This document shows, one piece after another, positions 1 through 64,000 of a stretch of 64,000 bases of DNA (positions are counted from its first letter, which is position 1; each line of letters starts with the position of its first letter). Both the position numbers and the translations under genes were made by a program. The notes beneath the pieces are model-generated. The model was not told the origin of the DNA. It saw nothing but the letters and a program-made list of their open reading frames with translations, and made no database searches. The stretch covers positions 1 to 64,000 of the forward strand of contig NZ_LGIU01000098.1 of NCBI RefSeq assembly GCF_001187915.1. Reading direction: 5' to 3'. This DNA is from Arthrobacter sp. RIT-PI-e. Lineage in GTDB: Bacteria > Actinomycetota > Actinomycetes > Actinomycetales > Micrococcaceae.

Positions 1-290
1 GAGAGGACGAACGACCCCAGCCCCCCAGCCCGGGATGGGACGCGGGTCTCCCCCACGGCGCCGGCGGGGGCCAGGCCGCCCCCCCGCGGGGCGCCGCCCC
101 CCTTGTCCGCGGGGTCGTTCCCCGCCGAGAGCGCGGCCCCCCCCTGCGGGGTCGGGCCCCCGGGGGCGTCGCCCCCTTCCCCCCCGGGGGGGGGGCCGGG
201 GCCCCCTGCGGGGTCCCCCCCGCCGCACCCCGCCAGCGCGAGGGTCAGCAGGACCCCCGCCCACAGCCCCCTGGTTCTCGGTCCGATCAT
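1..290 (-). CDS. Putative Gly/Pro-rich lipoprotein, 3' end beyond window, possible frameshift
   Basis: Reading leftward from ATG at 288-290, with an AGGGGAG ribosome binding site about 7 nt upstream, the product starts with a basic n-region, a hydrophobic stretch and a lipobox LALAGC (Cys22), so it should be a diacylglyceryl-anchored lipoprotein. After the Cys it is extremely Gly/Pro-rich. A run of ten G (186-195 on the + strand) lies just after the lipobox. Downstream of it the literal frame becomes Arg-rich, whereas removing one base gives a more natural Ala/Gly/Asp-rich frame with high third-position GC. The gene continues past base 1. Function unknown. Confidence 0.5.
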   Translation of the reverse strand, partial: MIGPRTRGLWAGVLLTLALAGCGGGDPAGGPGPPPGGEGGDAPGGPTPQGGAALSAGNDPADKGGGAPRGGGLAPAGAVGETRVPSRAGGLGSFVL

Positions 291-318
291 GGCCGCGCTC
301 CCCTCGTCGCGTCCATTG

Positions 319-1419
319 TCAGCTGTTCCGGCCCCTCGCCGCCACCGTCCAGACGGCCTCGACGGCACCGTTCCGGACCACGAGCACCTCGTCCGCGCGG
401 TTGACGGTCAGGCAGACGCGGTTGGGTACCGCGCGCAGGCGGGAGCCGAGGGGCGGGGGGGCCTCACCGTGCGGCACCCCGACGGGGGGGTGGGGCTCGG
501 ACAACGCCACGCGGTGGGGCGGATTCCCGAGCAGCCGCCCGTGCCCGGTGGCCCACGCCGCGCGGTCGCTGCCGAGCACCTTGCTGCCGGCGTCGACGAC
601 GAACCGGTCCGGCGCACCGTCCGCACCGGGCCGGAGACTGACCACCGTGGTCAGCACGGTCAGCGCGATGTCTTGGGGCCGGCAGTGCCCCAGTTCCCAC
701 TGCTGCGCGTCACCGAACACGTAGACGCCGGGCCGGAGCTCGGTGACGGCGCCCCCTGCGGTGAGGTGCGCGGACGGGGTGGACCCACCGCTGACGTCGA
801 GGCTCGTGAAACCGGCGTCCTGCAGGGATGTGACGGCCGCGGACAGGGCATCCTGCTCGTCGGCCACGGCCGGGGCGGCGGCACCCGGGCCGTAGCTGTG
901 ACCCGGGAAGGTGAACACCCCCGCGACCGTCAGGCCCGCGGACCGCGCGGCACTCGCCGCCGCGACGGCGCCGTCGGGGAGCACGCCGCTGCGGTGGTGG
1001 CCGCTGTCCAGTTCCACACGTACCGGTATCCGCCGGACGCCGGCTCCGAGGTTCGAGGCCAGCTGCCGTGCACCGTCCGCGGAGTCCACGCCCACCGAGA
1101 TCCGGATGCGGTCCGCCAGCGCCAGGAGACGCGCTGCCGCGGGAGCGTCCACCCACAGCGGGTAGGCGATGAAGACGTCGTCGATCCCCGCGTCGGCGAA
1201 CACCTCCGCCTCCCCGATGGTGGCCACGGTGATCCCCGTGGCGCCGGCCTCCACCTGCAGGCGGGCGATCTCCGGGATCTTGTGCGTCTTGGCGTGCGGC
1301 CTGAGGGCGAGCCCGCGCTCACGGACGGACTGCGCCATGGAGGCGATGTTGCGTTCGAGGACCATGGCGTCGATCACCACCGCAGGGGTGGCGACGGCCG
1401 TGGGAACGGTCATCTTCAC
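319..1419 (-). CDS. D-threonine aldolase / D-serine dehydratase-type PLP enzyme (alanine racemase N-terminal fold)
   Basis: About 366 residues. The N-terminal part has the fold-type III PLP-lysine motif RPHAKTHK, followed by the EAEVFADAGIDDVFIAYP stretch typical of the DSD1/D-threonine aldolase family; the C-terminal part is the beta domain of that family. Members act on D-amino acids or beta-hydroxy-D-amino acids using PLP and usually a divalent metal. The metal site near the C-terminus is normally an HxC motif (PNHVC-like); here it reads PNRVC, so the expected His is Arg. The start is taken as GTG at 1419, 5 nt after GAGGAG; ATG at 1413 is the alternative. Substrate cannot be predicted. 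Confidence 0.8.
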   Translation of the reverse strand: MKMTVPTAVATPAVVIDAMVLERNIASMAQSVRERGLALRPHAKTHKIPEIARLQVEAGATGITVATIGEAEVFADAGIDDVFIAYPLWVDAPAAARLLALADRIRISVGVDSADGARQLASNLGAGVRRIPVRVELDSGHHRSGVLPDGAVAAASAARSAGLTVAGVFTFPGHSYGPGAAAPAVADEQDALSAAVTSLQDAGFTSLDVSGGSTPSAHLTAGGAVTELRPGVYVFGDAQQWELGHCRPQDIALTVLTTVVSLRPGADGAPDRFVVDAGSKVLGSDRAAWATGHGRLLGNPPHRVALSEPHPPVGVPHGEAPPPLGSRLRAVPNRVCLTVNRADEVLVVRNGAVEAVWTVAARGRNS

Positions 1420-1481
1420 GGACACTCCTCGAGAGGCGTCCGCCCCGGACGCACCGGACCCACCGGACGCGGACACGGACC

Positions 1482-2135
1482 CTAGGAGGCCAGCCCCGGA
1501 GGGGTGAGGCCACCCGAGCACGCAGCGCCCGGCTCGCGGGTCTGCTCGCCCCGCACGTACTTGTCGAGGAAGGTCTGGAGCCGGGGGTCGTCCGCGGAGT
1601 CGACCTTCAGCTGCAGGCCCCAGGCACTGGCGGCCACGGGGACGTCGAGGGCGGGGTAGGGGCTGAGCAGCACGTAGGAGCGGGTTCCCACGAGCTCGGT
1701 GAGGGTGTCGATCTGATCCTGTCCGATCTCCGGGTCGTACGTGATCCAGACGGCCCCGTGCTCCATGGAGTGCACCGAGTTCTCGTTGGGGACCGGCTCC
1801 GTGTACACACCGCAGTTGGTCCAGATCGAGTTGTGATTGCCTCCCACCGGCGGTGACTGCTCGTACTCCACGGGTCCGGCGACGTGCTCGAAGGTCACGT
1901 CCGGGTACTCCTGCACACCCTCGATGTCCTGTGCCGCCGCTTCGTCGCGCCCGCGGTTCTCGTTCACCTGGGACACGATCACGAGGACCACCGCGACGAT
2001 GACCGCGACGATGACCGCACCGATCCCGCCGAAGATGGCGGCGTTGCGTTTACGCTCACCCGCGCGCTGCTGGGCTTGGACGGCGGCCAGTCGCGCCTGG
2101 CGGTCCTGGTTCTCCTGAGACCTCTTCTTGTTCAA
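1482..2135 (-). CDS. DUF3105 family membrane-anchored protein
   Basis: 217 residues. A charged, Gln/Arg-rich cytoplasmic N-terminus is followed by one transmembrane helix (about residues 34-55) and an extracytoplasmic domain. That domain carries the DUF3105 signature: PPVGGNHNSIW, then NCGVY, then VHSMEHGAVWITY, whose conserved His and Cys could bind metal. The biochemical role of the family is unknown. It lies downstream of the DUF305 gene on the same strand, and the pair is divergent from the copper operon, so a link to metal handling is plausible but inferred. Confidence 0.85.
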   Translation of the reverse strand: MNKKRSQENQDRQARLAAVQAQQRAGERKRNAAIFGGIGAVIVAVIVAVVLVIVSQVNENRGRDEAAAQDIEGVQEYPDVTFEHVAGPVEYEQSPPVGGNHNSIWTNCGVYTEPVPNENSVHSMEHGAVWITYDPEIGQDQIDTLTELVGTRSYVLLSPYPALDVPVAASAWGLQLKVDSADDPRLQTFLDKYVRGEQTREPGAACSGGLTPPGLAS

Positions 2136-2251
2136 GGGGTGTCCTTCGGTGCTGGGACGACGGCGGCGTGCGTCGCGAACGGGGTGTTTCCACGGACAAA
2201 TCTACCGGGGCGGCGGCGGGACCCCGTGCAGGCGCCTCACCGCGGACGTGG

Positions 2252-2914
2252 CTACAGGTCTGCCAGCAGGCCCTCCATCAGGTTGATCTCCGACTGCTGA
2301 CCCACCTGTATCTTCTCCGCCAGATCCCGTACCTGATCGGTCTCCGCGAGCTCGGCACCTGCCGCGGCCATCTGCACACCGGCCCGGTGGTGGGTGATCA
2401 TGAGCTCCAGGAACAACCGCGCGGCGTCGTCCCCGGTCGCGGCGCGCAACTCGTCGAGCTGTTCGTTCGAGGCCATCCCCGGCATGCGACCGTCCGGTAG
2501 CAGCATCGACTCCCCGGCCGAGCCCATGTCCATCCCCATGCCCGCGTGGCCCCCCGAGGCTCCCGCCATCCATTCCATCCGGGGCTGGGAGGTGCTCTGC
2601 GGGAGGTTCCACTCCTCGAGCCACGCGTACATCTGGCCGGCCTGGCCCTGCTGCGTGGTCGCGATGTCGTAGGCCACGGTGCGGAGGACCTCGTCGTCGA
2701 CCTTGTCCCGGACGATCAGGGACATCTCGACGGCCTGGTGGTGGTGCACCTGCATGTCGCGGGCGAACCCGGCGTCGGCACTGGTGGTGTTCGGGTGGTC
2801 CGGACCGGCGGAGACCCGGCCTGCGGTGAACGCGAGCGCGAAGAGGGCGACGACGGCGATCCCGGCGAGGATCAGGAGGATCCGCCTCTGCCAGAGCGGC
2901 AGCGAGAGTGTCAT
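2252..2914 (-). CDS. DUF305 family secreted or membrane-anchored protein
   Basis: 220 residues. An N-terminal hydrophobic segment (about residues 9-30) serves as signal or anchor. Two copies of the DUF305 ferritin-like motif follow: DMQVHHHQAVEM and ELMITHHRAGVQM. The middle is Met/His/Gly-rich (GHAGMGMDMG), which suits copper or other soft-metal binding. The start ATG at 2914 has AAGGAC 4 nt upstream. It is transcribed away from csoR across a 136-bp region that contains the CsoR-like operator, so it could belong to the copper regulon; only the position shows this. Exact function is unknown. Confidence 0.85.
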   Translation of the reverse strand: MTLSLPLWQRRILLILAGIAVVALFALAFTAGRVSAGPDHPNTTSADAGFARDMQVHHHQAVEMSLIVRDKVDDEVLRTVAYDIATTQQGQAGQMYAWLEEWNLPQSTSQPRMEWMAGASGGHAGMGMDMGSAGESMLLPDGRMPGMASNEQLDELRAATGDDAARLFLELMITHHRAGVQMAAAGAELAETDQVRDLAEKIQVGQQSEINLMEGLLADL

Positions 2915-3001
2915 GGATGTCCTTGGATCGGTGATGTACCAGTGGGTGATGCTACGGCAGAGCGCTGGATGTTCCCTAGGAGCGGACACCGCGCCGCCGA
3001 C

Positions 3002-3030
3002 TTGTCCTGCATACCCCCCAGGGGTACCTT
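3002..3030 (+). promoter_or_regulatory. csoR promoter with CsoR-like copper operator
   Basis: A -35-like TTGTCC (3002-3007) and a -10-like TACCTT (3025-3030) are separated by 17 nt. The spacer contains the inverted repeat TACCCC-CCA-GGGGTA (3012-3026), which matches the G/C-tract architecture of known CsoR operators. Bound apo-CsoR would block RNA polymerase, and Cu(I) would relieve this. The site sits 25 nt before csoR and in the divergent region towards the DUF305 gene. Confidence 0.8.
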
Positions 3031-3050
3031 GGACACATGCGAGGACGACA

Positions 3051-3383
3051 GTGACGACGACGGCGGACGATCCGGGAAGCGCTGCGGCAGCGCCCGGGTA
3101 CACCGCGGACAAGGATGCCTACCTGAAGCGCCTGAGGCGTATCGAGGGCCAGGTGCGCGGGATCGCGCGGATGGTGGAGGAGGACAAGTACTGCATCGAC
3201 GTCCTCACCCAGGTGGCCGCCGTCAACAAGGCACTGCACGCGGTCTCCATGGGCCTGCTCGAGGAGCACATCTCGCACTGCGTGGTGGGCGCCGCCCGCG
3301 AGTCGCAGGTCACCGGGAGCACCGACGCCGTGCAGGAGAAGGTCCAGGAGGCGACGGCGGCGATCGGCCGCCTGCTCCGCTAG
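3051..3383 (+). CDS. csoR: CsoR-family copper-sensing repressor
   Basis: 110 residues, all-helical DUF156/CsoR family. The Cu(I) ligand triad of CsoR (Cys-X24-His-X3-Cys) is present as Cys48, His73 and Cys77, followed by the conserved C-terminal segment. The N-terminal signature RRIEGQVRGIARM is intact. The GTG start at 3051 is preceded by GAGGA with 5-nt spacing; longer in-frame extensions would run through the promoter and operator. It is the first gene of csoR-copZ-copA and should autoregulate through the operator at 3012-3026. Confidence 0.93.
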   Translation: MTTTADDPGSAAAAPGYTADKDAYLKRLRRIEGQVRGIARMVEEDKYCIDVLTQVAAVNKALHAVSMGLLEEHISHCVVGAARESQVTGSTDAVQEKVQEATAAIGRLLR

Positions 3384-3416
3384 ACACACCGAGTTCAGCC
3401 ACCGAGGAGAAGAACC

Positions 3417-3641
3417 ATGAACACCACCACGATCACGATCACCGGCATGACCTGCGAGCACTGCGTCCGCGCGGTGACGAGCGAGGTCTCCGAGCTCCCC
3501 GGAGTGGAAGGCGTCGACGTCGAGCTCGTGAACGGCGGCGAGTCCGTCGCCACGGTGTCCTCCTCCGGGCCCCTGGACGCAGCGGCCCTCGAGGCGGCCG
3601 TGGACGAGGCCGGGTACTCCGTCCAGCGGATCGACGGCTGA
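3417..3641 (+). CDS. copZ: Copper chaperone CopZ (heavy-metal-associated domain)
   Basis: 74 residues forming one ferredoxin-like HMA domain. The Cu(I)-binding motif GMTCEHC is near the N-terminus and the usual [12 protein letters not shown] stretch follows. It passes Cu(I) to the amino-terminal metal domain of CopA in the cytoplasm. It lies 33 nt after csoR, with a GAGGAGAAGAACC ribosome site, and ends 1 nt before the copA start, so expression is very likely coupled. Confidence 0.95.
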
Positions 3642-3642
3642 G

Positions 3643-5895
3643 ATGACCGCCGGGCGCACCACCGAGCAGCCACGGGCGCAGGACTTATCGATGCAGGAGC
3701 AGCGCGTGGTGGAGCTCTCCATCCAGGGCATGACCTGCGCCTCCTGCGTGGGCCGGGTGGAGCGCAAGCTCGGCAAGCTTCCCGGGGTCGAGGCCAGCGT
3801 GAATCTGCCGCTGGAGCGCGCCGTGGTGCGCGTCCCGGCCTCCGTCAGCGACGCCGACCTGGTGGACACCGTGGTGCGGACCGGTTACGGCGCCTCCGTG
3901 GTGCACCCGGAGGACGCCCCCGCGGACGACGCCGGTGCGGCACCCCGGCTCGCTGCACGGCTGGACGTCGCCGCCGTCCTGTCCCTCCCGGTGCTGCTGA
4001 TCTCGATGGTGCCCGCGCTCCAGTTCCCCGGCTGGGGCTGGGTGGTGCTGGTGCTCTCCCTCCCGGTGGTCACCTGGTCCGCGTGGCCGTTCCACCGCGC
4101 CGCCGCCCTCAACGCGCGTCATCTCTCCTCCACCATGGACACGCTCGTCTCGATCGGCGTGAGCGCCGCGTTCCTCTTCTCCGCCTGGCAGCTCCTCGCG
4201 GATCCGTCCATGACCCAGCACGTGGGCATGTCCATGACCGAGCACTCGCTCTACTTCGAGGTGGCCGCCGTGGTGGTCACCTTCCTCCTGCTCGGCCGTT
4301 CCCTCGAGGCGTCCGCCAAGCAGCGGGCGGGTAACGCCCTGACCTCGCTCCTCGGCCTCGGCGCCAAGGAGGCACGCGTGCTGCGCACCGTGGACGGCGA
4401 GCGCACGGAGGTCACCCTCCCGGTGGGCACCCTGATCCCCGGCGACGAGTTCCTGGTGCGTCCCGGGGAGAAGATCGCCACCGACGGCGTGGTGGTGGAC
4501 GGGCACAGCGCGGTGGACACCGCGCTGCTCACCGGTGAGAGCGTCCCCGTGGAGGTGGGCGTCGGCGACGCCGTCACCGGCGCCACGATCAACACCTCGG
4601 GCCGGCTCGTGGTGCGTGCCACGCGGGTGGGCTCGGACACCGTGCTCTCCTCGATGGGCCGACTGGTCAGTGACGCGCAGAGCGGGAAGGCGCGGATCGC
4701 CCGCCTCGCGGACCGCATCAGCGCCGTGTTCGTGCCGGTGGTCCTCGGGATCGCGGTGGTCACCTTCCTCCTCTGGATGCTGCTGAGCGGGGATCTCGAC
4801 GCCGCCTTCACCGCCTCCGTCACGGTCCTGGTGATCGCGTGCCCCTGCGCCCTGGGCCTGGCCACGCCCACGGCCCTGCTCACCGGCACGGGCCGCGGCG
4901 CACAGCTCGGCATCCTCATCCGCGGACCCCAGGTCCTCGAGGACACCCGGACCGTGGACACGATCGTGCTGGACAAGACCGGGACCGTCACCACGGGCGT
5001 CATGGCCGTGGACGACGTCGTGCCGCTCTCCGGCACCTCCGCGGCCGAGGTGCTGCGCCTTGCGGGTGCGGTCGAGGCGGCGAGCGAGCACCCGATCGCC
5101 CAGGCCGTCACCCGCCGTGCGGTCCGCGACGGCAGGATCCCCACCGCAGCGGACTTCACCAGCGCACCGGGCGGCGGCGTCCGGGCACGGGTGGACGGCG
5201 CCGTGGTGACCGCCGGCCGGACCGGGTGGCTGGAGCAGCACGGCATCCGTCCCACTTCCGACCAGGCGGACGCCTTCGACGCCGCCGAGAACAGCGGCCG
5301 GACGGCGGTGTGGGTGGCCCTCGACGATGCGGTGGCCGGCGTCATCACCCTCGCCGACACGCTGAAGGACGACTCCCGGGAGGCGATCGGGCGCCTGCGC
5401 GGGCTCGGGCTGCGGCCCGTCCTGCTGACCGGGGACAACGCCGCGGTGGCACGGCAGGTGGCCGCCGCCGTCGGCATCGACGCCCAGGACGTGCATGCGG
5501 GGGTGAGCCCCGAGGGCAAGGTGGAGGTGATCCGCGCACTGCAGGACGCCGGGTCCACGGTGGCCATGGCGGGCGACGGCGTGAACGACGCCGCGGCACT
5601 CGCCCGGGCCGATCTCGGCATCGCGATGGGTTCCGGCACCGACGTGGCCATCGAGGCGGCGGACCTCACGGTGATGGGCAACAGCCTGGAGCAGGTGGCC
5701 CGGGCGATCGAGCTCTCCCGCCGCACCCTCGGCACCATCAGGGCGAACCTGTTCTGGGCCTTCCTCTACAACGCCGTGGGCATCCCCGTGGCCGCGCTCG
5801 GGCTGCTGAACCCGATGCTCGCCGGTGGTGCCATGGCAGCCAGTTCGGTGCTCGTGGTGCTGAACTCCCTGCGCCTGCGGAACTTCGGGGCGTAG
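3643..5895 (+). CDS. copA: Copper-translocating P-type ATPase CopA
   Basis: 750 residues, a complete P1B-1 ATPase exporting Cu(I) across the cytoplasmic membrane. One N-terminal HMA domain has GMTCASC (Cys32, Cys35). The core shows TGES (about 297-300), the membrane CPC motif (400-402), the phosphorylated Asp444 in DKTGT, SEHP (481-484), TGDN (597-600) and [10 protein letters not shown] (645-654). The last helices carry YN and MAASS, the copper-specific set. The start follows copZ by 1 nt. It is the effector of the csoR-copZ-copA efflux operon. Confidence 0.97.
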
Positions 5896-6165
5896 GGAGC
5901 TCAGCACTGCTCCAAAGGATCTTTCTCCGTCGATGTCAGGCAGGACATCTCGGATATATAACGATTTTCCCGATGCTTGATGATTGCTTGTGTGATGGAT
6001 AAGTTGTCTTCGCCTACATATTGTCGATGGTGACATCGGCCGGGTGCTACAGAGTCTGTATCAGCTCGATCCAGCCACAAGGCGAACCATACGCATCTCG
6101 CCGCTCCTGCCGGCACCATGCCACGGCTCCACCCATCGGTCGGATCCTTCTCAAAGGTTCAACCC
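5896..6165 (+). promoter_or_regulatory. Intergenic region upstream of chvE with an AT-richer patch
   Basis: This 270-bp stretch separates copA from the sugar-importer operon. Between about 5930 and 6030 the composition drops well below the surrounding GC, including TATATAACGATTTT near 5954. It most likely holds the promoter and regulator sites of chvE-mmsA-mmsB, but I see no operator convincing enough to name. No strong terminator for copA was found. Confidence 0.4.
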
Positions 6166-7284
6166 ATGACCATGACCAAGAAACTCCCGGCCGTCCTCCT
6201 CGCCGCCGGCCTCGTCGCCGGACTGTCCGCCTGCGCTCCTGCAGGATCGAGCAGCCCCGCTGCCGAGGGAGAGGCCGCCACCTGCAACGTGGGGATCTCC
6301 ATGCCCACACGAAGCCTCGAACGCTGGATCAACGACGGTGAGGGGCTGAAGGAGAAGCTCGAAGCAGCCGACTGCACCGTCGACCTGCAGTACGCGGACA
6401 ACAAGACCGACCAGCAGATCAGCCAGATCCAGAACCAGGTGGCCGGTGGGGCGAAGATCCTCGTCGTCGCAGCCATCGACGGCCAGACCCTCGGCCCCGC
6501 ACTCGAGGACGCCGCGTCGCAGGACGTCCAGATCATCGCCTACGACCGCCTGATCAACGGCACCGAGGCCGTGGACTACTACGCCACCTTCGACAACTAC
6601 AAGGTGGGCCAGCTCCAGGGCCAGTTCATCGAGGAGCAGCTCGGACTCGCCGACGGTGAGGGTCCCTTCAATCTCGAGCCCTTCGCCGGCAGCCCGGACG
6701 ACAACAATGCCGCGTTCTTCTTCGCCGGGGCCTGGGACGTCCTGCTGCCCTACGTCGAGTCCGGCAAGCTGGTCGTCCCCTCCGGCAAGTCACCCACGGA
6801 CAACGACGGTTGGAAGGCCATCGGCATCCTCGGCTGGGGCTCCGACGACGCCCAGGCCGAGATGGACAACCGCCTGCAGTCCTTCTACACCGGCGGCGAC
6901 AAGGTCGATGTCGTGCTCTCGCCCAACGACAGCCTCGCGCTCGGCATCGAGGCATCCCTCGACGCCGCGGGCTACGAACCGGGTAGCGACTGGCCCATCA
7001 TCACCGGGCAGGATGCTGACGTCGCCAATGTCAAGGCCATCCTGGCGGACCAGCAGTCGATGACCGTCTGGAAGGACACCCGTGAACTGGGCAGTCAGGT
7101 CGAGTCGATGATCACGTCGATCGTCGCGGGTGACGAGGTCGAGGTCAACGACACCGAGACGTACGACAACGGCACCAAGGTCGTCCCCTCGTACCTCCTT
7201 GATCCCGTGGTGGTGACGAAGGACGACGTCGAGTCGACCCTTGTGGAGTCCGGCTTCGTCAAGGCGGCAGACGTCGGTCTCTGA
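6166..7284 (+). CDS. chvE: Multiple-monosaccharide ABC transporter, substrate-binding lipoprotein
   Basis: 372 residues. The signal peptide ends in a lipobox-like LSAC, so the mature protein is membrane-anchored. The body is a type I periplasmic-binding fold of the ChvE/xylose-binding type: GISMPTRSLERW, LQYADNKTDQQISQIQNQV, IAYDRLI, LSPNDSLALG and ITGQDAD. ChvE proteins bind several aldoses such as glucose, galactose, xylose and arabinose; specificity cannot be read here. ATG at 6166 has AAAGG 8 nt upstream. It is the first gene of chvE-mmsA-mmsB. Confidence 0.92.
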   Translation: MTMTKKLPAVLLAAGLVAGLSACAPAGSSSPAAEGEAATCNVGISMPTRSLERWINDGEGLKEKLEAADCTVDLQYADNKTDQQISQIQNQVAGGAKILVVAAIDGQTLGPALEDAASQDVQIIAYDRLINGTEAVDYYATFDNYKVGQLQGQFIEEQLGLADGEGPFNLEPFAGSPDDNNAAFFFAGAWDVLLPYVESGKLVVPSGKSPTDNDGWKAIGILGWGSDDAQAEMDNRLQSFYTGGDKVDVVLSPNDSLALGIEASLDAAGYEPGSDWPIITGQDADVANVKAILADQQSMTVWKDTRELGSQVESMITSIVAGDEVEVNDTETYDNGTKVVPSYLLDPVVVTKDDVESTLVESGFVKAADVGL

Positions 7285-7290
7285 CCTCCC

Positions 7291-7324
7291 GGAACGGGGT
7301 ACGGCCAGGGCCGCACCCCGTTCC
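7291..7324 (+). terminator. Hairpin between chvE and mmsA (attenuator or 3'-stabiliser)
   Basis: GGAACGGGGT (7291-7300) pairs perfectly with ACCCCGTTCC (7315-7324), with a further short inner stem. There is no T tract. Such hairpins behind binding-protein genes commonly keep that message more abundant than the downstream transporter genes. Confidence 0.6.
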
Positions 7325-7349
7325 TCCCCTCCAGCGAAGCGAGAACAGC

Positions 7350-8897
7350 ATGAGTGACGTCATCCTCCGGATGGACGAGATCGTCAAGGAGTTCAACGGC
7401 ATCAGGGCGCTCGACGGCGTCTCCGTAGGCGTGGAGCGCGGCGAGGTACACGCCATCTGCGGCGAGAACGGGGCAGGCAAGTCCACTCTGATGAAGGTGC
7501 TCAGCGGTGTCTACCCGCACGGCAGCTTCGACGGGACGATCACGCTCGACGGGAAGCCCGTCGCCTACGGCTCGATCAATGACAGCGAGCGCGACGGCGT
7601 GGTCATCATCCACCAGGAACTGGCGCTCAGCCCGTACCTGTCCATTGCCGAGAACATCTTCCTGGGCAATGAGGTCCAGCGCGGCGGGGTGATCGACTGG
7701 AACAGGACGAATCTCCTGGCCACCGAGCTCCTCACACGCGTGGGACTGCAGGAGAACCCGGCGACGAAGGTCCTCGAACTGGGCGTGGGCAAGCAGCAGC
7801 TCGTCGAGATCGCGAAGGCGCTGTCGAAGGATGTCAAGCTCCTCATCCTCGACGAGCCGACGGCAGCCCTGAACGACGACGACTCAGCGCACCTGCTGGG
7901 ACTGATCGAGCAGCTGCGCACCCAGGGCATCACGTCGATCATCATCTCCCACAAGCTCAAGGAGATCCGCGCCATCGCAGACACGGTCACCGTGATCCGC
8001 GACGGGCGGACCATCGAGTCCTTCCGGGTCACGGACAGTGACGACATCGAGACACGCATCATCCGCGCCATGGTGGGGCGGCCCCTCGACCACCAGTTCC
8101 CACCGCGGGAACCTGACATCGGCGAGGAGAAGTTCCGGGTCGAGGACTGGACCGTCCACCACCCGATCGACGTCGACCGTGTCGTCGTCGATCGTGCATC
8201 CTTCTCCGTCCGCGCAGGCGAGATCGTCGGCTTCGCCGGACTCATGGGAGCGGGTCGGACGGAACTGGCGATGAGCATCTTCGGACGTTCCTACGGGAGC
8301 GGGATCTCCGGACGGGTCTACAAGGACGGCAAGGAGATCCAGACACGGACCGTCGGTGAGGCGATCCGGAGCGGGATCGCCTACGTCACGGAGGACCGCA
8401 AGCGCTACGGCTTGAACCTGATCGGCAGCATCACCGTCAACGTCTCGGCGGCCGCTCTCGGGAGACTCGCGCGGCTCGGGATCATCGACCGCAACAGGGA
8501 GTACGCAGTCGCCGACGACTACCGCAAGCAGATGAACATCAAGACGCCGAGTGTCTCGTCCGTGGTGGGCACCCTGTCCGGCGGGAACCAGCAGAAGGTC
8601 GTGCTCAGCAAGTGGATCTACTCGGGGCCGGACGTGCTGATCCTCGATGAGCCGACGCGGGGCATCGACGTGGGTGCCAAGTACGAGATCTACGGGATCA
8701 TCAACGAGATGGCAGCCCAGGGCAAGGCCGTGATCGTCATCTCGAGCGAGCTGCCCGAACTGATCGGGCTCTCGGACCGCATCTACACCATCGCGGAAGG
8801 CAAGCTCACCGGCGAGCTGGATCGCGCCCATGCCAGCCAGGAGGAACTCATGCGCCACATGACCGCCGCCCGGAACACAGGAGTTCAGGCCTCATGA
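7350..8897 (+). CDS. mmsA: Multiple-monosaccharide ABC transporter, ATP-binding protein (two ABC domains)
   Basis: 515 residues with two fused nucleotide-binding domains, as in MmsA/GguA/XylG. The first has Walker A GENGAGKST, an atypical signature LGVGKQQ and Walker B LLILDEPTAAL. The second has a degenerate Walker A (GLMGAGRTE), a canonical signature LSGGNQQKV and Walker B VLILDEPTRG. One good and one degenerate site is usual for carbohydrate-uptake transporters of this class. It powers uptake of sugar delivered by ChvE and overlaps mmsB by 4 nt (ATGA). Confidence 0.95.
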   Translation: MSDVILRMDEIVKEFNGIRALDGVSVGVERGEVHAICGENGAGKSTLMKVLSGVYPHGSFDGTITLDGKPVAYGSINDSERDGVVIIHQELALSPYLSIAENIFLGNEVQRGGVIDWNRTNLLATELLTRVGLQENPATKVLELGVGKQQLVEIAKALSKDVKLLILDEPTAALNDDDSAHLLGLIEQLRTQGITSIIISHKLKEIRAIADTVTVIRDGRTIESFRVTDSDDIETRIIRAMVGRPLDHQFPPREPDIGEEKFRVEDWTVHHPIDVDRVVVDRASFSVRAGEIVGFAGLMGAGRTELAMSIFGRSYGSGISGRVYKDGKEIQTRTVGEAIRSGIAYVTEDRKRYGLNLIGSITVNVSAAALGRLARLGIIDRNREYAVADDYRKQMNIKTPSVSSVVGTLSGGNQQKVVLSKWIYSGPDVLILDEPTRGIDVGAKYEIYGIINEMAAQGKAVIVISSELPELIGLSDRIYTIAEGKLTGELDRAHASQEELMRHMTAARNTGVQAS

Positions 8898-10102
8898 CCA
8901 CCGCCACCCCACAGCAAGCCACCAGCCCCGTGCCGCCACGGCCGGAACCCGCACGGAAGAAGCGACGCCGGGTCGACATGCGCCAGTACGGCATCCTCGC
9001 CGCCCTGGCCGTCATCATCCTGCTGTTCCAGGTCCTCACCGGCGGCCGCCTGCTGTACCCCGGCAACGTGAGCAACCTCATCCAGCAGAATGCCTACGTC
9101 CTCATCCTTGCCATCGGGATGGTGATCGTGATCATCGCGGGCCACATCGACCTGTCGGTGGGATCGATCGTCGCCACCGTCGGAGCGGTCGCCGCGCTGT
9201 CGATGAACAATTGGGGGCTTCCCTGGGGTGCCGCCGTCGCACTGTCGCTCCTCGTAGGGGCACTGATCGGGGCTTGGCAGGGGTTCTGGGTCGCCTTCGT
9301 GGGCATACCGGCATTCATCGTGACGTTGGCCGGCATGCTCGTCTTCCGCGGTGTGGCGCTCGTGCTGCTGACCGGGGGGACGATCAGCGGTCTGCCGCGG
9401 GCCTTCAACTCCATCGGTTCCGGCACGCTTCCCGCCACCGGTACACCTGATCTCATCACCTTGGGTATCGGGGCCCTGGCGTCCCTGGCCCTGGTGGTCC
9501 AACAGCTCAAGGGACGCACCGACCTGCGCCGCCTGAATCTTCCCCGTGAGCGCACGGTGTCCTTCGTCCTGAAGATCGTCATCGCCGTCGTCGCCATCAT
9601 GTACCTGTGCTACCTGCTCGCCTACAACCGCGGTACGCCGATCATCCTCGTCATCCTCGCGACGCTCGTCCTGCTCTACTCGTTCCTGCTCTCGCGGACG
9701 GTCTTCGGTCGCCACGTGTACGCCATGGGAGGGAACCTCTATGCGGCGATGATGTCCGGTGTGAAGACGAAGTGGGTGAACTTCTTCATCTTCGTGAACA
9801 TGGGGTTCCTCGCCGGTCTCGCCGGAGTCGTCAGTACCGCCCGCGCGGGCAGTGCTGTGGCCTCGGCCGGGCAGAGCTTCGAACTCGATGCCATCGCCGC
9901 CGTCTTCATCGGTGGCGCAGCGGTCCAGGGTGGTGTGGGCACCGTGGTCGGTGCGGTGATCGGTGGCCTCGTGATGGGTGTCCTCAACCAGGGGTTGTCC
10001 ATCCTCTCGGTGGACGCGGCCTGGCAACAGGTCATCAAGGGACTCGTGCTCCTGCTGGCCGTGGCCTTCGACGTCTACAGCAAGCGTCGGGGAGGCCGCT
10101 GA
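8894..10102 (+). CDS. mmsB: Multiple-monosaccharide ABC transporter, permease
   Basis: 402 residues with about ten transmembrane helices, BPD_transp_2 family. The conserved AIGMVIVIIAGHIDLSVGS segment near residue 75 and the AVFIGGAAVQGGVGTVVGA segment near the end are diagnostic for ribose/xylose-type permeases. It forms the membrane channel with MmsA and receives sugar from ChvE. Translation is coupled to mmsA through the 4-nt overlap. The operon ends at a strong hairpin about 40 nt downstream. Confidence 0.95.
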   Translation: MTTATPQQATSPVPPRPEPARKKRRRVDMRQYGILAALAVIILLFQVLTGGRLLYPGNVSNLIQQNAYVLILAIGMVIVIIAGHIDLSVGSIVATVGAVAALSMNNWGLPWGAAVALSLLVGALIGAWQGFWVAFVGIPAFIVTLAGMLVFRGVALVLLTGGTISGLPRAFNSIGSGTLPATGTPDLITLGIGALASLALVVQQLKGRTDLRRLNLPRERTVSFVLKIVIAVVAIMYLCYLLAYNRGTPIILVILATLVLLYSFLLSRTVFGRHVYAMGGNLYAAMMSGVKTKWVNFFIFVNMGFLAGLAGVVSTARAGSAVASAGQSFELDAIAAVFIGGAAVQGGVGTVVGAVIGGLVMGVLNQGLSILSVDAAWQQVIKGLVLLLAVAFDVYSKRRGGR

Positions 10103-10140
10103 CAGCGGGAGGAGCACCTCGTCACGCCAGCGGTACCAGA

Positions 10141-10176
10141 GGCCGGGACGTCCGCGGCATCATGGACGTCCCGGCC
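10141..10176. terminator. Terminator between convergent mmsB and PPK2 genes
   Basis: GGCCGGGACGTCC (10141-10153) is perfectly complementary to GGACGTCCCGGCC (10164-10176), giving a 13-bp stem with a 10-nt loop. It lies between two convergent genes and can serve both directions. As is common in high-GC actinobacteria, no U tract follows. Confidence 0.8.
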
Positions 10177-10215
10177 AGGAAGATCGGCTCCCGCGCAGTG
10201 CGAGGGAGCCCGGCG

Positions 10216-11151
10216 TCAGTCCCCCACGGCGTCGCGCCCACGGCGCACGATCAGCGGATCGACGGCGTGGATCACCGAGGTGTCCTTGCCCTCGTAGTCG
10301 AACTGGTCGAGGAAGAACCGCATGGCATTGATGCGCGCGCGCTTCTTGTCGTTGGACCGCACGGTGATCCAGGGTGCGTGGTCGGTGTCCGTCCGGAGGA
10401 ACATCGCCTCCTTGGCCTCCGTGTAGTCGTCCCAGCGGTCGAGGGACGCGAGGTCCATCGGGGAGAGCTTCCACCGGCGCACCGGGTCGATCTGCCGGAT
10501 CGCGAAGCGGGTCCGCTGCTCACGACGCGTCACGGAGAACCAGAACTTGGTGAGGTGGATCCCCGATTCCACGAGCATCTTCTCGAAGTCCGGTGCCTGC
10601 CGCATGAAGGTCTCGTACTCCTCCTGCGTGCAGAACCCCATCACCTTCTCCACATTGGCCCGGTTGTACCAGGAGCGGTCGAACATGACGATCTCCCCCG
10701 TGGTGGGCAGGTGCTGCACGTAGCGCTGGAAGTACCACTGCCCCTGCTCACGGTCGGAGGGCTTGCCCAGCGCCACCGCGCGAGCGGCACGGGGGTTGAG
10801 GTGCTCGGTGAACCGCTTGATCGTGCCGCCCTTGCCGGCGGCGTCCCGGCCCTCGAACACGATCACGTGCCGCAGGTCGTTGTCCTGCGCCCAGTACTGG
10901 AACTTCAGCAGCTCGATCTGCAGCAGGTACTTCTCCAGCTCGTACGCCTGCCGGGTGACCCGCTCCGCGTAGGGGTAGTCCTCCCGCCACGTCTCCACGG
11001 CGGATCCCCCGGGGTCCACCAGCTCCGGATCCTGGCCCTCGCCCCCGCGGATCGTGTACCCCTCGCTCACCAGGTGGTCGATCGCCTCACGGAGATTGTC
11101 CCGCACCCACCCCTGGTCGTCGGAGTCCCAGGCGCTGCTCGCGTCCACCAT
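10216..11151 (-). CDS. ppk2: Polyphosphate kinase 2
   Basis: About 311 residues, single-domain PPK2 family. Walker A reads EGRDAAGKGGT, Walker B FDRSWYNR, and the lid region is present with WFSVTRREQRTRF and SPMDLASLDRWDDYTEAK. Such enzymes transfer phosphate between inorganic polyphosphate and nucleotides; direction and nucleotide class cannot be read with certainty. The start is ATG at 11151, with GTG at 11154 also possible after a GGGAGAG site. It is monocistronic and convergent with the sugar-importer operon. Confidence 0.93.
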   Translation of the reverse strand: MVDASSAWDSDDQGWVRDNLREAIDHLVSEGYTIRGGEGQDPELVDPGGSAVETWREDYPYAERVTRQAYELEKYLLQIELLKFQYWAQDNDLRHVIVFEGRDAAGKGGTIKRFTEHLNPRAARAVALGKPSDREQGQWYFQRYVQHLPTTGEIVMFDRSWYNRANVEKVMGFCTQEEYETFMRQAPDFEKMLVESGIHLTKFWFSVTRREQRTRFAIRQIDPVRRWKLSPMDLASLDRWDDYTEAKEAMFLRTDTDHAPWITVRSNDKKRARINAMRFFLDQFDYEGKDTSVIHAVDPLIVRRGRDAVGD

Positions 11152-11274
11152 CACCCTCTGCTCTCCCTCGGACCGCACGGTCGGCGGCAGTCTAACAGCG
11201 CCCGGTGACCGGCCGGGGTCGGACCGGGAATACTCCCGACGCACGCTTAGGCTTGCAGCGTGGGAGGACAGCGG

Positions 11275-12252
11275 GTGGTCGAGGGCATGGAGCGGCACCA
11301 GGTCCTCCTGTACCTCGGCGCGATCCTCGTCGGCGGCCTGATCGGGTGGTGGATCCCGGCGGCCGGCGGACCGCTGGGGAGCGCGATCACCCCGGTCCTG
11401 GGGCTGCTGCTGTTCGCCACCTTCCTCGGCGTCCCGTTCTCGAGGATCGGGCAGGCCCTCCGCGATGCGAGGTTCATGAGCACGGTGATGGTGCTGAACT
11501 TCCTGGTGGTACCCGCCGTCGTCCTCGGCCTCTCCCGCTTCGTCGCCCACGACCGGGCCCTGCTGGTCGGGGTCGCGATGGTCCTGCTCACACCGTGCAT
11601 CGACTACGTCATCGTGTTCTCCGGGCTCGCCGGTGGTTCGAGCGACCGCCTCCTGGCCGCGGCACCCCTGCTGATGCTCACCCAGATGCTGTTGCTGCCG
11701 CTCTACCTGCTGGTGCTGATCGGCCCCGGTCTCGTCTCGGCGGTGGAACCCGGGCCGTTCGTCGAGGCCCTCGTGGTGCTGATCATCCTGCCGCTCACGG
11801 CGGCGGCCCTGACCCAGCGATGGGCCCGCCGCGCACCGGCTGGACGACAGCTCACCTCGCTGATGCAGGACCTCATGGTCCCGCTGATGATGCTCACCCT
11901 CGCCGTGGTGGTGGGATCCCAGATCGTGGGTGTGGGGATCGAGCTGGGCTCACTGCTCGCGGTGGTGCCGGTGTACGTGGCGTTCCTGCTCGTCATGGTC
12001 CCCGTGGGACTGCTCGCCGCGCGCATCGCACGCCTGGATGCCGGGAGCACCACCGCCGTGGTGTTCAGCGGCGCCACCAGGAACTCCCTCGTGGTCCTCC
12101 CGCTGGCCCTGGCACTACCCGAACCTCTGGCCCTGGTGCCCCTGGTGGTGGTGACGCAGACGCTCGTGGAACTCCTCGGCATGATCACCCTGGTCCCTGT
12201 GCTCCCGAGGATCCTCCGAGCCCTCGCACCACCCGCCCGGCGGAGGTCCTAG
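11275..12252 (+). CDS. Bile acid:sodium symporter / ACR3-type carrier (arsenic-resistance-like)
   Basis: About 325 residues with about ten transmembrane helices. TPCIDYVIVFSGLAGG and the late SGATRNSLVVLPLALAL segment are characteristic of the BASS superfamily, including ACR3 arsenite exporters. There is no arsR, arsC or other arsenic gene nearby and the ACR3 Cys context is not clear, so the substrate is open. The start is GTG at 11275, 6 nt after GGGAGGA; ATG at 11287 is possible. Its stop overlaps the next, convergent gene by 4 nt. Confidence 0.75.
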   Translation: MVEGMERHQVLLYLGAILVGGLIGWWIPAAGGPLGSAITPVLGLLLFATFLGVPFSRIGQALRDARFMSTVMVLNFLVVPAVVLGLSRFVAHDRALLVGVAMVLLTPCIDYVIVFSGLAGGSSDRLLAAAPLLMLTQMLLLPLYLLVLIGPGLVSAVEPGPFVEALVVLIILPLTAAALTQRWARRAPAGRQLTSLMQDLMVPLMMLTLAVVVGSQIVGVGIELGSLLAVVPVYVAFLLVMVPVGLLAARIARLDAGSTTAVVFSGATRNSLVVLPLALALPEPLALVPLVVVTQTLVELLGMITLVPVLPRILRALAPPARRRS

Positions 12253-12620
12253 GTGTCCTGCCTGGGGGAGCGCTCGCCGTAGCGGGGTTCCTCGTCGTCG
12301 TGCCCGTCGGTCGGTTCGGTCGGAGCAGGGCGGTCCGGTCTGGCCGAGGACCGGTTGACCCCCGACCCCCTGCTGAGGTGTTCGGCGTTGGGTGTCTCCG
12401 CCATCATGAGCATCGCGAGGATGACCAGGGAGACGATGAACGCGATACCCGCGGCGGTCAGACCGAGGTCCACGCGCAGGACCTGGCTCCCACCGCCGGT
12501 GGCGAAGATCGAGGTGGCCACCCCGGCCACCACGGCGAGCACTGCGGAGAATACGAGTGGTGCCTTGATACCGTGACGCAACCGTCCCTGCCTGGGCTTC
12601 CCGGGTTGACTCCTGGCCAC
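12249..12620 (-). CDS. Small two-helix membrane protein
   Basis: 123 residues. A basic N-terminus is followed by two hydrophobic helices (about residues 22-41 and 52-72) and a long hydrophilic, Asp/Glu/Arg-rich tail likely in the cytoplasm. GTG at 12620 has AAGGAG 5 nt upstream. It sits 45 nt downstream of the HdeD-like gene on the same strand, so the two may be co-transcribed. I do not recognise a family. Confidence 0.7.
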   Translation of the reverse strand: MARSQPGKPRQGRLRHGIKAPLVFSAVLAVVAGVATSIFATGGGSQVLRVDLGLTAAGIAFIVSLVILAMLMMAETPNAEHLSRGSGVNRSSARPDRPAPTEPTDGHDDEEPRYGERSPRQDT

Positions 12621-12665
12621 GGGGCTCCTTCCGGTGGTACGTGTCTTCTACAGGGCGTAGAGGTG

Positions 12666-13268
12666 CTAGTTTACGGGGTTCTCCCGCTGAGCGGCACCGG
12701 GGGATACCGGTGCGCTGAGCGCTGAATCGTGTCGGAGGCTGAGGGCGGCGATACCGAGCAGGACGGCGGTGATCAGCGCCCCCCCGCCGGTCACGCCCAG
12801 CAGCGCGTGCGCGCCCAGCCGTTCGAAGAAGGGCAGGAGCACGCCGGTCGCCGCCGTGACCACACCCGCGGTGACGAGATCCCGTGCCGCGGCATGCCCC
12901 CGCACCGCCAGACCCCGCACCAGGTCGGCGCACCCTGCCACCACGAGGGCTGCGGCGCCCGCGTAGGCGAACACGCCGTCCTCGACCAGGATCAGGGTGG
13001 CCACGCCGGCGATGCCGAGGAACGTCCCGCCCACGAACTGCAGCGCACCGGGACGCATGCGCACCACGCGGTGGGTCCAGAGATGCGCGGCGCCGAGGAA
13101 CAGGAGGTACAGACCTCCCGCCACGGCCAGCACGGCGGTGGTCGGCTCACGCCAGAAGATGGTCACCAGCCCGAACACGCCGCTGATCACCGCACGCGCG
13201 AGGAACGGCCGCCACACCGAGAACTCGGCGGCGGGGCGGGCACCCTGGGCGGGCGATGCGTCGGCCAT
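12666..13268 (-). CDS. HdeD/DUF308-like six-helix membrane protein
   Basis: 200 residues with six predicted transmembrane helices in pairs, arranged as in the HdeD/DUF308 family: ARAVISGVFGLVTIFWREPT, then LAVAGGLYLLFLGAAHLW, then repeats of the same type. HdeD proteins are linked with acid or general stress in enterobacteria; no function is established here. ATG at 13268 has an AAGG site upstream. It is co-directional with the small membrane gene 12249-12620. Confidence 0.75.
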   Translation of the reverse strand: MADASPAQGARPAAEFSVWRPFLARAVISGVFGLVTIFWREPTTAVLAVAGGLYLLFLGAAHLWTHRVVRMRPGALQFVGGTFLGIAGVATLILVEDGVFAYAGAAALVVAGCADLVRGLAVRGHAAARDLVTAGVVTAATGVLLPFFERLGAHALLGVTGGGALITAVLLGIAALSLRHDSALSAPVSPGAAQRENPVN

Positions 13269-13331
13269 CGAGGACCTTCCGGGAGTGGGGTGCGGGTTCC
13301 GGGTGGTGACCGGCGTCCTCAGTTTAGTCCT

Positions 13332-14723
13332 TCACCCCGCACCGCCGTTGCCCGCCGGCCGGCCCCGACGCCCCGTTCCCCCCCCCCGGGTGGCGCCCGT
13401 GCCCACCCAGCGATCGCCCCGGCCCCGCCAGCCCAGTGTCGCCGCCCGGGCCAGCATGTACCCCACGCCGAAGGCGAGCCACAGCCAGACGATCCCGCTG
13501 TTCCCCGTCAGCCCTGCGACCCGGACCAGATGGAGCAGCGGCAGGTACACCACCAGGGTCACCAGGCCGGCGATCGCCAGGTAGCGGGCATCGCCCGCGC
13601 CGATGAGGACGCCGTCGAGCACGAAGACGAGCCCGGCGACCGGCTGGGAGGCGGCCAGTACCCAGAGCCCCGCGGCGAACGCGGCCTGCACGGCGGGATC
13701 GGTGGTGAAGATCCAGCCGATGAAGGGGGCCACGGCAGCAAGGCAGGCACCCGTGAGGACACCGAAACCCACACCCCAGCCGATCATGCGCCGGGTCAGC
13801 GCATGTGCGAGGTTCTTGTTCCCGGAGCCGAGTTCCTTCCCGATCAGGGCCTGCGCGGCGATGGCCAGGGCGTCGAGCGCGAAGGCGAGGAAGGAGAACA
13901 CCGTCATGACCAGCTGGTGGGACGCCAGGTTCAGGGGCCCCTGCGCCGTCGCCACGACCACCGTGGCCAGGATCGCCACCCGCAGGGACAGGGTGCGGAG
14001 CATGAGCCACGACCCCACCCGGGCCGTGGCGCGGACACCCCGGAGGGTCGGCAGGAGCGGAACCCGCTCCCGGCGCGAGGCGCGCACGATCATCACCACG
14101 TACACCGCGGCCATGCCCCACTGGGCGAGACTCGTGCCGAGCGCCGCACCGGCCACGGACATCCCCGCCCCGTACACCAGCACGTAGTTGAGCACGATGT
14201 TGGCCCCGAATCCCGCGCCGGCCACGATCAGCGGCGTCCTCGTGTCCTGCAGCCCGCGCAGCACGCCGGTGGCGGCCAGCACCACCAGCATCGCGGTGAG
14301 GCCGGGCATGGACCACCGCAGGTAGTCGACGGCGAAGGCGTGCACGGCGCCCTCGGCACCGAGCAGCGAGGCCACGGTGGGCGCACCGATCCACCCCGCG
14401 ACGGACAGCAGGACCCCGAGCACGACGGCGAGGCCCACGCCGTCGCGCCCCGCGGCGAGCGCATCTGGCAGCCGCCCTGCGCCGAGCAGGCGGGCCACGG
14501 CGGGGGTGGTGGAGTAGGCGAGGAAGATCATGAGCCCGACGGCGGTCTGCAACACCGTGCTCGCGAGGCCCACCCCGGCGAGCTCGTCGACGCCGAGGTG
14601 CCCCACGATCGCCGAGTCTGCCAGCAGGAAGAGTGGTTCGGCGATGAGAGCACCCAGTGCCGGGACGGCGAGCCGGAGGATACTCCGGCTCAGCTGACGA
14701 TTGGTGGGCAGGGTCTCGGACAC
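13332..14723 (-). CDS. MATE family efflux transporter (DinF type)
   Basis: About 463 residues with twelve hydrophobic helices in two similar halves. PALGALIAEPLFLLADSAIVG and the internal QALIGKELGSGN segment are typical of DinF-like MATE exporters, which expel cationic drugs or toxins by Na+ or H+ antiport. The start is taken as GTG at 14723; its ribosome site is weak. The last about 30 residues are a Gly/Arg-rich tail crossed by a run of ten C (13378-13387), so tail sequence and stop position are less certain than the core. Confidence 0.9.
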   Translation of the reverse strand: MSETLPTNRQLSRSILRLAVPALGALIAEPLFLLADSAIVGHLGVDELAGVGLASTVLQTAVGLMIFLAYSTTPAVARLLGAGRLPDALAAGRDGVGLAVVLGVLLSVAGWIGAPTVASLLGAEGAVHAFAVDYLRWSMPGLTAMLVVLAATGVLRGLQDTRTPLIVAGAGFGANIVLNYVLVYGAGMSVAGAALGTSLAQWGMAAVYVVMIVRASRRERVPLLPTLRGVRATARVGSWLMLRTLSLRVAILATVVVATAQGPLNLASHQLVMTVFSFLAFALDALAIAAQALIGKELGSGNKNLAHALTRRMIGWGVGFGVLTGACLAAVAPFIGWIFTTDPAVQAAFAAGLWVLAASQPVAGLVFVLDGVLIGAGDARYLAIAGLVTLVVYLPLLHLVRVAGLTGNSGIVWLWLAFGVGYMLARAATLGWRGRGDRWVGTGATRGGGTGRRGRPAGNGGAG

Positions 14724-14793
14724 CTGACCAGAGTAGGCGCGACGGCACCAGGGTTTAACCTGGGGAAGGATCATCCGCCCAGCCAGGGAAGCC

Positions 14794-15138
14794 ATGAAAC
14801 TCCACGTCAAGCACTACCTCACCGGATTGGCCCTGCTGTTCCTCAGCACGCTCTTCGTGCCGCAGGCAGTCGCCGATTTCGCGCATTCGGCCTCGACCGG
14901 CGCCCCGGTCCCCGACCGGTCGCCGTTCCTCCTGGTGATCGGCCTGCTGATCATCCTCGCCGCCGTCGCCATCATCGGGCGCGGGTACTGGCTGGCGCAC
15001 CGCAACGGGACGCCGCGTACCCACCCCGAGGACGATCCGGACGAACCGCTCCTGCGGCCCGGGTACGGGCCGGCGTCCTCGCAGTCCGAGACCTGGCGTG
15101 AGCACCCGCTGCGCAGGAGCACGCGGGATCCTGAGTAG
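14794..15138 (+). CDS. Small membrane protein, unknown function
   Basis: 114 residues. An N-terminal signal-like helix (LALLFLSTLFVPQAVA) is followed by a second hydrophobic helix (about residues 48-66) and a hydrophilic, Arg/Pro/Asp-rich cytoplasmic tail. ATG at 14794 follows AGGGAAG. It is divergent from the MATE gene with a 70-bp gap. No family recognised; length, codon use and clean start support a real gene. Confidence 0.65.
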   Translation: MKLHVKHYLTGLALLFLSTLFVPQAVADFAHSASTGAPVPDRSPFLLVIGLLIILAAVAIIGRGYWLAHRNGTPRTHPEDDPDEPLLRPGYGPASSQSETWREHPLRRSTRDPE

Positions 15139-15162
15139 TCCGGTGCCGTCGTGGCGGGCCAC

Positions 15163-15900
15163 TCATTCGAAGTGCGTGGTCGTGGGTCCCTGACCCAGTG
15201 ACTGCAGCACGGACGCCGCGACGTCGCGCAGCTTCACGTTCCTGGCGCTGGACGCCGTCTTCAGGATGGTCATCGCAGCCTCCTGAGAGCACCTGTTCTG
15301 TCCCATGATCACGCCCACGGCCAGGTCGATCGTGGTTCTGCTCTCCATGGCGGCGCGCATGTCCGCGCGCGATTCCGTCAGCTTCGCGATCCGGACGGCC
15401 AGACGGAGGGAGGCGGACACCTCCTCCGCGACCTTCTCCGCCTCGGAGATCAACTCGTCGCTGAAGGCGTCGACGTTCGGGGAGTAGAAGTTGAGGGCCG
15501 CGGCGGCGTCACCCTCGAGGGGGATCGGTACCCCGAGGGCGGATCGGATGCCCTGTCCGCTGATGGCGTTGCTGTACTCGACGAACCGCTCCTCGGCGGC
15601 GAAGTCCCGGACGTGGTAGACGGCGTCCTCCCGGGCGGCGCGGAGGCACGGGCCGTCGTTGTACTCGTACTGCAGTTCGTCCATGCGCTGGGCGGTGGGG
15701 CTGTTGCTCGCCATGGTCACCTTGGTGCGCGCCCTGACGAGGGTGACCCCGCACAGTACTTCGTCGTCGCCGCTGGACAGGCTGTGCCCTGCCATGGTGA
15801 CCAGCTTGGTCAGGAACTCCTCGACGTCCTCGCTCTCGAGCACCATGTCCTGCAACAGGCGAGGGGCCGCGGGACCCCCGTCTTTCCCACGATCAACCAA
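15163..15900 (-). CDS. GAF and ANTAR domain-containing RNA-binding regulator
   Basis: 245 residues. An N-terminal GAF-like sensor (about 20-165) contains YNDGPCLRAAREDAVYHVRD and GIRSALGVPIPLEGDAAAALNFYS. A C-terminal ANTAR domain (about 175-235) has the helical pattern TIDLAVGVIMGQNRCSQEAAMTIL. ANTAR proteins bind paired RNA hairpins and prevent transcription termination; actinobacterial GAF-ANTAR proteins are often stress-linked. TTG at 15900 has AAAGG upstream; a later Met is possible. It is followed on the same strand by nothing obvious, and its target is not evident in this window. Confidence 0.88.
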   Translation of the reverse strand: MVDRGKDGGPAAPRLLQDMVLESEDVEEFLTKLVTMAGHSLSSGDDEVLCGVTLVRARTKVTMASNSPTAQRMDELQYEYNDGPCLRAAREDAVYHVRDFAAEERFVEYSNAISGQGIRSALGVPIPLEGDAAAALNFYSPNVDAFSDELISEAEKVAEEVSASLRLAVRIAKLTESRADMRAAMESRTTIDLAVGVIMGQNRCSQEAAMTILKTASSARNVKLRDVAASVLQSLGQGPTTTHFE

Positions 15901-16042
15901 CCGGCAAACCTTTGACTCGACCCGCCGTCACGCGCGATGCGGGGGCGGGGGGAAGGTGATGGGTCGCCTGCTGCTAAACGACCACAGTGATACTACCCAA
16001 TCCTGCACCCGGTCCGCCCACCGGCAGGAGGCGGCGGGCCGG

Positions 16043-16426
16043 CTACCGGGTCCGGTGGGAGCGTGGTCGGAGGGGGACCGGATCGTCCGGGCGGGCGATC
16101 GGGGACGACTCGCGGCGCCCCGGCTGCCTCCCGCCCGGGGCACCGGACGCCGGGGAGGTCCGGCCGTGCGCGTCGAACGACGCACTGTAGCTGTAGGGTG
16201 CACGGCAGCACGGCGCGCTTCCCGTCATCGCCCGGTCGTCGAGCAGCTCGTTGACGGCCTGCGCCACGCAGTCGCGCTCCTGCATCGACAGGACCATGAG
16301 GCCGTGGAGGTAGGCCTCCACCTCCATCTCGCCCACGATCCCGCCCATGTTCACGAAGTGGTCCCAGACGGAGGCGATGGACAGCTCGGCGTGCCCCATG
16401 GCCGTGCGGGTGTGGAGGCTCTGCAT
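16043..16426 (-). CDS. Small hypothetical protein, upstream of GAF-ANTAR gene
   Basis: About 127 residues from ATG at 16426 (GAAGGG 9 nt upstream). The first about 75 residues look folded and acidic-helical (HAELSIASVWDHFVNMGG, EVEAYLHGL, QAVNELLDD); the rest is a Pro/Arg/Ser-rich tail that may be poorly conserved. It has no transmembrane segment. It lies upstream of the GAF-ANTAR gene on the same strand with a 142-bp gap, so a functional relation is possible but unproven. Function unknown. Confidence 0.6.
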   Translation of the reverse strand: MQSLHTRTAMGHAELSIASVWDHFVNMGGIVGEMEVEAYLHGLMVLSMQERDCVAQAVNELLDDRAMTGSAPCCRAPYSYSASFDAHGRTSPASGAPGGRQPGRRESSPIARPDDPVPLRPRSHRTR

Positions 16427-16744
16427 CGGGTGGACCCTTCGGACGACGTACGTGCGCAGCCGGGCCGGAGCTCCTGCTCCGGAGCAGCATGGGGGGCCCC
16501 CTCCGACGGCCGGCTTCATGGACGTCGGACGGCGCCACCAGGTTCCGGGGGCCTCGGTCCGATCCATTCTGACACCCGCCGTCCCGCCGTACCGTGCCCG
16601 CTACGAGAACGGGTGAAGTGGTGGCCACTGCCGGCATGTGCTAGGTGAGCGACCAGTACGGTACTCCTGTCCCCACCATCGGGCAGGACGGGATCGCGAT
16701 GGGAGATGATGCAGGGGACCATCTACGACGCGGAGGAACGAATC
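16427..16744. other. Divergent intergenic region with inverted repeat
   Basis: 318 bp between a minus-strand hypothetical gene and the plus-strand glycosidase. CCGGAGC-TCCT-GCTCCGG (16465-16482) can form a hairpin, and the overlapping CTGCTCCGGAGCAG (16474-16487) is a perfect 14-bp palindrome that could bind a regulator. Otherwise I see no gene or RNA. Confidence 0.4.
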
Positions 16745-17719
16745 ATGCACAGCACCGGGCCCGGCCGGGAACCCGCCCTCTCCGATCAGCTGCTCACCGA
16801 GCCGTACCGCGACCCCCGGTTCGACGGCGCCACGGATCCCGTGCTGGTCCAGGACCGGGAGAACGGGCGGTGGCTCATGTTCTACACCCAGCGCAGGGCC
16901 TCCGAGGAGGACCTCGGCGGTGTCGAGTGGGTCCACGGTTCGGAGATCGGGGTGGCCGGATCACATGACGGCGGCGAGACGTGGTCCTACGCCGGTACCG
17001 CTGACCTGGACGCCCCGGGACTGGAGCACCCGATCACCCGGTGGGCTCCCGACGTCGTGCGGATCGGGGACCGCTGGTACATGTTCCTCACGCTCCTGGG
17101 CGGTCACCACGAGGAGTGGACCGGGCGGGCGGTCATCGCCCAGTACAGGAGCGACGACCTCTCCTCCTGGGAGTTCCAGGCCTACCTGGACCTCGGTTCC
17201 GAACGCGTGATCGACGCCGCCGTGGCCCGCTGCGAGGACGGCCTGTACCGGTTGTGGTTCAAGGACGAGACGCGCGGTTCCCGCACCTTCGCAGCCACCT
17301 CGGCCACCCCGTGGCTGCCCGGGAGCTGGCGCCTCGAAGGACTCGTGATCGACGGCCGCGCCCACGAGGGCCCGAAGGTGTTCCGGCTGGGGTGCTGGTA
17401 CTGGATGATCACCGACGAGTGGCGCGGGCTGGCGGTGCACAGATCGGCGGACGGCACCGGTGGGTGGGCGCGTCAGGGCCGCGACGAGGGTCTCGTCCTC
17501 ACCGCCCCCGAGACGTTCGGCGGGCATCCCGTGGTCGCCCGGCACGCCGACGTCGTGGTGCAGGGGTCCCGTGCCGCGGTGGTCCACTTCACCCACCCGG
17601 AGTGGTCCGGATCGGAGCTCGACACCGTGGGACCGTCCATCGCCCACCGGCGTACCCACATCCGGGCCGCCTGGTTCCACGTCGTCGACGGCGAGCTCGT
17701 CCCGGTGGACGACGCCTGA
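16745..17719 (+). CDS. Glycoside hydrolase family 43-like beta-propeller enzyme
   Basis: 324 residues with no signal peptide, so cytoplasmic. The five-bladed propeller family GH43 uses a catalytic base Asp, a pKa-tuning Asp and an acid Glu. Matching motifs occur in order: ATDPVL (Asp31), VIDAAV followed by GLYRLWFKDE (Asp157) and HEGPKVFR (Glu208). Members cut arabinosides, xylosides or related oligosaccharides; the substrate is not predictable. The ATG at 16745 has GGAGGAA 5 nt upstream. It stands alone and converges on rraA. It could hydrolyse imported oligosaccharides that feed pentose metabolism. Confidence 0.78.
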   Translation: MHSTGPGREPALSDQLLTEPYRDPRFDGATDPVLVQDRENGRWLMFYTQRRASEEDLGGVEWVHGSEIGVAGSHDGGETWSYAGTADLDAPGLEHPITRWAPDVVRIGDRWYMFLTLLGGHHEEWTGRAVIAQYRSDDLSSWEFQAYLDLGSERVIDAAVARCEDGLYRLWFKDETRGSRTFAATSATPWLPGSWRLEGLVIDGRAHEGPKVFRLGCWYWMITDEWRGLAVHRSADGTGGWARQGRDEGLVLTAPETFGGHPVVARHADVVVQGSRAAVVHFTHPEWSGSELDTVGPSIAHRRTHIRAAWFHVVDGELVPVDDA

Positions 17720-17809
17720 GGGCTCGATCGCCCGCTCCCCCGGCGCCGCAGCACTCGCCCGGGACGAGCGCCACGGCGGACGGCGGGGATCACCCTTCTC
17801 GGCCTACTG

Positions 17810-18292
17810 TCAGTCCCGGACGAGTATGCCGTCGTCGTCGCAGTAGACGATCGCGCCGGGGCGGAAGGTGACGCCTCCGAAGACCACCTCGACGTCCTGT
17901 TCCCCCGACCCGTTCTTGCTGCTCTTCCGGGGGTTGCTGCCGAGGGCCTTGATGCCGAGCGGGGTGGTGGCGAGTTCGTGGCGGTCACGAACGGCACCGT
18001 TCACGATGACGCCGGTCCAGTTGTTCTCCGCCGCGGTGCGGGCCATCATGCCGCCCATGAGCTCGCACGCGAGCGATCCCCCTCCGTCGACGACGATGAC
18101 GGCTCCGTCCCCCGGCATGGTGATGAGGTGCTTGAGGACGGTGTTGTCCTCGAAGCAGCGGACGGTCCGGACGGGCCCGTGGAAGTGATGCTCGCCTCCG
18201 AGGGATTCGAAGGGCGTGCTGACGGATTGGAGGGTCTCCCCGTACTGGTCGTAGATGTCTGCCGTGTGGATGGTCATCTGGGTCCTCGTCAC
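17810..18292 (-). CDS. rraA: RraA family protein (HMG aldolase / oxaloacetate decarboxylase-like)
   Basis: 160 residues, full-length RraA fold: DIYDQYGETLQ, VRCFEDNTVLKHL, VVDGGGSLACELMGG, GVIVNGAVRD and FGGVTFRPGAIVY. Family members are RNase E regulators or class II pyruvate aldolases that also decarboxylate oxaloacetate. Aldolases carry an acidic residue 21 positions before the RD pair (Asp/Glu-X20-Arg-Asp); here that position is Gly81 while Arg102-Asp103 is kept, so activity is doubtful. It overlaps acnA by 4 nt and is co-translated with it, suggesting a role in the tricarboxylate island rather than RNA decay. Confidence 0.85.
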   Translation of the reverse strand: MTRTQMTIHTADIYDQYGETLQSVSTPFESLGGEHHFHGPVRTVRCFEDNTVLKHLITMPGDGAVIVVDGGGSLACELMGGMMARTAAENNWTGVIVNGAVRDRHELATTPLGIKALGSNPRKSSKNGSGEQDVEVVFGGVTFRPGAIVYCDDDGILVRD

Positions 18293-20985
18293 GTGAAGGG
18301 GGATGGAGGTGCTGCTGGGAGTCTCGAAGACAGGTCGGGCCGGTCGGGTAGCACGCGGTTGAGGATCGTGGGGATGACGCCGCCGTCCCGCAGGAGCCGG
18401 ACCTCGAGATCGGTGTCGATCGCGGCCTGCGCGCTGAACGTGCCGGCCGTCCCATGGGGTGTCCGCAGATCGACGGTGATGGTCGATCGCGGGGTGAGGG
18501 CGGAGGGCTCGGCGTCGATGCCCAGCTGGTCGCCGGGGGCGATGTTCCGCAGGACGGCGTAGTCCTCGTGGGAGATGACCAGGGGAAGGATGCCCATCCC
18601 GATGAGATTGGACCGGTGGATCCGCTCGAACCCGGTGGCGAGGACCGCACGGACACCGAGGAGCCGCTGGGCCTTGGCCGCCCAGTCGCGGGAGGACCCC
18701 ATGCCGTAGCGGTCGCCGGCGATGATGACGACGGAGTCCGCTGCCGCCGCGTACTGCTGCGCCGCCTTCCAGATCGGAAGGATCCTCCCGGTGCCCGCGT
18801 GCACGGTGTGTGCGGTGGGGGCGTCGGGGGCGAGGTAGTTGTGAAGGGACCTGTTGTGGAAGGCCCCGCGGACCATGACCTCCCAGTTGCCCCTGCGGGA
18901 GGCGAAGACGTTGAGGTCATCGCGCTGCTCCCCCCGTTCGACGAGGTGATCGGCCACGGCGCTGTCAGCCGGTATGGCGCCGGCCGGGGAGATGTGGTCG
19001 GTGGTGATGTCGTCGCCGAGGACCAGCAGCGGGTGCGCACGGTAGCTGCCCAGCAGGCTCCCCTGCGACGGGGCAGCGAACGGGGGCCGGCGCAGGATCG
19101 TGGAGGTCTCCTCCCAGGGGTAGAGGTCGCTCGTGGGCGCCTCGATCTCCGCCCACAGCTTGTTCTGGGTGGCGGCGCGGAAATCCCGTGCATAGTCGGC
19201 CGGATCGGTCGCCGAGGCGAGGACCCGTTCGACGTCGGCGGCATCGGGCCACAGGTCATCCAGGTGGACCGGGACACCGCCGGCCGTCACCTGGACGGGC
19301 TCGGTGGTGAGGTCGCGCCGGGCATCTCCGGCGAGGGCGTAGGCGATGACCATGGGTGGGGACAGCAGGAATCCGAGGTCGAGGTCGGGGTGGACCCGGC
19401 CGGGGAAGTTCCTGTTGCCGGAGAGGACGGCGACGGGTGCGGCGTACCCGCCGGTGAGGGCGTCGTCCATGGTGCGGGTCAGCGGCCCGGAGTTGCCGAT
19501 GCAGGTGGCACATCCGAAGCCCACGATGTCGAACCCGACGAAGGAGAGGTCCTCGACGAGACCCGCACGTGACAGGTAGCTGGCGGCGGCGGGCGAACCG
19601 GGGGCCAGGGAGGTTTTCACCCAGTCGGGGACGACGAGCCCGAGCTCACGTGCCCTGCGGGCGAGCAGACCTGCGGCGACGAGCAGGGCGGGGTCGGAGG
19701 TGTTGGTGCAGCTGGTGATCGAGGCGATGGCCACGGGGAAGTCCGGGAGCGCGGACCCGGTCGCGAGCCGGGGAGCCGGTTCCTGTGCGAGGGCGTGCGG
19801 GACCTGGCCGAGGGGCAGGAGGTCCTGGGGACGGCGGGGGCCGGCGGCGAACGTGGTGAGCCCGGCCAGATCGATCTCGAGGGTGCGCGTGTAGGCCGGG
19901 GTCGCGGCAGGATCGAACCAGAGGCCCATCTGCCTGGCGTAGGCCTCGACGAGATCGACGTGGGCGGCATCGCGTCCGGTGGATCGTAGGTAGGCGAGGG
20001 TGTGGTCGTCGATCGGGAAGTAGCCGGTCGTCGCCCCGTACTCGGGGGCCATGTTCGCGACGACGGCACGCTGCCCGACGGTGAGGGTGCTCACGCCAGG
20101 CCCGTGGAACTCGACGAACTCCCCCGCGACGCCCATGGCGCGCAGCTCATGGGTGACGGCCAGGGCCAGGTCCGTGGCGAGCACCCCGGCCGGCAGGGAG
20201 CCGGTGAGCCGGACGCCGACGACGTCGGGGATCCGCATGGTGGTGGGCATGCCGAACATGACCGTCTGTGCCTCCAGCCCGCCGACGCCCCAGCCGAGGA
20301 CGCCGAGCCCGTTGATCATGGGCGTGTGGCTGTCGGTGCCGATCATGACGTCCGGGACCGCCCAGAGCACACCGTCGCGCTCCTCGGTGGTCACGACGGT
20401 CGCGAGCTGCTCGAGATTGATGGTGTGCATGATGCCCGTGCCGGGGGGATTGATGTGCACACCGTCCATCGATGCGGCGGCCCACTTCAGGAACCGGTAC
20501 CTCTCCCTGTTGCGCCGGATCTCGTGATGGAGGTTGCGTCCCGGGGCATCGGCGCGCCCGAACTCCTCGACCGCGAGGGAGTGGTCCACCGAGATCTGCA
20601 CCGGGAGCAGGGGACTGAGGACTCCCGGATCACCGCCGGCCTCCGCGACCGCGTCGCGCATCGCCGCGATGTCCACCAGGGCCGGCGTACTCGTCGTGTC
20701 GTGCATCAGGACCCTTCCAGGCAGGACGTCGATCTCCGCCGCGCTGCTGCGTCTCCCCACCCAGCCCCGCAGCGCGGACAGCGCCTGCTCCCGCTCGCTC
20801 CCCCGCATCGTCCGGCCGATGTTCTCGAGCAGCAGACGCAGGACGACCGGCATGCGCTGCAGGTCACCACCGGCCAGGGCGGCGAGATCGGTCACCCGGA
20901 GATCGGCCCCCGGCCGATGCAGCACGGTGTGCGCGGAACTCGGTCCGGGCTCTCCCACTGGTCCTCCTCCATTACAGAACGGCAT
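18289..20985 (-). CDS. acnA: Aconitate hydratase AcnA-type
   Basis: 898 residues, the length of bacterial AcnA/IRP1-type aconitases. Cluster-ligand motifs SCTNTS and GCATCIGNSG are intact, as are GTDSHTPMINGLG and the substrate-binding GDRYGMGSSRDWAAK. The 4Fe-4S enzyme interconverts citrate and isocitrate. Its position with rraA, opposite gntR and the Tct importer, and under an operator-like site shared with tctC suggests a catabolic paralogue for imported tricarboxylates rather than the housekeeping TCA enzyme; methylcitrate or methylisocitrate substrates are possible. The ATG at 20985 lies just inside the operator-containing divergent region. Confidence 0.9.
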   Translation of the reverse strand: MPFCNGGGPVGEPGPSSAHTVLHRPGADLRVTDLAALAGGDLQRMPVVLRLLLENIGRTMRGSEREQALSALRGWVGRRSSAAEIDVLPGRVLMHDTTSTPALVDIAAMRDAVAEAGGDPGVLSPLLPVQISVDHSLAVEEFGRADAPGRNLHHEIRRNRERYRFLKWAAASMDGVHINPPGTGIMHTINLEQLATVVTTEERDGVLWAVPDVMIGTDSHTPMINGLGVLGWGVGGLEAQTVMFGMPTTMRIPDVVGVRLTGSLPAGVLATDLALAVTHELRAMGVAGEFVEFHGPGVSTLTVGQRAVVANMAPEYGATTGYFPIDDHTLAYLRSTGRDAAHVDLVEAYARQMGLWFDPAATPAYTRTLEIDLAGLTTFAAGPRRPQDLLPLGQVPHALAQEPAPRLATGSALPDFPVAIASITSCTNTSDPALLVAAGLLARRARELGLVVPDWVKTSLAPGSPAAASYLSRAGLVEDLSFVGFDIVGFGCATCIGNSGPLTRTMDDALTGGYAAPVAVLSGNRNFPGRVHPDLDLGFLLSPPMVIAYALAGDARRDLTTEPVQVTAGGVPVHLDDLWPDAADVERVLASATDPADYARDFRAATQNKLWAEIEAPTSDLYPWEETSTILRRPPFAAPSQGSLLGSYRAHPLLVLGDDITTDHISPAGAIPADSAVADHLVERGEQRDDLNVFASRRGNWEVMVRGAFHNRSLHNYLAPDAPTAHTVHAGTGRILPIWKAAQQYAAAADSVVIIAGDRYGMGSSRDWAAKAQRLLGVRAVLATGFERIHRSNLIGMGILPLVISHEDYAVLRNIAPGDQLGIDAEPSALTPRSTITVDLRTPHGTAGTFSAQAAIDTDLEVRLLRDGGVIPTILNRVLPDRPDLSSRLPAAPPSPFT

Positions 20986-20994
20986 ATGACTGAG

Positions 20995-21010
20995 TTATAG
21001 GTTATAACCT
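20995..21010. promoter_or_regulatory. Candidate GntR operator 1 (acnA/gntR divergent region)
   Basis: TTATAGGTTATAACC at 20995-21009; read on the minus strand it contains TTATA-ACC-TATAA, a near-perfect inverted repeat. It lies between divergent acnA and gntR, about 14 nt upstream of a -10-like TACAAT (21023-21028), so it overlaps the expected -35 region of gntR. A closely related copy lies at 21799-21813. Confidence 0.65.
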
Positions 21011-21067
21011 GTAAGTCCTGGCTACAATACCGAGGGGTACACACCATCGGACGTAGGAGCAGGGGCG

Positions 21068-21766
21068 ATGTCGTTGACGACAGGGATCTTCACGAAGAAC
21101 GACTACGCCTACGCCGAAGTACGTTCCCGCATCCTCACGGGAGAACTGGAACCCGGCTCGGTGATCAGCCAGGCCCGACTGGCCCAGGAGCTGGGCGTGA
21201 GCACCACACCGTTGCGTGAGGCCATCCGCCGCCTCGCGGCGGAGGGCATGATCCTGCTCGAGGCTCATCGGGATGCACGGGTGAGCGCCGTCTCGGCCCA
21301 CGAGGCCAAGCACCTCCACGAGGTGAGGGAGAGCGTCGATCCGCTGGCAGCCGGACTCGCCGCCGAGCGCCGGACGGAGGAGCAGCTGGAGCTGATGGGG
21401 CAGGCGCTGCGTCAGCTGACCCCGCTGCGGAGCACCACCACCCTGGATGCCCTGATGGCGCACCGCGAGTTCCACCGGGCGGTGTACCGCGCCTCGGGCA
21501 ATGCGATCCTCGTGGACATCCTCGAGCACCTGTGGGACAAGTCCGACCGGTACCGCCTGATCGGCCTGCGGGCGAGAGCCGACTCCCCCGACGACAGCAC
21601 CAGGATCGAGGGGGAGCACGAGGAGATCCTCGCGGCGGTGACGGCGGGCGACTCCGCGAGGGCACACGACGCCATGCGACTGCACGTCAGGCACAGTTTC
21701 GGACGCCATGCGATCACGGCGCTGGAGGACGGATCGACGCCGGACCGGGCGACACGTGGTGCATGA
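21068..21766 (+). CDS. GntR-family transcriptional regulator (FCD/FadR subfamily)
   Basis: 232 residues. An N-terminal winged helix-turn-helix (about 12-75) includes QARLAQELGVSTTPLREAIRRL and EGMILLEAHRDARV. A C-terminal FCD ligand-binding domain has the conserved metal-site pattern HREFHRAVY, then EHEEILAAV, then HVRHSF. FCD regulators sense carboxylic acids. It is divergent from acnA-rraA and upstream of tctC, with a candidate operator on each side, so it probably represses both units until its tricarboxylate or a metabolite binds. AGGAG precedes the ATG. Confidence 0.92.
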   Translation: MSLTTGIFTKNDYAYAEVRSRILTGELEPGSVISQARLAQELGVSTTPLREAIRRLAAEGMILLEAHRDARVSAVSAHEAKHLHEVRESVDPLAAGLAAERRTEEQLELMGQALRQLTPLRSTTTLDALMAHREFHRAVYRASGNAILVDILEHLWDKSDRYRLIGLRARADSPDDSTRIEGEHEEILAAVTAGDSARAHDAMRLHVRHSFGRHAITALEDGSTPDRATRGA

Positions 21767-21798
21767 GGGTCGTAACGTGCTGGACATCACAGGACTTC

Positions 21799-21813
21799 GG
21801 TTATAACTTATAG
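21799..21813. promoter_or_regulatory. Candidate GntR operator 2 (upstream of tctC)
   Basis: GGTTATAACTTATAG (21799-21813) matches the reverse complement of operator 1 (GGTTATAACCTATAA) at 13 of 15 positions. It lies between gntR and tctC, about 70 nt before tctC, where it could control the transporter operon. Confidence 0.65.
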
Positions 21814-21881
21814 TCCCTTGCTGCTTCCCGGCTCCACCGGGAGACGGCTTCACCTTCCGACGCCGTAGGGGATCCACCACA

Positions 21882-22898
21882 TTGGCACATGCTCCACGAA
21901 CCACCGTCCACCGTACCGGCCGGGCCGGCGTCCTCGCCATCCTCGGAATCCTCGTCGGGGCGACCGTCGTGGGTGCCGCGGTCACCGACGCGGCGACCAG
22001 TGGTACCGGTAACGACGCCCGGGCCAGGCTCAACCTGATCGCCCCCGCAGGGGCAGGCGGCGGATGGGACACCGCGGCGAGGGAACTCCAGACCTCCATG
22101 CGCTCCTCCGGGATCGTGAACAACCCGCAGGTGGTCAACATCCCGGGTGCAGGTGGCACGATCGGCCTGAGTCAGGTCGCCGGGATGGAGGGCGAGGCAT
22201 CCACGATGATGGTCACGGGCATCACCATGCTCGGTGCCATCGCCATCAACAGCTCCGACTCGACCCTCCAGGACGTCACGCCGATCGCGCGTCTCGCGGA
22301 CGACTACGACGTCGTCGTCGTCCCCGCGGACTCCCCCATCCAGGACATGGAGGACCTCATCGAGGCCTGGACGGCGAACCCGGCGACCTTCGCCTTCGGT
22401 GGTGGATCCCTCGGGAGCGTGGACCAGATGATCATCAGCCAGCTGGCACGCGAGAGCGGGATCAGCCCGAGCGACGTGAACTACATCGCCTACTCGGGCG
22501 GTGCCGAACTGGCCACGTCACTGCTCTCGGGGACCATCAAGGCCTCGGTCAGCGGCAACACCGACTTCGCCCCGCAGGTCGAGTCCGGCTCGTTGCGTGC
22601 CCTCGCCGTCTCGGCTCCGGAACCGGTGGAGAGCATCGATCTCCCCACCCTGGTGGAGCTGGGGTACGACGTCTCCCTCACCAACTGGCGGGGCATCGTC
22701 GCGCCTCCGGGCATCACTGACGAGCAGCGGACGGAACTGGAGACGATCGTCTCCGAGGCCGTCGAGACGCCGGAGTGGCAGAGCGCCGTCGAACGCAACC
22801 AGTGGACGGACACGTTCCTGGTCGGGGACGAGTTCAGCCGGAGCCTCGAGGCGGAGACCGAGTTCGTCAACGGCATCTGGGCCGAACTCGGCTACTGA
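21882..22898 (+). CDS. tctC: Tripartite tricarboxylate transporter, substrate-binding protein TctC
   Basis: 338 residues. An N-terminal hydrophobic export segment (about residues 16-37) precedes a two-lobed Bug/TctC fold with LIAPAGAGGGWDTAARELQ, VVNIPGAGGTIGL and YIAYSGGAELATSLLSG. It captures citrate-like carboxylates outside the cell and delivers them to TctAB. The TTG start at 21882 with GTAGGGGAT upstream is the best available. It is the first gene of tctC-usp-tctB-tctA and downstream of the GntR regulator and operator 2. Confidence 0.9.
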   Translation: MAHAPRTTVHRTGRAGVLAILGILVGATVVGAAVTDAATSGTGNDARARLNLIAPAGAGGGWDTAARELQTSMRSSGIVNNPQVVNIPGAGGTIGLSQVAGMEGEASTMMVTGITMLGAIAINSSDSTLQDVTPIARLADDYDVVVVPADSPIQDMEDLIEAWTANPATFAFGGGSLGSVDQMIISQLARESGISPSDVNYIAYSGGAELATSLLSGTIKASVSGNTDFAPQVESGSLRALAVSAPEPVESIDLPTLVELGYDVSLTNWRGIVAPPGITDEQRTELETIVSEAVETPEWQSAVERNQWTDTFLVGDEFSRSLEAETEFVNGIWAELGY

Positions 22899-22942
22899 TC
22901 ACCCACCCTTCCCACTCACCCAGCAAGCCGAGGAACACCATC

Positions 22943-23347
22943 ATGAGCATTTTCGCGGGCTACGCCCACACACCCGAGGGCGAAGCAGCCCTGGACCATG
23001 CCGTGGGGCTCGCCCTGAAGGACGGCGTGGAGCTGATCGTCTTCGACCTCGACGAGAAGACGTCCGACGCCGACCGCGTCTACACACCACATGCGGACTC
23101 CCCCGCCGTGGCACGCGTCCGGCAGAGCGGTGTGGATCACCGCTGGCTGGCACGCAGTGACCGCAGCGACGACGCCCCGGACGAGCTGCTGGACGCCGCG
23201 CAGGCCCTCGATGCCACCACGATCGTGATCGGCCTCCGCAGCCGCTCGCGTGTGGGCAAGTTCCTCCTCGGCTCGAACGCCCAGCGCATCCTGCTCGGCG
23301 CACGCGTCCCCGTGATCGCCGTGAAGGCCGCGCACGATGAGTTCTGA
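22943..23347 (+). CDS. Universal stress protein (UspA) family, within tct operon
   Basis: 134 residues forming one Usp domain. The C-terminal nucleotide-binding pattern is present as GLRSRSRVGKFLLGSNAQRI. It is cytoplasmic. Usp genes are often found among transporter genes where they may gauge energy or cofactor state, though the role in Tct operons is not established. ATG at 22943 has AGGA upstream. It sits 44 nt after tctC and overlaps tctB by 11 nt, so it is made with the transporter. Confidence 0.88.
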   Translation: MSIFAGYAHTPEGEAALDHAVGLALKDGVELIVFDLDEKTSDADRVYTPHADSPAVARVRQSGVDHRWLARSDRSDDAPDELLDAAQALDATTIVIGLRSRSRVGKFLLGSNAQRILLGARVPVIAVKAAHDEF

Positions 23348-23894
23348 CACCACGCAGCACGCGCCCGACGCCGCACGCCAGGAGCCCCCGCGCGGTTTCT
23401 TCGCCGGGCGGAGCGAGCTGGTCCTGGCCCTCCTCGTCGCCGGGGTGGGGGCCTACCTCACCATCGGTGTCGTCACGATGGACGTCCCCCCGGGTGCCCG
23501 GCCCCCGGGCCCGCAGTTCTTCCCCGTGCTGATCGCCATCGCCTCCTTCGTGCTGGCCGCGCTCCTCGCCGTGCAGACCTTCCGGCATCCCGAGCCGGCG
23601 AGCGCTCCCGCTGCCGCCCCGGCCGGGTCCGCCCCCCGGTACAGGACGCACAGTGACTGGAAGTCCCTCAGCATGGTTCTCGTCGCCTTCCTGGCGTTCT
23701 GCCTCCTCCTCGAACCCGTGGGCTGGATCCTCTCGGCGGCGCTGATGTTCTGGGCGATCTCCTACGCCCTCGGTAGTCGCCGACGCTACTTCGACCCCGC
23801 GCTGGCCCTCGTGTTCTCCTCCTTCATCCAGGTGGCGTTCTCCGCCGGACTGGGACTCGCCCTGCCCTCCGGCATCCTGGAAGGAATGTTCTGA
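23337..23894 (+). CDS. tctB: Tripartite tricarboxylate transporter, small membrane subunit TctB
   Basis: 185 residues with four transmembrane helices, as usual for TctB: helices around residues 28-48, 62-81, 112-130 and 150-175, with [12 protein letters not shown] between the first two. It is the small integral subunit that partners TctA. The N-terminal 25 residues and the Ala/Pro linker near residue 90 are hydrophilic. The start overlaps the usp gene by 11 nt and its stop overlaps the tctA start by 1 nt, so translation is tightly coupled. Confidence 0.9.
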
Positions 23895-25399
23895 TGGACT
23901 CCCTCGATCTCCTGCTCGGCGGTTTCGCGCAGGCCCTCACCCCCATGAACCTGCTCTGGGTGTTCATCGGGGCGTTCCTGGGCACCGCCGTCGGGGTGCT
24001 CCCCGGCCTCGGATCGGCCATGGCGGTGGCCCTGCTGCTGCCCGTGACCTTCAGCCTCGACCCGGTGGGCGCGTTCATCATGTTCGCCGGCGTGTACTTC
24101 GGCGGGTTGTTCGGCGACTCCACCATGGGCATCCTGATGAACACCCCGGGTGGCAGCACCGCGATCGCCACCACCTTCGAGGGCCATCGGATGGCCAAGG
24201 ACGGCCGCGCGCCCCAGGCCCTGGCCACCTCGGCCATCGGCGCGTTCATCGGTGGCATCATCGCCACCACCCTCGTGGTGTTCTTCGCCCCGCGCCTGGC
24301 CGAGCTGGCAGTCCTCTTCGGACCGGGCGAGTACTTCGCCCTGGCCATCTTCGCCTTCGTGGCCACGGCGTCGGTGGTCTCCGACTCCGTGACCAAGGGA
24401 CTGTCCGCCCTGGTGATCGGGCTGACCCTGGCCGTCATCGGCATCGACGGCATCTCCGGTGCCGCCCGCTTCACCCTCGGTGTCCCGGAACTGTTCGACG
24501 GCGTGAGCATCATCGTGATCACCGTGGGCATCCTGGCCCTGGGCGAGGTGTTCCACGTGGCCTCCCGCATCCACCGCGACCCCGTGCTCACCTCGATCGC
24601 CATCTCGGCCCGCCCGTACCTCTCGAAGGCCGAGTTCCGCGAGGCACTCCCGGCGTGGCTCCGGGGAACCGCCTTCGGTGTCCCCTTCGGTGTGATCCCG
24701 GTGGGCGGGGCCGAGGTTCCCACCTTCATGGCGTACGGCACGGAACGCACCCTGGACCGCAAGCGCAGGACCCCGAAGTTCGGTAGCGGCGCCATCCGCG
24801 GTGTGGCCGCCCCGGAGGCCGCGGGCAACGCCACCTCCGGTACGGCGATGGGTGCGCTCCTGGCCCTCGGCCTGCCCACCTCCGCGACGGCGGCGATCAT
24901 GCTCGCGGCGTTCCAGCAGTACGGCCTGCAGCCCGGGCCGCTGCTGTTCGAACGCAGCCCCGACCTGGTGTGGGCGCTGCTGGCGAGCCTCTTCGTGGGG
25001 CTCGTGATGCTGCTCATCCTGAACCTGCCGTTCGCGCCGATCTGGGCCAAGCTGATCCTGGTGCCGAAGCCCTACCTGTACGCGGGGATCTCGGTGTTCT
25101 GCGCCCTGGGCGTCTACGCCACCTCGGCCGCCGTGTCCGATCTGCTCCTGGTGTTCGGGATCGGCTTCGTGGGTTTCCTGCTGCGCCGCTACGGCTTCCC
25201 CCTGGCACCCGTGATGATCGGCGTGGTCCTCGGCCCGCTGGCCGAGACGAGTCTGCGCAACGCCCTCGCCTCCAGCGGCGGGGACGCCACCGTGCTGATC
25301 TCCAGCGGGATCTCCATCACCCTCTACGGCATCCTGGCCCTGGTGATGGTCTACGGCATCACGCGGAAGATCCGCGCCCGGCAGATGCAGGACGTCTGA
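23894..25399 (+). CDS. tctA: Tripartite tricarboxylate transporter, large permease TctA
   Basis: 501 residues with about twelve transmembrane helices. The TctA signature [21 protein letters not shown] lies near residues 36-56 and a second similar element, [20 protein letters not shown], near residues 303-322. It is the Na+- or H+-driven channel of the importer. AAGGAA precedes the ATG, which overlaps tctB by 1 nt. The operon is followed by two GC-rich hairpins. Confidence 0.95.
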
Positions 25400-25405
25400 T
25401 CCACC

Positions 25406-25479
25406 CTCGGGAGGCGGTGTCCCGGTGATCGGCCGGTCCGCCGCCTCCTGAGGGCCCGGGGTGGCAGGACACCGGGCCC
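25406..25479 (+). terminator. Tandem hairpins after tctA
   Basis: A stem of CTCGGGAGGCGG (25406-25417) with CCGCCTCCTGAG (25441-25452, one mismatch) is followed by GGGCCCGG (25452-25459) with CCGGGCCC (25472-25479). Both are GC-rich without a T tract. They probably end the tct operon. Confidence 0.65.
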
Positions 25480-25591
25480 TGCGGCCCTCCTCGGATGTTC
25501 CCGCTCACACCCGGCGCCGAAGGGTGACGCTTCCTGTCCACCGGCCGATAGTGCCCAGGGAACATCTTTGCCGTCAGCCCCGAGGAACTCC

Positions 25592-26434
25592 ATGACCGTC
25601 GACTCCGTCCTGTCCCCTGCGCACATGGAGGCGATGCGTCGCCACCACGTAACGGTCACCGGACAGCCCGCAGGCCCCGTGCTGCTGTTCGCCCACGGGT
25701 TCGGGTGCGACCAGAACATGTGGCAGCGCCTGCTCCCCCACTTCACCGACCGGTACCAGGTGGTGCTCTTCGACCACATGGGCTCGGGCAACTCGGACCA
25801 GGCCGGGTACGACGCCGGGAAGTACTCGGATCTCGACGGGTACGTCTCGGACATCCTGGAGCTCTGCGCGGCCCTGGACCTCCGCGACGTGACGCTCGTG
25901 GCACACAGCGTGGCCACCATGATGGCGATGGTGGCCGCCGGGGCGGAGCCGGAGCGGTTCTCCCGGCTGGTGCTCGTGGCGCCGTCCCCCTCCTACATCG
26001 ACGACCCCGCCGCCGGCTACGTGGGCGGCTTCACGCGGACGGACATCGACGACCTCCTGAACTCGCTGGACAGCAACTACTTCGCATGGTCCGCCGCCGT
26101 TGCGCCCATGGTCATGGGCAACCCCGGGACGCCGGAGCTCGGCGAGGAGCTCACCGCGAGCTTCTGCCGCACGAATCCCGACACCGCACGGAACTTCGCC
26201 CGGGTCTCGTTCCTCTCCGACATCAGGGACAGTCTCGCCTCGGTCCGGACACCCGCGCTGATCCTGCAGTGCTCCGACGACATGCTGGCCCCGCTCGAGG
26301 TGGGCCGGTACCTGCAGGAGCACCTCGCCGGGAGCGAGCTCGTGCAGCTGCGGGCATCGGGCCACGTGCCCCAGGCCAGTGCCCCGGAGGAGACGGCCAC
26401 CGCCATCCTGGGGTACCTGGAGCGGCAGCCGTGA
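25592..26434 (+). CDS. rsbQ: RsbQ-like alpha/beta hydrolase (stress-signalling partner of a PAS protein)
   Basis: 280 residues, alpha/beta-hydrolase fold. Closest to RsbQ of Bacillus and the D14/KAI2 group by motifs: AHGFGCDQNMW, VLFDHMGSGNSD, nucleophile elbow AHSVATMMA (Ser in the AHS context), LVAPSPSYI, FCRTNPDTARNFA, catalytic Asp in ILQCSDDMLAP and His in ASGHVPQ. RsbQ hydrolyses or binds an unknown small hydrophobic ligand and activates the PAS domain of RsbP. ATG at 25592 has GAGGA 5 nt upstream. It overlaps the PAS-GGDEF-EAL gene by 4 nt (GTGA), matching an RsbQ-PAS pairing with a different output. Confidence 0.88.
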   Translation: MTVDSVLSPAHMEAMRRHHVTVTGQPAGPVLLFAHGFGCDQNMWQRLLPHFTDRYQVVLFDHMGSGNSDQAGYDAGKYSDLDGYVSDILELCAALDLRDVTLVAHSVATMMAMVAAGAEPERFSRLVLVAPSPSYIDDPAAGYVGGFTRTDIDDLLNSLDSNYFAWSAAVAPMVMGNPGTPELGEELTASFCRTNPDTARNFARVSFLSDIRDSLASVRTPALILQCSDDMLAPLEVGRYLQEHLAGSELVQLRASGHVPQASAPEETATAILGYLERQP

Positions 26435-28268
26435 CGGATCCCGACTACGAGCAGTTCTTCCAGCAGGCACCCTGCGGCTACCTCCTGCTCGACGACGACG
26501 GATCCATCGGGATGGTCAACGACACCTTCCTGCACTGGACCGGTCATCGGCGTGAGGACCTGGTGGGCAGCAAGCTCGAACGGCTCCTCCCCGTGGGTGA
26601 CCGTCTCCTCTTCTCCACGCACTGCGTGCCCCAGCTGAAACTCTCCGGTGCGGTGTCGGAGGTGTCACTGGAGGTGCTCGACGTCGAGGGCAAGCGCAGG
26701 GCCGCCCTGCTGACCGCGGTCCGGACCGGCGGGACGGGCGGGCCGGGAAGCACCAAGGTGATCGTCTTCAGCGCCCATGAGCGGCGCAAGTACGAGCTCG
26801 AGCTCGTCGAGGCCCGGCGCAGTGCCGAGGACTCCGAGGCGCGAAGCGCCAAGGCGGAAGCCGGCCTGCAGCACCTCGCCCTCCACGACACCCTCACCGG
26901 CCTCCGGAACCGGGCGGGCCTGGCCTCCACGCTCGAGGCCGCACTGGCCGAGCGCGGGACCCTGGAATCGGAACTGGCGGTCCTCCTCCTGGACCTCGAC
27001 CGCTTCAAGGCGGTCAACGACAGCCTGGGGCACGGCGCCGGGGACGAACTTCTCGGAATCGTCGCCGAACGGCTGGCGGCCACGGTGCGGACCTCCAGTA
27101 CCGTGGCCCGGTTCGCGGGGGACGAGTTCGTGGTGCTCGAACACGTGGCCGGGCTCGAGGAGGCAGGGCACCTCGCCGATCGCATCCTCGACACGCTGAG
27201 CGCCCCCATGGTGATCGAGGGTCTCGAGGTGGTGTGCTCCGCGAGCATCGGCGTCGCCCTCGCGGACCGGGAGCACACCACCCTGGACCGGTTGCTGCGT
27301 GGCGCGGACATCGCGATGTACCAGGCGAAGGCCGACGGCCGGAACACGTGGACGGCCCACGATCCCACGGAGGCGGATCCGGCGGTCAACCGGCTGCAGC
27401 TGCTCGGTGAGCTGCGGACCGCGATCAGCGCCGACCAGCTCCGTCTGCACTACCAGCCCCGCATGGATCTGGCGACGGGGAGGATCAACAGTGTCGAGGC
27501 GCTCGTACGCTGGCAGCACCCCACCCGGGGCCTCCTGCAACCCGTGGACTTCATCGACCTCGCCGAGGAGTCCGGTCTCATCCGTCACCTCGGGGCGTGG
27601 GTGCTCGAGGAAGCGGTGGCGCAGAGCGCTCGCTGGCGCAATCTCTCCCCCGAGCAGCAACCGGTGGACATGGCGGTCAACCTCTCCACCCGCCAGCTCC
27701 TCGACCCGGAACTGCTCGAACTGGTCTCCGGTGCGTTGAGCCGCCACGCGGTGGATCCCGGTCAGCTGACCCTCGAGATCACGGAGACCGCGCTCATGGA
27801 GAATCCCGTGATGGCACTGGAGATCCTGACGGCACTCAAGGACCTCGGTGTCGGCCTGGCGATCGACGACTTCGGGACGGGGTACGCCAGCCTGACCTAC
27901 CTGAAGGACTTCCCCATCGACGAGCTGAAGATCGACCGCTCGTTCGTCCAGGGACTCGGTGGGGACGACGGCGACAGCGCGATCGTCTCCAGCTGGCCCA
28001 TGCCGTCGGGATCCGCGCGGTGGCCGAGGGCGTGGAGACACCGGGTCAGCAGTCCGCGCTGCTGGACCTCGGCTGCGACCTGGCGCAGGGCTTCCACTAC
28101 AGCCGGCCCCTGGCCCCGGAGGCCCTGGCCTCCTGGGTGGGCGCCCACGGCTCCCGCGTCGCGTCCTCGAGCACCTCCGCAGGAACGCACCCGTCCGGGA
28201 CGGAGGACGTCGACGCCCTCATCGACGATCTCCGGACCACGATCGGGAACCGCACCCCGCAGCAGTAG
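26431..28268 (+). CDS. PAS-GGDEF-EAL cyclic-di-GMP protein, frameshifted in the EAL domain
   Basis: GTG at 26431 overlaps rsbQ. An RsbP-type PAS domain (about 1-120; FQQAPCGYLLLDDDGSIGMVN, FLHWTGHRREDLVGS) is followed by a short linker, a GGDEF domain with AGDEF at its active loop (RFAGDEFVVL), and an EAL domain with EALVRW, VNLSTRQL, EITETAL, DDFGTGYASL and LKIDRSFV. After AIVS (about 27990) the frame is lost: only 5 nt separate the Val and Leu codons where homologues have 15, so 10 nt appear deleted. The remaining motifs LAHAVGIRAVAEGVE and QGFHYSRP continue in another frame to a stop at 28268; the literal frame runs on to 28452 as junk. Diguanylate cyclase function may survive; phosphodiesterase probably not. 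Confidence 0.85.
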
Positions 28269-28290
28269 CCGAGGACGCGGCACCCGGGTG

Positions 28291-28989
28291 TCAGGAACCG
28301 GCAGTCCCCGGACCGGTGACCACACAGCCGGCGTCCAGTCGGAGGAGATGATCGGCGGCCCGGAGGGCGACGTCGTCGTGGGAGACACAGACGACGGTGG
28401 CTCCCCGGGACTTCTCGGCCGCCAGCACCTCGGTCACGACGGCGCGCGATGACGAGTCCAGCCCCGTGGTGGGTTCGTCCAGGAGCACCAGATCCGCCTG
28501 TCGGGCCAGACCCTGCGCGAGGAAGGCCCGCTGCCGCTGCCCGCCCGACAGCGCGTGCAGCGGTCGGCCCCGGTACCCGTCCAACCCCACCAGGCCGATG
28601 CAGTCGTCGATGATGACCTGGTCCGTGCGCCGGAGGCGTCGCCACAGTCCGACGTCGGCCCATCTGCCCATGGCGACCACGTCCCGGACGGTCAGCGGTA
28701 TGCGGTCCGGGACCTCGCTGCGCTGCACCACGAGGGCGGTGCTCCTCCGATGAGGCAGGGAGACTCCACCGCTGCGTGGCGGGAGGATCCCGGCGAGGAC
28801 TCCGAGCAGCGTGGACTTGCCCGATCCGTTGGGTCCGGCCACCGCGGTGATGCAGTGGGGATGGATTCTGGCGGACACCCCGCGGAGTGCATCGACGCCG
28901 TCGTGGTCCACCCAGACGTCGTCGAGGACGATGCCGCCTCCCGCGGGAGGCAGGGAGAGCTGCGGGCCGGGTCCGGTGGTGAGCATCAC
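28291..28989 (-). CDS. aztA: Zinc ABC transporter ATP-binding protein AztA
   Basis: 232 residues, one ABC domain. Walker A GPNGSGKSTLL, Q-loop region, signature LSGGQRQRAFLAQGLA, Walker B LVLLDEPTTGLD and switch VSHDD are all present. It belongs to the metal-uptake (Zn/Mn) group of ABC ATPases. It is encoded divergently from aztB with about 50 bp between them. The start is GTG 28989 or ATG 28986. Its C-terminal end lies close to the frameshifted EAL gene, whose literal frame overlaps it antisense. Confidence 0.9.
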   Translation of the reverse strand: MMLTTGPGPQLSLPPAGGGIVLDDVWVDHDGVDALRGVSARIHPHCITAVAGPNGSGKSTLLGVLAGILPPRSGGVSLPHRRSTALVVQRSEVPDRIPLTVRDVVAMGRWADVGLWRRLRRTDQVIIDDCIGLVGLDGYRGRPLHALSGGQRQRAFLAQGLARQADLVLLDEPTTGLDSSSRAVVTEVLAAEKSRGATVVCVSHDDVALRAADHLLRLDAGCVVTGPGTAGS

Positions 28990-29004
28990 CAGAACCTATC
29001 ACGG

Positions 29005-29024
29005 TTGAGAATGAGTCTTATTTG
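29005..29024. promoter_or_regulatory. Candidate Zur-type site between aztA and aztB
   Basis: TTGAGAATGAGTCTTATTTG lies in the 50-bp divergent gap. The GAGAATGA...CTTAT core resembles actinobacterial zinc-uptake regulator boxes, but the palindrome is imperfect. Position and gene content are the main support. Confidence 0.4.
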
Positions 29025-29039
29025 TGCCTAGTGTGGCGC

Positions 29040-29933
29040 ATGCTCGTTCTCCTCGATCCCTTCAGCGCCGACTTCATGCTGCGCGCGCTGATCGGTGGGT
29101 CCCTCTGTGCGGCCGTCTGTGCCGTGGTGGGTACCTGGGTGGTGATACGGGGGATGGCCTTCCTGGGCGAGGCCATGGCCCACGGCATGCTCCCCGGTGT
29201 GGCCCTGGCCACCCTGTCCGGCCTCCCCGTGGTCCTGGGTGCCGCCGCGAGCGCGATCGTCATGAGTCTGGGGGTGAGCATCCTCACCCGGCGTGGGCGG
29301 CTCTCGCACGACACCAGCATCGGCCTCTTCTTCGTCGGCATGCTGGCCGCGGGGGTGATCATCATCTCCCACTCACGCAGCTTCGCCACCGATGCCACGG
29401 CGATCCTCTTCGGGGACGTGCTGGCCATCAGCGGCAACGACCTGTGGTTGCTGGGCGCAGCCCTCCTCGTCACGATCACCGTCGCCGCCGGCTTCCACCG
29501 GGCCTTCGTGGCCCTCGTCTTCGACCGCCGGGTGGCACACGTGATGGGGCTGAGGCCACGCACGGCCCAGCTGCTCCTGGTGGGCCTGGTCACCCTCGCC
29601 GTCGTCGCCTCCTACCAGGCGGTGGGTGCGCTGCTCGTGATCGGACTGCTCCTGGCCCCCGCCGTCGCCGCGGCGGCCTGGACCACCCGCATCCCCGGCA
29701 CCATGGTGCTGGCAGCCGGGATCGGCGCGCTGGCGGTGTTCTGCGGTCTCCTCCTCTCCTGGTACCTCGGTACCGCGGCGGGTGCCTCGATCGCCCTGTC
29801 CGCCATCGCCTCCGCCGCACTCTCCACCCTGCTCCGCGGCCTCACGCGCCGCCGGCCCTCGCCGGCGTCCGTTCCCCGCACCACCTCCCGTCCCTCCGCC
29901 GCATCACAGGAAGACCTCCGTGCCGACGCCTGA
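29040..29933 (+). CDS. aztB: Zinc ABC transporter permease AztB
   Basis: 297 residues, ABC-3 (ZnuB/TroC-type) permease with about eight helices. Family elements include ALIGGSLCAAVCAVVGTWVV, GMAFLGEAMAHGMLPGVAL, GDVLAISGNDLWLL and YQAVGALLVIGLLLAPAV. It forms the zinc channel with AztA. The C-terminal 40 residues are Ser/Arg/Pro-rich. ATG at 29040 is divergent from aztA, and its end overlaps the next gene by 14 nt, so an aztB-aztD-like-aztC-aztD operon is likely. Confidence 0.92.
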   Translation: MLVLLDPFSADFMLRALIGGSLCAAVCAVVGTWVVIRGMAFLGEAMAHGMLPGVALATLSGLPVVLGAAASAIVMSLGVSILTRRGRLSHDTSIGLFFVGMLAAGVIIISHSRSFATDATAILFGDVLAISGNDLWLLGAALLVTITVAAGFHRAFVALVFDRRVAHVMGLRPRTAQLLLVGLVTLAVVASYQAVGALLVIGLLLAPAVAAAAWTTRIPGTMVLAAGIGALAVFCGLLLSWYLGTAAGASIALSAIASAALSTLLRGLTRRRPSPASVPRTTSRPSAASQEDLRADA

Positions 29934-31200
29934 CAGACTGCTCGTCCCGCTCACCCTGCTCATCACCCTCACCCTGACGTCCTGCTCGGCGCCGGATCCT
30001 GCGGATCCCGCACCGTCCACGGCAACCGCGGCCGAGGATCCCGCCGGCGGCTCCGCCGAGCCTCCTCTCGGTGACGGCCACGGCGCCATCGATGGTGCCG
30101 CCGAGGTGGCCGAGCCACAGCTGCACCTCATCACCCTCGACCCCGCGGGTTCGGTCGAGTTGCTCGATCTCGCCGACGAGACCCGCACCACCCTCGGCGA
30201 GGTCCCGGGAACCACTGCCACCTCCACCGACGGGCGCTACCTCTTCGCCTCGTCCGCGGAGGGCACACTGACCGTCATCGACAGCGGGGTGTGGACCTGG
30301 GACCACGAGGACCACTTCCACTACTACCGGGCGGAACCGCGGATCGTCGGGACGGTCGAGGGAGACGGAGAAGCCGTGGTGACCCCCGGTGACTCCGGCA
30401 CGGGGGTGTTCTTCCCGGACAGCGGCGAGGGAATGATCCTCGACAAGGACGCGCTCGGCAAGGGCGAGATCTCCACGGTCACGCAGGTGAGCACGGACCC
30501 GCACACCGGCATGTTCGTACCGCTCCCCGGATCCCTGCAACTACTCACCGGAGCGGGCCCCGACGGCACCGGGGACACCGTGCAGGCCTATGACGCGGAC
30601 GGCCGGGCCGTCCCGGATGCGAGCGCGGAGTGCGTGGACGCCCAGGGAACCATCACCACCCGGGTGGGTACCGTGATCGGCTGCGACGACGGCGCTCTCC
30701 TCGCCACGGTGTCGAACGGCGACGTGGAGTTCGAGCGGATCGCCTATCCGGCGGGGATCGCCGTGGACAGGGCCACCGGGTTCAGCGCCCGGAAGGGGCG
30801 CCCCACCGTGGCCGCCGTCGCCGGGGACCAGGGCCTGTGGCTGCTGGACACCCGGCAGCGCGAGTGGCAGTTCCTCGCCACCGAGCAGCCGCTCCGCCGG
30901 GTGACCGCCGTGGACGACCGCGAAGGCCATGTGGTGGCGCTGACCGACGCCGGTACTGTGCTCGTCCTCTCGTCCGGGACCGGCGAGACCATCGGCGAGA
31001 CGGAACCCCTGCTGGAGGAGACCATCGCCGATCCCACACTGCTGGACGGCGTGGAACTGGTGACCGACCAGCAGCGCAGTTACCTCAATGCCCCGGCGGA
31101 GCAGCAGCTGTACGAGATCGACTTCGCCGACGATGCACGGATCGCGCGCACCTTCCCGACCGATGACGCCCCGGTCTTCTTCACGGAGACAGGGCGATGA
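29920..31200 (+). CDS. AztD-like beta-propeller lipoprotein (first copy)
   Basis: 426 residues. GTG at 29920 (AGGAAG 8 nt upstream) gives a signal peptide ending in the lipobox LTSC (Cys22). After an Ala/Pro-rich linker follow repeated beta-propeller strands (LHLITLDPAGSVELLDL, ATSTDGRYLFASS, VDDREGHVVALTD) and a His-rich loop DHEDHFHYYRAEP like the zinc site of the AztD metallochaperone. It overlaps aztB by 14 nt and aztC by 4 nt, so it is translated with the transporter. It probably holds zinc outside the membrane for AztC; only weakly similar to the second copy downstream. Confidence 0.78.
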   Translation: MPTPDRLLVPLTLLITLTLTSCSAPDPADPAPSTATAAEDPAGGSAEPPLGDGHGAIDGAAEVAEPQLHLITLDPAGSVELLDLADETRTTLGEVPGTTATSTDGRYLFASSAEGTLTVIDSGVWTWDHEDHFHYYRAEPRIVGTVEGDGEAVVTPGDSGTGVFFPDSGEGMILDKDALGKGEISTVTQVSTDPHTGMFVPLPGSLQLLTGAGPDGTGDTVQAYDADGRAVPDASAECVDAQGTITTRVGTVIGCDDGALLATVSNGDVEFERIAYPAGIAVDRATGFSARKGRPTVAAVAGDQGLWLLDTRQREWQFLATEQPLRRVTAVDDREGHVVALTDAGTVLVLSSGTGETIGETEPLLEETIADPTLLDGVELVTDQQRSYLNAPAEQQLYEIDFADDARIARTFPTDDAPVFFTETGR

Positions 31201-32114
31201 GACGGATGCGGCACACCCTCGGCCTGGCCCTGGCCTCGGTGGTGGTCCTGGGGGTCACCGCGTGTTCCTCCGAGGGCTCGGAGGAACCGGTCATCGTGGT
31301 CACCACCAACATCCTCGGGGACGTGGTGCAGAACGTGGTGGGCGGGGAGGCGGACGTCCGCGTGCTCATGCAGCCCGACGCCGATCCGCATTCCTTCGAG
31401 ATCTCGGCGCAGGAGGGGGCGATGATGCGGGCCGCCGATCTCATCGTGACCAACGGCCTGGGTCTGGAGGAGGGCCTGCAGCAGCACATCGACAGCGCCG
31501 ACGCGGAGGAGGTGCCCGTCCTCGTGGCCGGCGATGCCTTCGAGCCCCTCGCGTACACCGAGGGGGATGCCGAGGGCTCACCCGATCCGCACTTCTGGAC
31601 CGATCCCGGACTCATGGTGGCGGTGGTGGACGCCCTCGAGGAGCGCGTCCTCGGGATCGACGGCATGGACGCGGACATCGTCACGGCCTCCGCCGACGCC
31701 TACCGCGCGGAGCTCACAGACCTGGACACCGCCATGGTGGAGGCCTTCGCGGCGATACCGGAGGACCGGCGGAATCTCGTCACCAACCACCACGTGTTCG
31801 GGTACCTCGCCGAGCGGTACGACTTCCGGGTCATCGGCGCGGTGATCCCCGGGGGAACCACCCTCGCCTCACCGAGCGCCTCCGATCTCCGGGATCTCGT
31901 CAGCGCGATCGAGGACGCGCAGGTCACTACCGTCTTCGCCGAGTCCTCCTCGCCGGACCGGCTGGTCCAGGTCCTCGCGGACGGCGCGGACATCGACGTC
32001 GACGTGGTGGAACTCTTCACCGAATCCCTCACGAACCCCGGTGGGGGCGCAGAGACGTACCTCACCATGATGCGCACGAACACCGAGCGTATCTCCGCCG
32101 GCCTCTCACCCTGA
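31197..32114 (+). CDS. aztC: Zinc ABC transporter substrate-binding lipoprotein AztC
   Basis: 305 residues of the cluster A-I (ZnuA/TroA) type. A lipobox VTAC gives a membrane-anchored protein. Zinc-ligand regions are visible: DPHSFE, PDPHFWTDP, NHHVFGYLAERY and a late acidic segment; the long His loop of ZnuA is absent, as in AztC. It hands zinc to AztB. It starts within a 4-nt ATGA overlap with the upstream AztD-like gene and is followed 23 nt later by the second. Confidence 0.93.
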   Translation: MRRMRHTLGLALASVVVLGVTACSSEGSEEPVIVVTTNILGDVVQNVVGGEADVRVLMQPDADPHSFEISAQEGAMMRAADLIVTNGLGLEEGLQQHIDSADAEEVPVLVAGDAFEPLAYTEGDAEGSPDPHFWTDPGLMVAVVDALEERVLGIDGMDADIVTASADAYRAELTDLDTAMVEAFAAIPEDRRNLVTNHHVFGYLAERYDFRVIGAVIPGGTTLASPSASDLRDLVSAIEDAQVTTVFAESSSPDRLVQVLADGADIDVDVVELFTESLTNPGGGAETYLTMMRTNTERISAGLSP

Positions 32115-32137
32115 GAGCCAGAGACAGAAGGAAAATC

Positions 32138-33385
32138 ATGACAGCGAACCCGTTCACCAGACGGAGGCATCTGGCCCTGGCGGCGACCGTCGCCTCCTCC
32201 GCGTTGCTGCTCTCCGGCTGCAGTACCGCCGAGTCCGGCTCGGGCTCGGCCCCGGAACCGAGCACCTCGACACCGGCTGCCGCTTCGGACATCCGGACCC
32301 CGCGCGTCGCGCTGACCTACGACGGTGGCATCGTCGTGGTGGACGGCACCACCCTGGCCGTGGAGGGCGACCTCCCGATCGAGGGCTTTACCCGCCTCAA
32401 CCCCGCCGGCGACGGACGCCACGCGCTGGTGACCGTGCCGACAGGCTTCCAGGTCCTGGACCTCGGCACCTGGACGGACGACTCCGGCTCGCAGCTGGCC
32501 GACCCCGAGCTGACCGACCTGGTCTTCGAGGCCGACACTGCCGGCCACGTGGTGCAGCACCACGACCACACGGTGCTCTACGCCGACGGCACGAGTGACA
32601 CCACCATCTTCACCACGGCGGACCTCCTCCCCGGCGGCAATCTGCCCGAGACGGAGACCGTCGAGGGGACCAAGGCCCACCACGGCGTCTCGGTGCTCCT
32701 GGACGACGGCACCCTGCTGACCACGGTGGGCACCTCCGAGGGGCGGACCGGCATCAAGGCCCTGGACGCGGACCGCGAGGAGATCGCCTCCAGCGACGAG
32801 TGCCCGTCCGTGCACGGGGAGGGCACCACTGCGGACGAGGTGGTGGTGTTCGGCTGCAGCGACGGCGTGCTGGTGTACGACGACGGCGAGATCACGAAGC
32901 TTCCCGCCCCGGACGAGTACGGGCGCATGGGCAATGCCTACGTGAGCGACGAGAGCGCGATCGTGGCCGGGGACTACAACTCGGACCCCGACTCCGAGGG
33001 CTACCTGCTCTCGGAGCTCGTCCTGATCGACACCGGGGCGACGTCCATGGAGGTCGTGGAGCTGCCCGAGGGCGTCGAGTACACCTTCCGCGACGTGGCC
33101 CGCGGTCCGGCCGGGGAGATCCTCCTGATCGGGACCGACGGCGCACTACACACCATCGACCCGGAGACCGGCGAGGTGACGAACTCGCTGCCCGTCATCG
33201 ACGCCTGGGAAGGGCCCGTCGAGTGGCAGGATCCGCACCCCGCCCTGAAGGTCCTCGGCGGCACGGCGTACATCACCGATCCCGCCACCGACCGGATCCA
33301 CGCGGTGGACCTCTCCACCGAGGAAATCATCTCCTCCGAGGAGTTGCCGGGTACCCCGACCGAGGTCGCCGTCGTCACCGGCTGA
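32138..33385 (+). CDS. aztD: Zinc metallochaperone AztD (second beta-propeller copy)
   Basis: 415 residues. A Tat- or Sec-like signal with two Arg and a lipobox LSGC precedes an Ala/Ser/Pro linker and a seven-bladed-type propeller. His-rich sites VQHHDHTVLYADGT and GTKAHHGVSVLLDDG match the zinc-binding regions of AztD, which transfers zinc to AztC outside the membrane. AAGGAAA precedes ATG 32138. Together with 29920-31200 this gives two AztD-type proteins around one aztC. Confidence 0.88.
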   Translation: MTANPFTRRRHLALAATVASSALLLSGCSTAESGSGSAPEPSTSTPAAASDIRTPRVALTYDGGIVVVDGTTLAVEGDLPIEGFTRLNPAGDGRHALVTVPTGFQVLDLGTWTDDSGSQLADPELTDLVFEADTAGHVVQHHDHTVLYADGTSDTTIFTTADLLPGGNLPETETVEGTKAHHGVSVLLDDGTLLTTVGTSEGRTGIKALDADREEIASSDECPSVHGEGTTADEVVVFGCSDGVLVYDDGEITKLPAPDEYGRMGNAYVSDESAIVAGDYNSDPDSEGYLLSELVLIDTGATSMEVVELPEGVEYTFRDVARGPAGEILLIGTDGALHTIDPETGEVTNSLPVIDAWEGPVEWQDPHPALKVLGGTAYITDPATDRIHAVDLSTEEIISSEELPGTPTEVAVVTG

Positions 33386-33434
33386 TCCTTCTGCAGGCCC
33401 GGCCCCCGTTCCGGCGGGTGGCGGCCCTGCGGCG

Positions 33435-34322
33435 TCAGACCTGCTGGAGCAGCTCCAGCTCGCGGAGCAGGTTGCGGCGAGCCGGTGCGGCCCAGAGAGC
33501 GCGCCCCTCCGCCGTACGGTACAGCGGGTCGAGGTCCACCAGGGTGCGCAGCACCGCACGGCGGCCGGCCGTGAACACCTCGTCGGGAAGCCGTGCGTAC
33601 TCGGCGCGGACGGCGGCGGCGTACCGGGAGTACTCCTCCGGGGTGCCGCCCAGCACGGCGAGGTCCGCGTCCGAGAGGAGCGCTCCGGCACGGTCCTCCG
33701 GCGCCGGTGCGTGGTCCGCCGTCAGCAGGACCAGGCGCTGCACCTCGGTCACCTCACCGGCGTCGAGGTGACCGCGCAGCCGGGCTCCGGCGAGCTCGGC
33801 CGAGGCCCGCTCGTCCTCCCCCGCCACGCCCTCGTACACGGCGTCGTGGAACCACGCCGCCAGCAGCACCGGCCGCCGCAGCGCTGCGTCCGCAGGTGTC
33901 AGCAGTGCCTCCGCACCCTCGAGCACCGCCAGCAGGTGGGTGGGCGTGTGGTACTCGCGGTGCGGTTCGCTCCAGCGGTCGAGGAGTTCGGCGCCGACGT
34001 CGGAGGCACCCGGCAGGAGGGCCGCCCAGCGCGCGGTGAGTGCCGCGCGGAGCTTGGGGCGGCGTCGTCGTGCGGGGACCCGGAGACCGCTGGCCACCAG
34101 CGCGCGCACCAGCTCCGCCCCGCCGACGGCGAGCGCCCCGCGGTCCACGAGATCCCCGTAGCGGTGCTCCGGGACGTCGTAGTGGTCCTCGTCGAACGCC
34201 CGCCGGGAGATCCCGGCCGCGGCAGCGAAGGCGTGGAGCTCCGCGAGGGACGACGTCGAGACGAGGTGGGAGAACGTGGTGCCGTGCGCGGGCCAGGAGG
34301 GTGGGTCGATCAGGACGGCCAT
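33435..34322 (-). CDS. DUF4031 - HD-like hydrolase fusion protein
   Basis: 295 residues. The first about 80 match DUF4031 (MAVLIDPPSWPAHG, FSHLVSTSSLAELHAFA, RRAFDEDHYDVPE), a small family of unknown function. The rest resembles a predicted HD-superfamily metal-dependent phosphohydrolase: REYHTPTHLLAVL, LLAAWFHDAVYE and TADHAP supply the His/Asp ligands. No signal or membrane segment. ATG at 34322 has only a weak ribosome site. The substrate is unknown; a nucleotide is typical of the superfamily. Confidence 0.82.
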   Translation of the reverse strand: MAVLIDPPSWPAHGTTFSHLVSTSSLAELHAFAAAAGISRRAFDEDHYDVPEHRYGDLVDRGALAVGGAELVRALVASGLRVPARRRRPKLRAALTARWAALLPGASDVGAELLDRWSEPHREYHTPTHLLAVLEGAEALLTPADAALRRPVLLAAWFHDAVYEGVAGEDERASAELAGARLRGHLDAGEVTEVQRLVLLTADHAPAPEDRAGALLSDADLAVLGGTPEEYSRYAAAVRAEYARLPDEVFTAGRRAVLRTLVDLDPLYRTAEGRALWAAPARRNLLRELELLQQV

Positions 34323-34332
34323 GACCAGCAGT

Positions 34333-35036
34333 CTAGGGCGACGGCGGAACCGGCTCGTCCCTCCGTCCGTGGTGCACCACCGCGGCGGAGGTCCCCAGCA
34401 GGGCCAGTCCGATGAGGGCGGGGGTGAACTCGACGGAGGGCATGACACCCGGCAGCGGTAGCCCCGCGTTCGAGGGGGTCCGGTCGGGATCAGCGGCCGC
34501 ATCGGCATCGGCATCCGCATCGGCATGGACCATCGTGAACCCGGAGACGAAGAGGCTTTCGCGGGCGGCCTGGGCCTGGCCGATCCCGCTCAGTACCTGC
34601 CACGCCACGCCGCCCACCAGCACGGTGATCCCGGCCATCCTGAGCGAACCGGCCAACCGGAGCGGGAAGGAGGTGGTGGTGCCGCCCCGGCAGATGCGGA
34701 GGACGGTGATCCCGAGCAGCACTCCCACGGCAGCATGCGCGAGGGCACCTGCCGCCAACCAGAGGCGCGTGGCGAGACTCAGCCCCACGACGTCGAACTC
34801 CCCTGACGGAATCCACCGCCGGTGATCTCCGCGGGCGGCGGGGAAGTGATCTCGATACCGGGCACCGGCAGCGGCCTGTGGGGCTGCACCGGCAGCTGCA
34901 CCGTGACGGCCGCCTCGGACAGCAGGATCCTGGCGAGGACTACGAGCACGCCGAGCACCGTCAGGAGGACGTAGATGCAGGAGAGGACCTCGAGTACGCG
35001 CAGGATCCTCGGTCTTCCGGACGTCGATGCGGCCAT
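34333..35036 (-). pseudogene. Four-helix membrane protein (DUF2975-like), split by a frameshift
   Basis: Two open frames on the minus strand join into one protein of about 234 residues. The first (35036 to about 34804) begins with a transmembrane helix (LSCIYVLLTVLGVLVVLARI) and ends GGGFRQ. At the C run 34800-34803 one added base would give FRQGEFDVVGLSLATRLW, entering the second frame with three more helices. The joined layout (four helices, a loop after helix 1) resembles DUF2975 proteins. A stretch of alternating Ala/Asp encoded by GCATCG repeats lies near 34510. Whether the lesion is natural or a base-call error is undecidable here. Confidence 0.6.
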
Positions 35037-35181
35037 GCGTCCCCCCGAACGGCTCGTGAAGGTGACCCGACCCTGGTCAGACCTTCCCGTCCGGGCGAAT
35101 CCGGACGGTCCGCCCGCCCCTCCTCCCGGCTAGAGTCGGAGCAGGAGACAGCGATCATCAGCGGGCAACGAGGAGCGAATC

Positions 35182-35514
35182 ATGGCACGACGTGCACAGG
35201 TGCACCTGGTCGACGACGTCAGCGGCGAGGGCGCCCAGGAGACCGTCCGGTTCTCCCTCGACGGCACGGAGTACGAGATCGATCTCACGGGGCAGAACGC
35301 GCAGGCCCTGCGGTCCGCCCTCGCCGGCTACGTGGACAGGGGCCGGAAGGCGGGATCCGGCGGACGGCCCGCCACGTCGTCGCCCTCCACGGACAAGGCG
35401 TCGCGTGAGCAGACCCGGCAGATCCGGCGGTGGGCGCAGGACAACGGCTACAACCCCAGCGCACGCGGACGGATCACGAGGTCCATCGTCGACGCCTACA
35501 ACGAGAGCCACTGA
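35182..35514 (+). CDS. lsr2: Lsr2 nucleoid-associated protein
   Basis: 110 residues, the usual length. The N-terminal dimerisation domain has VHLVDDVSGEGAQETVRFSLDG and EYEIDLT; the linker is basic and Ser/Gly-rich; the C-terminal DNA-binding domain has IRRWAQDNGYNPSARGRI with the AT-hook-like RGR and the following IVDAY. Lsr2 is an H-NS analogue of actinobacteria that bridges DNA and silences AT-rich foreign genes. GAGGAG precedes the ATG. Confidence 0.96.
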   Translation: MARRAQVHLVDDVSGEGAQETVRFSLDGTEYEIDLTGQNAQALRSALAGYVDRGRKAGSGGRPATSSPSTDKASREQTRQIRRWAQDNGYNPSARGRITRSIVDAYNESH

Positions 35515-35529
35515 TCCCCCACGCGATAC

Positions 35530-35961
35530 TCAGCTCAGCACTCCGGCACCTCGCGCCCAGAGCTCGGCGTGGACCACCGACTCGAAGTAGCGCGTGTCCG
35601 AGAGGCCTCCCTCGGAGAACGCGGTGAGCACCCGGTCCACCGGCCCGTTCCCCACGAGGGCCACGCGGGAGTTCTGGGTGGCCTCCAGCATGGCGGCGCG
35701 CCCCGCGGGTGAGATGCCCCGCGGTTCCTGCAGGTGGATCACCACCGGCAGCGCGTAGCCGTCCGACAACGCACGGTAGGCCTCCAGGGAGGAGAGGATG
35801 GTGGGGGCCGTGAGGAACGACGACGGCGCCCACCAGTGCAGCAGCAGGCCGTGCCGTGCCTCGATGCAGTAGCTCGCCGTGCACCTGCCGCGCCATCCCG
35901 GCGCGTGTCCGTGGCCGGGGCAGGCCCTGCAGGAGGTTCTCGCGGGAGCGCGCTGTTCCAC
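35530..35961 (-). CDS. Hypothetical protein, possible SpoIIAA/STAS-like fold
   Basis: 143 residues from GTG 35961, chosen because GGAGG lies 5 nt upstream. The N-terminal 35 residues are Cys/Gly/Arg-rich. The remainder alternates strands and helices (HGLLLHWW, ALPVVIHLQEPRGISPAGRAA, SRVALVGNGPVDRVLTAF), which resembles small STAS/SEC14-like proteins of Micrococcaceae, but I cannot assign it firmly. No membrane segment. It converges on lsr2. Confidence 0.6.
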   Translation of the reverse strand: MEQRAPARTSCRACPGHGHAPGWRGRCTASYCIEARHGLLLHWWAPSSFLTAPTILSSLEAYRALSDGYALPVVIHLQEPRGISPAGRAAMLEATQNSRVALVGNGPVDRVLTAFSEGGLSDTRYFESVVHAELWARGAGVLS

Positions 35962-36158
35962 GGGTGCCTCCAGGATGGACGGATGGATCCGCTCCCCAGC
36001 GATCGACTTCTCCCACTGTGGCACGGCGCCCCACCCGCCGGCCGCGGATCGGGCCGATCCGGGTAGTCGGACCTGGACAAGTGGAGTGGTGCATGGCATT
36101 CTCTGTGTGATGCACGTCACTTCGTGATTCTCGAACGGGTAGTTCAGATGAGGTGATC

Positions 36159-37253
36159 ATGTCAGCAGCAGGATCGACACTTCTTGCCATCGGCACCAGG
36201 AAGGGATTGTGGCTCGCCTCGAGCCGCGACCGGAGGACCTGGACGGTGTCCGAGCCGCACTTCCTCATGGAGGAGATCCCGAGCGTGGCCATCGACGTCC
36301 GCGGCGGGAGGGTGCGCCTGTTCGCGGGCCGGATGTCATGGCACTTCGGCCCCTGCCTCGTGCACTCCGACGACCTCGGTGCCTCCTGGACCGAGCCGCG
36401 CGAGGGCAGCATCCGGTTCGGTCCCGCGGACGGCGCCGCACTCGAGCGGATCTGGCAGATCCAGCCCGACTCCGAGGACCGCCCGGGCGTGGTGTGGGCG
36501 GGGTGCCAGCCGATCTCGGTCTGGCGCTCGACGGACCACGGGGAGACCTTCGAGCTGAACCGGGGGCTGTGGGACCACCCGCACCGCCCGGACTGGGGCG
36601 CGGGGTTCGGCGGGGCCGCCGCGCACACGGTGCTCCCGAGCCCCCGGGACGCGACGGTGCACGTCGCGATGAGCACGGGTGGTGTGTACCGGTCGGACGA
36701 CGGCGGGAACTCCTGGCACCCCAGGAACAGGGGGATCAGCGCGTACTTCCTCCCGGAACCCGCTCCGGACTTCGGGCAGTGCGTCCACAAGGTGGCGCGC
36801 GACGCCGTGGACCCCGACCGCCTGTACGCCCAGAACCACCGCGGGGTCTACGCGACCCGGGACGGCGGCGACTCCTGGCAGTCGATCGCGGAGCGCCTGC
36901 CCGCCGACTTCGGTTTCGTGATGCTCACCCATCCCCGCCGGGGCGGGACGGCCTGGGTGATCCCCCTCGAGTCCGACGGCGAGCGGATCCCGCCCGGTGG
37001 GCACCTCGCCGTGCACCGGACGGACGACGGCGGTGCCACCTGGGAGGCAGGTGACACGGGACTTCCCGCCCCCGACTACAACGCGGTGCTCCGGGACGCG
37101 GCGTGCACGGACACCGCGGACGTGGCGGGCGTGTACTTCGGGACGCGTGGTGGATCGGTGTACGCGAGCGCCGACGAGGGGCGTTCTTTCCAGGAGGTCA
37201 TCGGGCACCTGCCGGACGTGCTCTCGGTCCGTGCCGCCGTGGTGCCCGGCTGA
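36159..37253 (+). CDS. BNR/Asp-box beta-propeller protein (sialidase-like fold)
   Basis: 364 residues without signal peptide. At least five Asp-box motifs (S/T-x-D-x-G-x-x-W/F) recur: SDDLGASW, STDHGETF, SDDGGNSW, TRDGGDSW, TDDGGATW, and a variant SADEGRSF. This defines a six- or seven-bladed BNR propeller. The sialidase Arg triad is not obvious, so a glycosidase role is not claimed. ATG 36159 has GAGG 5 nt upstream. It lies 12 nt before a MoaD/ThiS-like gene and is probably co-expressed with it. Confidence 0.82.
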   Translation: MSAAGSTLLAIGTRKGLWLASSRDRRTWTVSEPHFLMEEIPSVAIDVRGGRVRLFAGRMSWHFGPCLVHSDDLGASWTEPREGSIRFGPADGAALERIWQIQPDSEDRPGVVWAGCQPISVWRSTDHGETFELNRGLWDHPHRPDWGAGFGGAAAHTVLPSPRDATVHVAMSTGGVYRSDDGGNSWHPRNRGISAYFLPEPAPDFGQCVHKVARDAVDPDRLYAQNHRGVYATRDGGDSWQSIAERLPADFGFVMLTHPRRGGTAWVIPLESDGERIPPGGHLAVHRTDDGGATWEAGDTGLPAPDYNAVLRDAACTDTADVAGVYFGTRGGSVYASADEGRSFQEVIGHLPDVLSVRAAVVPG

Positions 37254-37265
37254 GGTCGGCACACC

Positions 37266-37553
37266 ATGACCTCGGTCACCGTCCTCATCCCCACACTCCT
37301 CCGGCCCTGCACCGCCGGGCGGAAGGAGGTGACCCTCCACCCGGACGAGGCCCACGACGTCGCCGCGGTACTCGATCGCCTCGGTGTACTGCATCCGCTG
37401 CTCGAGGGACGGATCCGCGACGAGACCGGTGCGCTGCGGCGCTTCGTGAACATCTACGTCGACGGCGAGGAGGTGCGGCGCCTGGACCTCCTCGGCACAC
37501 CCGTCCGCGCCGGGGCGACGATCATGATCATGCAGTCCGTCGCCGGGGGCTGA
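37266..37553 (+). CDS. MoaD/ThiS-like ubiquitin-fold protein
   Basis: 95 residues with a beta-grasp fold: VTVLIPTLLRP, VNIYVDGEEVRRLDLLGTPV and the C-terminal MQSVAGG. The terminal Gly-Gly is the site that is adenylated and thiolated in sulfur-carrier proteins for molybdopterin or thiamin, or conjugated in ubiquitin-like systems. No moaE, thiG or activating-enzyme gene is in the window. It follows the BNR propeller gene by 12 nt. Confidence 0.85.
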   Translation: MTSVTVLIPTLLRPCTAGRKEVTLHPDEAHDVAAVLDRLGVLHPLLEGRIRDETGALRRFVNIYVDGEEVRRLDLLGTPVRAGATIMIMQSVAGG

Positions 37554-37632
37554 GCGGGGGGACCCGGTGCCGTGCGCCCGTCCGGAACCCGGTGACCCTC
37601 ACCGCCCCGGCCGGATCAGCCGGACGTGCCCG

Positions 37633-38010
37633 CTAGGAGGTCAGGGCACCGGAGAGACGCACCGACTCCCCCGGGCCCCGGAGGACGAACCCGCGCACCC
37701 GGGCCCAGGCCACGAGTTCACCGGCGATGGTCGAGGCGATCCCCGACCACCGGGCGTAGGGGAGCACGTAGACGTAGTCGACCGCCACCTGGTCGGCCCC
37801 GAGGCGGCGGAGGGCCCCGCATCCCACGGGTTGCCCGGTGGCGAGCTCGTACGCGATGAGGAAGGTGGCGATCGTGGCGCCGTCGTCCGGCCCCCCGACC
37901 TGTTCACCCCCCGGTGCGCGGTCGCGGGCCACCTCGGCCCGGAACGCGTCGCGGAGGCCCAGGCCCACGGGGTTGGACCAGGGCACATGGCGAACCCTCA
38001 GAGTCTGCAC
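37633..38010 (-). CDS. GNAT family N-acetyltransferase
   Basis: 125 residues from GTG 38010 (AGGAG 6 nt upstream). Shape and motifs suit a short GNAT: FLIAYELATGQPVGCGALRRLG as strand-turn-strand, then VDYVYVLPYARWSGIASTIAGELVAWAR as the acetyl-CoA-binding motif A (normally R/Q-x-x-G-x-G/A; here RWSGIA). It probably acetylates a small amine or protein N-terminus; substrate unknown. It ends convergently 80 nt from the MoaD-like gene. Confidence 0.8.
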   Translation of the reverse strand: MQTLRVRHVPWSNPVGLGLRDAFRAEVARDRAPGGEQVGGPDDGATIATFLIAYELATGQPVGCGALRRLGADQVAVDYVYVLPYARWSGIASTIAGELVAWARVRGFVLRGPGESVRLSGALTS

Positions 38011-38124
38011 GGTGGTCTCCTGACGACGTGGTGTCCACCCAACGCTAGGGAGCGGGGGTTTCACCCGTATTTCCGGCTGCGAAATTTTCCGTGCATTCTG
38101 CCGGAGCCGCGGGCAGTGCCAGGG

Positions 38125-39880
38125 CTACTGGTAGGTGACCAGCCAGGGCTTCGGCTCCACCACGGAGTACGTCTGCTCCGGGGTGAGCATGGGCTGGTCC
38201 TCGTCGTAGAAGTTCTTCCACGAGGGCCAGATCCCGGCGGGAGGTACGGACTGCAGGACGTTCCACGTGTCGAGCTTCTGGCCCGGCGTACCGTGGCCGT
38301 CGGCGTGCAGGGTGACGGCGAGCTCGGTCCGGGACACGTCCAGGTCCTCGCGGTCGGTGATCATGTCGATCCGGAACTGGTGCACCATCAGCAGCTTCTG
38401 CGGGAGGGCGTTGTCCCGGGTGAGGTCCGCGAGCCAGGCCGATGCCTCGTTGATCTCCGCCGCGCTGACGGTTCCGATCTGCTGGAGGGGACGCTGACCC
38501 GGCGCCAGCCGCCACTCGGGGTCCAGGGCGAGGCCCACGGAGGGCCGTACCAGGAGCTCCTCGTACTCCCGCACCTGGGAGAGGAAGTCGGAGCCGCCGG
38601 ACTGGAAGTCCAGCACCACGTAGACCCCCGCGGCCTCCGCCGCATCCACCCAGGGCCGCAGCTCGTCGACGGGCGTCCGGTTCGAGTAGCTGCCGTCGGC
38701 GCCCGGGTCGGCGCCGGCCACGGTGGCGATCAGGTCGAGTGCCGGGATCACGGGCTCGTCGCTGAAGGGCCGGTACTGCTCCGCCAGCGCCTGCACCCGG
38801 ACCATCGTCTCGTCGATCCCCTGTTCGCCGAGCGCTCCGAGGTAGGGGCCGCTCGGATGGCCGTAGAGGGCCCCCATGCGCCTCCCGGGGAACACGGTCT
38901 GCCCTCCGGCGGGCAGCTCCACGCCGGTGGCCGCCGCGGCGGCCCGCACCGCGAACTCCTCCTGGGTGCCGAACTCGTCCCCGAGCGCGAGGACGGCCGT
39001 GTCCGTGTGCTCGTGCACCGCCTGCACGGCGGCGGAGCCCGTCCGGGGATCACCCTCCGGCAGGAGTTCGACGTCGGCCCCCGCCGCGCGTGCGGTGGCC
39101 ACGGACGCCGGTGCGGAGGACCCGGTGGCGAGCACCAGCGCGTCCGAAGGATCAGTGGCGGCCCGGAAGTCCGGGAGGTCGGTGGTGGTGGCCCGGTCCG
39201 CCAGCGCGGTTCCCTCCGACGGCTCACCCGACGCCTCCGGCGTGCCGCCCGGTACCGTGGCGGCGTCGCCCTCGATCCGGACCACCTGCGGCGCCTCCCG
39301 CTCCGATCGCCCGAGCGCGTCCACGAACCCCGCCGCCGCGCCCGTGGTCTCCTCCGCCGGGAAGCCGAGGGCGTCCTGGAACGCGGCCGCCTCCGTGGGC
39401 CCGGCCGGCAGTTCCCGGGACCCGGCGAGCGCCTCCCAGTCGGCTGCCGGGTCCCCGTCCGCGATCACGGTTCCCGCGCCCAGCCGGTCGAGTTCCGCCG
39501 TGGCGTCCGCCGACCCCTCGCCGTCCGGGCCCACCAGCACCCGGGGCACGCCCAGCCCGGCGGCGGCGGCCGCGGCCGGCCCCCGGGCCGGGTCCGGCCC
39601 GCCGGCCGGGGCCCCGGGGGGGGGGGCCAGCCCCACCGCCACGGGACTGGCCTCGAACAGGGCGGCGCTCATGTGCACGGAGGCCTGGACGGGGGTGCCG
39701 GTCACCACCTGCCGCTGCGTCGCATCGGGGGAGGCCAGCACGACGGCGGACACGTCCTGACCCGACGTGTCCGTGGGGTCCGGGCTCGGCAGGGTGCCGG
39801 TGCAGCCCGTCAGGGTGAGGAGCAGCACGAGGGCCGGGACGGTAGTGGCACGGAGGAGGCGGGGAACGGGGATGACGCAC
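38125..39880 (-). CDS. Large secreted lipoprotein, unknown function, start region frameshifted
   Basis: About 585 residues if the signal peptide is restored. The literal frame has only GTG 39828, giving a stub (MLLLTLTGC) with no basic n-region. Removing one base from the GGGG at 39868-39871 joins GTG 39880 to a normal signal, ending in lipobox LTGC. The first half resembles cell-wall-binding-repeat-2 type alternation (VVLASPDATQRQ, LGVPRVLVGPDG, LDRLGAGTVIADGD). The second half looks like a TIM-barrel (VYVVLDFQSGGSDF, VGLALDPEWRL, LPQKLLMVHQF). A G10 run at 39616-39625 stays in frame. Likely cell-envelope; activity unknown. Confidence 0.7.
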
Positions 39881-39946
39881 GGCTTTCTCGAGATCGGCTG
39901 GGCCCCGAGCGGACGCCCCGGTACGCCGCCCGCGCCTGCGCAACAC

Positions 39947-41494
39947 TCAGACGGTGAAGCGGATCACACTGCCCGGTGGTAGCTGCGCCGCACGATCGAG
40001 GTCCGCGGAGACCACCACGCCGATCACGGGGTAGCCGCCGGTGACGGGGTGGTCGGCCAGGAACAGCACAGGCAGGCCGGAGGGCGGGATCTGCAGTGCT
40101 CCGCGGACCGTCCCCTCGCTCGGGAGCTCACCCCGGCGGCTCCGCGTCAACGCCGGGCCGTCCAGGCGGAGCCCGATCCGGTTGGACTGCGCGGGGACCG
40201 TCCACTGCGCGGCGCAGAGCCGGGCGAGTTCGCCCTCCTCGAACCAGTCGTCCCGCGGGCCCGGGACGATCCGCAGCGTCGGAGCAGGAGCCCACGTCGG
40301 GACGGGCTCAGGGTCCCCGACCACGGATCCCGGTTCCGGCCGGCCCACCGGCAGGGGCGTACCCGAGACCAGCGCCGGTGGGCCCACCCCGGACATCGAG
40401 TCCGTGGAGCGGCTCCCGAGGACCTCCTCGACGTCGAACCCGCCCCGCACCGCCGTGTAGGCGCGCAGACCTGACTCCGGCGCGGACTGGTGCACCACCT
40501 CCCCCTCCCGCAGCAGGAACGGGGTGCACAGCGGCACCTCCCGTTCACCGCCGTCGGGCAGGACGGCCCGCAGGCCGACGGCGGCGCCGGTGACGGCGAG
40601 CACCTGGTCCTGGACGGCACGGAGCACCAGGCCGCCGTTGAGGCTCTCGATCACCGCGTCCGTGGCCGCGTTGCCCACCAGTCGGTTCACCCGGCGCACC
40701 GATGCCCGATCCAGCGCTCCGGCCCCCGCGACCCCCAGGGCCATCCGTCCCGGCCTCCCGAGATCCTGCAGCGTGCTGTACAGCCCGGGGTGCACCACCT
40801 CGAGACCCGCGTCCACGCGGGAGACCACGTCCGACGCCGCACGGGGCGGCAGGTCGGCCACCTCCCGCACCGCGGTGAACTGCACGCGGTGGCCCGGCCG
40901 GATCAGGGCGGGCTCGGCACGTCGCGTGTCCCAGAGGGCGACGGCGGTGTGCCCGATCAGCTGCCACCCCCCGGGTGACTCCCTCGGGTACACCGCGGAG
41001 AACGTACCCGCGAGCGCCACGGACCCGGCGGGAACGGCCGTGCGCGGGGACTCCCGGCGCGGGACCTCCAGCCGCGGGTCGCCACCGGTGAGGTAGGCGA
41101 ACCCCGGGGCGAAGCCCCCGAAGGCCGCGACCCACGGTTCCGCCGTGTGGGCGGCGATCACGGCGTCCTGCCCGAGACCCGTGAACCGTGCCACCTCGGC
41201 GAGGTCGGCGCCGTCGTACTGCACCTCGACGGTGACGAGGGCGTCCTCCTGCTCGGCGGGGAGCGACGGGTCGATGGTGCGCAGGCGCTCCGCGAGCGGC
41301 CGCACCTGTGCGGCGTCCTCGACGGTGACGAGCACCGTGCAGGCCGCCGCGACCACGTCCACCTGCCCGGCCACGGGGTCCGCCTGCAGCTGCGCCTGCA
41401 CGCTGAGCACCTCGGGGAGTCCGGGGAGTTCCAGCAGCAGGCCGCGATCACCCACGGGCCGCAGCCGGGGCTCCGGCGCCCCTCCCTCAGGCAA
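39947..41494 (-). CDS. pxpBC: 5-oxoprolinase subunits B and C fused (PxpB-PxpC, KipI-KipA type)
   Basis: 515 residues joining two proteins usually separate. The first about 210 residues are PxpB/KipI-like ([37 protein letters not shown]). The remainder is PxpC/KipA-like with [18 protein letters not shown] and [13 protein letters not shown]. With PxpA the complex hydrolyses 5-oxoproline (pyroglutamate) to glutamate using ATP. Its start overlaps the end of pxpA by 8 nt, so the unit is co-translated. Urea-amidolyase-type homologues exist, but the PxpA neighbour favours oxoprolinase. Confidence 0.92.
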
Positions 41495-42242
41495 AAGCGC
41501 GTACCGGGATACCGGCGGCCTCGAGCGCCCGCCGTACCGCGGCCGCCATGGTCACGGCGCCCGGGGTGTCGCCGTGCAGGCAGATGCTCTCGGCCTCCAC
41601 GCGGAGACGCGACCCGTCGATCGCCACCACCTCGCCGTCGCCCGCCATGCGCAGCACGTGCGCCACGACGTCGGACTCGCGGTGCAGGACGGCGCCGGGC
41701 TCCCGCCGGGCCACGAGCGCACCATCGGGTGTGTAGGCGCGGTCCGCGAAGACCTCGGTCACCGTCCGGAGCCCCGCCGCACGCGCCTCGGCCTCCACGA
41801 CCGTGCCCGGCAGCACCAGCAGGGGCAGTGAGGCGTCGACCTCCCCGACGGCCCGGACCACAGCCCTCGCCTGCTGCTCGTGCACGGCGATCGTGTTGTA
41901 CAGGGCACCGTGGGGTTTCACGTAGCGCACGCGCGTCCCCGCCACGGCCGCGAGGGCCTGGAGCGCCCCGATCTGGTACACGACGTCATCCGTGAGCTCG
42001 TTCGGCTCCACATCGAGGAACCGCCGGCCGAACCCGGCGAGGTCCCGGTACCCGGGGTGGGCGCCCACGGTCACGCCGGCGGCGGCCGCCGCGGCGCAGG
42101 TGGCCCTGATGCCCACCGGGTCCCCGGCGTGGAAGCCGCAGGCCACATTCACGCTGGAGACCGATCCGATGATCCGGGCGTCGTCGCCGAAGGTCCAGTT
42201 CCCGAAGGACTCGCCCACGTCGCTGTTCAGGTCGATCGTCAT
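41487..42242 (-). CDS. pxpA: 5-oxoprolinase subunit A (LamB/YcsF family)
   Basis: 251 residues, full length. [52 protein letters not shown] and EVFADRAY are the family hallmarks, with Asp/His metal-like ligands. It acts with the fused PxpBC in ATP-dependent 5-oxoproline cleavage, which removes a damage product of glutamine and glutathione metabolism. GAGAGAGG precedes the ATG. It is first in the pxpA-pxpBC operon. Confidence 0.94.
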
Positions 42243-42508
42243 CTGTGACCTCTCTCTCAGGTTCCCGGTCGAGCGTCATGGAACACCCCGGATGTTCAAC
42301 GATCTCGGACGGTCACCGGTGGGCGGCGCCGATCCACGGCAGCACGCATGACGTAGGCTGAAAAATATACCGTCGCGGCTCGTCCCGGCGAGTACGCGCA
42401 CGTCCGGTGTCATCCGGCGTCGCCGACGGACGAGGTCCGACGCCGCATGGTCGGCGGGATCCACCCGCATCCCAGGGCGATCCCACACACACCACGAGGA
42501 GTGGACAC

Positions 42509-43816
42509 ATGAGCGAGCATTCCGGGGCCTCCGCGGCTCCGCCTCCCGAGGAGGAGCAGGACACCTCACCCCCCGAGGAGACCCGGCTGCGCGTCCGCCG
42601 CGGCGCCATGATCTCCGCCCTGCAGCCCACCACCGCCGTGGTGGGAAGGCTGCTGGTCCTCGCGGTCGCCGTGCTCGGACTGCTCTACCTGCTGTCCACC
42701 CTCTGGGTGATCGTCCTCCCGCTGCTCCTGGCCCTCCTCCTGGCCTCCGTCCTGTGGCCGCTCAACGGACTGCTCAGGAAGATCATGCCGAAAGCGCTGG
42801 CGGCCGCGCTCTCCGTCCTCGGCCTGCTCGGGACCATCGGTGCCGTGGGGTGGTTCACCATCTCGGTGTCCGTCGAGGGAGTGCGCGACCTCTCCGAGAG
42901 CGCCGTCGAGAACATCCAGAGCATCGGCGAGTTCGCGGCGTCCCTGGACGTGCCGTTCGAACTCCCCGACGTGGACCAGATCCTGACCAGCGCACTCACC
43001 TGGTTGCAGGATCATTCCGGGCAGATCCTGGCGGGGGTCACCTCGGGCATCGGCACCCTGGGATCCGTCTCCATCACCGCCCTCCTGGCGCTCGTCCTCA
43101 CCTTCTTCTGCCTCAAGGACGGGGACCGGTTCTCGGGCTGGCTGCTGCGCTGGACCACGGGCACCGTGTTCGTGCACACCGGTGAGGTGGCTGCACGGTC
43201 CTGGAGGACCCTCTCCGCCTACATCCTGGCGCAGGCGGCCGTCGCGATGGTGGACGCCGTCTTCATCGGTCTCGGCCTGTGGATCCTCGGCGTCCCCCTG
43301 GCCCTGCCCCTCGCGGTCCTGATCTTCTTCGCCGGCTTCCTGCCGATCATCGGAGCCGTGGGCACCGGGATCCTCGCGACCCTCGTGGCCCTGCTGGCCA
43401 ACGGGTGGGTGACCGCCCTGATCGCGCTGGGCCTCGTGCTGCTGGTCCAGCAGCTGGAGAGCAACGTGCTGCAGCCGAGCCTCGGGGGGAAGTCGCTCAA
43501 GCACCATCCCGCCGTGGCGCTGCCCGCCGTCCCCGCCGGCGGGACGATCTTCGGGCTCATCGGGGCGTTCCTGGCCCCCCCGATCATCGCCGTGGGGATG
43601 GTGGCGTTCCAGTACGGCCGCGAGCGGCTGCCCGAGCCCCCCCCGCCCGGGACCTCGCCCGCGCCGGCGGCCGAGCCGGTCCCGCCGGGCACGCCGGCCC
43701 CGGACGACGTCGCGGCGGGGGAGCCGCCCCCGGCCTCCCGGGCACCCGCGGGCGGCCGCCAGCCGGCCGGCCGTCATGGGCGAGCGCCGGGCCTCCGCGT
43801 CAGGGATCGGTGGTGA
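42509..43816 (+). CDS. AI-2E family transporter (TqsA/PerM-like)
   Basis: About 435 residues with eight hydrophobic helices. The family core is clear: LLALLLASVLWPLNGLLRK, ITALLALVLTFFCLKDGDRF, LIFFAGFLPIIGAVGTGILATLVALL, LLVQQLESNVLQPSLGGKSL and a final GLIGAFLAPP. Members export small molecules (autoinducer-2 in a few cases) or act as Na+/H+ antiporters; the substrate here is unknown. GAGGAG lies upstream of ATG 42509. Pro/Ala-rich tails flank both ends, and the 3' end overlaps the convergent CDGSH gene by 17 nt. Confidence 0.9.
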   Translation: MSEHSGASAAPPPEEEQDTSPPEETRLRVRRGAMISALQPTTAVVGRLLVLAVAVLGLLYLLSTLWVIVLPLLLALLLASVLWPLNGLLRKIMPKALAAALSVLGLLGTIGAVGWFTISVSVEGVRDLSESAVENIQSIGEFAASLDVPFELPDVDQILTSALTWLQDHSGQILAGVTSGIGTLGSVSITALLALVLTFFCLKDGDRFSGWLLRWTTGTVFVHTGEVAARSWRTLSAYILAQAAVAMVDAVFIGLGLWILGVPLALPLAVLIFFAGFLPIIGAVGTGILATLVALLANGWVTALIALGLVLLVQQLESNVLQPSLGGKSLKHHPAVALPAVPAGGTIFGLIGAFLAPPIIAVGMVAFQYGRERLPEPPPPGTSPAPAAEPVPPGTPAPDDVAAGEPPPASRAPAGGRQPAGRHGRAPGLRVRDRW

Positions 43817-44087
43817 AGCCGATCAGTTTGTGCGAACCGTCGCAGTAGGGCTTCAGGACCGAGGCTCCGCACCGGCCCAGCGCCACGGTACGGCGGGTGC
43901 GCGGCAGCTCCTGGCCGTCCGTGCCCACCAGCTCGAAGTCCCCGCGGACGAGGAGCGGGCCGTTCGCGCAGGCCACCACGGAGACGGGCGTGGCCGATCC
44001 GGAGTTGAGGCTCCGCTGCGGGACGTCCGCGCCATCCCGTTCACCGCCCTGGGTATGGTCGGCGCCGGACGCGTGCTCGGCGCTCAT
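43800..44087 (-). CDS. CDGSH iron-sulfur-type protein lacking the first Cys ligand
   Basis: 95 residues. The C-terminal CDGSH zinc-finger-like domain normally binds 2Fe-2S through Cys-x-Cys-x2-Ser-x3-Pro-x-Cys-Asp-x2-His. Here it reads GRCGASVLKPYCDGSH, so Cys73, Cys82 and His86 remain but the first Cys is Gly71 (codon GGC instead of TGC). The start overlaps the diiron-type enzyme gene by 4 nt (ATGA), so they are co-translated and probably share electrons or iron. A cluster could be lost, altered or use another ligand. Confidence 0.85.
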   Translation of the reverse strand: MSAEHASGADHTQGGERDGADVPQRSLNSGSATPVSVVACANGPLLVRGDFELVGTDGQELPRTRRTVALGRCGASVLKPYCDGSHKLIGFTTDP

Positions 44088-45118
44088 GCGGCCACTGCTC
44101 CCACGTGGTGCAGCGACGAACGGCCCGCCTCCCACGCCTCCAGGATGTGCTGCGTCATCAGGACGTCGAGAGCGATGCCCGCCGCGGCCCCGAACAGGAC
44201 GTCGGGCAGTAGCCGGGGGTCCTGCTCCACCAGCCCGCCGGCCATGTCCCGGCCCGCGATCTGCTCGTGCACGGCATCGGCCTCGACGTGCTCGTCGAAG
44301 TACTCCCTCGCCTCCTCGCCGTGGCCATGGCGCTTGAAGCCTCGCGAGTGCAGGCGGTTCGGCTGTGACGACGTCATCTCGTATGCCGCCAGGTGACCCA
44401 CGATCGCACCCCGGAGACGGCGGTTCAGGCCGAAGAGGGACATCAGGTTGTTGGAGGCCAGCGTGATGGCGGGAACCGCGTCCAGGTACGCACCGTAGGT
44501 GTCGTCCATGCCGAGATCCCGCATGGTGCGTGCGAAGAGGGCGGAGTGCATGCGTGTCGGGAGCCCGTTGCCGTACTCGTCCGCCTGGATCTCCACCAGG
44601 GCGGCCTTCGCCCGTCCCGTCAGCCGGGGGATCGCCCATGTGTGGGGATCGGCCTCCTTGAGCTGGTAGATCGACTTGTGCACCAGGAACTCCCGCAACT
44701 GGTCCTCCGTGGCGGACCGCGCCACGAACCGGGACATGCTGGGGCCCGCATCCTCGCCGGTCATCCGGAACAGCTCCGCGCAGACCGCCTCGCTGGAGGA
44801 GTCCGGCAGGTCGCCGAGGACGACGCGGCTCCGTACGGCCTGCTCGAACGCCCCCTCGATCAGGCGGCGGATCCCGAGGAGCCCCGGGTGCCACTCCCAG
44901 TCGTCACCGGCGTCGTCGATCCCGCTGTAGTGCAGTTCGTACAGGCAGAAGAGCGCGAGCTGCAGGTCGTCGTCCCGCAGGATGTCCGGCGTCCCGGAGA
45001 CCCGCTCCGCGACGAGCGTGCCGAGCTGCACGAGCGACTCCTCCTGGGTGGGCGCGGGTGCGGCGATCGTCGCCAGCACGAGGGCGCTGATCTCCCCGCG
45101 GGGGGTCGGCTGTTTCAT
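44084..45118 (-). CDS. Iron-containing redox enzyme family protein (heme-oxygenase-like diiron fold)
   Basis: 344 residues, all helical. Candidate metal ligands appear as ELHYSG, ADEYGNGLPTRMHS and FDEHVEADAVHEQI (Glu/His sets on successive helices), the pattern of heme-oxygenase-like diiron oxidases. The reaction is unknown. ATG 45118 has AAGAGG upstream. Its partner CDGSH gene overlaps by 4 nt. A TAAG-N4-CTTG site lies 49 nt upstream of the start, placing it in the proposed stress regulon of 45-51 kb. Confidence 0.85.
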   Translation of the reverse strand: MKQPTPRGEISALVLATIAAPAPTQEESLVQLGTLVAERVSGTPDILRDDDLQLALFCLYELHYSGIDDAGDDWEWHPGLLGIRRLIEGAFEQAVRSRVVLGDLPDSSSEAVCAELFRMTGEDAGPSMSRFVARSATEDQLREFLVHKSIYQLKEADPHTWAIPRLTGRAKAALVEIQADEYGNGLPTRMHSALFARTMRDLGMDDTYGAYLDAVPAITLASNNLMSLFGLNRRLRGAIVGHLAAYEMTSSQPNRLHSRGFKRHGHGEEAREYFDEHVEADAVHEQIAGRDMAGGLVEQDPRLLPDVLFGAAAGIALDVLMTQHILEAWEAGRSSLHHVGAVAA

Positions 45119-45166
45119 CGAGAACCTCTTCTGTCCGCGGTTCCGCCGTAGCGGGGCTGTCGATGG

Positions 45167-45178
45167 TAAGCCTACTTG
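45167..45178. promoter_or_regulatory. TAAG-N4-CTTA motif, site A (one mismatch)
   Basis: TAAGCCTACTTG, 49 nt upstream of the diiron-type enzyme start at 45118 (minus strand). One base differs from TAAG-N4-CTTA. One of six related sites in the 45-51 kb region. Confidence 0.45.
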
Positions 45179-45341
45179 TGGTCGGTGACACTCGGACGGC
45201 GGGGTGGTGCCGGACGCAGGACGACGCCGGACCGACGGCCACCCCAGGTGCCGCCGATCCGACGTCGTCCTCCTCCTCAGGCGCTGTGCGCGCCGGTCCG
45301 TGCAGTCCGTTCCCGCACGGGTCGCGGAACCCCCGGCCGTG

Positions 45342-45803
45342 TCAGACCCGGCTCGCCGTGCTCCTGGCACTGCGGCCGAGGATCACGCCGAGGCCGATCA
45401 TGCCCACGGCCAGGACGAAGTGCAGCCAGTTGTCGGCGTTGTTCAGCGGCACGAAGTTCGCGGCGGAGTCCTGCCCGATGACCAGGCCGTAGATCCAGAG
45501 CACCGCGTAGATGACCCCACCACCGATGAGGTAGGTACGGGCACCGGAGATGGTGCGTGCCATCGCCAGACCGGCGACGCCGAAGAGTAGGTGCACGATG
45601 TTGTGGAGGATCGAGACCTGGAAGATCCCGAGCAGCAGGGCCTCGGACTGGTGCCCGGCGAACATCATGGTGTCGTAGTCCGAGGTGATGCCCGGGATGA
45701 AGCCGAGGATCCCCACCAGCAGGAACACCACGCCCACTGCCTGGGCGGTGCGCTGCAGGGTCGTCCTGCCGCTGTCAACGGTGCGGTTGTTCGCGTTCGT
45801 CAT
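45342..45803 (-). CDS. DUF4383 membrane protein
   Basis: 153 residues with four transmembrane helices: AVGVVFLLVGILGFIPG, LLLGIFQVSILHNIVHLLFG, LIGGGVIYAVLWIYGLVIG and a last helix near 125-143. DUF4383 proteins have the same motif HNIVHLLFGVAGL after helix 2; their role is unknown, though they are often stress-associated in actinobacteria. AAGGAAG precedes ATG 45803. It lies 31 nt downstream of the manganese catalase gene on the same strand and is probably part of that transcription unit. Confidence 0.9.
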   Translation of the reverse strand: MTNANNRTVDSGRTTLQRTAQAVGVVFLLVGILGFIPGITSDYDTMMFAGHQSEALLLGIFQVSILHNIVHLLFGVAGLAMARTISGARTYLIGGGVIYAVLWIYGLVIGQDSAANFVPLNNADNWLHFVLAVGMIGLGVILGRSARSTASRV

Positions 45804-45834
45804 TTGTTCTTCCTTTTTCTTCGTCTGAGACCGG

Positions 45835-46716
45835 TTATTCGCGGTTGAGCTTATCCTGCACCGTTCCCGCGATCTTCTCCAGGGTGTTGGGCAGTTCGGT
45901 GGTGCCGTAGAAACGGGAGTCCACGTGGGTGGGCGGGGGCATCGGCGCACTCGTGGTGGGGCCCTCGTGGTACGAGAACTCGCCATTGCCGTCCGGGGTG
46001 GGGCCGGAGGCCCAGCTGCCCTCGGACGCCGCCTTGCCGTCCGAGAAGTTCAGGTACTGGTAGGAGACCTCGGTGGCCTCCTTCTTCTGGGGGAAGTTGC
46101 TGGGTACGGGCAGCAGCTCCATCTTCGACTCCTGTAGTTCCCTGGCGGCGGCGATCCACTGGTTCTGGTGCATCGTGTCTCGTGCCAGGAGGAAGGAGAG
46201 CATGTCCCGGACGCCGTGGTCGTCGGTCATGTGGTAGAGCCGGGCCACCTGCAGCCGCCCTTGCATCTCCGCGTTGGCATTCGCGGTGAAGTCGGCGAGC
46301 AGGTTCCCGCTCGCCGTGATGTAGCTGCCCTGCCAGGGGTTGCCCATGCTGTCCACGGCGCGCGCACCGGCGCCGGCCACGATCGCCTGCTGCATGTCCG
46401 TCCCGCCCACCACGGCCGCGATCGCGGGGTCCGACTGCACGGCGTCGTCGGTGATCCCGAGCGGTGCCTTCTCGAGCAGCTGGGCGATCATGGTGGCCAG
46501 CATCTCGACGTGGCCCATCTCCTCGGCGGCGATCCCGAAGAGCAGGTCCCGGTACTTGCCCGGGATGTGCGTGTTCCACGCCTGGAAGTTGTACTGCAGC
46601 GCGACGGTGATCTCGCCGTACTGACCACCGAGCACCTCCTGCAGCTTGCGCGCGTAGACGGCGTCCGGCTTGGCCGGAGTGGCCTTGTACTGGAGTTCCT
46701 GCTTGTGGAAAAACAC
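45835..46716 (-). CDS. Manganese catalase
   Basis: 293 residues from GTG 46716, chosen because a perfect GGAGGAG lies 6 nt upstream and because the protein then begins VFFHKQELQY like known enzymes. With this numbering the dimanganese ligands fall at Glu35, Glu66, His69, Glu150 and His183, nearly the same numbers as the Lactobacillus enzyme. It dismutates hydrogen peroxide without heme. TAAG-N4-CTTA site B lies 117 nt upstream. A frame-open extension to 46797 exists but lacks a good start. DUF4383 follows. Confidence 0.95.
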   Translation of the reverse strand: MFFHKQELQYKATPAKPDAVYARKLQEVLGGQYGEITVALQYNFQAWNTHIPGKYRDLLFGIAAEEMGHVEMLATMIAQLLEKAPLGITDDAVQSDPAIAAVVGGTDMQQAIVAGAGARAVDSMGNPWQGSYITASGNLLADFTANANAEMQGRLQVARLYHMTDDHGVRDMLSFLLARDTMHQNQWIAAARELQESKMELLPVPSNFPQKKEATEVSYQYLNFSDGKAASEGSWASGPTPDGNGEFSYHEGPTTSAPMPPPTHVDSRFYGTTELPNTLEKIAGTVQDKLNRE

Positions 46717-46832
46717 GTGTATCTCCTCCCGCATCCGGTTCTCCCACGCATGGATCCACTTCTTATGGAAGTGGTCACGGGAGATCCTCGTCGACACGAC
46801 GCTAACGCCGCGACGATGATTCCGGAAGGTAC

Positions 46833-46844
46833 TAAGGGTACTTA
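46833..46844. promoter_or_regulatory. TAAG-N4-CTTA motif, site B (exact)
   Basis: TAAGGGTACTTA, an exact match, in the 291-bp divergent region between the catalase (minus) and the 47008 operon (plus). Confidence 0.6.
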
Positions 46845-46886
46845 TCCTCGACTTGCGAATTCGTCGGAAAACCTTGCAGGAGTGAT

Positions 46887-46902
46887 GCTAAGCATGCTTA
46901 GC
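46887..46902. promoter_or_regulatory. TAAG-N4-CTTA motif, site C (perfect 16-bp palindrome)
   Basis: GCTAAGCATGCTTAGC is a perfect 16-bp palindrome containing TAAG-CATG-CTTA. It lies about 106 nt upstream of the 47008 operon and 170 nt from the catalase start. It is the strongest operator candidate of the six sites. Confidence 0.7.
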
Positions 46903-46910
46903 TTGCACGA

Positions 46911-46930
46911 CATGTCCAGTACGGGACATG
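46911..46930. promoter_or_regulatory. Inverted repeat CATGTCC-N6-GGACATG
   Basis: CATGTCC (46911-46917) and GGACATG (46924-46930) form a second 7-bp inverted repeat just downstream of site C and 78 nt before the 47008 gene. It may be another regulator site or a short hairpin in the leader. Confidence 0.45.
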
Positions 46931-47007
46931 GATCGCACCATCGGACCGAAGCGGTGAGTACACGATGGCGCATCCATGGAACGGCAGAATCAACGTGAGG
47001 AACACTG

Positions 47008-47850
47008 ATGACTACGCAGAACTGGCCGCAAGACCCCCTGGTGCCGTCCACCACCGGGAACGAGGCCTCGACCTCGGACCTCGGGACCACCGAACTCGGC
47101 ACCTCCGACTCCACCAGGTCCACCTCCGATGCCAAGGCCTCGGCCGCCAAGGACTCCGCGAAGCAGGTGGGCGAGGACGGCAAGGAGGCCGCGAAGAACG
47201 TCGCGGGTACAGCGGCGAGTGAGGCCAAGAGCGTGGCAGCGGAAGCGAGCTCGCAGGCCAAGGACCTCTTCAGCACGGTCAGCTCCGAGGTCAGGACGCA
47301 GGCCGGGTCCCAGCAGCATAAGGTCACGGAGGGCCTCCGCGGCATCTCCGACGAACTGAGGTCGATGGCGGAGAAGTCCGACAACGGCATGGTCTCGAGC
47401 CTCGTCCAGCAGGCCTCCGAGCGCGGGCACAGTGCCGCGAGCTGGTTGGACGGTCGGGATGCCTCCGAGGTGCTCGAGGACGTCAAGGCGTTCGCCCGTC
47501 GCAAGCCGGGCACGTTCCTGGCCCTCGCGGCAGGTGCCGGTCTCGTGGTCGGCCGCCTCACCCGCAGTGCCGCCGCCAACCGCAGCTCGGACAGCCACAG
47601 CTCCTCCGATGCATCGGCCCGACACGACGCACTCCCTGCGGGAAACCCGACCTCCACCCCCACCGGGTACACGGAGGTGGACGCCGACGCCTACAGCGGC
47701 ACGCCCGCCACGGTCGACCTGGGTGGCACGACCGACACCCAGACCGGGTCCAACCCCGCCCTGATCGATCCCGCGGACGACTACCCCACGATCCCGCCGG
47801 GCACGCCTCCGGTAGGCACCCGCCCGGATGACGGAGGACTGCGCCGATGA
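47008..47850 (+). CDS. Alanine/serine-rich helical membrane-associated protein
   Basis: 280 residues. A long hydrophilic, Ala/Lys/Ser-rich coiled region (about 40-150; DAKASAAKDSAKQ, AASEAKSVAAEASSQAKD) recalls LEA-like or apolipoprotein-type amphipathic helices. A single hydrophobic segment PGTFLALAAGAGLVVGRL follows, then a Ser/Thr/Pro-rich tail. It is the first gene of an overlapping three-gene operon and is preceded by TAAG-N4-CTTA sites. It probably associates with membranes under stress; function inferred only from composition. Confidence 0.75.
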   Translation: MTTQNWPQDPLVPSTTGNEASTSDLGTTELGTSDSTRSTSDAKASAAKDSAKQVGEDGKEAAKNVAGTAASEAKSVAAEASSQAKDLFSTVSSEVRTQAGSQQHKVTEGLRGISDELRSMAEKSDNGMVSSLVQQASERGHSAASWLDGRDASEVLEDVKAFARRKPGTFLALAAGAGLVVGRLTRSAAANRSSDSHSSSDASARHDALPAGNPTSTPTGYTEVDADAYSGTPATVDLGGTTDTQTGSNPALIDPADDYPTIPPGTPPVGTRPDDGGLRR

Positions 47851-48299
47851 GCCAGCCCTACACCGGGGGCGCGCACCAGGCGTCGGTCCCGCCTCCCTCC
47901 GAAGCACATGAACGAGCCGATTCCCAGAGTATCGGGGAGCTCATGGGGGACCTCACCGCCAACTTCTCCAAGCTGATGCGGCAGGAGGTGGCGCTGGCGA
48001 AGGCCGAGGCCACCGAGTCGGCGAAGCAGGCCGGGAAGGGTGCAGGCATGTTCGCCGGCGCCGCGGTCGGCGGGCACTTCGTGCTCCTGTTCCTCTCCCT
48101 CGGCCTCATGTGGGGCCTGGCGGCGGTCATGCCCACCGGATGGGCCGCGGTAATCGTGGCCGTCGTCTGGGGCATCATCGCCGCAGTACTGGCACTCCTC
48201 GGCAAGAAGGAGATGCAGCAGGTCAAGGGGCTCCCGAACACCGCGGAGACCGTCAAAGAGATTCCGCCGACACTGAAACCAGGTGAGCACACACGATGA
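47847..48299 (+). CDS. Phage holin family (superfamily III-like) membrane protein
   Basis: 150 residues. A soluble N-terminus is followed by an amphipathic segment LTANFSKLMRQEVALAKAEA, typical of the actinobacterial holin-III/DUF1469 group, then two hydrophobic helices (about 70-90 and 98-117). In actinobacterial chromosomes such genes sit in envelope-stress operons and are not markers of prophage. It overlaps the previous gene by 4 nt and the following DUF3618 gene by 4 nt. Confidence 0.88.
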   Translation: MSQPYTGGAHQASVPPPSEAHERADSQSIGELMGDLTANFSKLMRQEVALAKAEATESAKQAGKGAGMFAGAAVGGHFVLLFLSLGLMWGLAAVMPTGWAAVIVAVVWGIIAAVLALLGKKEMQQVKGLPNTAETVKEIPPTLKPGEHTR

Positions 48300-48958
48300 G
48301 CCAGACACCAGAAGAAATTCGTGCAGATATCGAGCGCACACGCCGTGAACTCAGCTCCGATGTCGACGCCGTCGCCGACAAGGTCAACCCGGCGAACATC
48401 GCACACCGCCAGACCGAGAAGGTCAAGCACAGCTTCAGCAACGTGAAGGAGACCGTCATGGGCAAGGCCGAGGACGTCAAGGACTCAGTACTGGGGAAGA
48501 CGGACGACGTGAAGGACTCCCTCCATTCCAGGGCCGGGAGCGGCATGGACTCGGCGCAGTCCGCCACCGGGGCAGCTCGTGACCGGGTGAACCAGGCGCA
48601 GCACGCGGTGCACGACGCCCCGGGCAAGGTCTCGAGCAGGACGGCGGGCAACCCCCTCGCCGCCGGTCTGATCGCCTTCGGCGCCGGCCTCCTCGTTGCA
48701 TCCCTGATCCCGGCCAGCCAGAAGGAGCAGCAGGCCACGGCCCAGCTCAAGGAGCAGGCCGCGCCGTTGACGGAGGCCGTGACCGACGCCGCGAAGAACG
48801 TGGTCGAGGAAGTCCGCGAACCGGCGCAGCAGGCGGTGCAGGCGGTCAAGGAGAGCGCGACCGACTCGGTGAACACCGTCAAGGACGAGGGACAGCAGGC
48901 CGCCAGTGACGTGAAGGGCAGCGCGCAGGACGCGAAGTCGAACGTCCAGCACAGCTGA
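48296..48958 (+). CDS. DUF3618 domain protein
   Basis: 220 residues. The N-terminal DUF3618 motif TPEEIRADIERTRRELSSDV is followed by a helical, charged middle, a hydrophobic segment near 118-135 (LIAFGAGLLVASLIPAS) and a long Ala/Lys/Gln coiled tail. DUF3618 proteins accompany holin-III genes in actinobacteria; function is unknown. ATG overlaps the holin-like gene by 4 nt. A 14-bp stem terminator follows within 12 nt. Confidence 0.9.
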   Translation: MSQTPEEIRADIERTRRELSSDVDAVADKVNPANIAHRQTEKVKHSFSNVKETVMGKAEDVKDSVLGKTDDVKDSLHSRAGSGMDSAQSATGAARDRVNQAQHAVHDAPGKVSSRTAGNPLAAGLIAFGAGLLVASLIPASQKEQQATAQLKEQAAPLTEAVTDAAKNVVEEVREPAQQAVQAVKESATDSVNTVKDEGQQAASDVKGSAQDAKSNVQHS

Positions 48959-48970
48959 CCCGTTCGGCAC

Positions 48971-49002
48971 GACAGGCCGCCGGAGCAGTCCGGCGGCCTG
49001 TC
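48971..49002. terminator. Terminator after DUF3618 operon
   Basis: GACAGGCCGCCGGA (48971-48984) pairs perfectly with TCCGGCGGCCTGTC (48989-49002) around the loop GCAG. It closes the 47008 operon and could also face the convergent isochorismatase gene. Confidence 0.85.
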
Positions 49003-49085
49003 GCCGTGTCCGGCCCCACCCGGCACGGAGGCGCTGCACGGGATGGCACGGGTCCGGCGGCACTAACGGCCGGGTCGACCGCCCG

Positions 49086-49700
49086 TCAGCCCGGTGTTCC
49101 TGCCGATCGGCCCAGTGCGGCCTCGGCCTCTACCTGGGAGAGGATCGGCTGGCGGTACTCCGCCGAGAGCATCTCTAGCATCGCCGCTGCGTACTTCGTG
49201 TTCGTGCTCCCGATCGCACTGCGGGCATAGGCCGCCCGGAGATCCGACGCGAAAGCGTCCGCGCCCGTGTGGGCCACACAGTTGTGGGTGGAGACGCCGG
49301 CGAGGACCACCCGGTCCACACCGAGGTCCCGGAGCCGTTCGGCGAGTCCGGTGCCGAAGAACGCACTGTCACGCGTCTTGAGCACGCGCTCCTCCCCCTC
49401 CACCTCCAGGCCGTCGACGATCCGGGCCTGGTCGGTTCCGCCGAAGATGAAGCCCTGGTCGTCGTCCCGCATGGAGACGGTCCAGGTGGAGCGATCCGGC
49501 ATGTGCTCCGTACCGATCACCAGGACGGGAGCGCCACCGGCCCGGGCAGCACGGACCAGCGCGTTGCAGGCCACCACGAGCTCCTGCCGGGCCGCTGCGA
49601 GCATCTGGTCCTCGAAGAAGGCGTTCTGCATGTCGATGACCAGCAGCGCCGTCCTCCCCTCCGCACCCTCGAAGGTGGCGTGGGCCTGGGACTGTGACAT
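49086..49700 (-). CDS. Isochorismatase-like cysteine hydrolase
   Basis: 204 residues. The family triad is present as Asp23 (LLVIDMQNAFF), Lys108 (RVLKTRDSAFFGT) and Cys141 (GVSTHNCVAHT), with the cis-peptide VS before the Cys loop. Such enzymes include nicotinamidase-, isochorismatase- and amide-hydrolase-like members; the substrate is not predictable. The start is ATG 49700 with GGAG 4 nt upstream. TAAG-N4-CTTA sites D and E lie about 145 and 168 nt upstream in the divergent region to the PRC-barrel gene. Confidence 0.88.
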   Translation of the reverse strand: MSQSQAHATFEGAEGRTALLVIDMQNAFFEDQMLAAARQELVVACNALVRAARAGGAPVLVIGTEHMPDRSTWTVSMRDDDQGFIFGGTDQARIVDGLEVEGEERVLKTRDSAFFGTGLAERLRDLGVDRVVLAGVSTHNCVAHTGADAFASDLRAAYARSAIGSTNTKYAAAMLEMLSAEYRQPILSQVEAEAALGRSAGTPG

Positions 49701-49844
49701 GGGACTCCGATCGGACGGTGCCGGCCGAGTTTTCCAGTCGGGAGGGCGGCTCGGTGGCCTGGGATCGCCGCGGGACCGCGGATCCGCACACCCTGCTTCG
49801 ACGCTCTCACGCCGGCCGCCGGGGGACAATCCGCACTGAGACGG

Positions 49845-49856
49845 TAAGCCTGCTTC
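49845..49856. promoter_or_regulatory. TAAG-N4-CTTA motif, site D (one mismatch)
   Basis: TAAGCCTGCTTC in the divergent region between the isochorismatase-like and PRC-barrel genes, 12 nt from site E. Confidence 0.45.
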
Positions 49857-49867
49857 CCATCTGGTAC

Positions 49868-49879
49868 TAAGTGTGCTTA
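49868..49879. promoter_or_regulatory. TAAG-N4-CTTA motif, site E (exact)
   Basis: TAAGTGTGCTTA, exact, about 94 nt upstream of the PRC-barrel gene. With site D it forms a pair 23 bp apart (centre to centre), close to two helical turns. Confidence 0.6.
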
Positions 49880-49972
49880 CTCTAGGGGTCGGTGGTTCGT
49901 CCGGTATCCGGATGGGACCAACAACCGAGAATTCCATACCCTCGACGTGAGAGTACTCAGAAGGAGAAGGAA

Positions 49973-50893
49973 ATGATCACCCAGGAGAACATCGACACCC
50001 TGCTCGGCAACGGCGGCAACGTCCTCGGCACCGACGGCGAGAAGATCGGTTCGATCGGCCAGGTCTACCTCGACGACCAGACCGGCGAGCCGAGCTGGGT
50101 CACCGCCAAGACCGGCCTGTTCGGTACCTCGGAGTCCTTCGTACCCCTGCAGGGTGCGGACGTCGAGGGCGACGACGTACGCGTCCCCTACACCAAGCAG
50201 CACGTGAAGGACGCACCGCGCATCGAGTCCGACGGCAACCTCAGCCCCGAGGAGGAGGACCGCCTGTACAGCCACTACGAGATCGGTGGCGGCACCAGCG
50301 GCTACACCGAGACCACCACGGGCACCACCGGGACCGCCGGTTACGACACCACCACGACGACGGGGACCACCACCGGGACCGTCGGCCAGGGTGAGCGCGA
50401 CGTCGACCTCGACGCCGCAGCCGCGGGTCGCACCACTGCCGGGGTGGACTCCTCCACGGACACCAGCCGCCACACCGTGGGCCACGACACCTCCGGTCCC
50501 ACCACGGACGATGCCATGACCCGCTCCGAGGAGCAGCTCCGCGTCGGCACCGAGAAGCGCGAGGCGGGCCGTGCGCGCATGCGCAAGTACGTGACCACCG
50601 AGAACGTCACCAAGACGGTTCCCGTCAGCCACGAGGAGGTCCGGGTGGAGCGCGAGCCCATCACCGACGCCAACCGCGGCGACGCCTACGACGGCCCCGC
50701 GATCAGCGAGGAGGAGCACGAGGTGACCCTCACCGAGGAGCGCCCCGTGGTCGAGAAGGAAGCCGTCGCGGTCGAGCGCGTCCGCCTCGACAAGGAGACG
50801 GTCACCGACCAGGAGACGGTCAGCGCGGATGTGCGCAAGGAAGAGATCGAGGTCGAGGGCGTGGACGACACGCGCCGAGGCACGAACTCCTAG
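49973..50893 (+). CDS. PRC-barrel and DUF2382 domain protein
   Basis: 306 residues. An N-terminal PRC-barrel (VLGTDGEKIGSIGQVYLDD, EPSWVTAKTGLFG) precedes a Gly/Thr-rich linker with repeated TTTGT and a C-terminal DUF2382 domain (EEQLRVGTEKREAGRARMRKYV as part of it, VPVSHEEVRVEREPI, EEEHEVTLTEERPVVEKEAV). These proteins are stress-induced in several bacteria; the exact role is unknown. AAGGAGAAGGAA precedes ATG 49973. Sites D and E lie upstream; an 18-bp stem terminator follows. Confidence 0.92.
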   Translation: MITQENIDTLLGNGGNVLGTDGEKIGSIGQVYLDDQTGEPSWVTAKTGLFGTSESFVPLQGADVEGDDVRVPYTKQHVKDAPRIESDGNLSPEEEDRLYSHYEIGGGTSGYTETTTGTTGTAGYDTTTTTGTTTGTVGQGERDVDLDAAAAGRTTAGVDSSTDTSRHTVGHDTSGPTTDDAMTRSEEQLRVGTEKREAGRARMRKYVTTENVTKTVPVSHEEVRVEREPITDANRGDAYDGPAISEEEHEVTLTEERPVVEKEAVAVERVRLDKETVTDQETVSADVRKEEIEVEGVDDTRRGTNS

Positions 50894-50901
50894 AGCATCA
50901 C

Positions 50902-50940
50902 CGACGGCGGGCCCGGAAGCTACTTCCGGGCCCGCCGTCG
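50902..50940. terminator. Terminator after PRC-barrel gene
   Basis: CGACGGCGGGCCCGGAAG (50902-50919) and CTTCCGGGCCCGCCGTCG (50923-50940) form a perfect 18-bp stem with loop CTA. Confidence 0.88.
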
Positions 50941-51049
50941 TCGTTCGTGGACGGAACTCCTGGCAGCCCGGCAGGAGGCACCTCACCCCTCCGTCCGCGA
51001 CCTGCTACTCCTCGAAGTCAACTTCTTGCCCACCGTGCAGGAAAGATGC

Positions 51050-51061
51050 TAAGCAAGCTGT
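51050..51061. promoter_or_regulatory. TAAG-N4-CTTA motif, site F (weak, two mismatches)
   Basis: TAAGCAAGCTGT within GCTAAGCAAGCTG, about 89 nt before marR. The left half is perfect but the right half differs in two bases; its placement before the regulator gene suggests autoregulation. Confidence 0.35.
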
Positions 51062-51149
51062 CTATTCCGGCCGAAGGTGTCTAGAGTGGTCAGCAGAGGA
51101 ACATCCACCACGCAGCACAATGCATCACCAAGGGGAAGGAAACGCCATC

Positions 51150-51572
51150 GTGCCGGAGTTGAACGATTGGTCGACCAGCCGCCTGCTGACCACGGCCGCA
51201 CGGATCGTGGAGCACTCATGGAACGAGAAACTCCTGGGCATCGGCATCACCCATGCAGGTCTCACCACCCTCGGTGTGCTCGAACGCGAGGGGACCCTGA
51301 CCGGCGTCCGGTTGGCGCAGCTGGTCCATGTGCAGGCCCAGACCGTCGGACGCACGCTGGACCGCCTCGAGAAGCGTGGTCTGGTGACCCGGCTGCGCAA
51401 CACGGCGGACCGACGGAGCCAGCGGATCACCATCACCTCGGCCGGGCAGAAGGCGCTCGAGCGGGCCAAGAACATCGAGAACGAGCTGATGGCCGAGGAG
51501 GGCCTGGCGTCCGAGGACCTGCGGGACCGCCTGAAGACGGTCATCAACGAGCTGGGCCCCAAGAAGGACTAG
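51150..51572 (+). CDS. MarR-family transcriptional regulator
   Basis: 140 residues. The winged helix-turn-helix is clear: TLTGVRLAQLVHVQAQTVGRT as recognition helix region, then LVTRLRNTADRRSQRITIT as wing (DxRS-x2 motif DRRS). MarR proteins are dimeric repressors sensing oxidants or phenolics. GTG 51150 with GGGGAAGGAA about 8 nt upstream is preferred; ATG 51120 is possible. It follows the stress block and is the only regulator in it, so it is the obvious candidate reader of the TAAG-N4-CTTA sites. It overlaps the convergent dnaB stop by 4 nt. Confidence 0.88.
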   Translation: MPELNDWSTSRLLTTAARIVEHSWNEKLLGIGITHAGLTTLGVLEREGTLTGVRLAQLVHVQAQTVGRTLDRLEKRGLVTRLRNTADRRSQRITITSAGQKALERAKNIENELMAEEGLASEDLRDRLKTVINELGPKKD

Positions 51573-52945
51573 TAGCCCCCGCCGTCCGCCGCCATGTTGT
51601 TGAAGCGTGAGTAGTGGCCCTGGAAGCCCACCACGAGGGTCTTGGTAGGGCCGTTGCGGTGCTTGGCGACGATCACGTCGGCCTCCCCCGCACGCGCCGA
51701 CTCCTTGTCGTAGACGTCGTCACGGTGCAGCAGGATCACCATGTCGGCGTCCTGCTCGATCGACCCCGATTCACGCAGGTCGGACACCTGCGGCCGCTTG
51801 TCCGTACGCTGCTCGGATCCACGATTGAGCTGCGAGAGCGCGACCACCGGCACGTTCAGCTCCTTGGCCAGGAGCTTCAGGGCCCTCGAGAACTCGGACA
51901 CCTCCTGCTGCCGTGACTCGACGCGCTTGCCCGAGGACATCAGCTGCAGATAGTCGAGGACCACCAGCTTCAGATCATGGCGCTGCTTGAGCCGCCGGCA
52001 CTTGGCCCGGATCTCCATCAGGGACATGTTGGGGCTGTCGTCGATGAACAGCGGGGCGTCGTTCATCCGGCCCATCGTGGTGGCGATCTTCCCCCACTGC
52101 TCGTCCTTGATCGTGCCCTTGCGCAGATCCTGCAGACCGATGGTGGCCTCGGCGGACAGCAGGCGCATCGCGATCTCGTTGCGGCCCATCTCGAGCGAGA
52201 AGAACACCGTGGCCATGTTGTGCTTGATCGCCGCGGACCGCGCCCAGTCCAGCGCGAAGGTGGACTTACCCATCGCGGGACGGGCCGCGACCACGATCAT
52301 CTGCCCACCGTGGAGTCCCTGCGTCAGTTCGTCGAGCTCGTAGAAACCGGTGGGTACACCGGTCATCCCCTCCCCGCGGTGCCCGGCGGACTCGATCTCG
52401 TCCACCGTGCCCTCGATGATGTCCTTCAGGGCCACGTAGTCCTCCGCGGTACGGCGCTCGGCCACCGCGTAGACCTCCGCCTGGGCGGCATTGACGAGGT
52501 CGTCCACCTCGCCGTCGTTGCTGTACCCGAGCTGGACGATCTTGGTGCCGGCGTCCACGAGACGCCTCAGCACCGCGCGCTCGCGCACGATCTCCGCGTA
52601 GAAACCGGCATTGGCCGCCGTGGGTACCGACTGGATGAGTGTGTGCAGGTACGCCGGGCCCCCGATGCGGGAGATCTCACCGCGCTTGGTGAGCTCGTCG
52701 GACACGGTGACGGCGTCGGCCGGCTCGCCGCGCCCGTAGAGGTCGATGATGGCCTCGTAGATGCTCTCGTGGGCCGGCCGATAGAAGTCGATCCCGCGGA
52801 GGACCTCCACGCAGTCGGCGATCGCATCCTTGGAGAGCATCATGCCCCCGAGGACGGACTGCTCCGCGACGAGGTCCTGCGGGGGTGTACGGGAGAACTC
52901 CGGGTTACGGGTGTCCGATGATGAATCTGCATGTGCCAGGGACAT
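51569..52945 (-). CDS. dnaB: Replicative DNA helicase DnaB
   Basis: 458 residues from ATG 52945. The N-terminal DnaB domain (AEQSVLGGMMLSKDAIADCVEVL) and C-terminal RecA-like motor are complete: Walker A ARPAMGKST, FFSLEMGRNEIAMRLLS, Walker B KLVVLDYLQLM and the arginine-finger region RESGSIEQDADMVILLHRDD. It unwinds DNA at replication forks as a hexamer. It is transcribed alone, upstream of the 748-bp non-coding stretch that holds DnaA-box-like sequences. Its 3' end overlaps marR by 4 nt. Confidence 0.98.
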   Translation of the reverse strand: MSLAHADSSSDTRNPEFSRTPPQDLVAEQSVLGGMMLSKDAIADCVEVLRGIDFYRPAHESIYEAIIDLYGRGEPADAVTVSDELTKRGEISRIGGPAYLHTLIQSVPTAANAGFYAEIVRERAVLRRLVDAGTKIVQLGYSNDGEVDDLVNAAQAEVYAVAERRTAEDYVALKDIIEGTVDEIESAGHRGEGMTGVPTGFYELDELTQGLHGGQMIVVAARPAMGKSTFALDWARSAAIKHNMATVFFSLEMGRNEIAMRLLSAEATIGLQDLRKGTIKDEQWGKIATTMGRMNDAPLFIDDSPNMSLMEIRAKCRRLKQRHDLKLVVLDYLQLMSSGKRVESRQQEVSEFSRALKLLAKELNVPVVALSQLNRGSEQRTDKRPQVSDLRESGSIEQDADMVILLHRDDVYDKESARAGEADVIVAKHRNGPTKTLVVGFQGHYSRFNNMAADGGGY

Positions 52946-53132
52946 GTGAGGGCCTCTTTCCTGCTTCTGGAAGCGCTGCACACCGGGATGCACGGCGGAC
53001 GCCCGCGTGGATGTCCCGGATCAGCTCCGGTACCCGGAACCTCACTGTCGGGAGCTTCCGGCAACCGTAACCCCCGCCGGCTCTTCCGCAAAGCGCTGGA
53101 CCAACAGGGGGTGTGGGTAAGTGTGAATAAGC

Positions 53133-53344
53133 TGTGGATTACTCACCGTATCTTGTGCACAGGATGGGGAGAAAGCTGTGGACAACTCTGTGGGTGGAGC
53201 TCAATACACGCCCTGACCTGCGATAACTTTATCCCCGCCCTGTGCACTCAGGTTATTTTCGGGCGTCCGTTCTTCCACAGGCGCACTGTTGACAGGACGG
53301 TGGGGACAGTGCGGTCGCCGCCGTCGGCCCTCGGGATATCCACA
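53133..53344. other. Cluster of DnaA-box-like 9-mers between dnaB and rplI
   Basis: Within 212 bp lie TGTGGACAA (53177-53185; reverse TTGTCCACA, a consensus actinobacterial box), TGTGGATTA (53133-53141; 8/9), TTGTGCACA (53153-53161; 8/9), ATATCCACA (53336-53344; 8/9), and two 7/9 matches (TTATCCCCG at 53229, TCTTCCACA at 53271). The region is non-coding and lower in GC around 53220-53265. It may be a DnaA-binding or titration region or control dnaB. Statistics against background were not run. Confidence 0.45.
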
Positions 53345-53528
53345 GAATCGAACCGCCCGGGCGGGACGGCCGGACGATCGGCGCCCTGGCGCGGACGTCA
53401 CCCCCATATGCCCTGCCGGGTACGGGTCGCGGAGATCGTGGGGGGGCACGGATACGCGCAGCAGTATGCGTCGCGGTGAGAATTCGGGGGGTGATCCACC
53501 ACATGTCGGCTGCACCGTGACCAACTGC
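53345..53528. other. Non-coding stretch, nothing recognised
   Basis: Together with 52946-53132 this flanks the DnaA-box cluster and completes the 748-bp gap between dnaB and rplI. Open frames are short and their codon use is unlike real genes. No tRNA or other RNA was recognised. Confidence 0.4.
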
Positions 53529-53558
53529 AGGAAGCCCCCGCTTCCGCGGGGGCTTCCT
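53529..53558. terminator. 13-bp hairpin terminator, distal to rplI
   Basis: AGGAAGCCCCCGC (53529-53541), loop TTCC, and GCGGGGGCTTCCT (53546-53558) are perfectly complementary. It lies beyond the 54-bp repeats in the direction of rplI transcription and probably backs them up as the ribosomal-operon terminator. Confidence 0.7.
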
Positions 53559-53590
53559 GAGGATCCGAACTGCTGGATGCGGACATCACC

Positions 53591-53698
53591 GCTTCGCAAC
53601 TACCCCGAACCCACTTCGCGGGTCCGGGGCCCATCGTTGCTAGCGCTTCGCAACTACCCCGAACCCGCTTCGCGGGTCCGGGGCCCCTCGTTGCTAGC
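53591..53698. repeat. Two tandem 54-bp hairpin repeats at the rplI 3' end
   Basis: Units 53591-53644 and 53645-53698 differ at two positions only (53613/53667 and 53633/53687). Each carries CCCGAACCC...GGGTCCGGG, a hairpin with CTTCG-like loop, and outer GCAAC...GTTGC arms. The second unit includes the rplI stop codon (53694-53696). They probably act as a duplicated terminator. Confidence 0.75.
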
Positions 53699-54143
53699 TG
53701 GCGACGACATCCAGATCGATCACGGCTGCTACGTCCTCGTGGAGACGGACGTTCGCCTGGTAGGAACCGATCGACTTGATGGCAGCAGGCAGTTCAACCT
53801 TGCGCTTGTCGATCTTCCCGAGCCCGGCGGCCTCGACGGCCTTCGCGATGTCGTCGGCCTTGACGGTTCCGAACAGGCGGCCGGAGCCACCGGCCTTCAC
53901 GGTCAGGGTGACGGGCTTGGCCGACAGTGCGGCGGCCTGACGCTGGGCGTCCTCGAGCGATGCGTGCTCGCGGGCGGAACGGGCGGCCTTGATGGACTCC
54001 ACCTGCTTCTCGCCACCCTTGCTCCACATCAGGGCGAAACCGCGGGGCAGAAGGTAGTTACGTGCGTAACCGTTCTTCACCTCGACGACGTCGCCCGCGG
54101 CACCGAGGCCGGTGACTTCCTGGGTCAGAATGAGCTTCGACAT
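53694..54143 (-). CDS. rplI: 50S ribosomal protein L9
   Basis: 149 residues. The N-terminal signature [28 protein letters not shown] is cut here as [17 protein letters not shown] plus [15 protein letters not shown], followed by the long connecting helix and the C-terminal domain ([18 protein letters not shown]). It binds 23S rRNA at the base of the L1 stalk. It is last in rpsF-ssb-rpsR-rplI, 14 nt after rpsR. Its stop lies inside the second 54-bp repeat. Confidence 0.98.
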
Positions 54144-54157
54144 TATGGGTCCCTTTC

Positions 54158-54397
54158 CTAGCCGCGACCGGCGCCGGAGTACGGCAGCAGAGCGACCTCG
54201 CGGGCGTTCTTGATGGCCTGGGCGATCTTGCGCTGCTCCTGCACGGTCACGCCGGTGACGCGACGCGCACGGATCTTTCCGCGATCGGAGATGAACTTGC
54301 GCAGCAGGGCTACGTCCTTGTAGTCGATGACGGTGACGTCAGCGGCCTTCAGGGGGTTGGACTTTGGTTTGGGCTTCCGGAGTTCAGCCTTAGCCAT
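54158..54397 (-). CDS. rpsR: 30S ribosomal protein S18
   Basis: 79 residues. [20 protein letters not shown] and [20 protein letters not shown] are the family core. It binds 16S rRNA as a heterodimer with S6, whose gene is two places upstream. No CxxC zinc-ribbon cysteines are present, so this is the zinc-independent form. It follows ssb by about 107 nt and is spaced closely to rplI. Confidence 0.97.
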
Positions 54398-54504
54398 CGT
54401 GGTGCTCCTTTTCTCGTCGGAGCCCGCAGAACGATTCTGCGGGATGGGTACTGCCAGTCATCTGCATGACTGCGGCGTGGATCCCGGGAACGGGACCGCA
54501 GCGC

Positions 54505-55074
54505 CTAGAAGGGAGGTTCGGAGTCGCCGCCGTTGCCCCAGCCCTGCGAGTTACCGCCCGAGGGTGCACCCCAGGGATCGTCCGCCGGCTGCTGGGACTG
54601 CTGGCCACCGTTCCATCCGGACTGCGAGCCGGAGTTTCCACCGAACCCGCCGCCCGAGTTGGAGTTTCCGCCGAAGCCACCGCTGTTGCCACCGTTGCCA
54701 CCGCCTGAGCGCTGGGTACGGGTGACCTTCGCCGAGGCGTAGCGCAGGGATGGACCGATCTCGTCCACCTCCAGCTCCATGACGGTGCGCTTCTCGCCCT
54801 CCTTGGTGTCGTACGATCGTGACTTGAGGCGACCCTGGGCAACCACGCGGGTTCCCTTGGTCAGGGTCTCGGCAACATTCTCCGCGGCCTCGCGCCAGAC
54901 CGATGCCCTGAGGAACAGCGTCTCGCCGTCCTTCCAGTCATTGCTCTGGCGGTCGAAGGTGCGCGGAGTGGACGCGATGGTGAAGTTGGCGACCGCCGAT
55001 CCCGACGGCGTGAACCGCAGCTCGGGATCGTTGGTGAGGTTGCCGATCACCGTGATGACTGTTTCGCCTGCCAT
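54505..55074 (-). CDS. ssb: Single-stranded DNA-binding protein
   Basis: 189 residues from ATG 55074 (AAGGAGG 4-5 nt upstream). The OB fold spans about 1-115 ([52 protein letters not shown]). A long Gly/Asn/Gln-rich linker follows, ending in the acidic tail DSEPPF, which recruits replication and repair partners. It lies in the rpsF operon, 61 nt after rpsF. Confidence 0.97.
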
Positions 55075-55135
55075 GGTGCCTCCTTGGGTCACTTCCCGCC
55101 GGGGCGGGACGTTGTGGGGTGCTGGTCCGCCGAGA

Positions 55136-55441
55136 CTACTCGGCGGTGACCTTCTGCTCCTCGGGACGGATGATCTTGGTACGCATGATCGTCTCGTTGA
55201 GGCTCAGCTGGCGGTCGAGCTCGGCCGCCACGGCCGGCGTCGCGGTGAAGTTGATGACGGCGTAGATGCCCTCGGTCTTCTTCTGGATCTCGTACGCAAG
55301 ACGCCGACGTCCCCAGATGTCCTTCTTGTCCACGGTGCCGCCACCGTTGCGGACCACGTTCAGGAACTTCTCGAGTGTCGGGTCGATGGAGCGTTCCTCG
55401 ACGTCCGGGTCGATGATGACCATCAATTCATATGCACGCAT
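55136..55441 (-). CDS. rpsF: 30S ribosomal protein S6
   Basis: 101 residues from ATG 55441, preceded by [35 protein letters not shown] and [11 protein letters not shown] are diagnostic. S6 pairs with S18 on the small subunit. It is first in rpsF-ssb-rpsR-rplI; the ribosome site can pair with an upstream complementary sequence (see leader feature), which suggests autogenous control by the S6-S18 pair. Confidence 0.97.
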
Positions 55442-55445
55442 GTGT

Positions 55446-55498
55446 GAACCCACCTCCTTCGGGCTGAGCGGTCGCGGTCTTTCCGCAACAGGAGGTTC
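55446..55498 (-). promoter_or_regulatory. rpsF leader hairpin that can mask the ribosome binding site
   Basis: Read on the minus strand, GAACCTCCT (55498-55490) can pair with the AGGAGGT and GGTTC parts of the segment 55458-55446 that contains the rpsF ribosome site. S6-S18 leaders of other bacteria repress in this way, but the specific binding motif was not verified. Confidence 0.5.
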
Positions 55499-55610
55499 TT
55501 CAGCGTTGGTCCGGCCACCGCCTGCGGTCTGTACCACGGGCCGGCTGAGGCACGGACGAACCAATGTTACCGGACGGCGGGGCGGTCACCGAACTCCTGT
55601 GGACGAGGGT

Positions 55611-56894
55611 TCAGCGGCCGCCACGGAAGAACGCGGCGGTCACGGTGGCGAGGTGCCCCGGATCGTCGACGCCGCACAGCTCGCGTGCGGAGTGCATGGA
55701 CAGCAGCGGCGTGCCGACGTCCACCGTGCGGATGCCCAGCCGCGTGGCGGTGAGGGGGCCGATGGTGGAGCCGCAGGGCATCACGTTGTTGGACACGAAC
55801 TCCTGGTACGGCACGCCGCTGTCCCGGCACAGCGCAGCCCAGTACGCGGCTCCCGGGGCATCCGTGGTGTACCGCTGGTTGGCGTTGATCTTCAGCAGCG
55901 GGCCCCGGTTGAGGACCGGCAGGTTGGCCGGGTCGTGCCGTTCGGCGTAGTTCGGGTGCACGGCGTGGCCGGCGTCCGCCGAGACGCAGAACGAGGACGC
56001 CAGGGCGCGCAGCCGCTCCTCGGTCCCCGCGCCGAGGCCCAGCGAGATGCGCAGCAGCATGTCCTCGAGGAACGGGCCGCTCGCGCCGGAGCGGGAGCCA
56101 CTGCCCACCTCCTCGTGGTCGAAAGCCGCGAGCACCGCGATCGGACCGTCCGCGGGACCGTGCTCCGCGGCGTCGAGCAGGGCGGTGAGGCCTGCATGCA
56201 CGGAGGAGAGGTTGTCCAGCCGGCCGGAGGCGAGGAACTCGCCGCGGGCACCGAGGACGCGCGGCTCCTGCGTGTCCGCCACCACGACGTCGAAGCCGCC
56301 GATCTCCCCGGGGTCCACGCCGGCGTCGGCCGCGAGGACGCCGAGGAGGTCCTCGTCCGCGTGATCACCGAGACCCCATACGGGGTTCATGTGCCGCTGC
56401 TTGTCCAGGGCCAGGCCGTCGTTGACGGCGCGGTCCAGGTGGATGGCCAGCTGCGGGAAGCGCAGCAGCGGGCCGGTGGCCACCAGGTGCTCGCTGCCGT
56501 CGCGCAGCGTGAGCCGGCCCGCGAGCGCCAGCTCACGGTCCAGCCAGGAGTTCAGCAGCGGCCCCCCGTACACCTCCCCCCCCGCCTGCAGCCAACCGTA
56601 CTTCCCGGTGGTGGGTTTCGGCTTGAGCTTGAACGACGGCGAATCGGTGTGCGCCCCGAGGATGTGGAAGCCCGTGGTGGCGTCCGCGGAGTCGGGGACG
56701 TGCCAGGCGATCAGTGCGCCGTCGCGGACGACGTGGTACCGGCCGGGGCCACCGTCCCAGGCGTCCTGCTCGGCGAGGGGCCGGAAACCCGCTGCGGAGA
56801 GGCGGCGTGCGGCCTCCGCCACCGCGTGGAAGCTCGACGGCGACGCCGTCACGCAGGCGCCGAGATCGGTGATGTGCGCTGGAGATGGGCTCAT
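55611..56894 (-). CDS. M18 family aspartyl aminopeptidase
   Basis: 427 residues from ATG 56894. Two-zinc centre motifs of the M18/M42-like clan are visible: HILGAHTDSPSFKLKP, ALDKQRHMNPVWG, AAFDHEEVGSGSRSGA, CVSADAGHAVHPNYAERHD and GSTIGPLTATRLGI. It removes N-terminal acidic or other residues from peptides in the cytosol. It lies immediately upstream of the two-component genes in map order but on the same strand and downstream in transcription. Confidence 0.94.
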   Translation of the reverse strand: MSPSPAHITDLGACVTASPSSFHAVAEAARRLSAAGFRPLAEQDAWDGGPGRYHVVRDGALIAWHVPDSADATTGFHILGAHTDSPSFKLKPKPTTGKYGWLQAGGEVYGGPLLNSWLDRELALAGRLTLRDGSEHLVATGPLLRFPQLAIHLDRAVNDGLALDKQRHMNPVWGLGDHADEDLLGVLAADAGVDPGEIGGFDVVVADTQEPRVLGARGEFLASGRLDNLSSVHAGLTALLDAAEHGPADGPIAVLAAFDHEEVGSGSRSGASGPFLEDMLLRISLGLGAGTEERLRALASSFCVSADAGHAVHPNYAERHDPANLPVLNRGPLLKINANQRYTTDAPGAAYWAALCRDSGVPYQEFVSNNVMPCGSTIGPLTATRLGIRTVDVGTPLLSMHSARELCGVDDPGHLATVTAAFFRGGR

Positions 56895-56954
56895 CCCCCG
56901 ATTCAACCAGATACGCGCCGCCCGATCCGTGGGGAGGCGTCCGGGAGACGGTGG

Positions 56955-56984
56955 TCAGTGCTCAGTGCTCAGTGCTCAGTGCTC
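56955..56984. repeat. Four tandem copies of a 7-bp repeat at a stop codon
   Basis: TCAGTGC occurs four times in a row followed by TC. The stop codon of the response-regulator gene (56976-56978, TGA on the minus strand) is formed within the array. Change in copy number would not alter the current stop, but slipped-strand events at its edge could lengthen the C-terminus. Confidence 0.85.
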
Positions 56985-57680
56985 CACCGGACCGGGCACC
57001 ACGATCCCGTGCTCGTAGGCGTACACCACGGCCTGCACCCTGTCCCGCAGGCCCAGCTTGGTGAGGATCCGCCGCACGTGGGTCTTGATGGTCGCCTCGG
57101 AGAGGAAGAACCGGGCGGCGAGTTCGGCGTTGGAGAGTCCCTCCGCCACAGCTTCGAGCACCTCGCGCTCCCGCGGGGTCAGGTCCGCCAGCCGCGGGTC
57201 CGCCGTCCGGGCCGCGGTCTGCGCCGGGGGGAGTGAGCGGACGTAGGTCTCCAGGAGCCGTTGGGTGACGCGGGGGGCCACCACGGCGTCGCCGCTGGCC
57301 ACCACCCGCACCGCCTGCACCAGGTCCTCGGGCGCCACGTCCTTGAGCAGGAACGCCGAGGCGCCCGCCTGCAGACCGGAGAAGGCGTACTCGTCCAGGT
57401 CGAAGGTGGTGAGGATGATGATGCGGGAGCACGATCCCGAGCGGATGATCCGTCGTGTGGCCTCGATGCCGTCGCCGTCGGGCATCCGCACATCCATGAG
57501 GACCACGTCGGGCGTGATCTCCGCCGCCAGGCGTACCGCCTCCGACCCCGTGGAGGCCTCCCCCGCGACCACGAGATCGGGTTCGCCCTCGAGGATGAGC
57601 CGGAAGCCCATCCTCAGCAGCGGCTGGTCGTCAGCGAGCAGCACCCTGATGCGTGGGCCCGGATCGTGGTGCATCGTCAT
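56976..57680 (-). CDS. Two-component response regulator, NarL/FixJ family
   Basis: 234 residues. The receiver domain (about 1-125) has the acidic pair DD, phospho-acceptor in DVVLMDVRMPDGDG and the Lys in FLLKDVAPEDLV. The LuxR-type helix-turn-helix lies near the C-terminus (DLTPREREVLEAVAEGLSNA, FLSEATIKTHVRRILTKLGL). It overlaps its kinase gene by 50 nt and is downstream of two ABC exporter genes on the same strand, which it probably controls. Confidence 0.95.
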   Translation of the reverse strand: MTMHHDPGPRIRVLLADDQPLLRMGFRLILEGEPDLVVAGEASTGSEAVRLAAEITPDVVLMDVRMPDGDGIEATRRIIRSGSCSRIIILTTFDLDEYAFSGLQAGASAFLLKDVAPEDLVQAVRVVASGDAVVAPRVTQRLLETYVRSLPPAQTAARTADPRLADLTPREREVLEAVAEGLSNAELAARFFLSEATIKTHVRRILTKLGLRDRVQAVVYAYEHGIVVPGPVEH

Positions 57681-58947
57681 TGTCTTCCCCCCGTTGACTC
57701 CCGGCGCCGTGGTCGGCGTCGGGCACCGTCAAGTGCACGTCCACGACCCACCCGCCCGAGGGCCGCGGGCCGCACTTCACCGTACCCGCATAGATGGCGG
57801 CGCGCTCACGCATCCCGGCGATCCCCTGCCCGGATCCCAGTGACACCCCGGGTTCCATGACCCCCCGCCCGTCGTCGGCTATCCGCAGGGACACCCCGCT
57901 CCCGGACCGGGTGATCGAGACGTCCACCCGGGTGGTACCCCTGCCGTACCGGAGCGTGTTGGTGAGGGATTCCTGCAGGATCCGGTACACCGTGAGGTGG
58001 AAGGCCTGGTCATCGGGCAGGTTCGGCCCGTCGGTGGCGACCCGCAGCGGCAGGCCGGCTGCCCGGAAGCCCTCGAGGAGGTGCGCCACGGAGCTCGACG
58101 CCGGGAGCGGCTCCAGCGGCCCGGTGGCATCCTCCGTCCGGAGCACTCCGAGCACGCGCCGCATGTCCGCGATCGCGGTGCGTCCGGTGGAGGAGAGCTC
58201 CCCCAGCACGGCGGCGGCGCGATCGGGGTCGCGCTTCAGGACGACGGCGGCGCCGTCCGAGAGCGCCACCATCACGGTGAGGGAGTGCGCGACGACGTCG
58301 TGCATCTCCCGGGCTATGCGGTTCCGCTCCCCCGCCGAGGCCAGCCGGGCGTTCCGGGTTGCCCATTCCCGCAGCACGAGCTCGTGCTCGCGATCGCGCC
58401 GCACGGTGACGCCCACACCCACCGCGATCACGAGGAACATGACCACGAAACCGCTGACGAACCAGATCAGCCCGGGAACGTCCGGGGAGAAACCGGCCGG
58501 CGCGAGGAACAGGGCGCTCACGGACAGCGTCGCCGCCATGGCGAACGCGATCAGGGTTCTGCGGAGCGGGTGGACGGAGGCCACCGTGTAGAGGGCCACC
58601 GCCGTGGCCAGCGCCACGCTGCCGCGTCCCTCGGTGGCCATGCTGACCGGGGTGTCGATGACGGCCACGACGGTGAGGACCAGCACGGGGTGGTCCCGGC
58701 GGCAGGCGAGCGCCACGGCGGCGAGGAGCACTCCCGACACACCGGCCCAACTGCCCGATTCCGCGACGAGGAACGCCGTGTCGGGCAGTGAGACGGTCAG
58801 GAAGAGCACCACCACGACGGCGTCCATCACGCGGGGGTGCTCACGGAAGAAGCGCCGCACGGGACCGAGCCGGCGCGCATTGAGCTCGGTGAGGGAGTCC
58901 GCGGCCGTTCGTTCCGCGGACTCCCTCACCGAGAGTCGATCGGGCAC
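57631..58947 (-). CDS. Two-component sensor histidine kinase (HisKA_3/NarX-like)
   Basis: 438 residues from GTG 58947 (GAGGAA 8 nt upstream). Five or six membrane helices (about 35-170) form the sensor; the cytoplasmic part has HisKA_3 ERNRIAREMHDVVAHSLTVM with the phospho-His and HATPase_c elements YRILQESLTNTLRYG, LRIADDGRG and GQGIAGMRERAA. The membrane-embedded sensor with short loops is typical of kinases that watch cell-envelope or drug stress next to ABC exporters. The coding region overlaps the regulator. Confidence 0.94.
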   Translation of the reverse strand: MPDRLSVRESAERTAADSLTELNARRLGPVRRFFREHPRVMDAVVVVLFLTVSLPDTAFLVAESGSWAGVSGVLLAAVALACRRDHPVLVLTVVAVIDTPVSMATEGRGSVALATAVALYTVASVHPLRRTLIAFAMAATLSVSALFLAPAGFSPDVPGLIWFVSGFVVMFLVIAVGVGVTVRRDREHELVLREWATRNARLASAGERNRIAREMHDVVAHSLTVMVALSDGAAVVLKRDPDRAAAVLGELSSTGRTAIADMRRVLGVLRTEDATGPLEPLPASSSVAHLLEGFRAAGLPLRVATDGPNLPDDQAFHLTVYRILQESLTNTLRYGRGTTRVDVSITRSGSGVSLRIADDGRGVMEPGVSLGSGQGIAGMRERAAIYAGTVKCGPRPSGGWVVDVHLTVPDADHGAGSQRGEDNDDAPRSGPTHQGAAR

Positions 58948-58979
58948 GAGGGGTTCCTCACGCCCGGGGTCGGACCGGG

Positions 58980-59867
58980 CTAGACATCCCGCTTCTTCGT
59001 GACGACCAGGGCGACCACGAGGAGTCCGAGGGCCCAGGCGGTCATCACGAGGCCGCCTTCCCACTGGGTGAGATCACCGTCGACGGTGGTGACCATGACC
59101 AGTTGGGTTCCTGCGTCACCGGGGAGGAAGCGCGCCGCCTTCGGGATCCAGTCGGCGAGCCCGGAGATGAGCTGCACGATCAGGGGCAGGACGAAGAAGA
59201 CTCCCACCGCGGTCACCACACCACCCGCGGTGTTGCGCAGCAGGGTGCCGAGCGAGATCGAGATGACCGCCACCAGGGCGAGGAAGGTGCCCGTGTTGAT
59301 CACACTCGCCAGCACTCCGTCCTGCGTGAGTGCGAAGTCGAGGTCCTGCCCCCGGAGGATGGGCTGGGCCACGAGATAGGAGACCAGGGCGCTGGCGAGG
59401 CCGACGACGAAGGCGATCAGGGCGACGATGACGGTCTTCGCGACCAGGGCCGGGATGCGCTTGGGCACCGCGACCATCGTCGAGCGGATCATGCCCGTGG
59501 CCCATTCCGAGGCGATGAGCACCACGGCCAGGGACGCGATGAGCAGCTGCCCGAACAACAGGCCCGCGGAGGGTGTGGTGAGCGCTTGTCCCGCGATGCT
59601 GTTCGGCCCCTCCGTGGGAGCCTGGAACTCCGCGGGCACCTCGGACCCGGCGATCGCCTCGGCCGATGTGGCCATCGCCCAGGCGAACAGGGCGGCGAGG
59701 CCCACCATCACCACCACGGTGCAGGCGAGCAGGATCACGGTGGAGGGCACCGTGGTGACCTTGATCCACTCGGACCTCAGCACCCGGCCGAAGTTCAGGC
59801 CCGTCCCGTCGTCCCGGTTCTGCCGCGGGCGCTGCTGCGCGGGCGCGTTCTGTGTCGAGGTGGCCAT
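58980..59867 (-). CDS. ABC transporter permease (ABC-2 type, bacitracin/lantibiotic-like)
   Basis: 295 residues. A Gln/Pro-rich cytoplasmic N-terminus precedes six helices (first near 45-68) with the ABC-2 pattern, including ASEWATGMIRSTMVAVPKR before helix 3. It forms the membrane part of the exporter whose ATPase is the gene just upstream (2-nt gap). AAGGACG precedes ATG 59867. The kinase and regulator genes follow directly, a standard arrangement for antibiotic-responsive ABC exporters. Confidence 0.9.
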   Translation of the reverse strand: MATSTQNAPAQQRPRQNRDDGTGLNFGRVLRSEWIKVTTVPSTVILLACTVVVMVGLAALFAWAMATSAEAIAGSEVPAEFQAPTEGPNSIAGQALTTPSAGLLFGQLLIASLAVVLIASEWATGMIRSTMVAVPKRIPALVAKTVIVALIAFVVGLASALVSYLVAQPILRGQDLDFALTQDGVLASVINTGTFLALVAVISISLGTLLRNTAGGVVTAVGVFFVLPLIVQLISGLADWIPKAARFLPGDAGTQLVMVTTVDGDLTQWEGGLVMTAWALGLLVVALVVTKKRDV

Positions 59868-59869
59868 GG

Positions 59870-60814
59870 TCAGCGTCCTTCCGGAGCCGCGACGGGCTCG
59901 CCCGCGAGCGGGGTGGATGAGTGGTATTCGACTTCCGTCTGGGTGAGTTGCATGTAGGCGTCCTCGAGGGACACGTGCAGCGGGGTCAGCTCGTACACGA
60001 GCACCTGTTCCCGGAGGGCCACCTCCGCGACCCTGCGGGCGTCCACGCCCGTGATCTCCATGAGTTCCGGTTCGAGCAGCTGGGAGGACACGCCGTCGCC
60101 CGCGAGTGATCCGAGGAGGTCCTGCGGGCGGTCCGCGCGGACACGGACCCGTGCCTTGCCCTGTCCGTCGATGATCGACTGGATGGGCGCGTCGGCGATG
60201 ATGCGGCCCCGGCCGATCACCACCAGGTGGTCCGCCGTCAGTGCCATCTCCGACATCAGGTGGGAGGACAGGAACACGGTGCGTCCCTCGGAGGCGAGGC
60301 CCTTGGCGAGGTGGCGGACCCACTGGACGCCCTCGGGGTCCAGGCCGTTCACCGGTTCGTCCAGGATCACCGTGTGGGGGTCCCCGAGGAGCGCCGCCGC
60401 GATGCCCAGGCGCTGCCCCATGCCCAGGGAGAAACCTCCCACCCGCTTCTTGGCCACCGGGCCGAGCCCGGTCAGCTCGATGACGTCCTTGACCCGGCTG
60501 TCCGGGATCCCGTGCGTCGCCGCCATGGCCCGCAGGTGGTTGTAGGCGGTGCGCTTGGTGTGCACGGCCTTGGCGTCCAGCAGGGCCCCCACCTCGCGCA
60601 GCGGGGCGCGGTGCTGGGCGTAGGGCTTGCCGTTGACGGTGACACGACCGGCGCTCGGGCTGTCGAGCCCCACGATCATGCGCATGGTGGTGGACTTGCC
60701 CGCACCGTTCGGGCCGAGGAAGCCCGTCACCTTGCCGGGCTGCACGGTGAAGGACACCGCGTCCACCGCGGTCTTCGCGCCGTAGCGCTTCGAGAGGGCC
60801 TGTACCTCGATCAT
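59870..60814 (-). CDS. ABC transporter ATP-binding protein
   Basis: 314 residues. Walker A GPNGAGKSTTMRM, signature FSLGMGQRLGIAAAL (the SLGMGQR form is typical of the BcrA/lantibiotic group), Walker B VILDEPVNGLDPEG and H-loop SSHLMSEM are present, with an additional about 90-residue C-terminal domain as in BcrA-like ATPases. It pairs with the permease 2 nt downstream. ATG 60814 is preceded by GGAGGATGCACG. Confidence 0.93.
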   Translation of the reverse strand: MIEVQALSKRYGAKTAVDAVSFTVQPGKVTGFLGPNGAGKSTTMRMIVGLDSPSAGRVTVNGKPYAQHRAPLREVGALLDAKAVHTKRTAYNHLRAMAATHGIPDSRVKDVIELTGLGPVAKKRVGGFSLGMGQRLGIAAALLGDPHTVILDEPVNGLDPEGVQWVRHLAKGLASEGRTVFLSSHLMSEMALTADHLVVIGRGRIIADAPIQSIIDGQGKARVRVRADRPQDLLGSLAGDGVSSQLLEPELMEITGVDARRVAEVALREQVLVYELTPLHVSLEDAYMQLTQTEVEYHSSTPLAGEPVAAPEGR

Positions 60815-60992
60815 CGTGCATCCTCCGGCTGGTGGTGACGCGGTACGCGCAACTGCGGGTCCGGTACCACCAACCCTAGGCTCCGCCCGCGTCCCGGTCA
60901 CCGGTCCGAGGGATGATCGGCGGTTCGGGGGACTACGCCTTTCGGACGACGCCGGGCCCCGGTCCTCCCCGCACGCCGCCCCGGCTGCTGCG

Positions 60993-61871
60993 TCACCGGC
61001 TGCTGATCGAGGCGAACTTCCGGATGCACAGCGGCACGAAGACCAGGAGCATGACGGCGATCCCGATCAGGATGGTCACCAGGGCGTTCTGCATCGCCCA
61101 CACGTCGGGTGCGGGGACACTGCCCGTGTTGCCGAACAGCTCCCGCACCGCCTGGACGAACCACGAGACCGGGTTCCAGTTCGCGAAGGCCTCGAGCACG
61201 GCGGGAAGGCTCTGCGGCTGCACGAAGGCGTTGGAGATGAAGGTCAGCGGGAACAGGATCATGAAGGAGGCGTTGTTGATGACCTCCGGGGACTTCACCG
61301 ACATCCCGAGCAGGGCCATGACCCAGCTGAAGGCGTAGGAGAACAGCAGCAGCAGCCCGACCCCGGCCGCCGCCTCGACGAGCGAGGTGTTGATGCGCCA
61401 CCCCACCAGGAGACCCGTGGCCATCATGATCACCACGGACAGTGCGTTCAGCACCAGGTCGCTGTTGGTCCGCCCCACGAGCACCGCGGAGGAACTCATG
61501 GGGAGGGTGCGGAAGCGATCGATGATGCCGTCCTTCAGGTCCTGCGCCATGGCGGAACCCGAGAAGGTGGAACCGAAGATCACCGTCTGCGCGAAGATCC
61601 CCGCCATCAGGTACTGCGTGTAGTCGCTGCCCTCCACCTGGATGGACCCACCGTAGATCTGGCTGAAGAGCAGCACGAACATGATGGGCTGCAGCACGGC
61701 GAACACCAGCATGTCCGGCGAGCGCCGCAACTTGGTCAGGTTCCGCTTGGTGACGGTCCAGCCGTCCGACATCCACCCCGACAGGGCGGAGGACTGGTCC
61801 GGGCCCTCGGTGGGCGGGCCCGGGACGCGCCGGCCGTCCTGCTGCAGCCCAGCCGTCGTCGATGCACTCAT
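60993..61871 (-). CDS. ABC-2 type permease, DrrB-like
   Basis: 292 residues with six helices. The ABC-2 signature near residues 62-100 (LVFAVLQPIMFVLLFSQIYG) and the conserved PLTFISNAFVQPQSLP segment near the C-terminal third place it with daunorubicin-type exporter permeases. Its start overlaps the DrrA-like gene by 4 nt. The N-terminal 45 residues are hydrophilic and Gln/Gly/Pro-rich. Substrate unknown. Confidence 0.92.
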   Translation of the reverse strand: MSASTTAGLQQDGRRVPGPPTEGPDQSSALSGWMSDGWTVTKRNLTKLRRSPDMLVFAVLQPIMFVLLFSQIYGGSIQVEGSDYTQYLMAGIFAQTVIFGSTFSGSAMAQDLKDGIIDRFRTLPMSSSAVLVGRTNSDLVLNALSVVIMMATGLLVGWRINTSLVEAAAGVGLLLLFSYAFSWVMALLGMSVKSPEVINNASFMILFPLTFISNAFVQPQSLPAVLEAFANWNPVSWFVQAVRELFGNTGSVPAPDVWAMQNALVTILIGIAVMLLVFVPLCIRKFASISSR

Positions 61872-62908
61872 ACCGTCTGCTCCTTCTGCTGCTCGGTGGC
61901 CCCGATACGTCCTCCGTGGTCGTCACCCTCGGTGGCGGAACCATCGGCGGCGTCCGCGGCATCTGCGCGGCGCCCGGTGAGCGTCAGGAAGACGTCGTCG
62001 AGGCTGGGGCGCCTCATCCCGGCGTCGTGCAGGGGGATCCCGGCCTCCCCGAGGTCGGAGAGGATGAGCTGGAGGGCCCGCGGGCCCTGACGAACGGCCA
62101 CCTCGACGGTGCGGCCGTCGTCGCCCACGGACGGCTCGCCCTCGCCGTGACGTCCCAGGATCTCGCGGGCGGCAGCGGCGTCCGCGGAGTCGACGACGGA
62201 CACCTCCACCCGGTGCCCGCCGATCTGCGCCTTCAGCTGGTCAGCCGTCCCCTCGGCGATGGCCCTGCCGCCGTCGATCACCGCGATGTCGTCGGAGAGC
62301 TGATCCGCCTCCTCGAGGTACTGGGTGGTCAGCAGCAGGGTGGTGCCGTTCCTCACCAGGTCCTTGATGATGCCCCACAGCGCCAGCCGGCTCCTCGGGT
62401 CCAGCCCCGTGGTGGGCTCGTCGAGGAACAGGATCTTGGGGTCGATCACCAGCGCGCCCGCGAGATCGATCCGGCGCCGCATGCCGCCGGAGAAACCCTT
62501 GACCGGACGGTTGCCCGCCTCGGAGAGCTCGAACTGCTCGATCAGCTCCCGCGCCCTGCGCTTCGATTCACGCGCCCCCAGGTGGTAGAGCCGCCCCACC
62601 ATCTCGAGATTCTCGAACCCCGTGAGGTTCTCGTCCACCGCGGCGTACTGTCCCGCCACGCCGATGATGCGCCGGGCTGCCTTCGGGTTCCGCACCACGT
62701 CGATGCCGTCCAGGAACGCGGTGCCGGCGGTGGGGCGGGTGAGGGGGGTCAGGATCTTCACCACGGTGGTCTTCCCGGCACCGTTGGGGCCCAGCAGTGC
62801 CTTGACCGTTCCCTGGGGTACGGAAAGATCCATGCCGTCGAGTGCATGGACAGGTCCGCTCTTGGACGAGTAGGTCTTCGTCAGACCCGATGCTTCGATG
62901 ATCGCCAT
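61868..62908 (-). CDS. ABC-type multidrug transporter ATP-binding protein, DrrA-like
   Basis: 346 residues. Walker A GPNGAGKTT, signature FSGGMRRRIDLAGAL, Walker B ILFLDEPTTGLDPRSR and H-loop LLTTQYLEEAD are all present, with the C-terminal extension (about 230-346) typical of DrrA-type ATPases, which couples to DrrB. The exporter likely removes a hydrophobic compound. First in the two-gene unit drrA-like/drrB-like; a second ABC exporter follows downstream. Confidence 0.95.
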   Translation of the reverse strand: MAIIEASGLTKTYSSKSGPVHALDGMDLSVPQGTVKALLGPNGAGKTTVVKILTPLTRPTAGTAFLDGIDVVRNPKAARRIIGVAGQYAAVDENLTGFENLEMVGRLYHLGARESKRRARELIEQFELSEAGNRPVKGFSGGMRRRIDLAGALVIDPKILFLDEPTTGLDPRSRLALWGIIKDLVRNGTTLLLTTQYLEEADQLSDDIAVIDGGRAIAEGTADQLKAQIGGHRVEVSVVDSADAAAAREILGRHGEGEPSVGDDGRTVEVAVRQGPRALQLILSDLGEAGIPLHDAGMRRPSLDDVFLTLTGRRADAADAADGSATEGDDHGGRIGATEQQKEQTV

Positions 62909-62995
62909 GCAGACAGGGTAGGACTCCGGACGCCCCGTTCCTAGGGGTTTCGGCGCCCGATTCCTGCGACACCGGTCCGGGTCCGGGTCCGAGTC

Positions 62996-64000
62996 CTACG
63001 GGGTGTGGTCGGGACCCCCCTGCGGCACGTCCGGCTCGTGGGTGCGCTCGCGGGCAGCCGGTGCCCCCAGGAGGGAGGCGAGGCCCGCCACACCCACGGC
63101 GAGCAGCGCAGTGCGGATGCCCACCACGACGCCGAGGAACCCGAGGAGCGGGGGGCCCGCGAGGAAGGCGGGGTACCCGACGGTGGAGACCACGGCCACG
63201 CGGGCCGCCGCCCGCTCGGGCTGGTCGGCCGCCGCGGACATCCCCATGGGGAAGCCGAGTGCCGCGCCCGCGCCCCACAGGACGGCCCCGAGTGCCGCCA
63301 GCGGCACATCGGGTGCCAGCACGAACAGCACCAGCCCCGCGAGGGAGGATCCGAGGCTCGCCTGCAGTACACGCACGCGCCCGAAGCGGTCGATCAGGCC
63401 CCCTCCCACGAAGCGCACGGCCGTCATGGCCGCCACGAAGACCGCGAACATGACCGCACCCGTGCTCTCCATGGCGTCGAGGCCGTCCACCGTGGCCTTG
63501 GCCACCCAGTCGTTGGCGGCGCCCTCGGTCAGGGCGGCACCGAGCACCACGAGCCCGATCAGCAGCGTGCGGGATTCCGTCCACGCACCCAGTCCGGAGG
63601 CCTTGGGACCAGAGGCCTCGTCGGGGAGGCCGCCGGGTGTCCTCGCCGGCATGGGCAGGAAGAAACGCGGTGTCCACAGGGAGACGGCGAGACTGAGCAC
63701 GGCCACCGTGAGGAGGTGCACCGACAGGTCGACGGCGAGCGCGGACAGCCCCGCCCCGATCAGGGCGCCCATGAACGCTCCCCCGCTGAAGGCGGCATGG
63801 AAACGCGGCATGATGGTGCGCCCCACCAGCCGCTCCACGTCCGCCCCCTCGATGTTCTGCCCAACGTCCCACAGGGCGATGCCACAGCCGAAGAGGAACA
63901 GTCCGACCGCGACCACCGGGACCGTGGCGTCGGAGAGCCCGAGCGCGATGGCGCACGCACCAAGCGCGGCGGAGGTTCCACCGATCCGCACCGTGGAGGC
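62996..64000 (-). CDS. MFS transporter, 5' part beyond the window edge
   Basis: At least 334 residues, open to the right edge; about 60-80 N-terminal residues are likely missing compared with a normal 400-residue MFS protein. About ten hydrophobic helices remain. The segment WDVGQNIEGADVERLVGRTIMP and the later RFVGGGLIDRFGRVRVL (MFS loop motif form D-x3-G/R) support a major-facilitator carrier of the sugar/multidrug type. Substrate unknown. It ends 87 nt after the drrA-like start. Confidence 0.88.
   Translation of the reverse strand, partial: ASTVRIGGTSAALGACAIALGLSDATVPVVAVGLFLFGCGIALWDVGQNIEGADVERLVGRTIMPRFHAAFSGGAFMGALIGAGLSALAVDLSVHLLTVAVLSLAVSLWTPRFFLPMPARTPGGLPDEASGPKASGLGAWTESRTLLIGLVVLGAALTEGAANDWVAKATVDGLDAMESTGAVMFAVFVAAMTAVRFVGGGLIDRFGRVRVLQASLGSSLAGLVLFVLAPDVPLAALGAVLWGAGAALGFPMGMSAAADQPERAAARVAVVSTVGYPAFLAGPPLLGFLGVVVGIRTALLAVGVAGLASLLGAPAARERTHEPDVPQGGPDHTP

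Follow-up and report, generated by a model that had tools for sequence, protein, structure and literature searches.

Survival of drying, cold and oxidants is a well-known trait of Arthrobacter and related bacteria. General stress regulons of the sigma-B and RpoS kind have a gene content similar to that described below (CsbD, Dps, catalase, short-chain dehydrogenase), and redox-sensing MarR regulators of the OhrR type carry a reactive cysteine. For SlyA, the consensus first proposed was TTAGCAAGCTAA, later cut by mutagenesis to TTAN6TAA, and such a site is reported 22 bp before slyA itself (PMC5797941). CrtR, of Corynebacterium and other actinobacteria, is described as a regulator of MarR type that binds its own promoter and in some species controls mmpL genes, and its orthologues have been studied in Pseudarthrobacter and Micrococcus (PMC7432914). 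In Pseudomonas aeruginosa, the MarR repressor PA3458 controls an osmoadaptation operon, and its motif has been likened to that of SlyA (PMC8070244). A full-text search of the open-access literature returned no earlier account of the regulon or operator considered here, the open-access papers that print TAAGCATGCTTA bear unrelated titles, and no described regulator of such a stress response in Arthrobacter and relatives was found in the open-access literature searched.

The window, a stretch of 64,000 nucleotides from Arthrobacter sp. RIT-PI-e, had been read in a first-pass annotation as containing a palindrome, TAAG-N4-CTTA, repeated through a block of stress genes and possibly marking a MarR regulon. 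The motif scan recovered the three exact copies reported (46833, 46889 and 49868) and both copies with one change (45167 and 49845), and gave two mismatches, as had been stated, for the copy at 51050, which shows just one when scored against T[AC]AGC-N2-GCT[GT]A. The stretch 46887-46902 is indeed a perfect 16-bp palindrome, and all six sites proved intergenic with a codon-usage gene caller of our own, used instead of the annotation. No such run had been noticed elsewhere in the window, though without a rigorous count; six sites do lie in 45167-51061, and a further one-mismatch copy, unlisted before, was found at 6000. Sites with at most one mismatch numbered six in the window, against a mean of 0.52 and a maximum of 3 in 100 shuffles. 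When 64 half-sites with one G/C were compared, only TAAG formed as many as three exact palindromes within the window, and intergenic exact palindromes averaged 0.09 over the 64; intergenic DNA makes up about 12% of the window. The motif takes the form of a 12-bp core, TAAGC-N2-GCTTA, within a looser 20-bp palindrome (ATRS-core-SYAT). Sites 2 and 3 (Table 1) are spaced by 55-57 bp, a distance kept in the 6 syntenic blocks having both. As read by eye, the right end of site 3 overlaps a -10-like TAGCTT (46899-46904), and sites 4 and 6 coincide with -35-like elements.

Table 1. Operator-like sites and genes of the block, in window positions; promoter-like elements were read by eye, and site recurrence refers to Arthrobacter loci selected by their MarR gene.
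Feature	Position	Strand	Remarks
CDGSH iron-sulfur protein	43800..44087	-	Pfam zf-CDGSH 2.2e-16; overlaps end of redox-enzyme gene
Haem-oxygenase-like iron-containing redox enzyme	44084..45118	-	Pfam scan of longer open frame; probable target
Site 1 (TAAGCCTACTTG)	45167..45178	.	48 bp before haem-oxygenase-like gene; site before orthologue in 10/13 loci
DUF4383 membrane protein	45342..45803	-	Pfam; own site in 0/13 loci
Manganese catalase	45835..46716	-	Pfam; start set from orthologue length (293 aa); probable target
Site 2 (TAAGGGTACTTA)	46833..46844	.	Manganese catalase side; site at this gene in 11/11 loci
Site 3 (TAAGCATGCTTA)	46889..46900	.	Core of the 16-bp palindrome; site at 47008-type gene in 16/16 loci; aligned footprint
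First gene of probable target operon	47008..47850	+	No Pfam family at 0.001
Actinobacterial Holin-X (Phage_holin_3_6)	47847..48299	+	Pfam; second gene of operon
DUF3618 protein	48296..48958	+	Pfam; third gene of operon
Site 4 (TAAGCCTGCTTC)	49845..49856	.	Overlaps -35-like TTCCCA (49854-49859)
Site 5 (TAAGTGTGCTTA)	49868..49879	.	Overlaps -10-like TACTCT (49878-49883); 23 bp after site 4; site at PRC gene in 16/17 loci
PRC-barrel / DUF2382 protein	49973..50893	+	Pfam; probable target
Site 6 (TAAGCAAGCTGT)	51050..51061	.	Promoter of the MarR gene itself, 88 bp upstream of its start; 14/17 loci
MarR-family regulator, 140 aa, no cysteine	51150..51572	+	Pfam MarR 1.7e-11; probable regulator

The MarR winged-helix domain (PF01047) scored 44.3 bits in the protein encoded at 51150-51572, above the curated cut-off of 24.6. 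The open frame of the manganese catalase has a longer version extending to 46797, and the DUF4383 gene is perhaps co-read with that of the catalase. Most of the neighbours to which the sites had been attributed were borne out, since sites recur at the orthologous promoters of the diiron-CDGSH unit, the manganese catalase, the holin/DUF3618 operon, the PRC gene and the MarR gene. The isochorismatase-like gene, also named at that stage, was not supported and is probably not a target: a site precedes 16 of 17 PRC genes against 1 of 11 isochorismatase genes, and for this reason the putative operator pair at 49845/49868 is assigned to the PRC gene.

Recurrence was counted in 17 Arthrobacter loci, several of them close relatives, which were chosen by the MarR gene alone; sites recurred at the same promoters (Table 1), against 4 of 120 for other genes. 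Four of the 21 loci (L150, L159, L160 and L161: a mislabelled record, two small contigs and one distant hit) were left out. In the whole genome, the exact motif occurs 13 times and the reversed pattern 4 times. A motif frequent in coding sequence would speak against a regulon; instead, all 13 exact sites are intergenic, 12 of them lying at most 170 bp before a start codon, and the reversed control is likewise mainly intergenic (3 of 4). Many of the exact sites adjoin stress-type genes, the stress role of many targets being presumed. Looser forms were rejected as genome-wide predictors since they were not enriched: CTAAG-N4-CTTAG gave 71 hits against 86 for the control over 35 genus genomes, and TAAGC-N2-GCTTA with up to two mismatches gave 199 hits, fewer than the 348 of its control. 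The signal resides in the specific TAAGC-N2-GCTTA core plus the positions of the sites.

The family was taken as Micrococcaceae because Arthrobacter belongs to it; the GTDB order is possibly wider than the Micrococcales of NCBI. Of the 24 family genomes, 13 carried exact TAAGCATGCTTA, compared with 5 of 273 genomes from the rest of the order; the reversed control was present in 1 and 8, respectively. Outside the genus there were 27 exact sites in total; neighbours were examined for 21, and 14 of these, in other genera of the family, flank homologues of targets in the window genome, one of these homologues being a MarR gene. Within the family, 16 genomes have a MarR homologue, and 13 of them have the exact site too (G159, G173 and G322 being the ones without the exact palindrome), compared with none of the 8 that have no homologue (Fisher p 2.2e-4, relatedness not corrected for), and scoring all candidate homologues gave the same outcome as scoring up to 13. 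Conservation of the motif upstream of orthologues, which had been proposed as a check, was thereby found both across Arthrobacter loci and in other genera of the family, and the predicted regulon is genome-wide and recurs in those genera.

In other families of the order, MarR homologues were found in at least 28 of the 273 genomes (up to 13 candidates scored per genome). Some of the MarR homologues found here are MMPL-linked. T[AC]AGC-N2-GCT[GT]A, a pattern chosen after viewing 20 of the 28 homologues, precedes the MarR gene itself in 18 of 28 exactly and in 25 with at most one mismatch. For the first 20, shuffles gave means of 0.01 (exact) and 0.23 (at most one mismatch), and 187 other windows from their loci held 0 exact and 3 one-mismatch-or-better matches; the later 8 included 7 exact, two of which (L265 and L267) are near-copies of earlier ones. 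The palindrome TCAGCATGCTGA is present in at most three copies per genome in these families. Because 25 of the 28 homologues carry this pattern before their own gene, the regulator of the sites is very probably a MarR of the same family as the window MarR.

Within the genus, 19 of 23 orthologues of the window MarR had a self-site (by score threshold); three A. echini-group genomes have lost theirs. The window MarR is absent from 12 of 35 genus genomes, at least 8 of which keep the exact site before the 47008-type operon. In blocks of genomes lacking the window MarR, the 47008-HolinX-DUF3618 operon had an exact site within 200 bp in 8 of 9, and a MarR paralogue lay within three genes in 8 of 9. 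In the window genome itself, 18 MarR-family matches exceeded the cut-off, and 16 of these were scored (L205 and L216, with no gene called, were left out): only the window MarR had a TAAGC-N2-GCT self-site, and the genes of L208 and L209 are preceded by copies of the looser TAAG-N4-CTTA with one mismatch. G000:C19, a close paralogue of the window MarR, has a similar helix and no self-site. Under a strict criterion, 26 of all 96 distinct paralogues had a self-site, including 1 of 8 in clade B (none by the criterion used for non-family homologues), and similar self-sites were seen in 7/7, 3/3 and 4/5 members of clades D, F and G; clade A was counted without L176, and clade B without L138 and L196, which were set apart. 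The helix VQAQTxG(K/R) is retained in most paralogues. The operator may be common to several MarR paralogues, whose division of roles we infer from sequence.

The palindromes are likely to be operators of an autoregulated MarR-family repressor encoded at 51150-51572, and the early reading as a MarR regulon is supported by a core placed at stress-type and MarR promoters and conserved in genus and family. The predicted binding by the MarR protein is backed indirectly by the self-sites of the other-family homologues and by the resemblance of the core to the SlyA operator as first proposed. It is possible, if rather doubtful, that the operator is shared and the regulon is run by another paralogue (e.g., the C-type MarR encoded on contig 19) or by a combination of paralogues, with the window MarR acting mainly on itself and its neighbours. 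The retained helix, the genomes that keep the 47008-type site in the absence of the window MarR and the self-sites of clades D, F and G would fit this, whereas the TAAGC-N2-GCT self-site is limited to the window MarR among the 16 matches scored, even if L208 and L209 come within one mismatch of the looser form, and the window MarR gene is located in the six-site block. It is improbable that the palindrome serves an unrelated regulator (a response regulator, a TetR protein or a sigma-factor promoter) and that MarR is a bystander: binding of MarR to the sites is predicted from sequence and the site looks like a -10 element at its right end, but the self-sites of the other-family homologues, in genomes with so few copies of the palindrome, tie the pattern to MarR genes, and symmetric flanks on both sides are ill-suited to a sigma-factor promoter.

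An activator or anti-silencer, comparable to SlyA, which antagonises H-NS repression (PMC5797941), is unlikely in place of a plain repressor; sites 4 and 6 at -35-like elements could suit it, but -10-like elements are overlapped by sites at the PRC and 47008 promoters, and MarR repressors are described as typically having sites that overlap the -10 or -35 (PMC7432914). An effect of chance or of the composition of AT-rich intergenic DNA is extremely improbable. The mainly intergenic reversed control and the unenriched loose patterns are what it would predict; it was rejected on the shuffle expectation, the counts in family and order, the self-site controls and the same promoters carrying sites across MarR-selected loci against so few other genes.

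With an autoregulated repressor as the preferred reading, a MarR dimer would bind each site via the recognition helix VQAQTVGRT. Two sites would cover the probable -35 and -10 at the PRC promoter, and one the probable -10 at the 47008 promoter, so a bound protein would block RNA polymerase; this overlap at some sites suggests repression. The signal for release would probably be a small ligand; a cysteine redox switch was rejected for the window MarR, as it has no cysteine. In contrast to OhrR-type regulators, none of the 20 distinct clade-A proteins contains a cysteine, nor does the L176 protein. On release, the genes for catalase, CsbD, a Dps-like protein, short-chain dehydrogenase, PRC/DUF2382 and membrane proteins would be turned on together (the names Dps, GlsB and SRPBCC are presumed from our readings of Pfam hits), and a single, hitherto undescribed switch may keep a stress programme silent until it is required. 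Elsewhere in the order, MarR proteins of this kind were probably local repressors that acted on their own gene and on an adjacent transporter gene; in Micrococcaceae the kind would later have been recruited to the stress regulon. The one-base shift from TCAG to TAAG between families, together with the change from one-to-three copies to a dozen sites, offers an example in which to study how a local repressor turns into a regulon. As a tentative and broader proposal, the general stress response of Micrococcaceae might be run by expanding MarR repressors sharing a SlyA-like operator with embedded promoter elements, and not by an alternative sigma factor, with paralogues swapping between species while operators stay, and might have its origin in the local switch for a transporter that other families of the order retain.

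In Curtobacterium under desiccation, CsbD, GlsB and MarR genes are named as induced (PMC12029717); since this is another bacterium, its bearing on Arthrobacter is only suggestive. In Arthrobacter sp. Helios, the manganese catalase is present and is not among the three strain-specific genes named as induced, and the main text of that PEG-stress paper does not mention CsbD, PRC or holin (PMC9608346). The Helios data lend no support and may argue against induction by PEG. With the operator defined, a candidate for the repressor named and the targets listed, the regulon can be tested with one protein and one deletion.

Among described regulators, SlyA/RovA (4aih) was the sole solved-structure match of the winged-helix part of the window MarR at 1e-6, whereas with the full-length protein OhrR (1z91) ranked first and SlyA sixth and tenth. 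Site 3 (TAAGCATGCTTA) agrees with the SlyA consensus at 9 of 12 positions, the AGC-N2-GCT common to both being identical, and does not fit TTAN6TAA; the second base of the core is A here and T in the consensus. The window MarR falls far short of the cut-off of the NCBIfam model for SlyA (38.5 bits, where 120 are required), and the targets of SlyA differ from those found here. PA3458 differs in its motif, TTTCAGTTGGAAGCA, and in its targets (PMC8070244). CrtR, compared by its published description, has a 15-bp motif with a central TTAA (PMC7432914), in contrast to the self-site T[AC]AGC-N2-GCT[GT]A. Finally, the sigma-B and RpoS regulons rely on a sigma-factor promoter, whereas the signal shared by the genes described here is a symmetric operator.

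The first-pass annotation had described a run of TAAG-N4-CTTA palindromes across a block of stress genes, and this run was recovered: six copies with at most one mismatch were found in the 64-kb window against 0.52 expected, five of them within 45167-49879, and the identities proposed for the genes of the block were largely confirmed by Pfam. The G+C content of the window is 69.7%, and of the 64 half-sites compared, each with a single G or C, only TAAG gave three exact palindromes. Close relatives include A. agilis, A. bussei, A. cheniae and other Arthrobacter (Micrococcaceae).

Operator-like sites and block genes in the window
Feature	Position	Remarks
Further site	6000-6011	TAAGTTGTCTTC; one mismatch; outside any called gene; absent from the first-pass annotation
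Site 1	45167	
Site 2	46833	
Site 3	46889	
Site 4	49845	
Site 5	49868	
Site 6	51050	two changes from TAAG-N4-CTTA, one from T[AC]AGC-N2-GCT[GT]A
Haem-oxygenase-like enzyme and CDGSH protein		
DUF4383		
Mn catalase		
Unnamed protein (47008-type)	47008-47850	first gene of operon
Holin-X		same operon
DUF3618		same operon
Isochorismatase		
PRC-barrel/DUF2382 protein (PRC)	49973-50893	
MarR regulator	51150-51572 (+)	140 aa; clade A

The intergenic placement claimed earlier for the block sites also held genome-wide: 13 exact TAAG-N4-CTTA sites were counted versus four for the reversed pattern, all 13 were intergenic and 12 were located at most 170 bp before a start codon, gene starts and intergenic status being those of our own gene caller. 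Genes flanking exact sites included, according to Pfam, those for CsbD, short-chain dehydrogenase, BrkB, DUF1508 and DUF456 proteins, a ferritin-like (Dps-type) protein with a polyketide-cyclase-type neighbour and a transglycosylase-associated (GlsB-like) protein, together with several genes without a Pfam family; one-mismatch sites added a second DUF2382 protein, DUF3140 and an aldo/keto reductase. One exact site (L005), with a resolvase-like gene 596 bp away, looks like a chance occurrence. Two counts went against the motif: the core TAAGC-N2-GCTTA with up to two mismatches was rarer than its control in this genome (199 vs 348), and CTAAG-N4-CTTAG totalled 71 in 35 Arthrobacter genomes versus 86 for its control.

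At the sequence level, conservation is the main evidence for the putative operator. Syntenic blocks from other Arthrobacter genomes have the sites at the same places, with a spacing of 55-57 bp from the catalase site to that of the 47008-type operon and of 23 bp for the pair before PRC, wherever both are kept. Seventeen of 21 returned loci, chosen by the MarR protein only, were searched for a site within 250 bp upstream of each gene. Conservation before orthologues, which the earlier proposal required, was found for the 47008-type gene (16/16), PRC (16/17), Mn catalase (11/11), MarR (14/17) and the haem-oxygenase-like gene (10/13), versus 1/17 for dnaB, 0/17 for rplI and 4/120 for other genes, these counts being non-independent because the loci are relatives. 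The remaining block genes gave 0/16 (Holin-X), 0/16 (DUF3618), 0/13 (DUF4383) and 1/11 (isochorismatase). The same loci contained 43 exact TAAG palindromes, all intergenic, and the other 63 half-sites averaged 0.5. The 47008-type gene has no Pfam family; with homologues behind an operator-like site in 16/16 Arthrobacter loci and in another genus (L165), it is a candidate new stress-protein family. The record L150 (WNZI01000003.1), whose title names Vibrio cholerae strain 35D, is probably mislabelled or contaminated, since it contains the dnaB-MarR-PRC block of Arthrobacter, with blastn pieces 75-86% identical to the window.

Clade A, that of the window MarR, was present in 23 of 35 Arthrobacter genomes, and a site before the MarR gene itself (self-site) passed the threshold in 19 of the 23, was weaker in one more (L035) and was missing from three. 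These three loci (L084, L085 and L089) come from two strains of A. echini and one near relative, and the stretches retrieved contain neither the Mn-catalase nor the redox-enzyme gene; in L084 and L089 PRC is followed by MarR after 85 bp. Among the 12 genomes without clade A, seven had the paralogous clade D, three clade F, and two (G016 and G029) neither. TAAG-type self-sites preceded all members of clades D and F, 4/5 of clade G and 1/8 of clade B; by the same criterion none was found in clades E and H and nearly none in C. Over all distinct MarR proteins, 26/96 had a self-site by the strict criterion, and 29/96 by the later pattern T[AC]AGC-N2-GCT[GT]A with at most one mismatch (shuffle mean 1.2). 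In eight of nine blocks from genomes without clade A, exact TAAGCATGCTTA lay within 200 bp of the 47008-HolinX-DUF3618 operon, and the ninth (L133) has a TAAG palindrome at a distance of 0.7 kb; a MarR paralogue was at most three genes away in 8/9, the nearest in block L127 being at about 5 kb. Two regulon sites lie 5-7 kb from another MarR gene of the window's own genome (L208; G000:C39 near 17861), and 73 bp upstream of that gene stands the near-palindrome TAATAAGTACTCTTGTTA, possibly a distinct operator.

Exact TAAGCATGCTTA occurred in 13/24 family genomes versus 5/273 others of the order, and its reversed control in 1/24 and 8/273, respectively. Within the family it was present in 13/16 genomes with a MarR homologue versus 0/8 without (p = 2.2e-4, uncorrected for descent). 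Neighbours were examined for 21 of the 27 known exact sites outside the genus, and 14 had within 200 bp a gene homologous to a target of the window's genome, encoding PRC/DUF2382, the 47008-type protein, CsbD, a short-chain dehydrogenase, a GlsB-like protein, Mn catalase, a member of a 177-aa family or a MarR protein. Three others were beside genes for a pyridoxal-dependent decarboxylase, a PNPOx-like protein and a DUF3040 protein, two beside genes that Pfam assigns to no family, and the last two had no start within 200 bp.

Homologues from other families of the order gave the strongest test of the pairing. In the 150 bp before all 28 such MarR genes (35-46% identity), T[AC]AGC-N2-GCT[GT]A, a pattern picked after the first 20 had been seen, was exact in 18 and present with at most one mismatch in 25. 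For the first 20, the shuffle averages were 0.01 exact sites and 0.23 with at most one mismatch; the corresponding counts in 187 further windows from these loci were 0 and 3. Among the eight taken later, seven were exact, two being near-copies of earlier ones. TCAGCATGCTGA was found in 16 of 28 hand-picked genomes of the order, one to three times each; of the 24 sites in the 16 loci that were read, 10 fell inside a called gene, some through doubtful gene calls at MarR promoters and others probably by chance. Pfam-confirmed neighbours were two MMPL and one MFS: TCAGCATGCTGA precedes MMPL genes adjoining MarR genes in loci L254 and L261, and an MFS transporter gene in L260. These settings recall CrtR neighbourhoods, although the motif there differs from that of CrtR. 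Given self-sites in other families, this kind of MarR seems to have been paired with its operator before the stress regulon arose, and the regulon appears to have been added in Micrococcaceae.

The core sits inside a looser 20-bp palindrome in which, over 40 distinct sites, A reaches 66% at -4 and T 52% at -3, with the mirror image on the other side. At PRC, a -35-like TTCCCA under site 4 and a -10-like TACTCT under site 5 are separated by an 18-bp spacer; at 47008, TTGCAG and TAGCTT are 19 bp apart and TAGCTT overlaps site 3; at the MarR gene, site 6 shares bases with a weak -35-like stretch. Such overlap suggests that MarR acts as a repressor that blocks polymerase. What the sequences show are the sites, their conservation and the positional pairing with MarR; from these we infer binding, repression, a signal and a role in stress. 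No cysteine was found in the window MarR or its distinct orthologues, which makes a ligand a more likely signal than a thiol switch. The helix VQAQTxG(K/R) is retained in most MarR paralogues.

MarR repressors with palindromic self-operators are well known, and many genes are under SlyA control. Full texts in an open-access library yielded no account of such a family-wide stress regulon. Among solved structures, only SlyA/RovA (4aih) matched the winged-helix part at 1e-6; with full-length MarR, OhrR ranked first and SlyA sixth and tenth. The first SlyA consensus, TTAGCAAGCTAA, has AGC-N2-GCT in common with the present core, but the core does not match TTAN6TAA, to which mutagenesis narrowed that consensus (PMC5797941).
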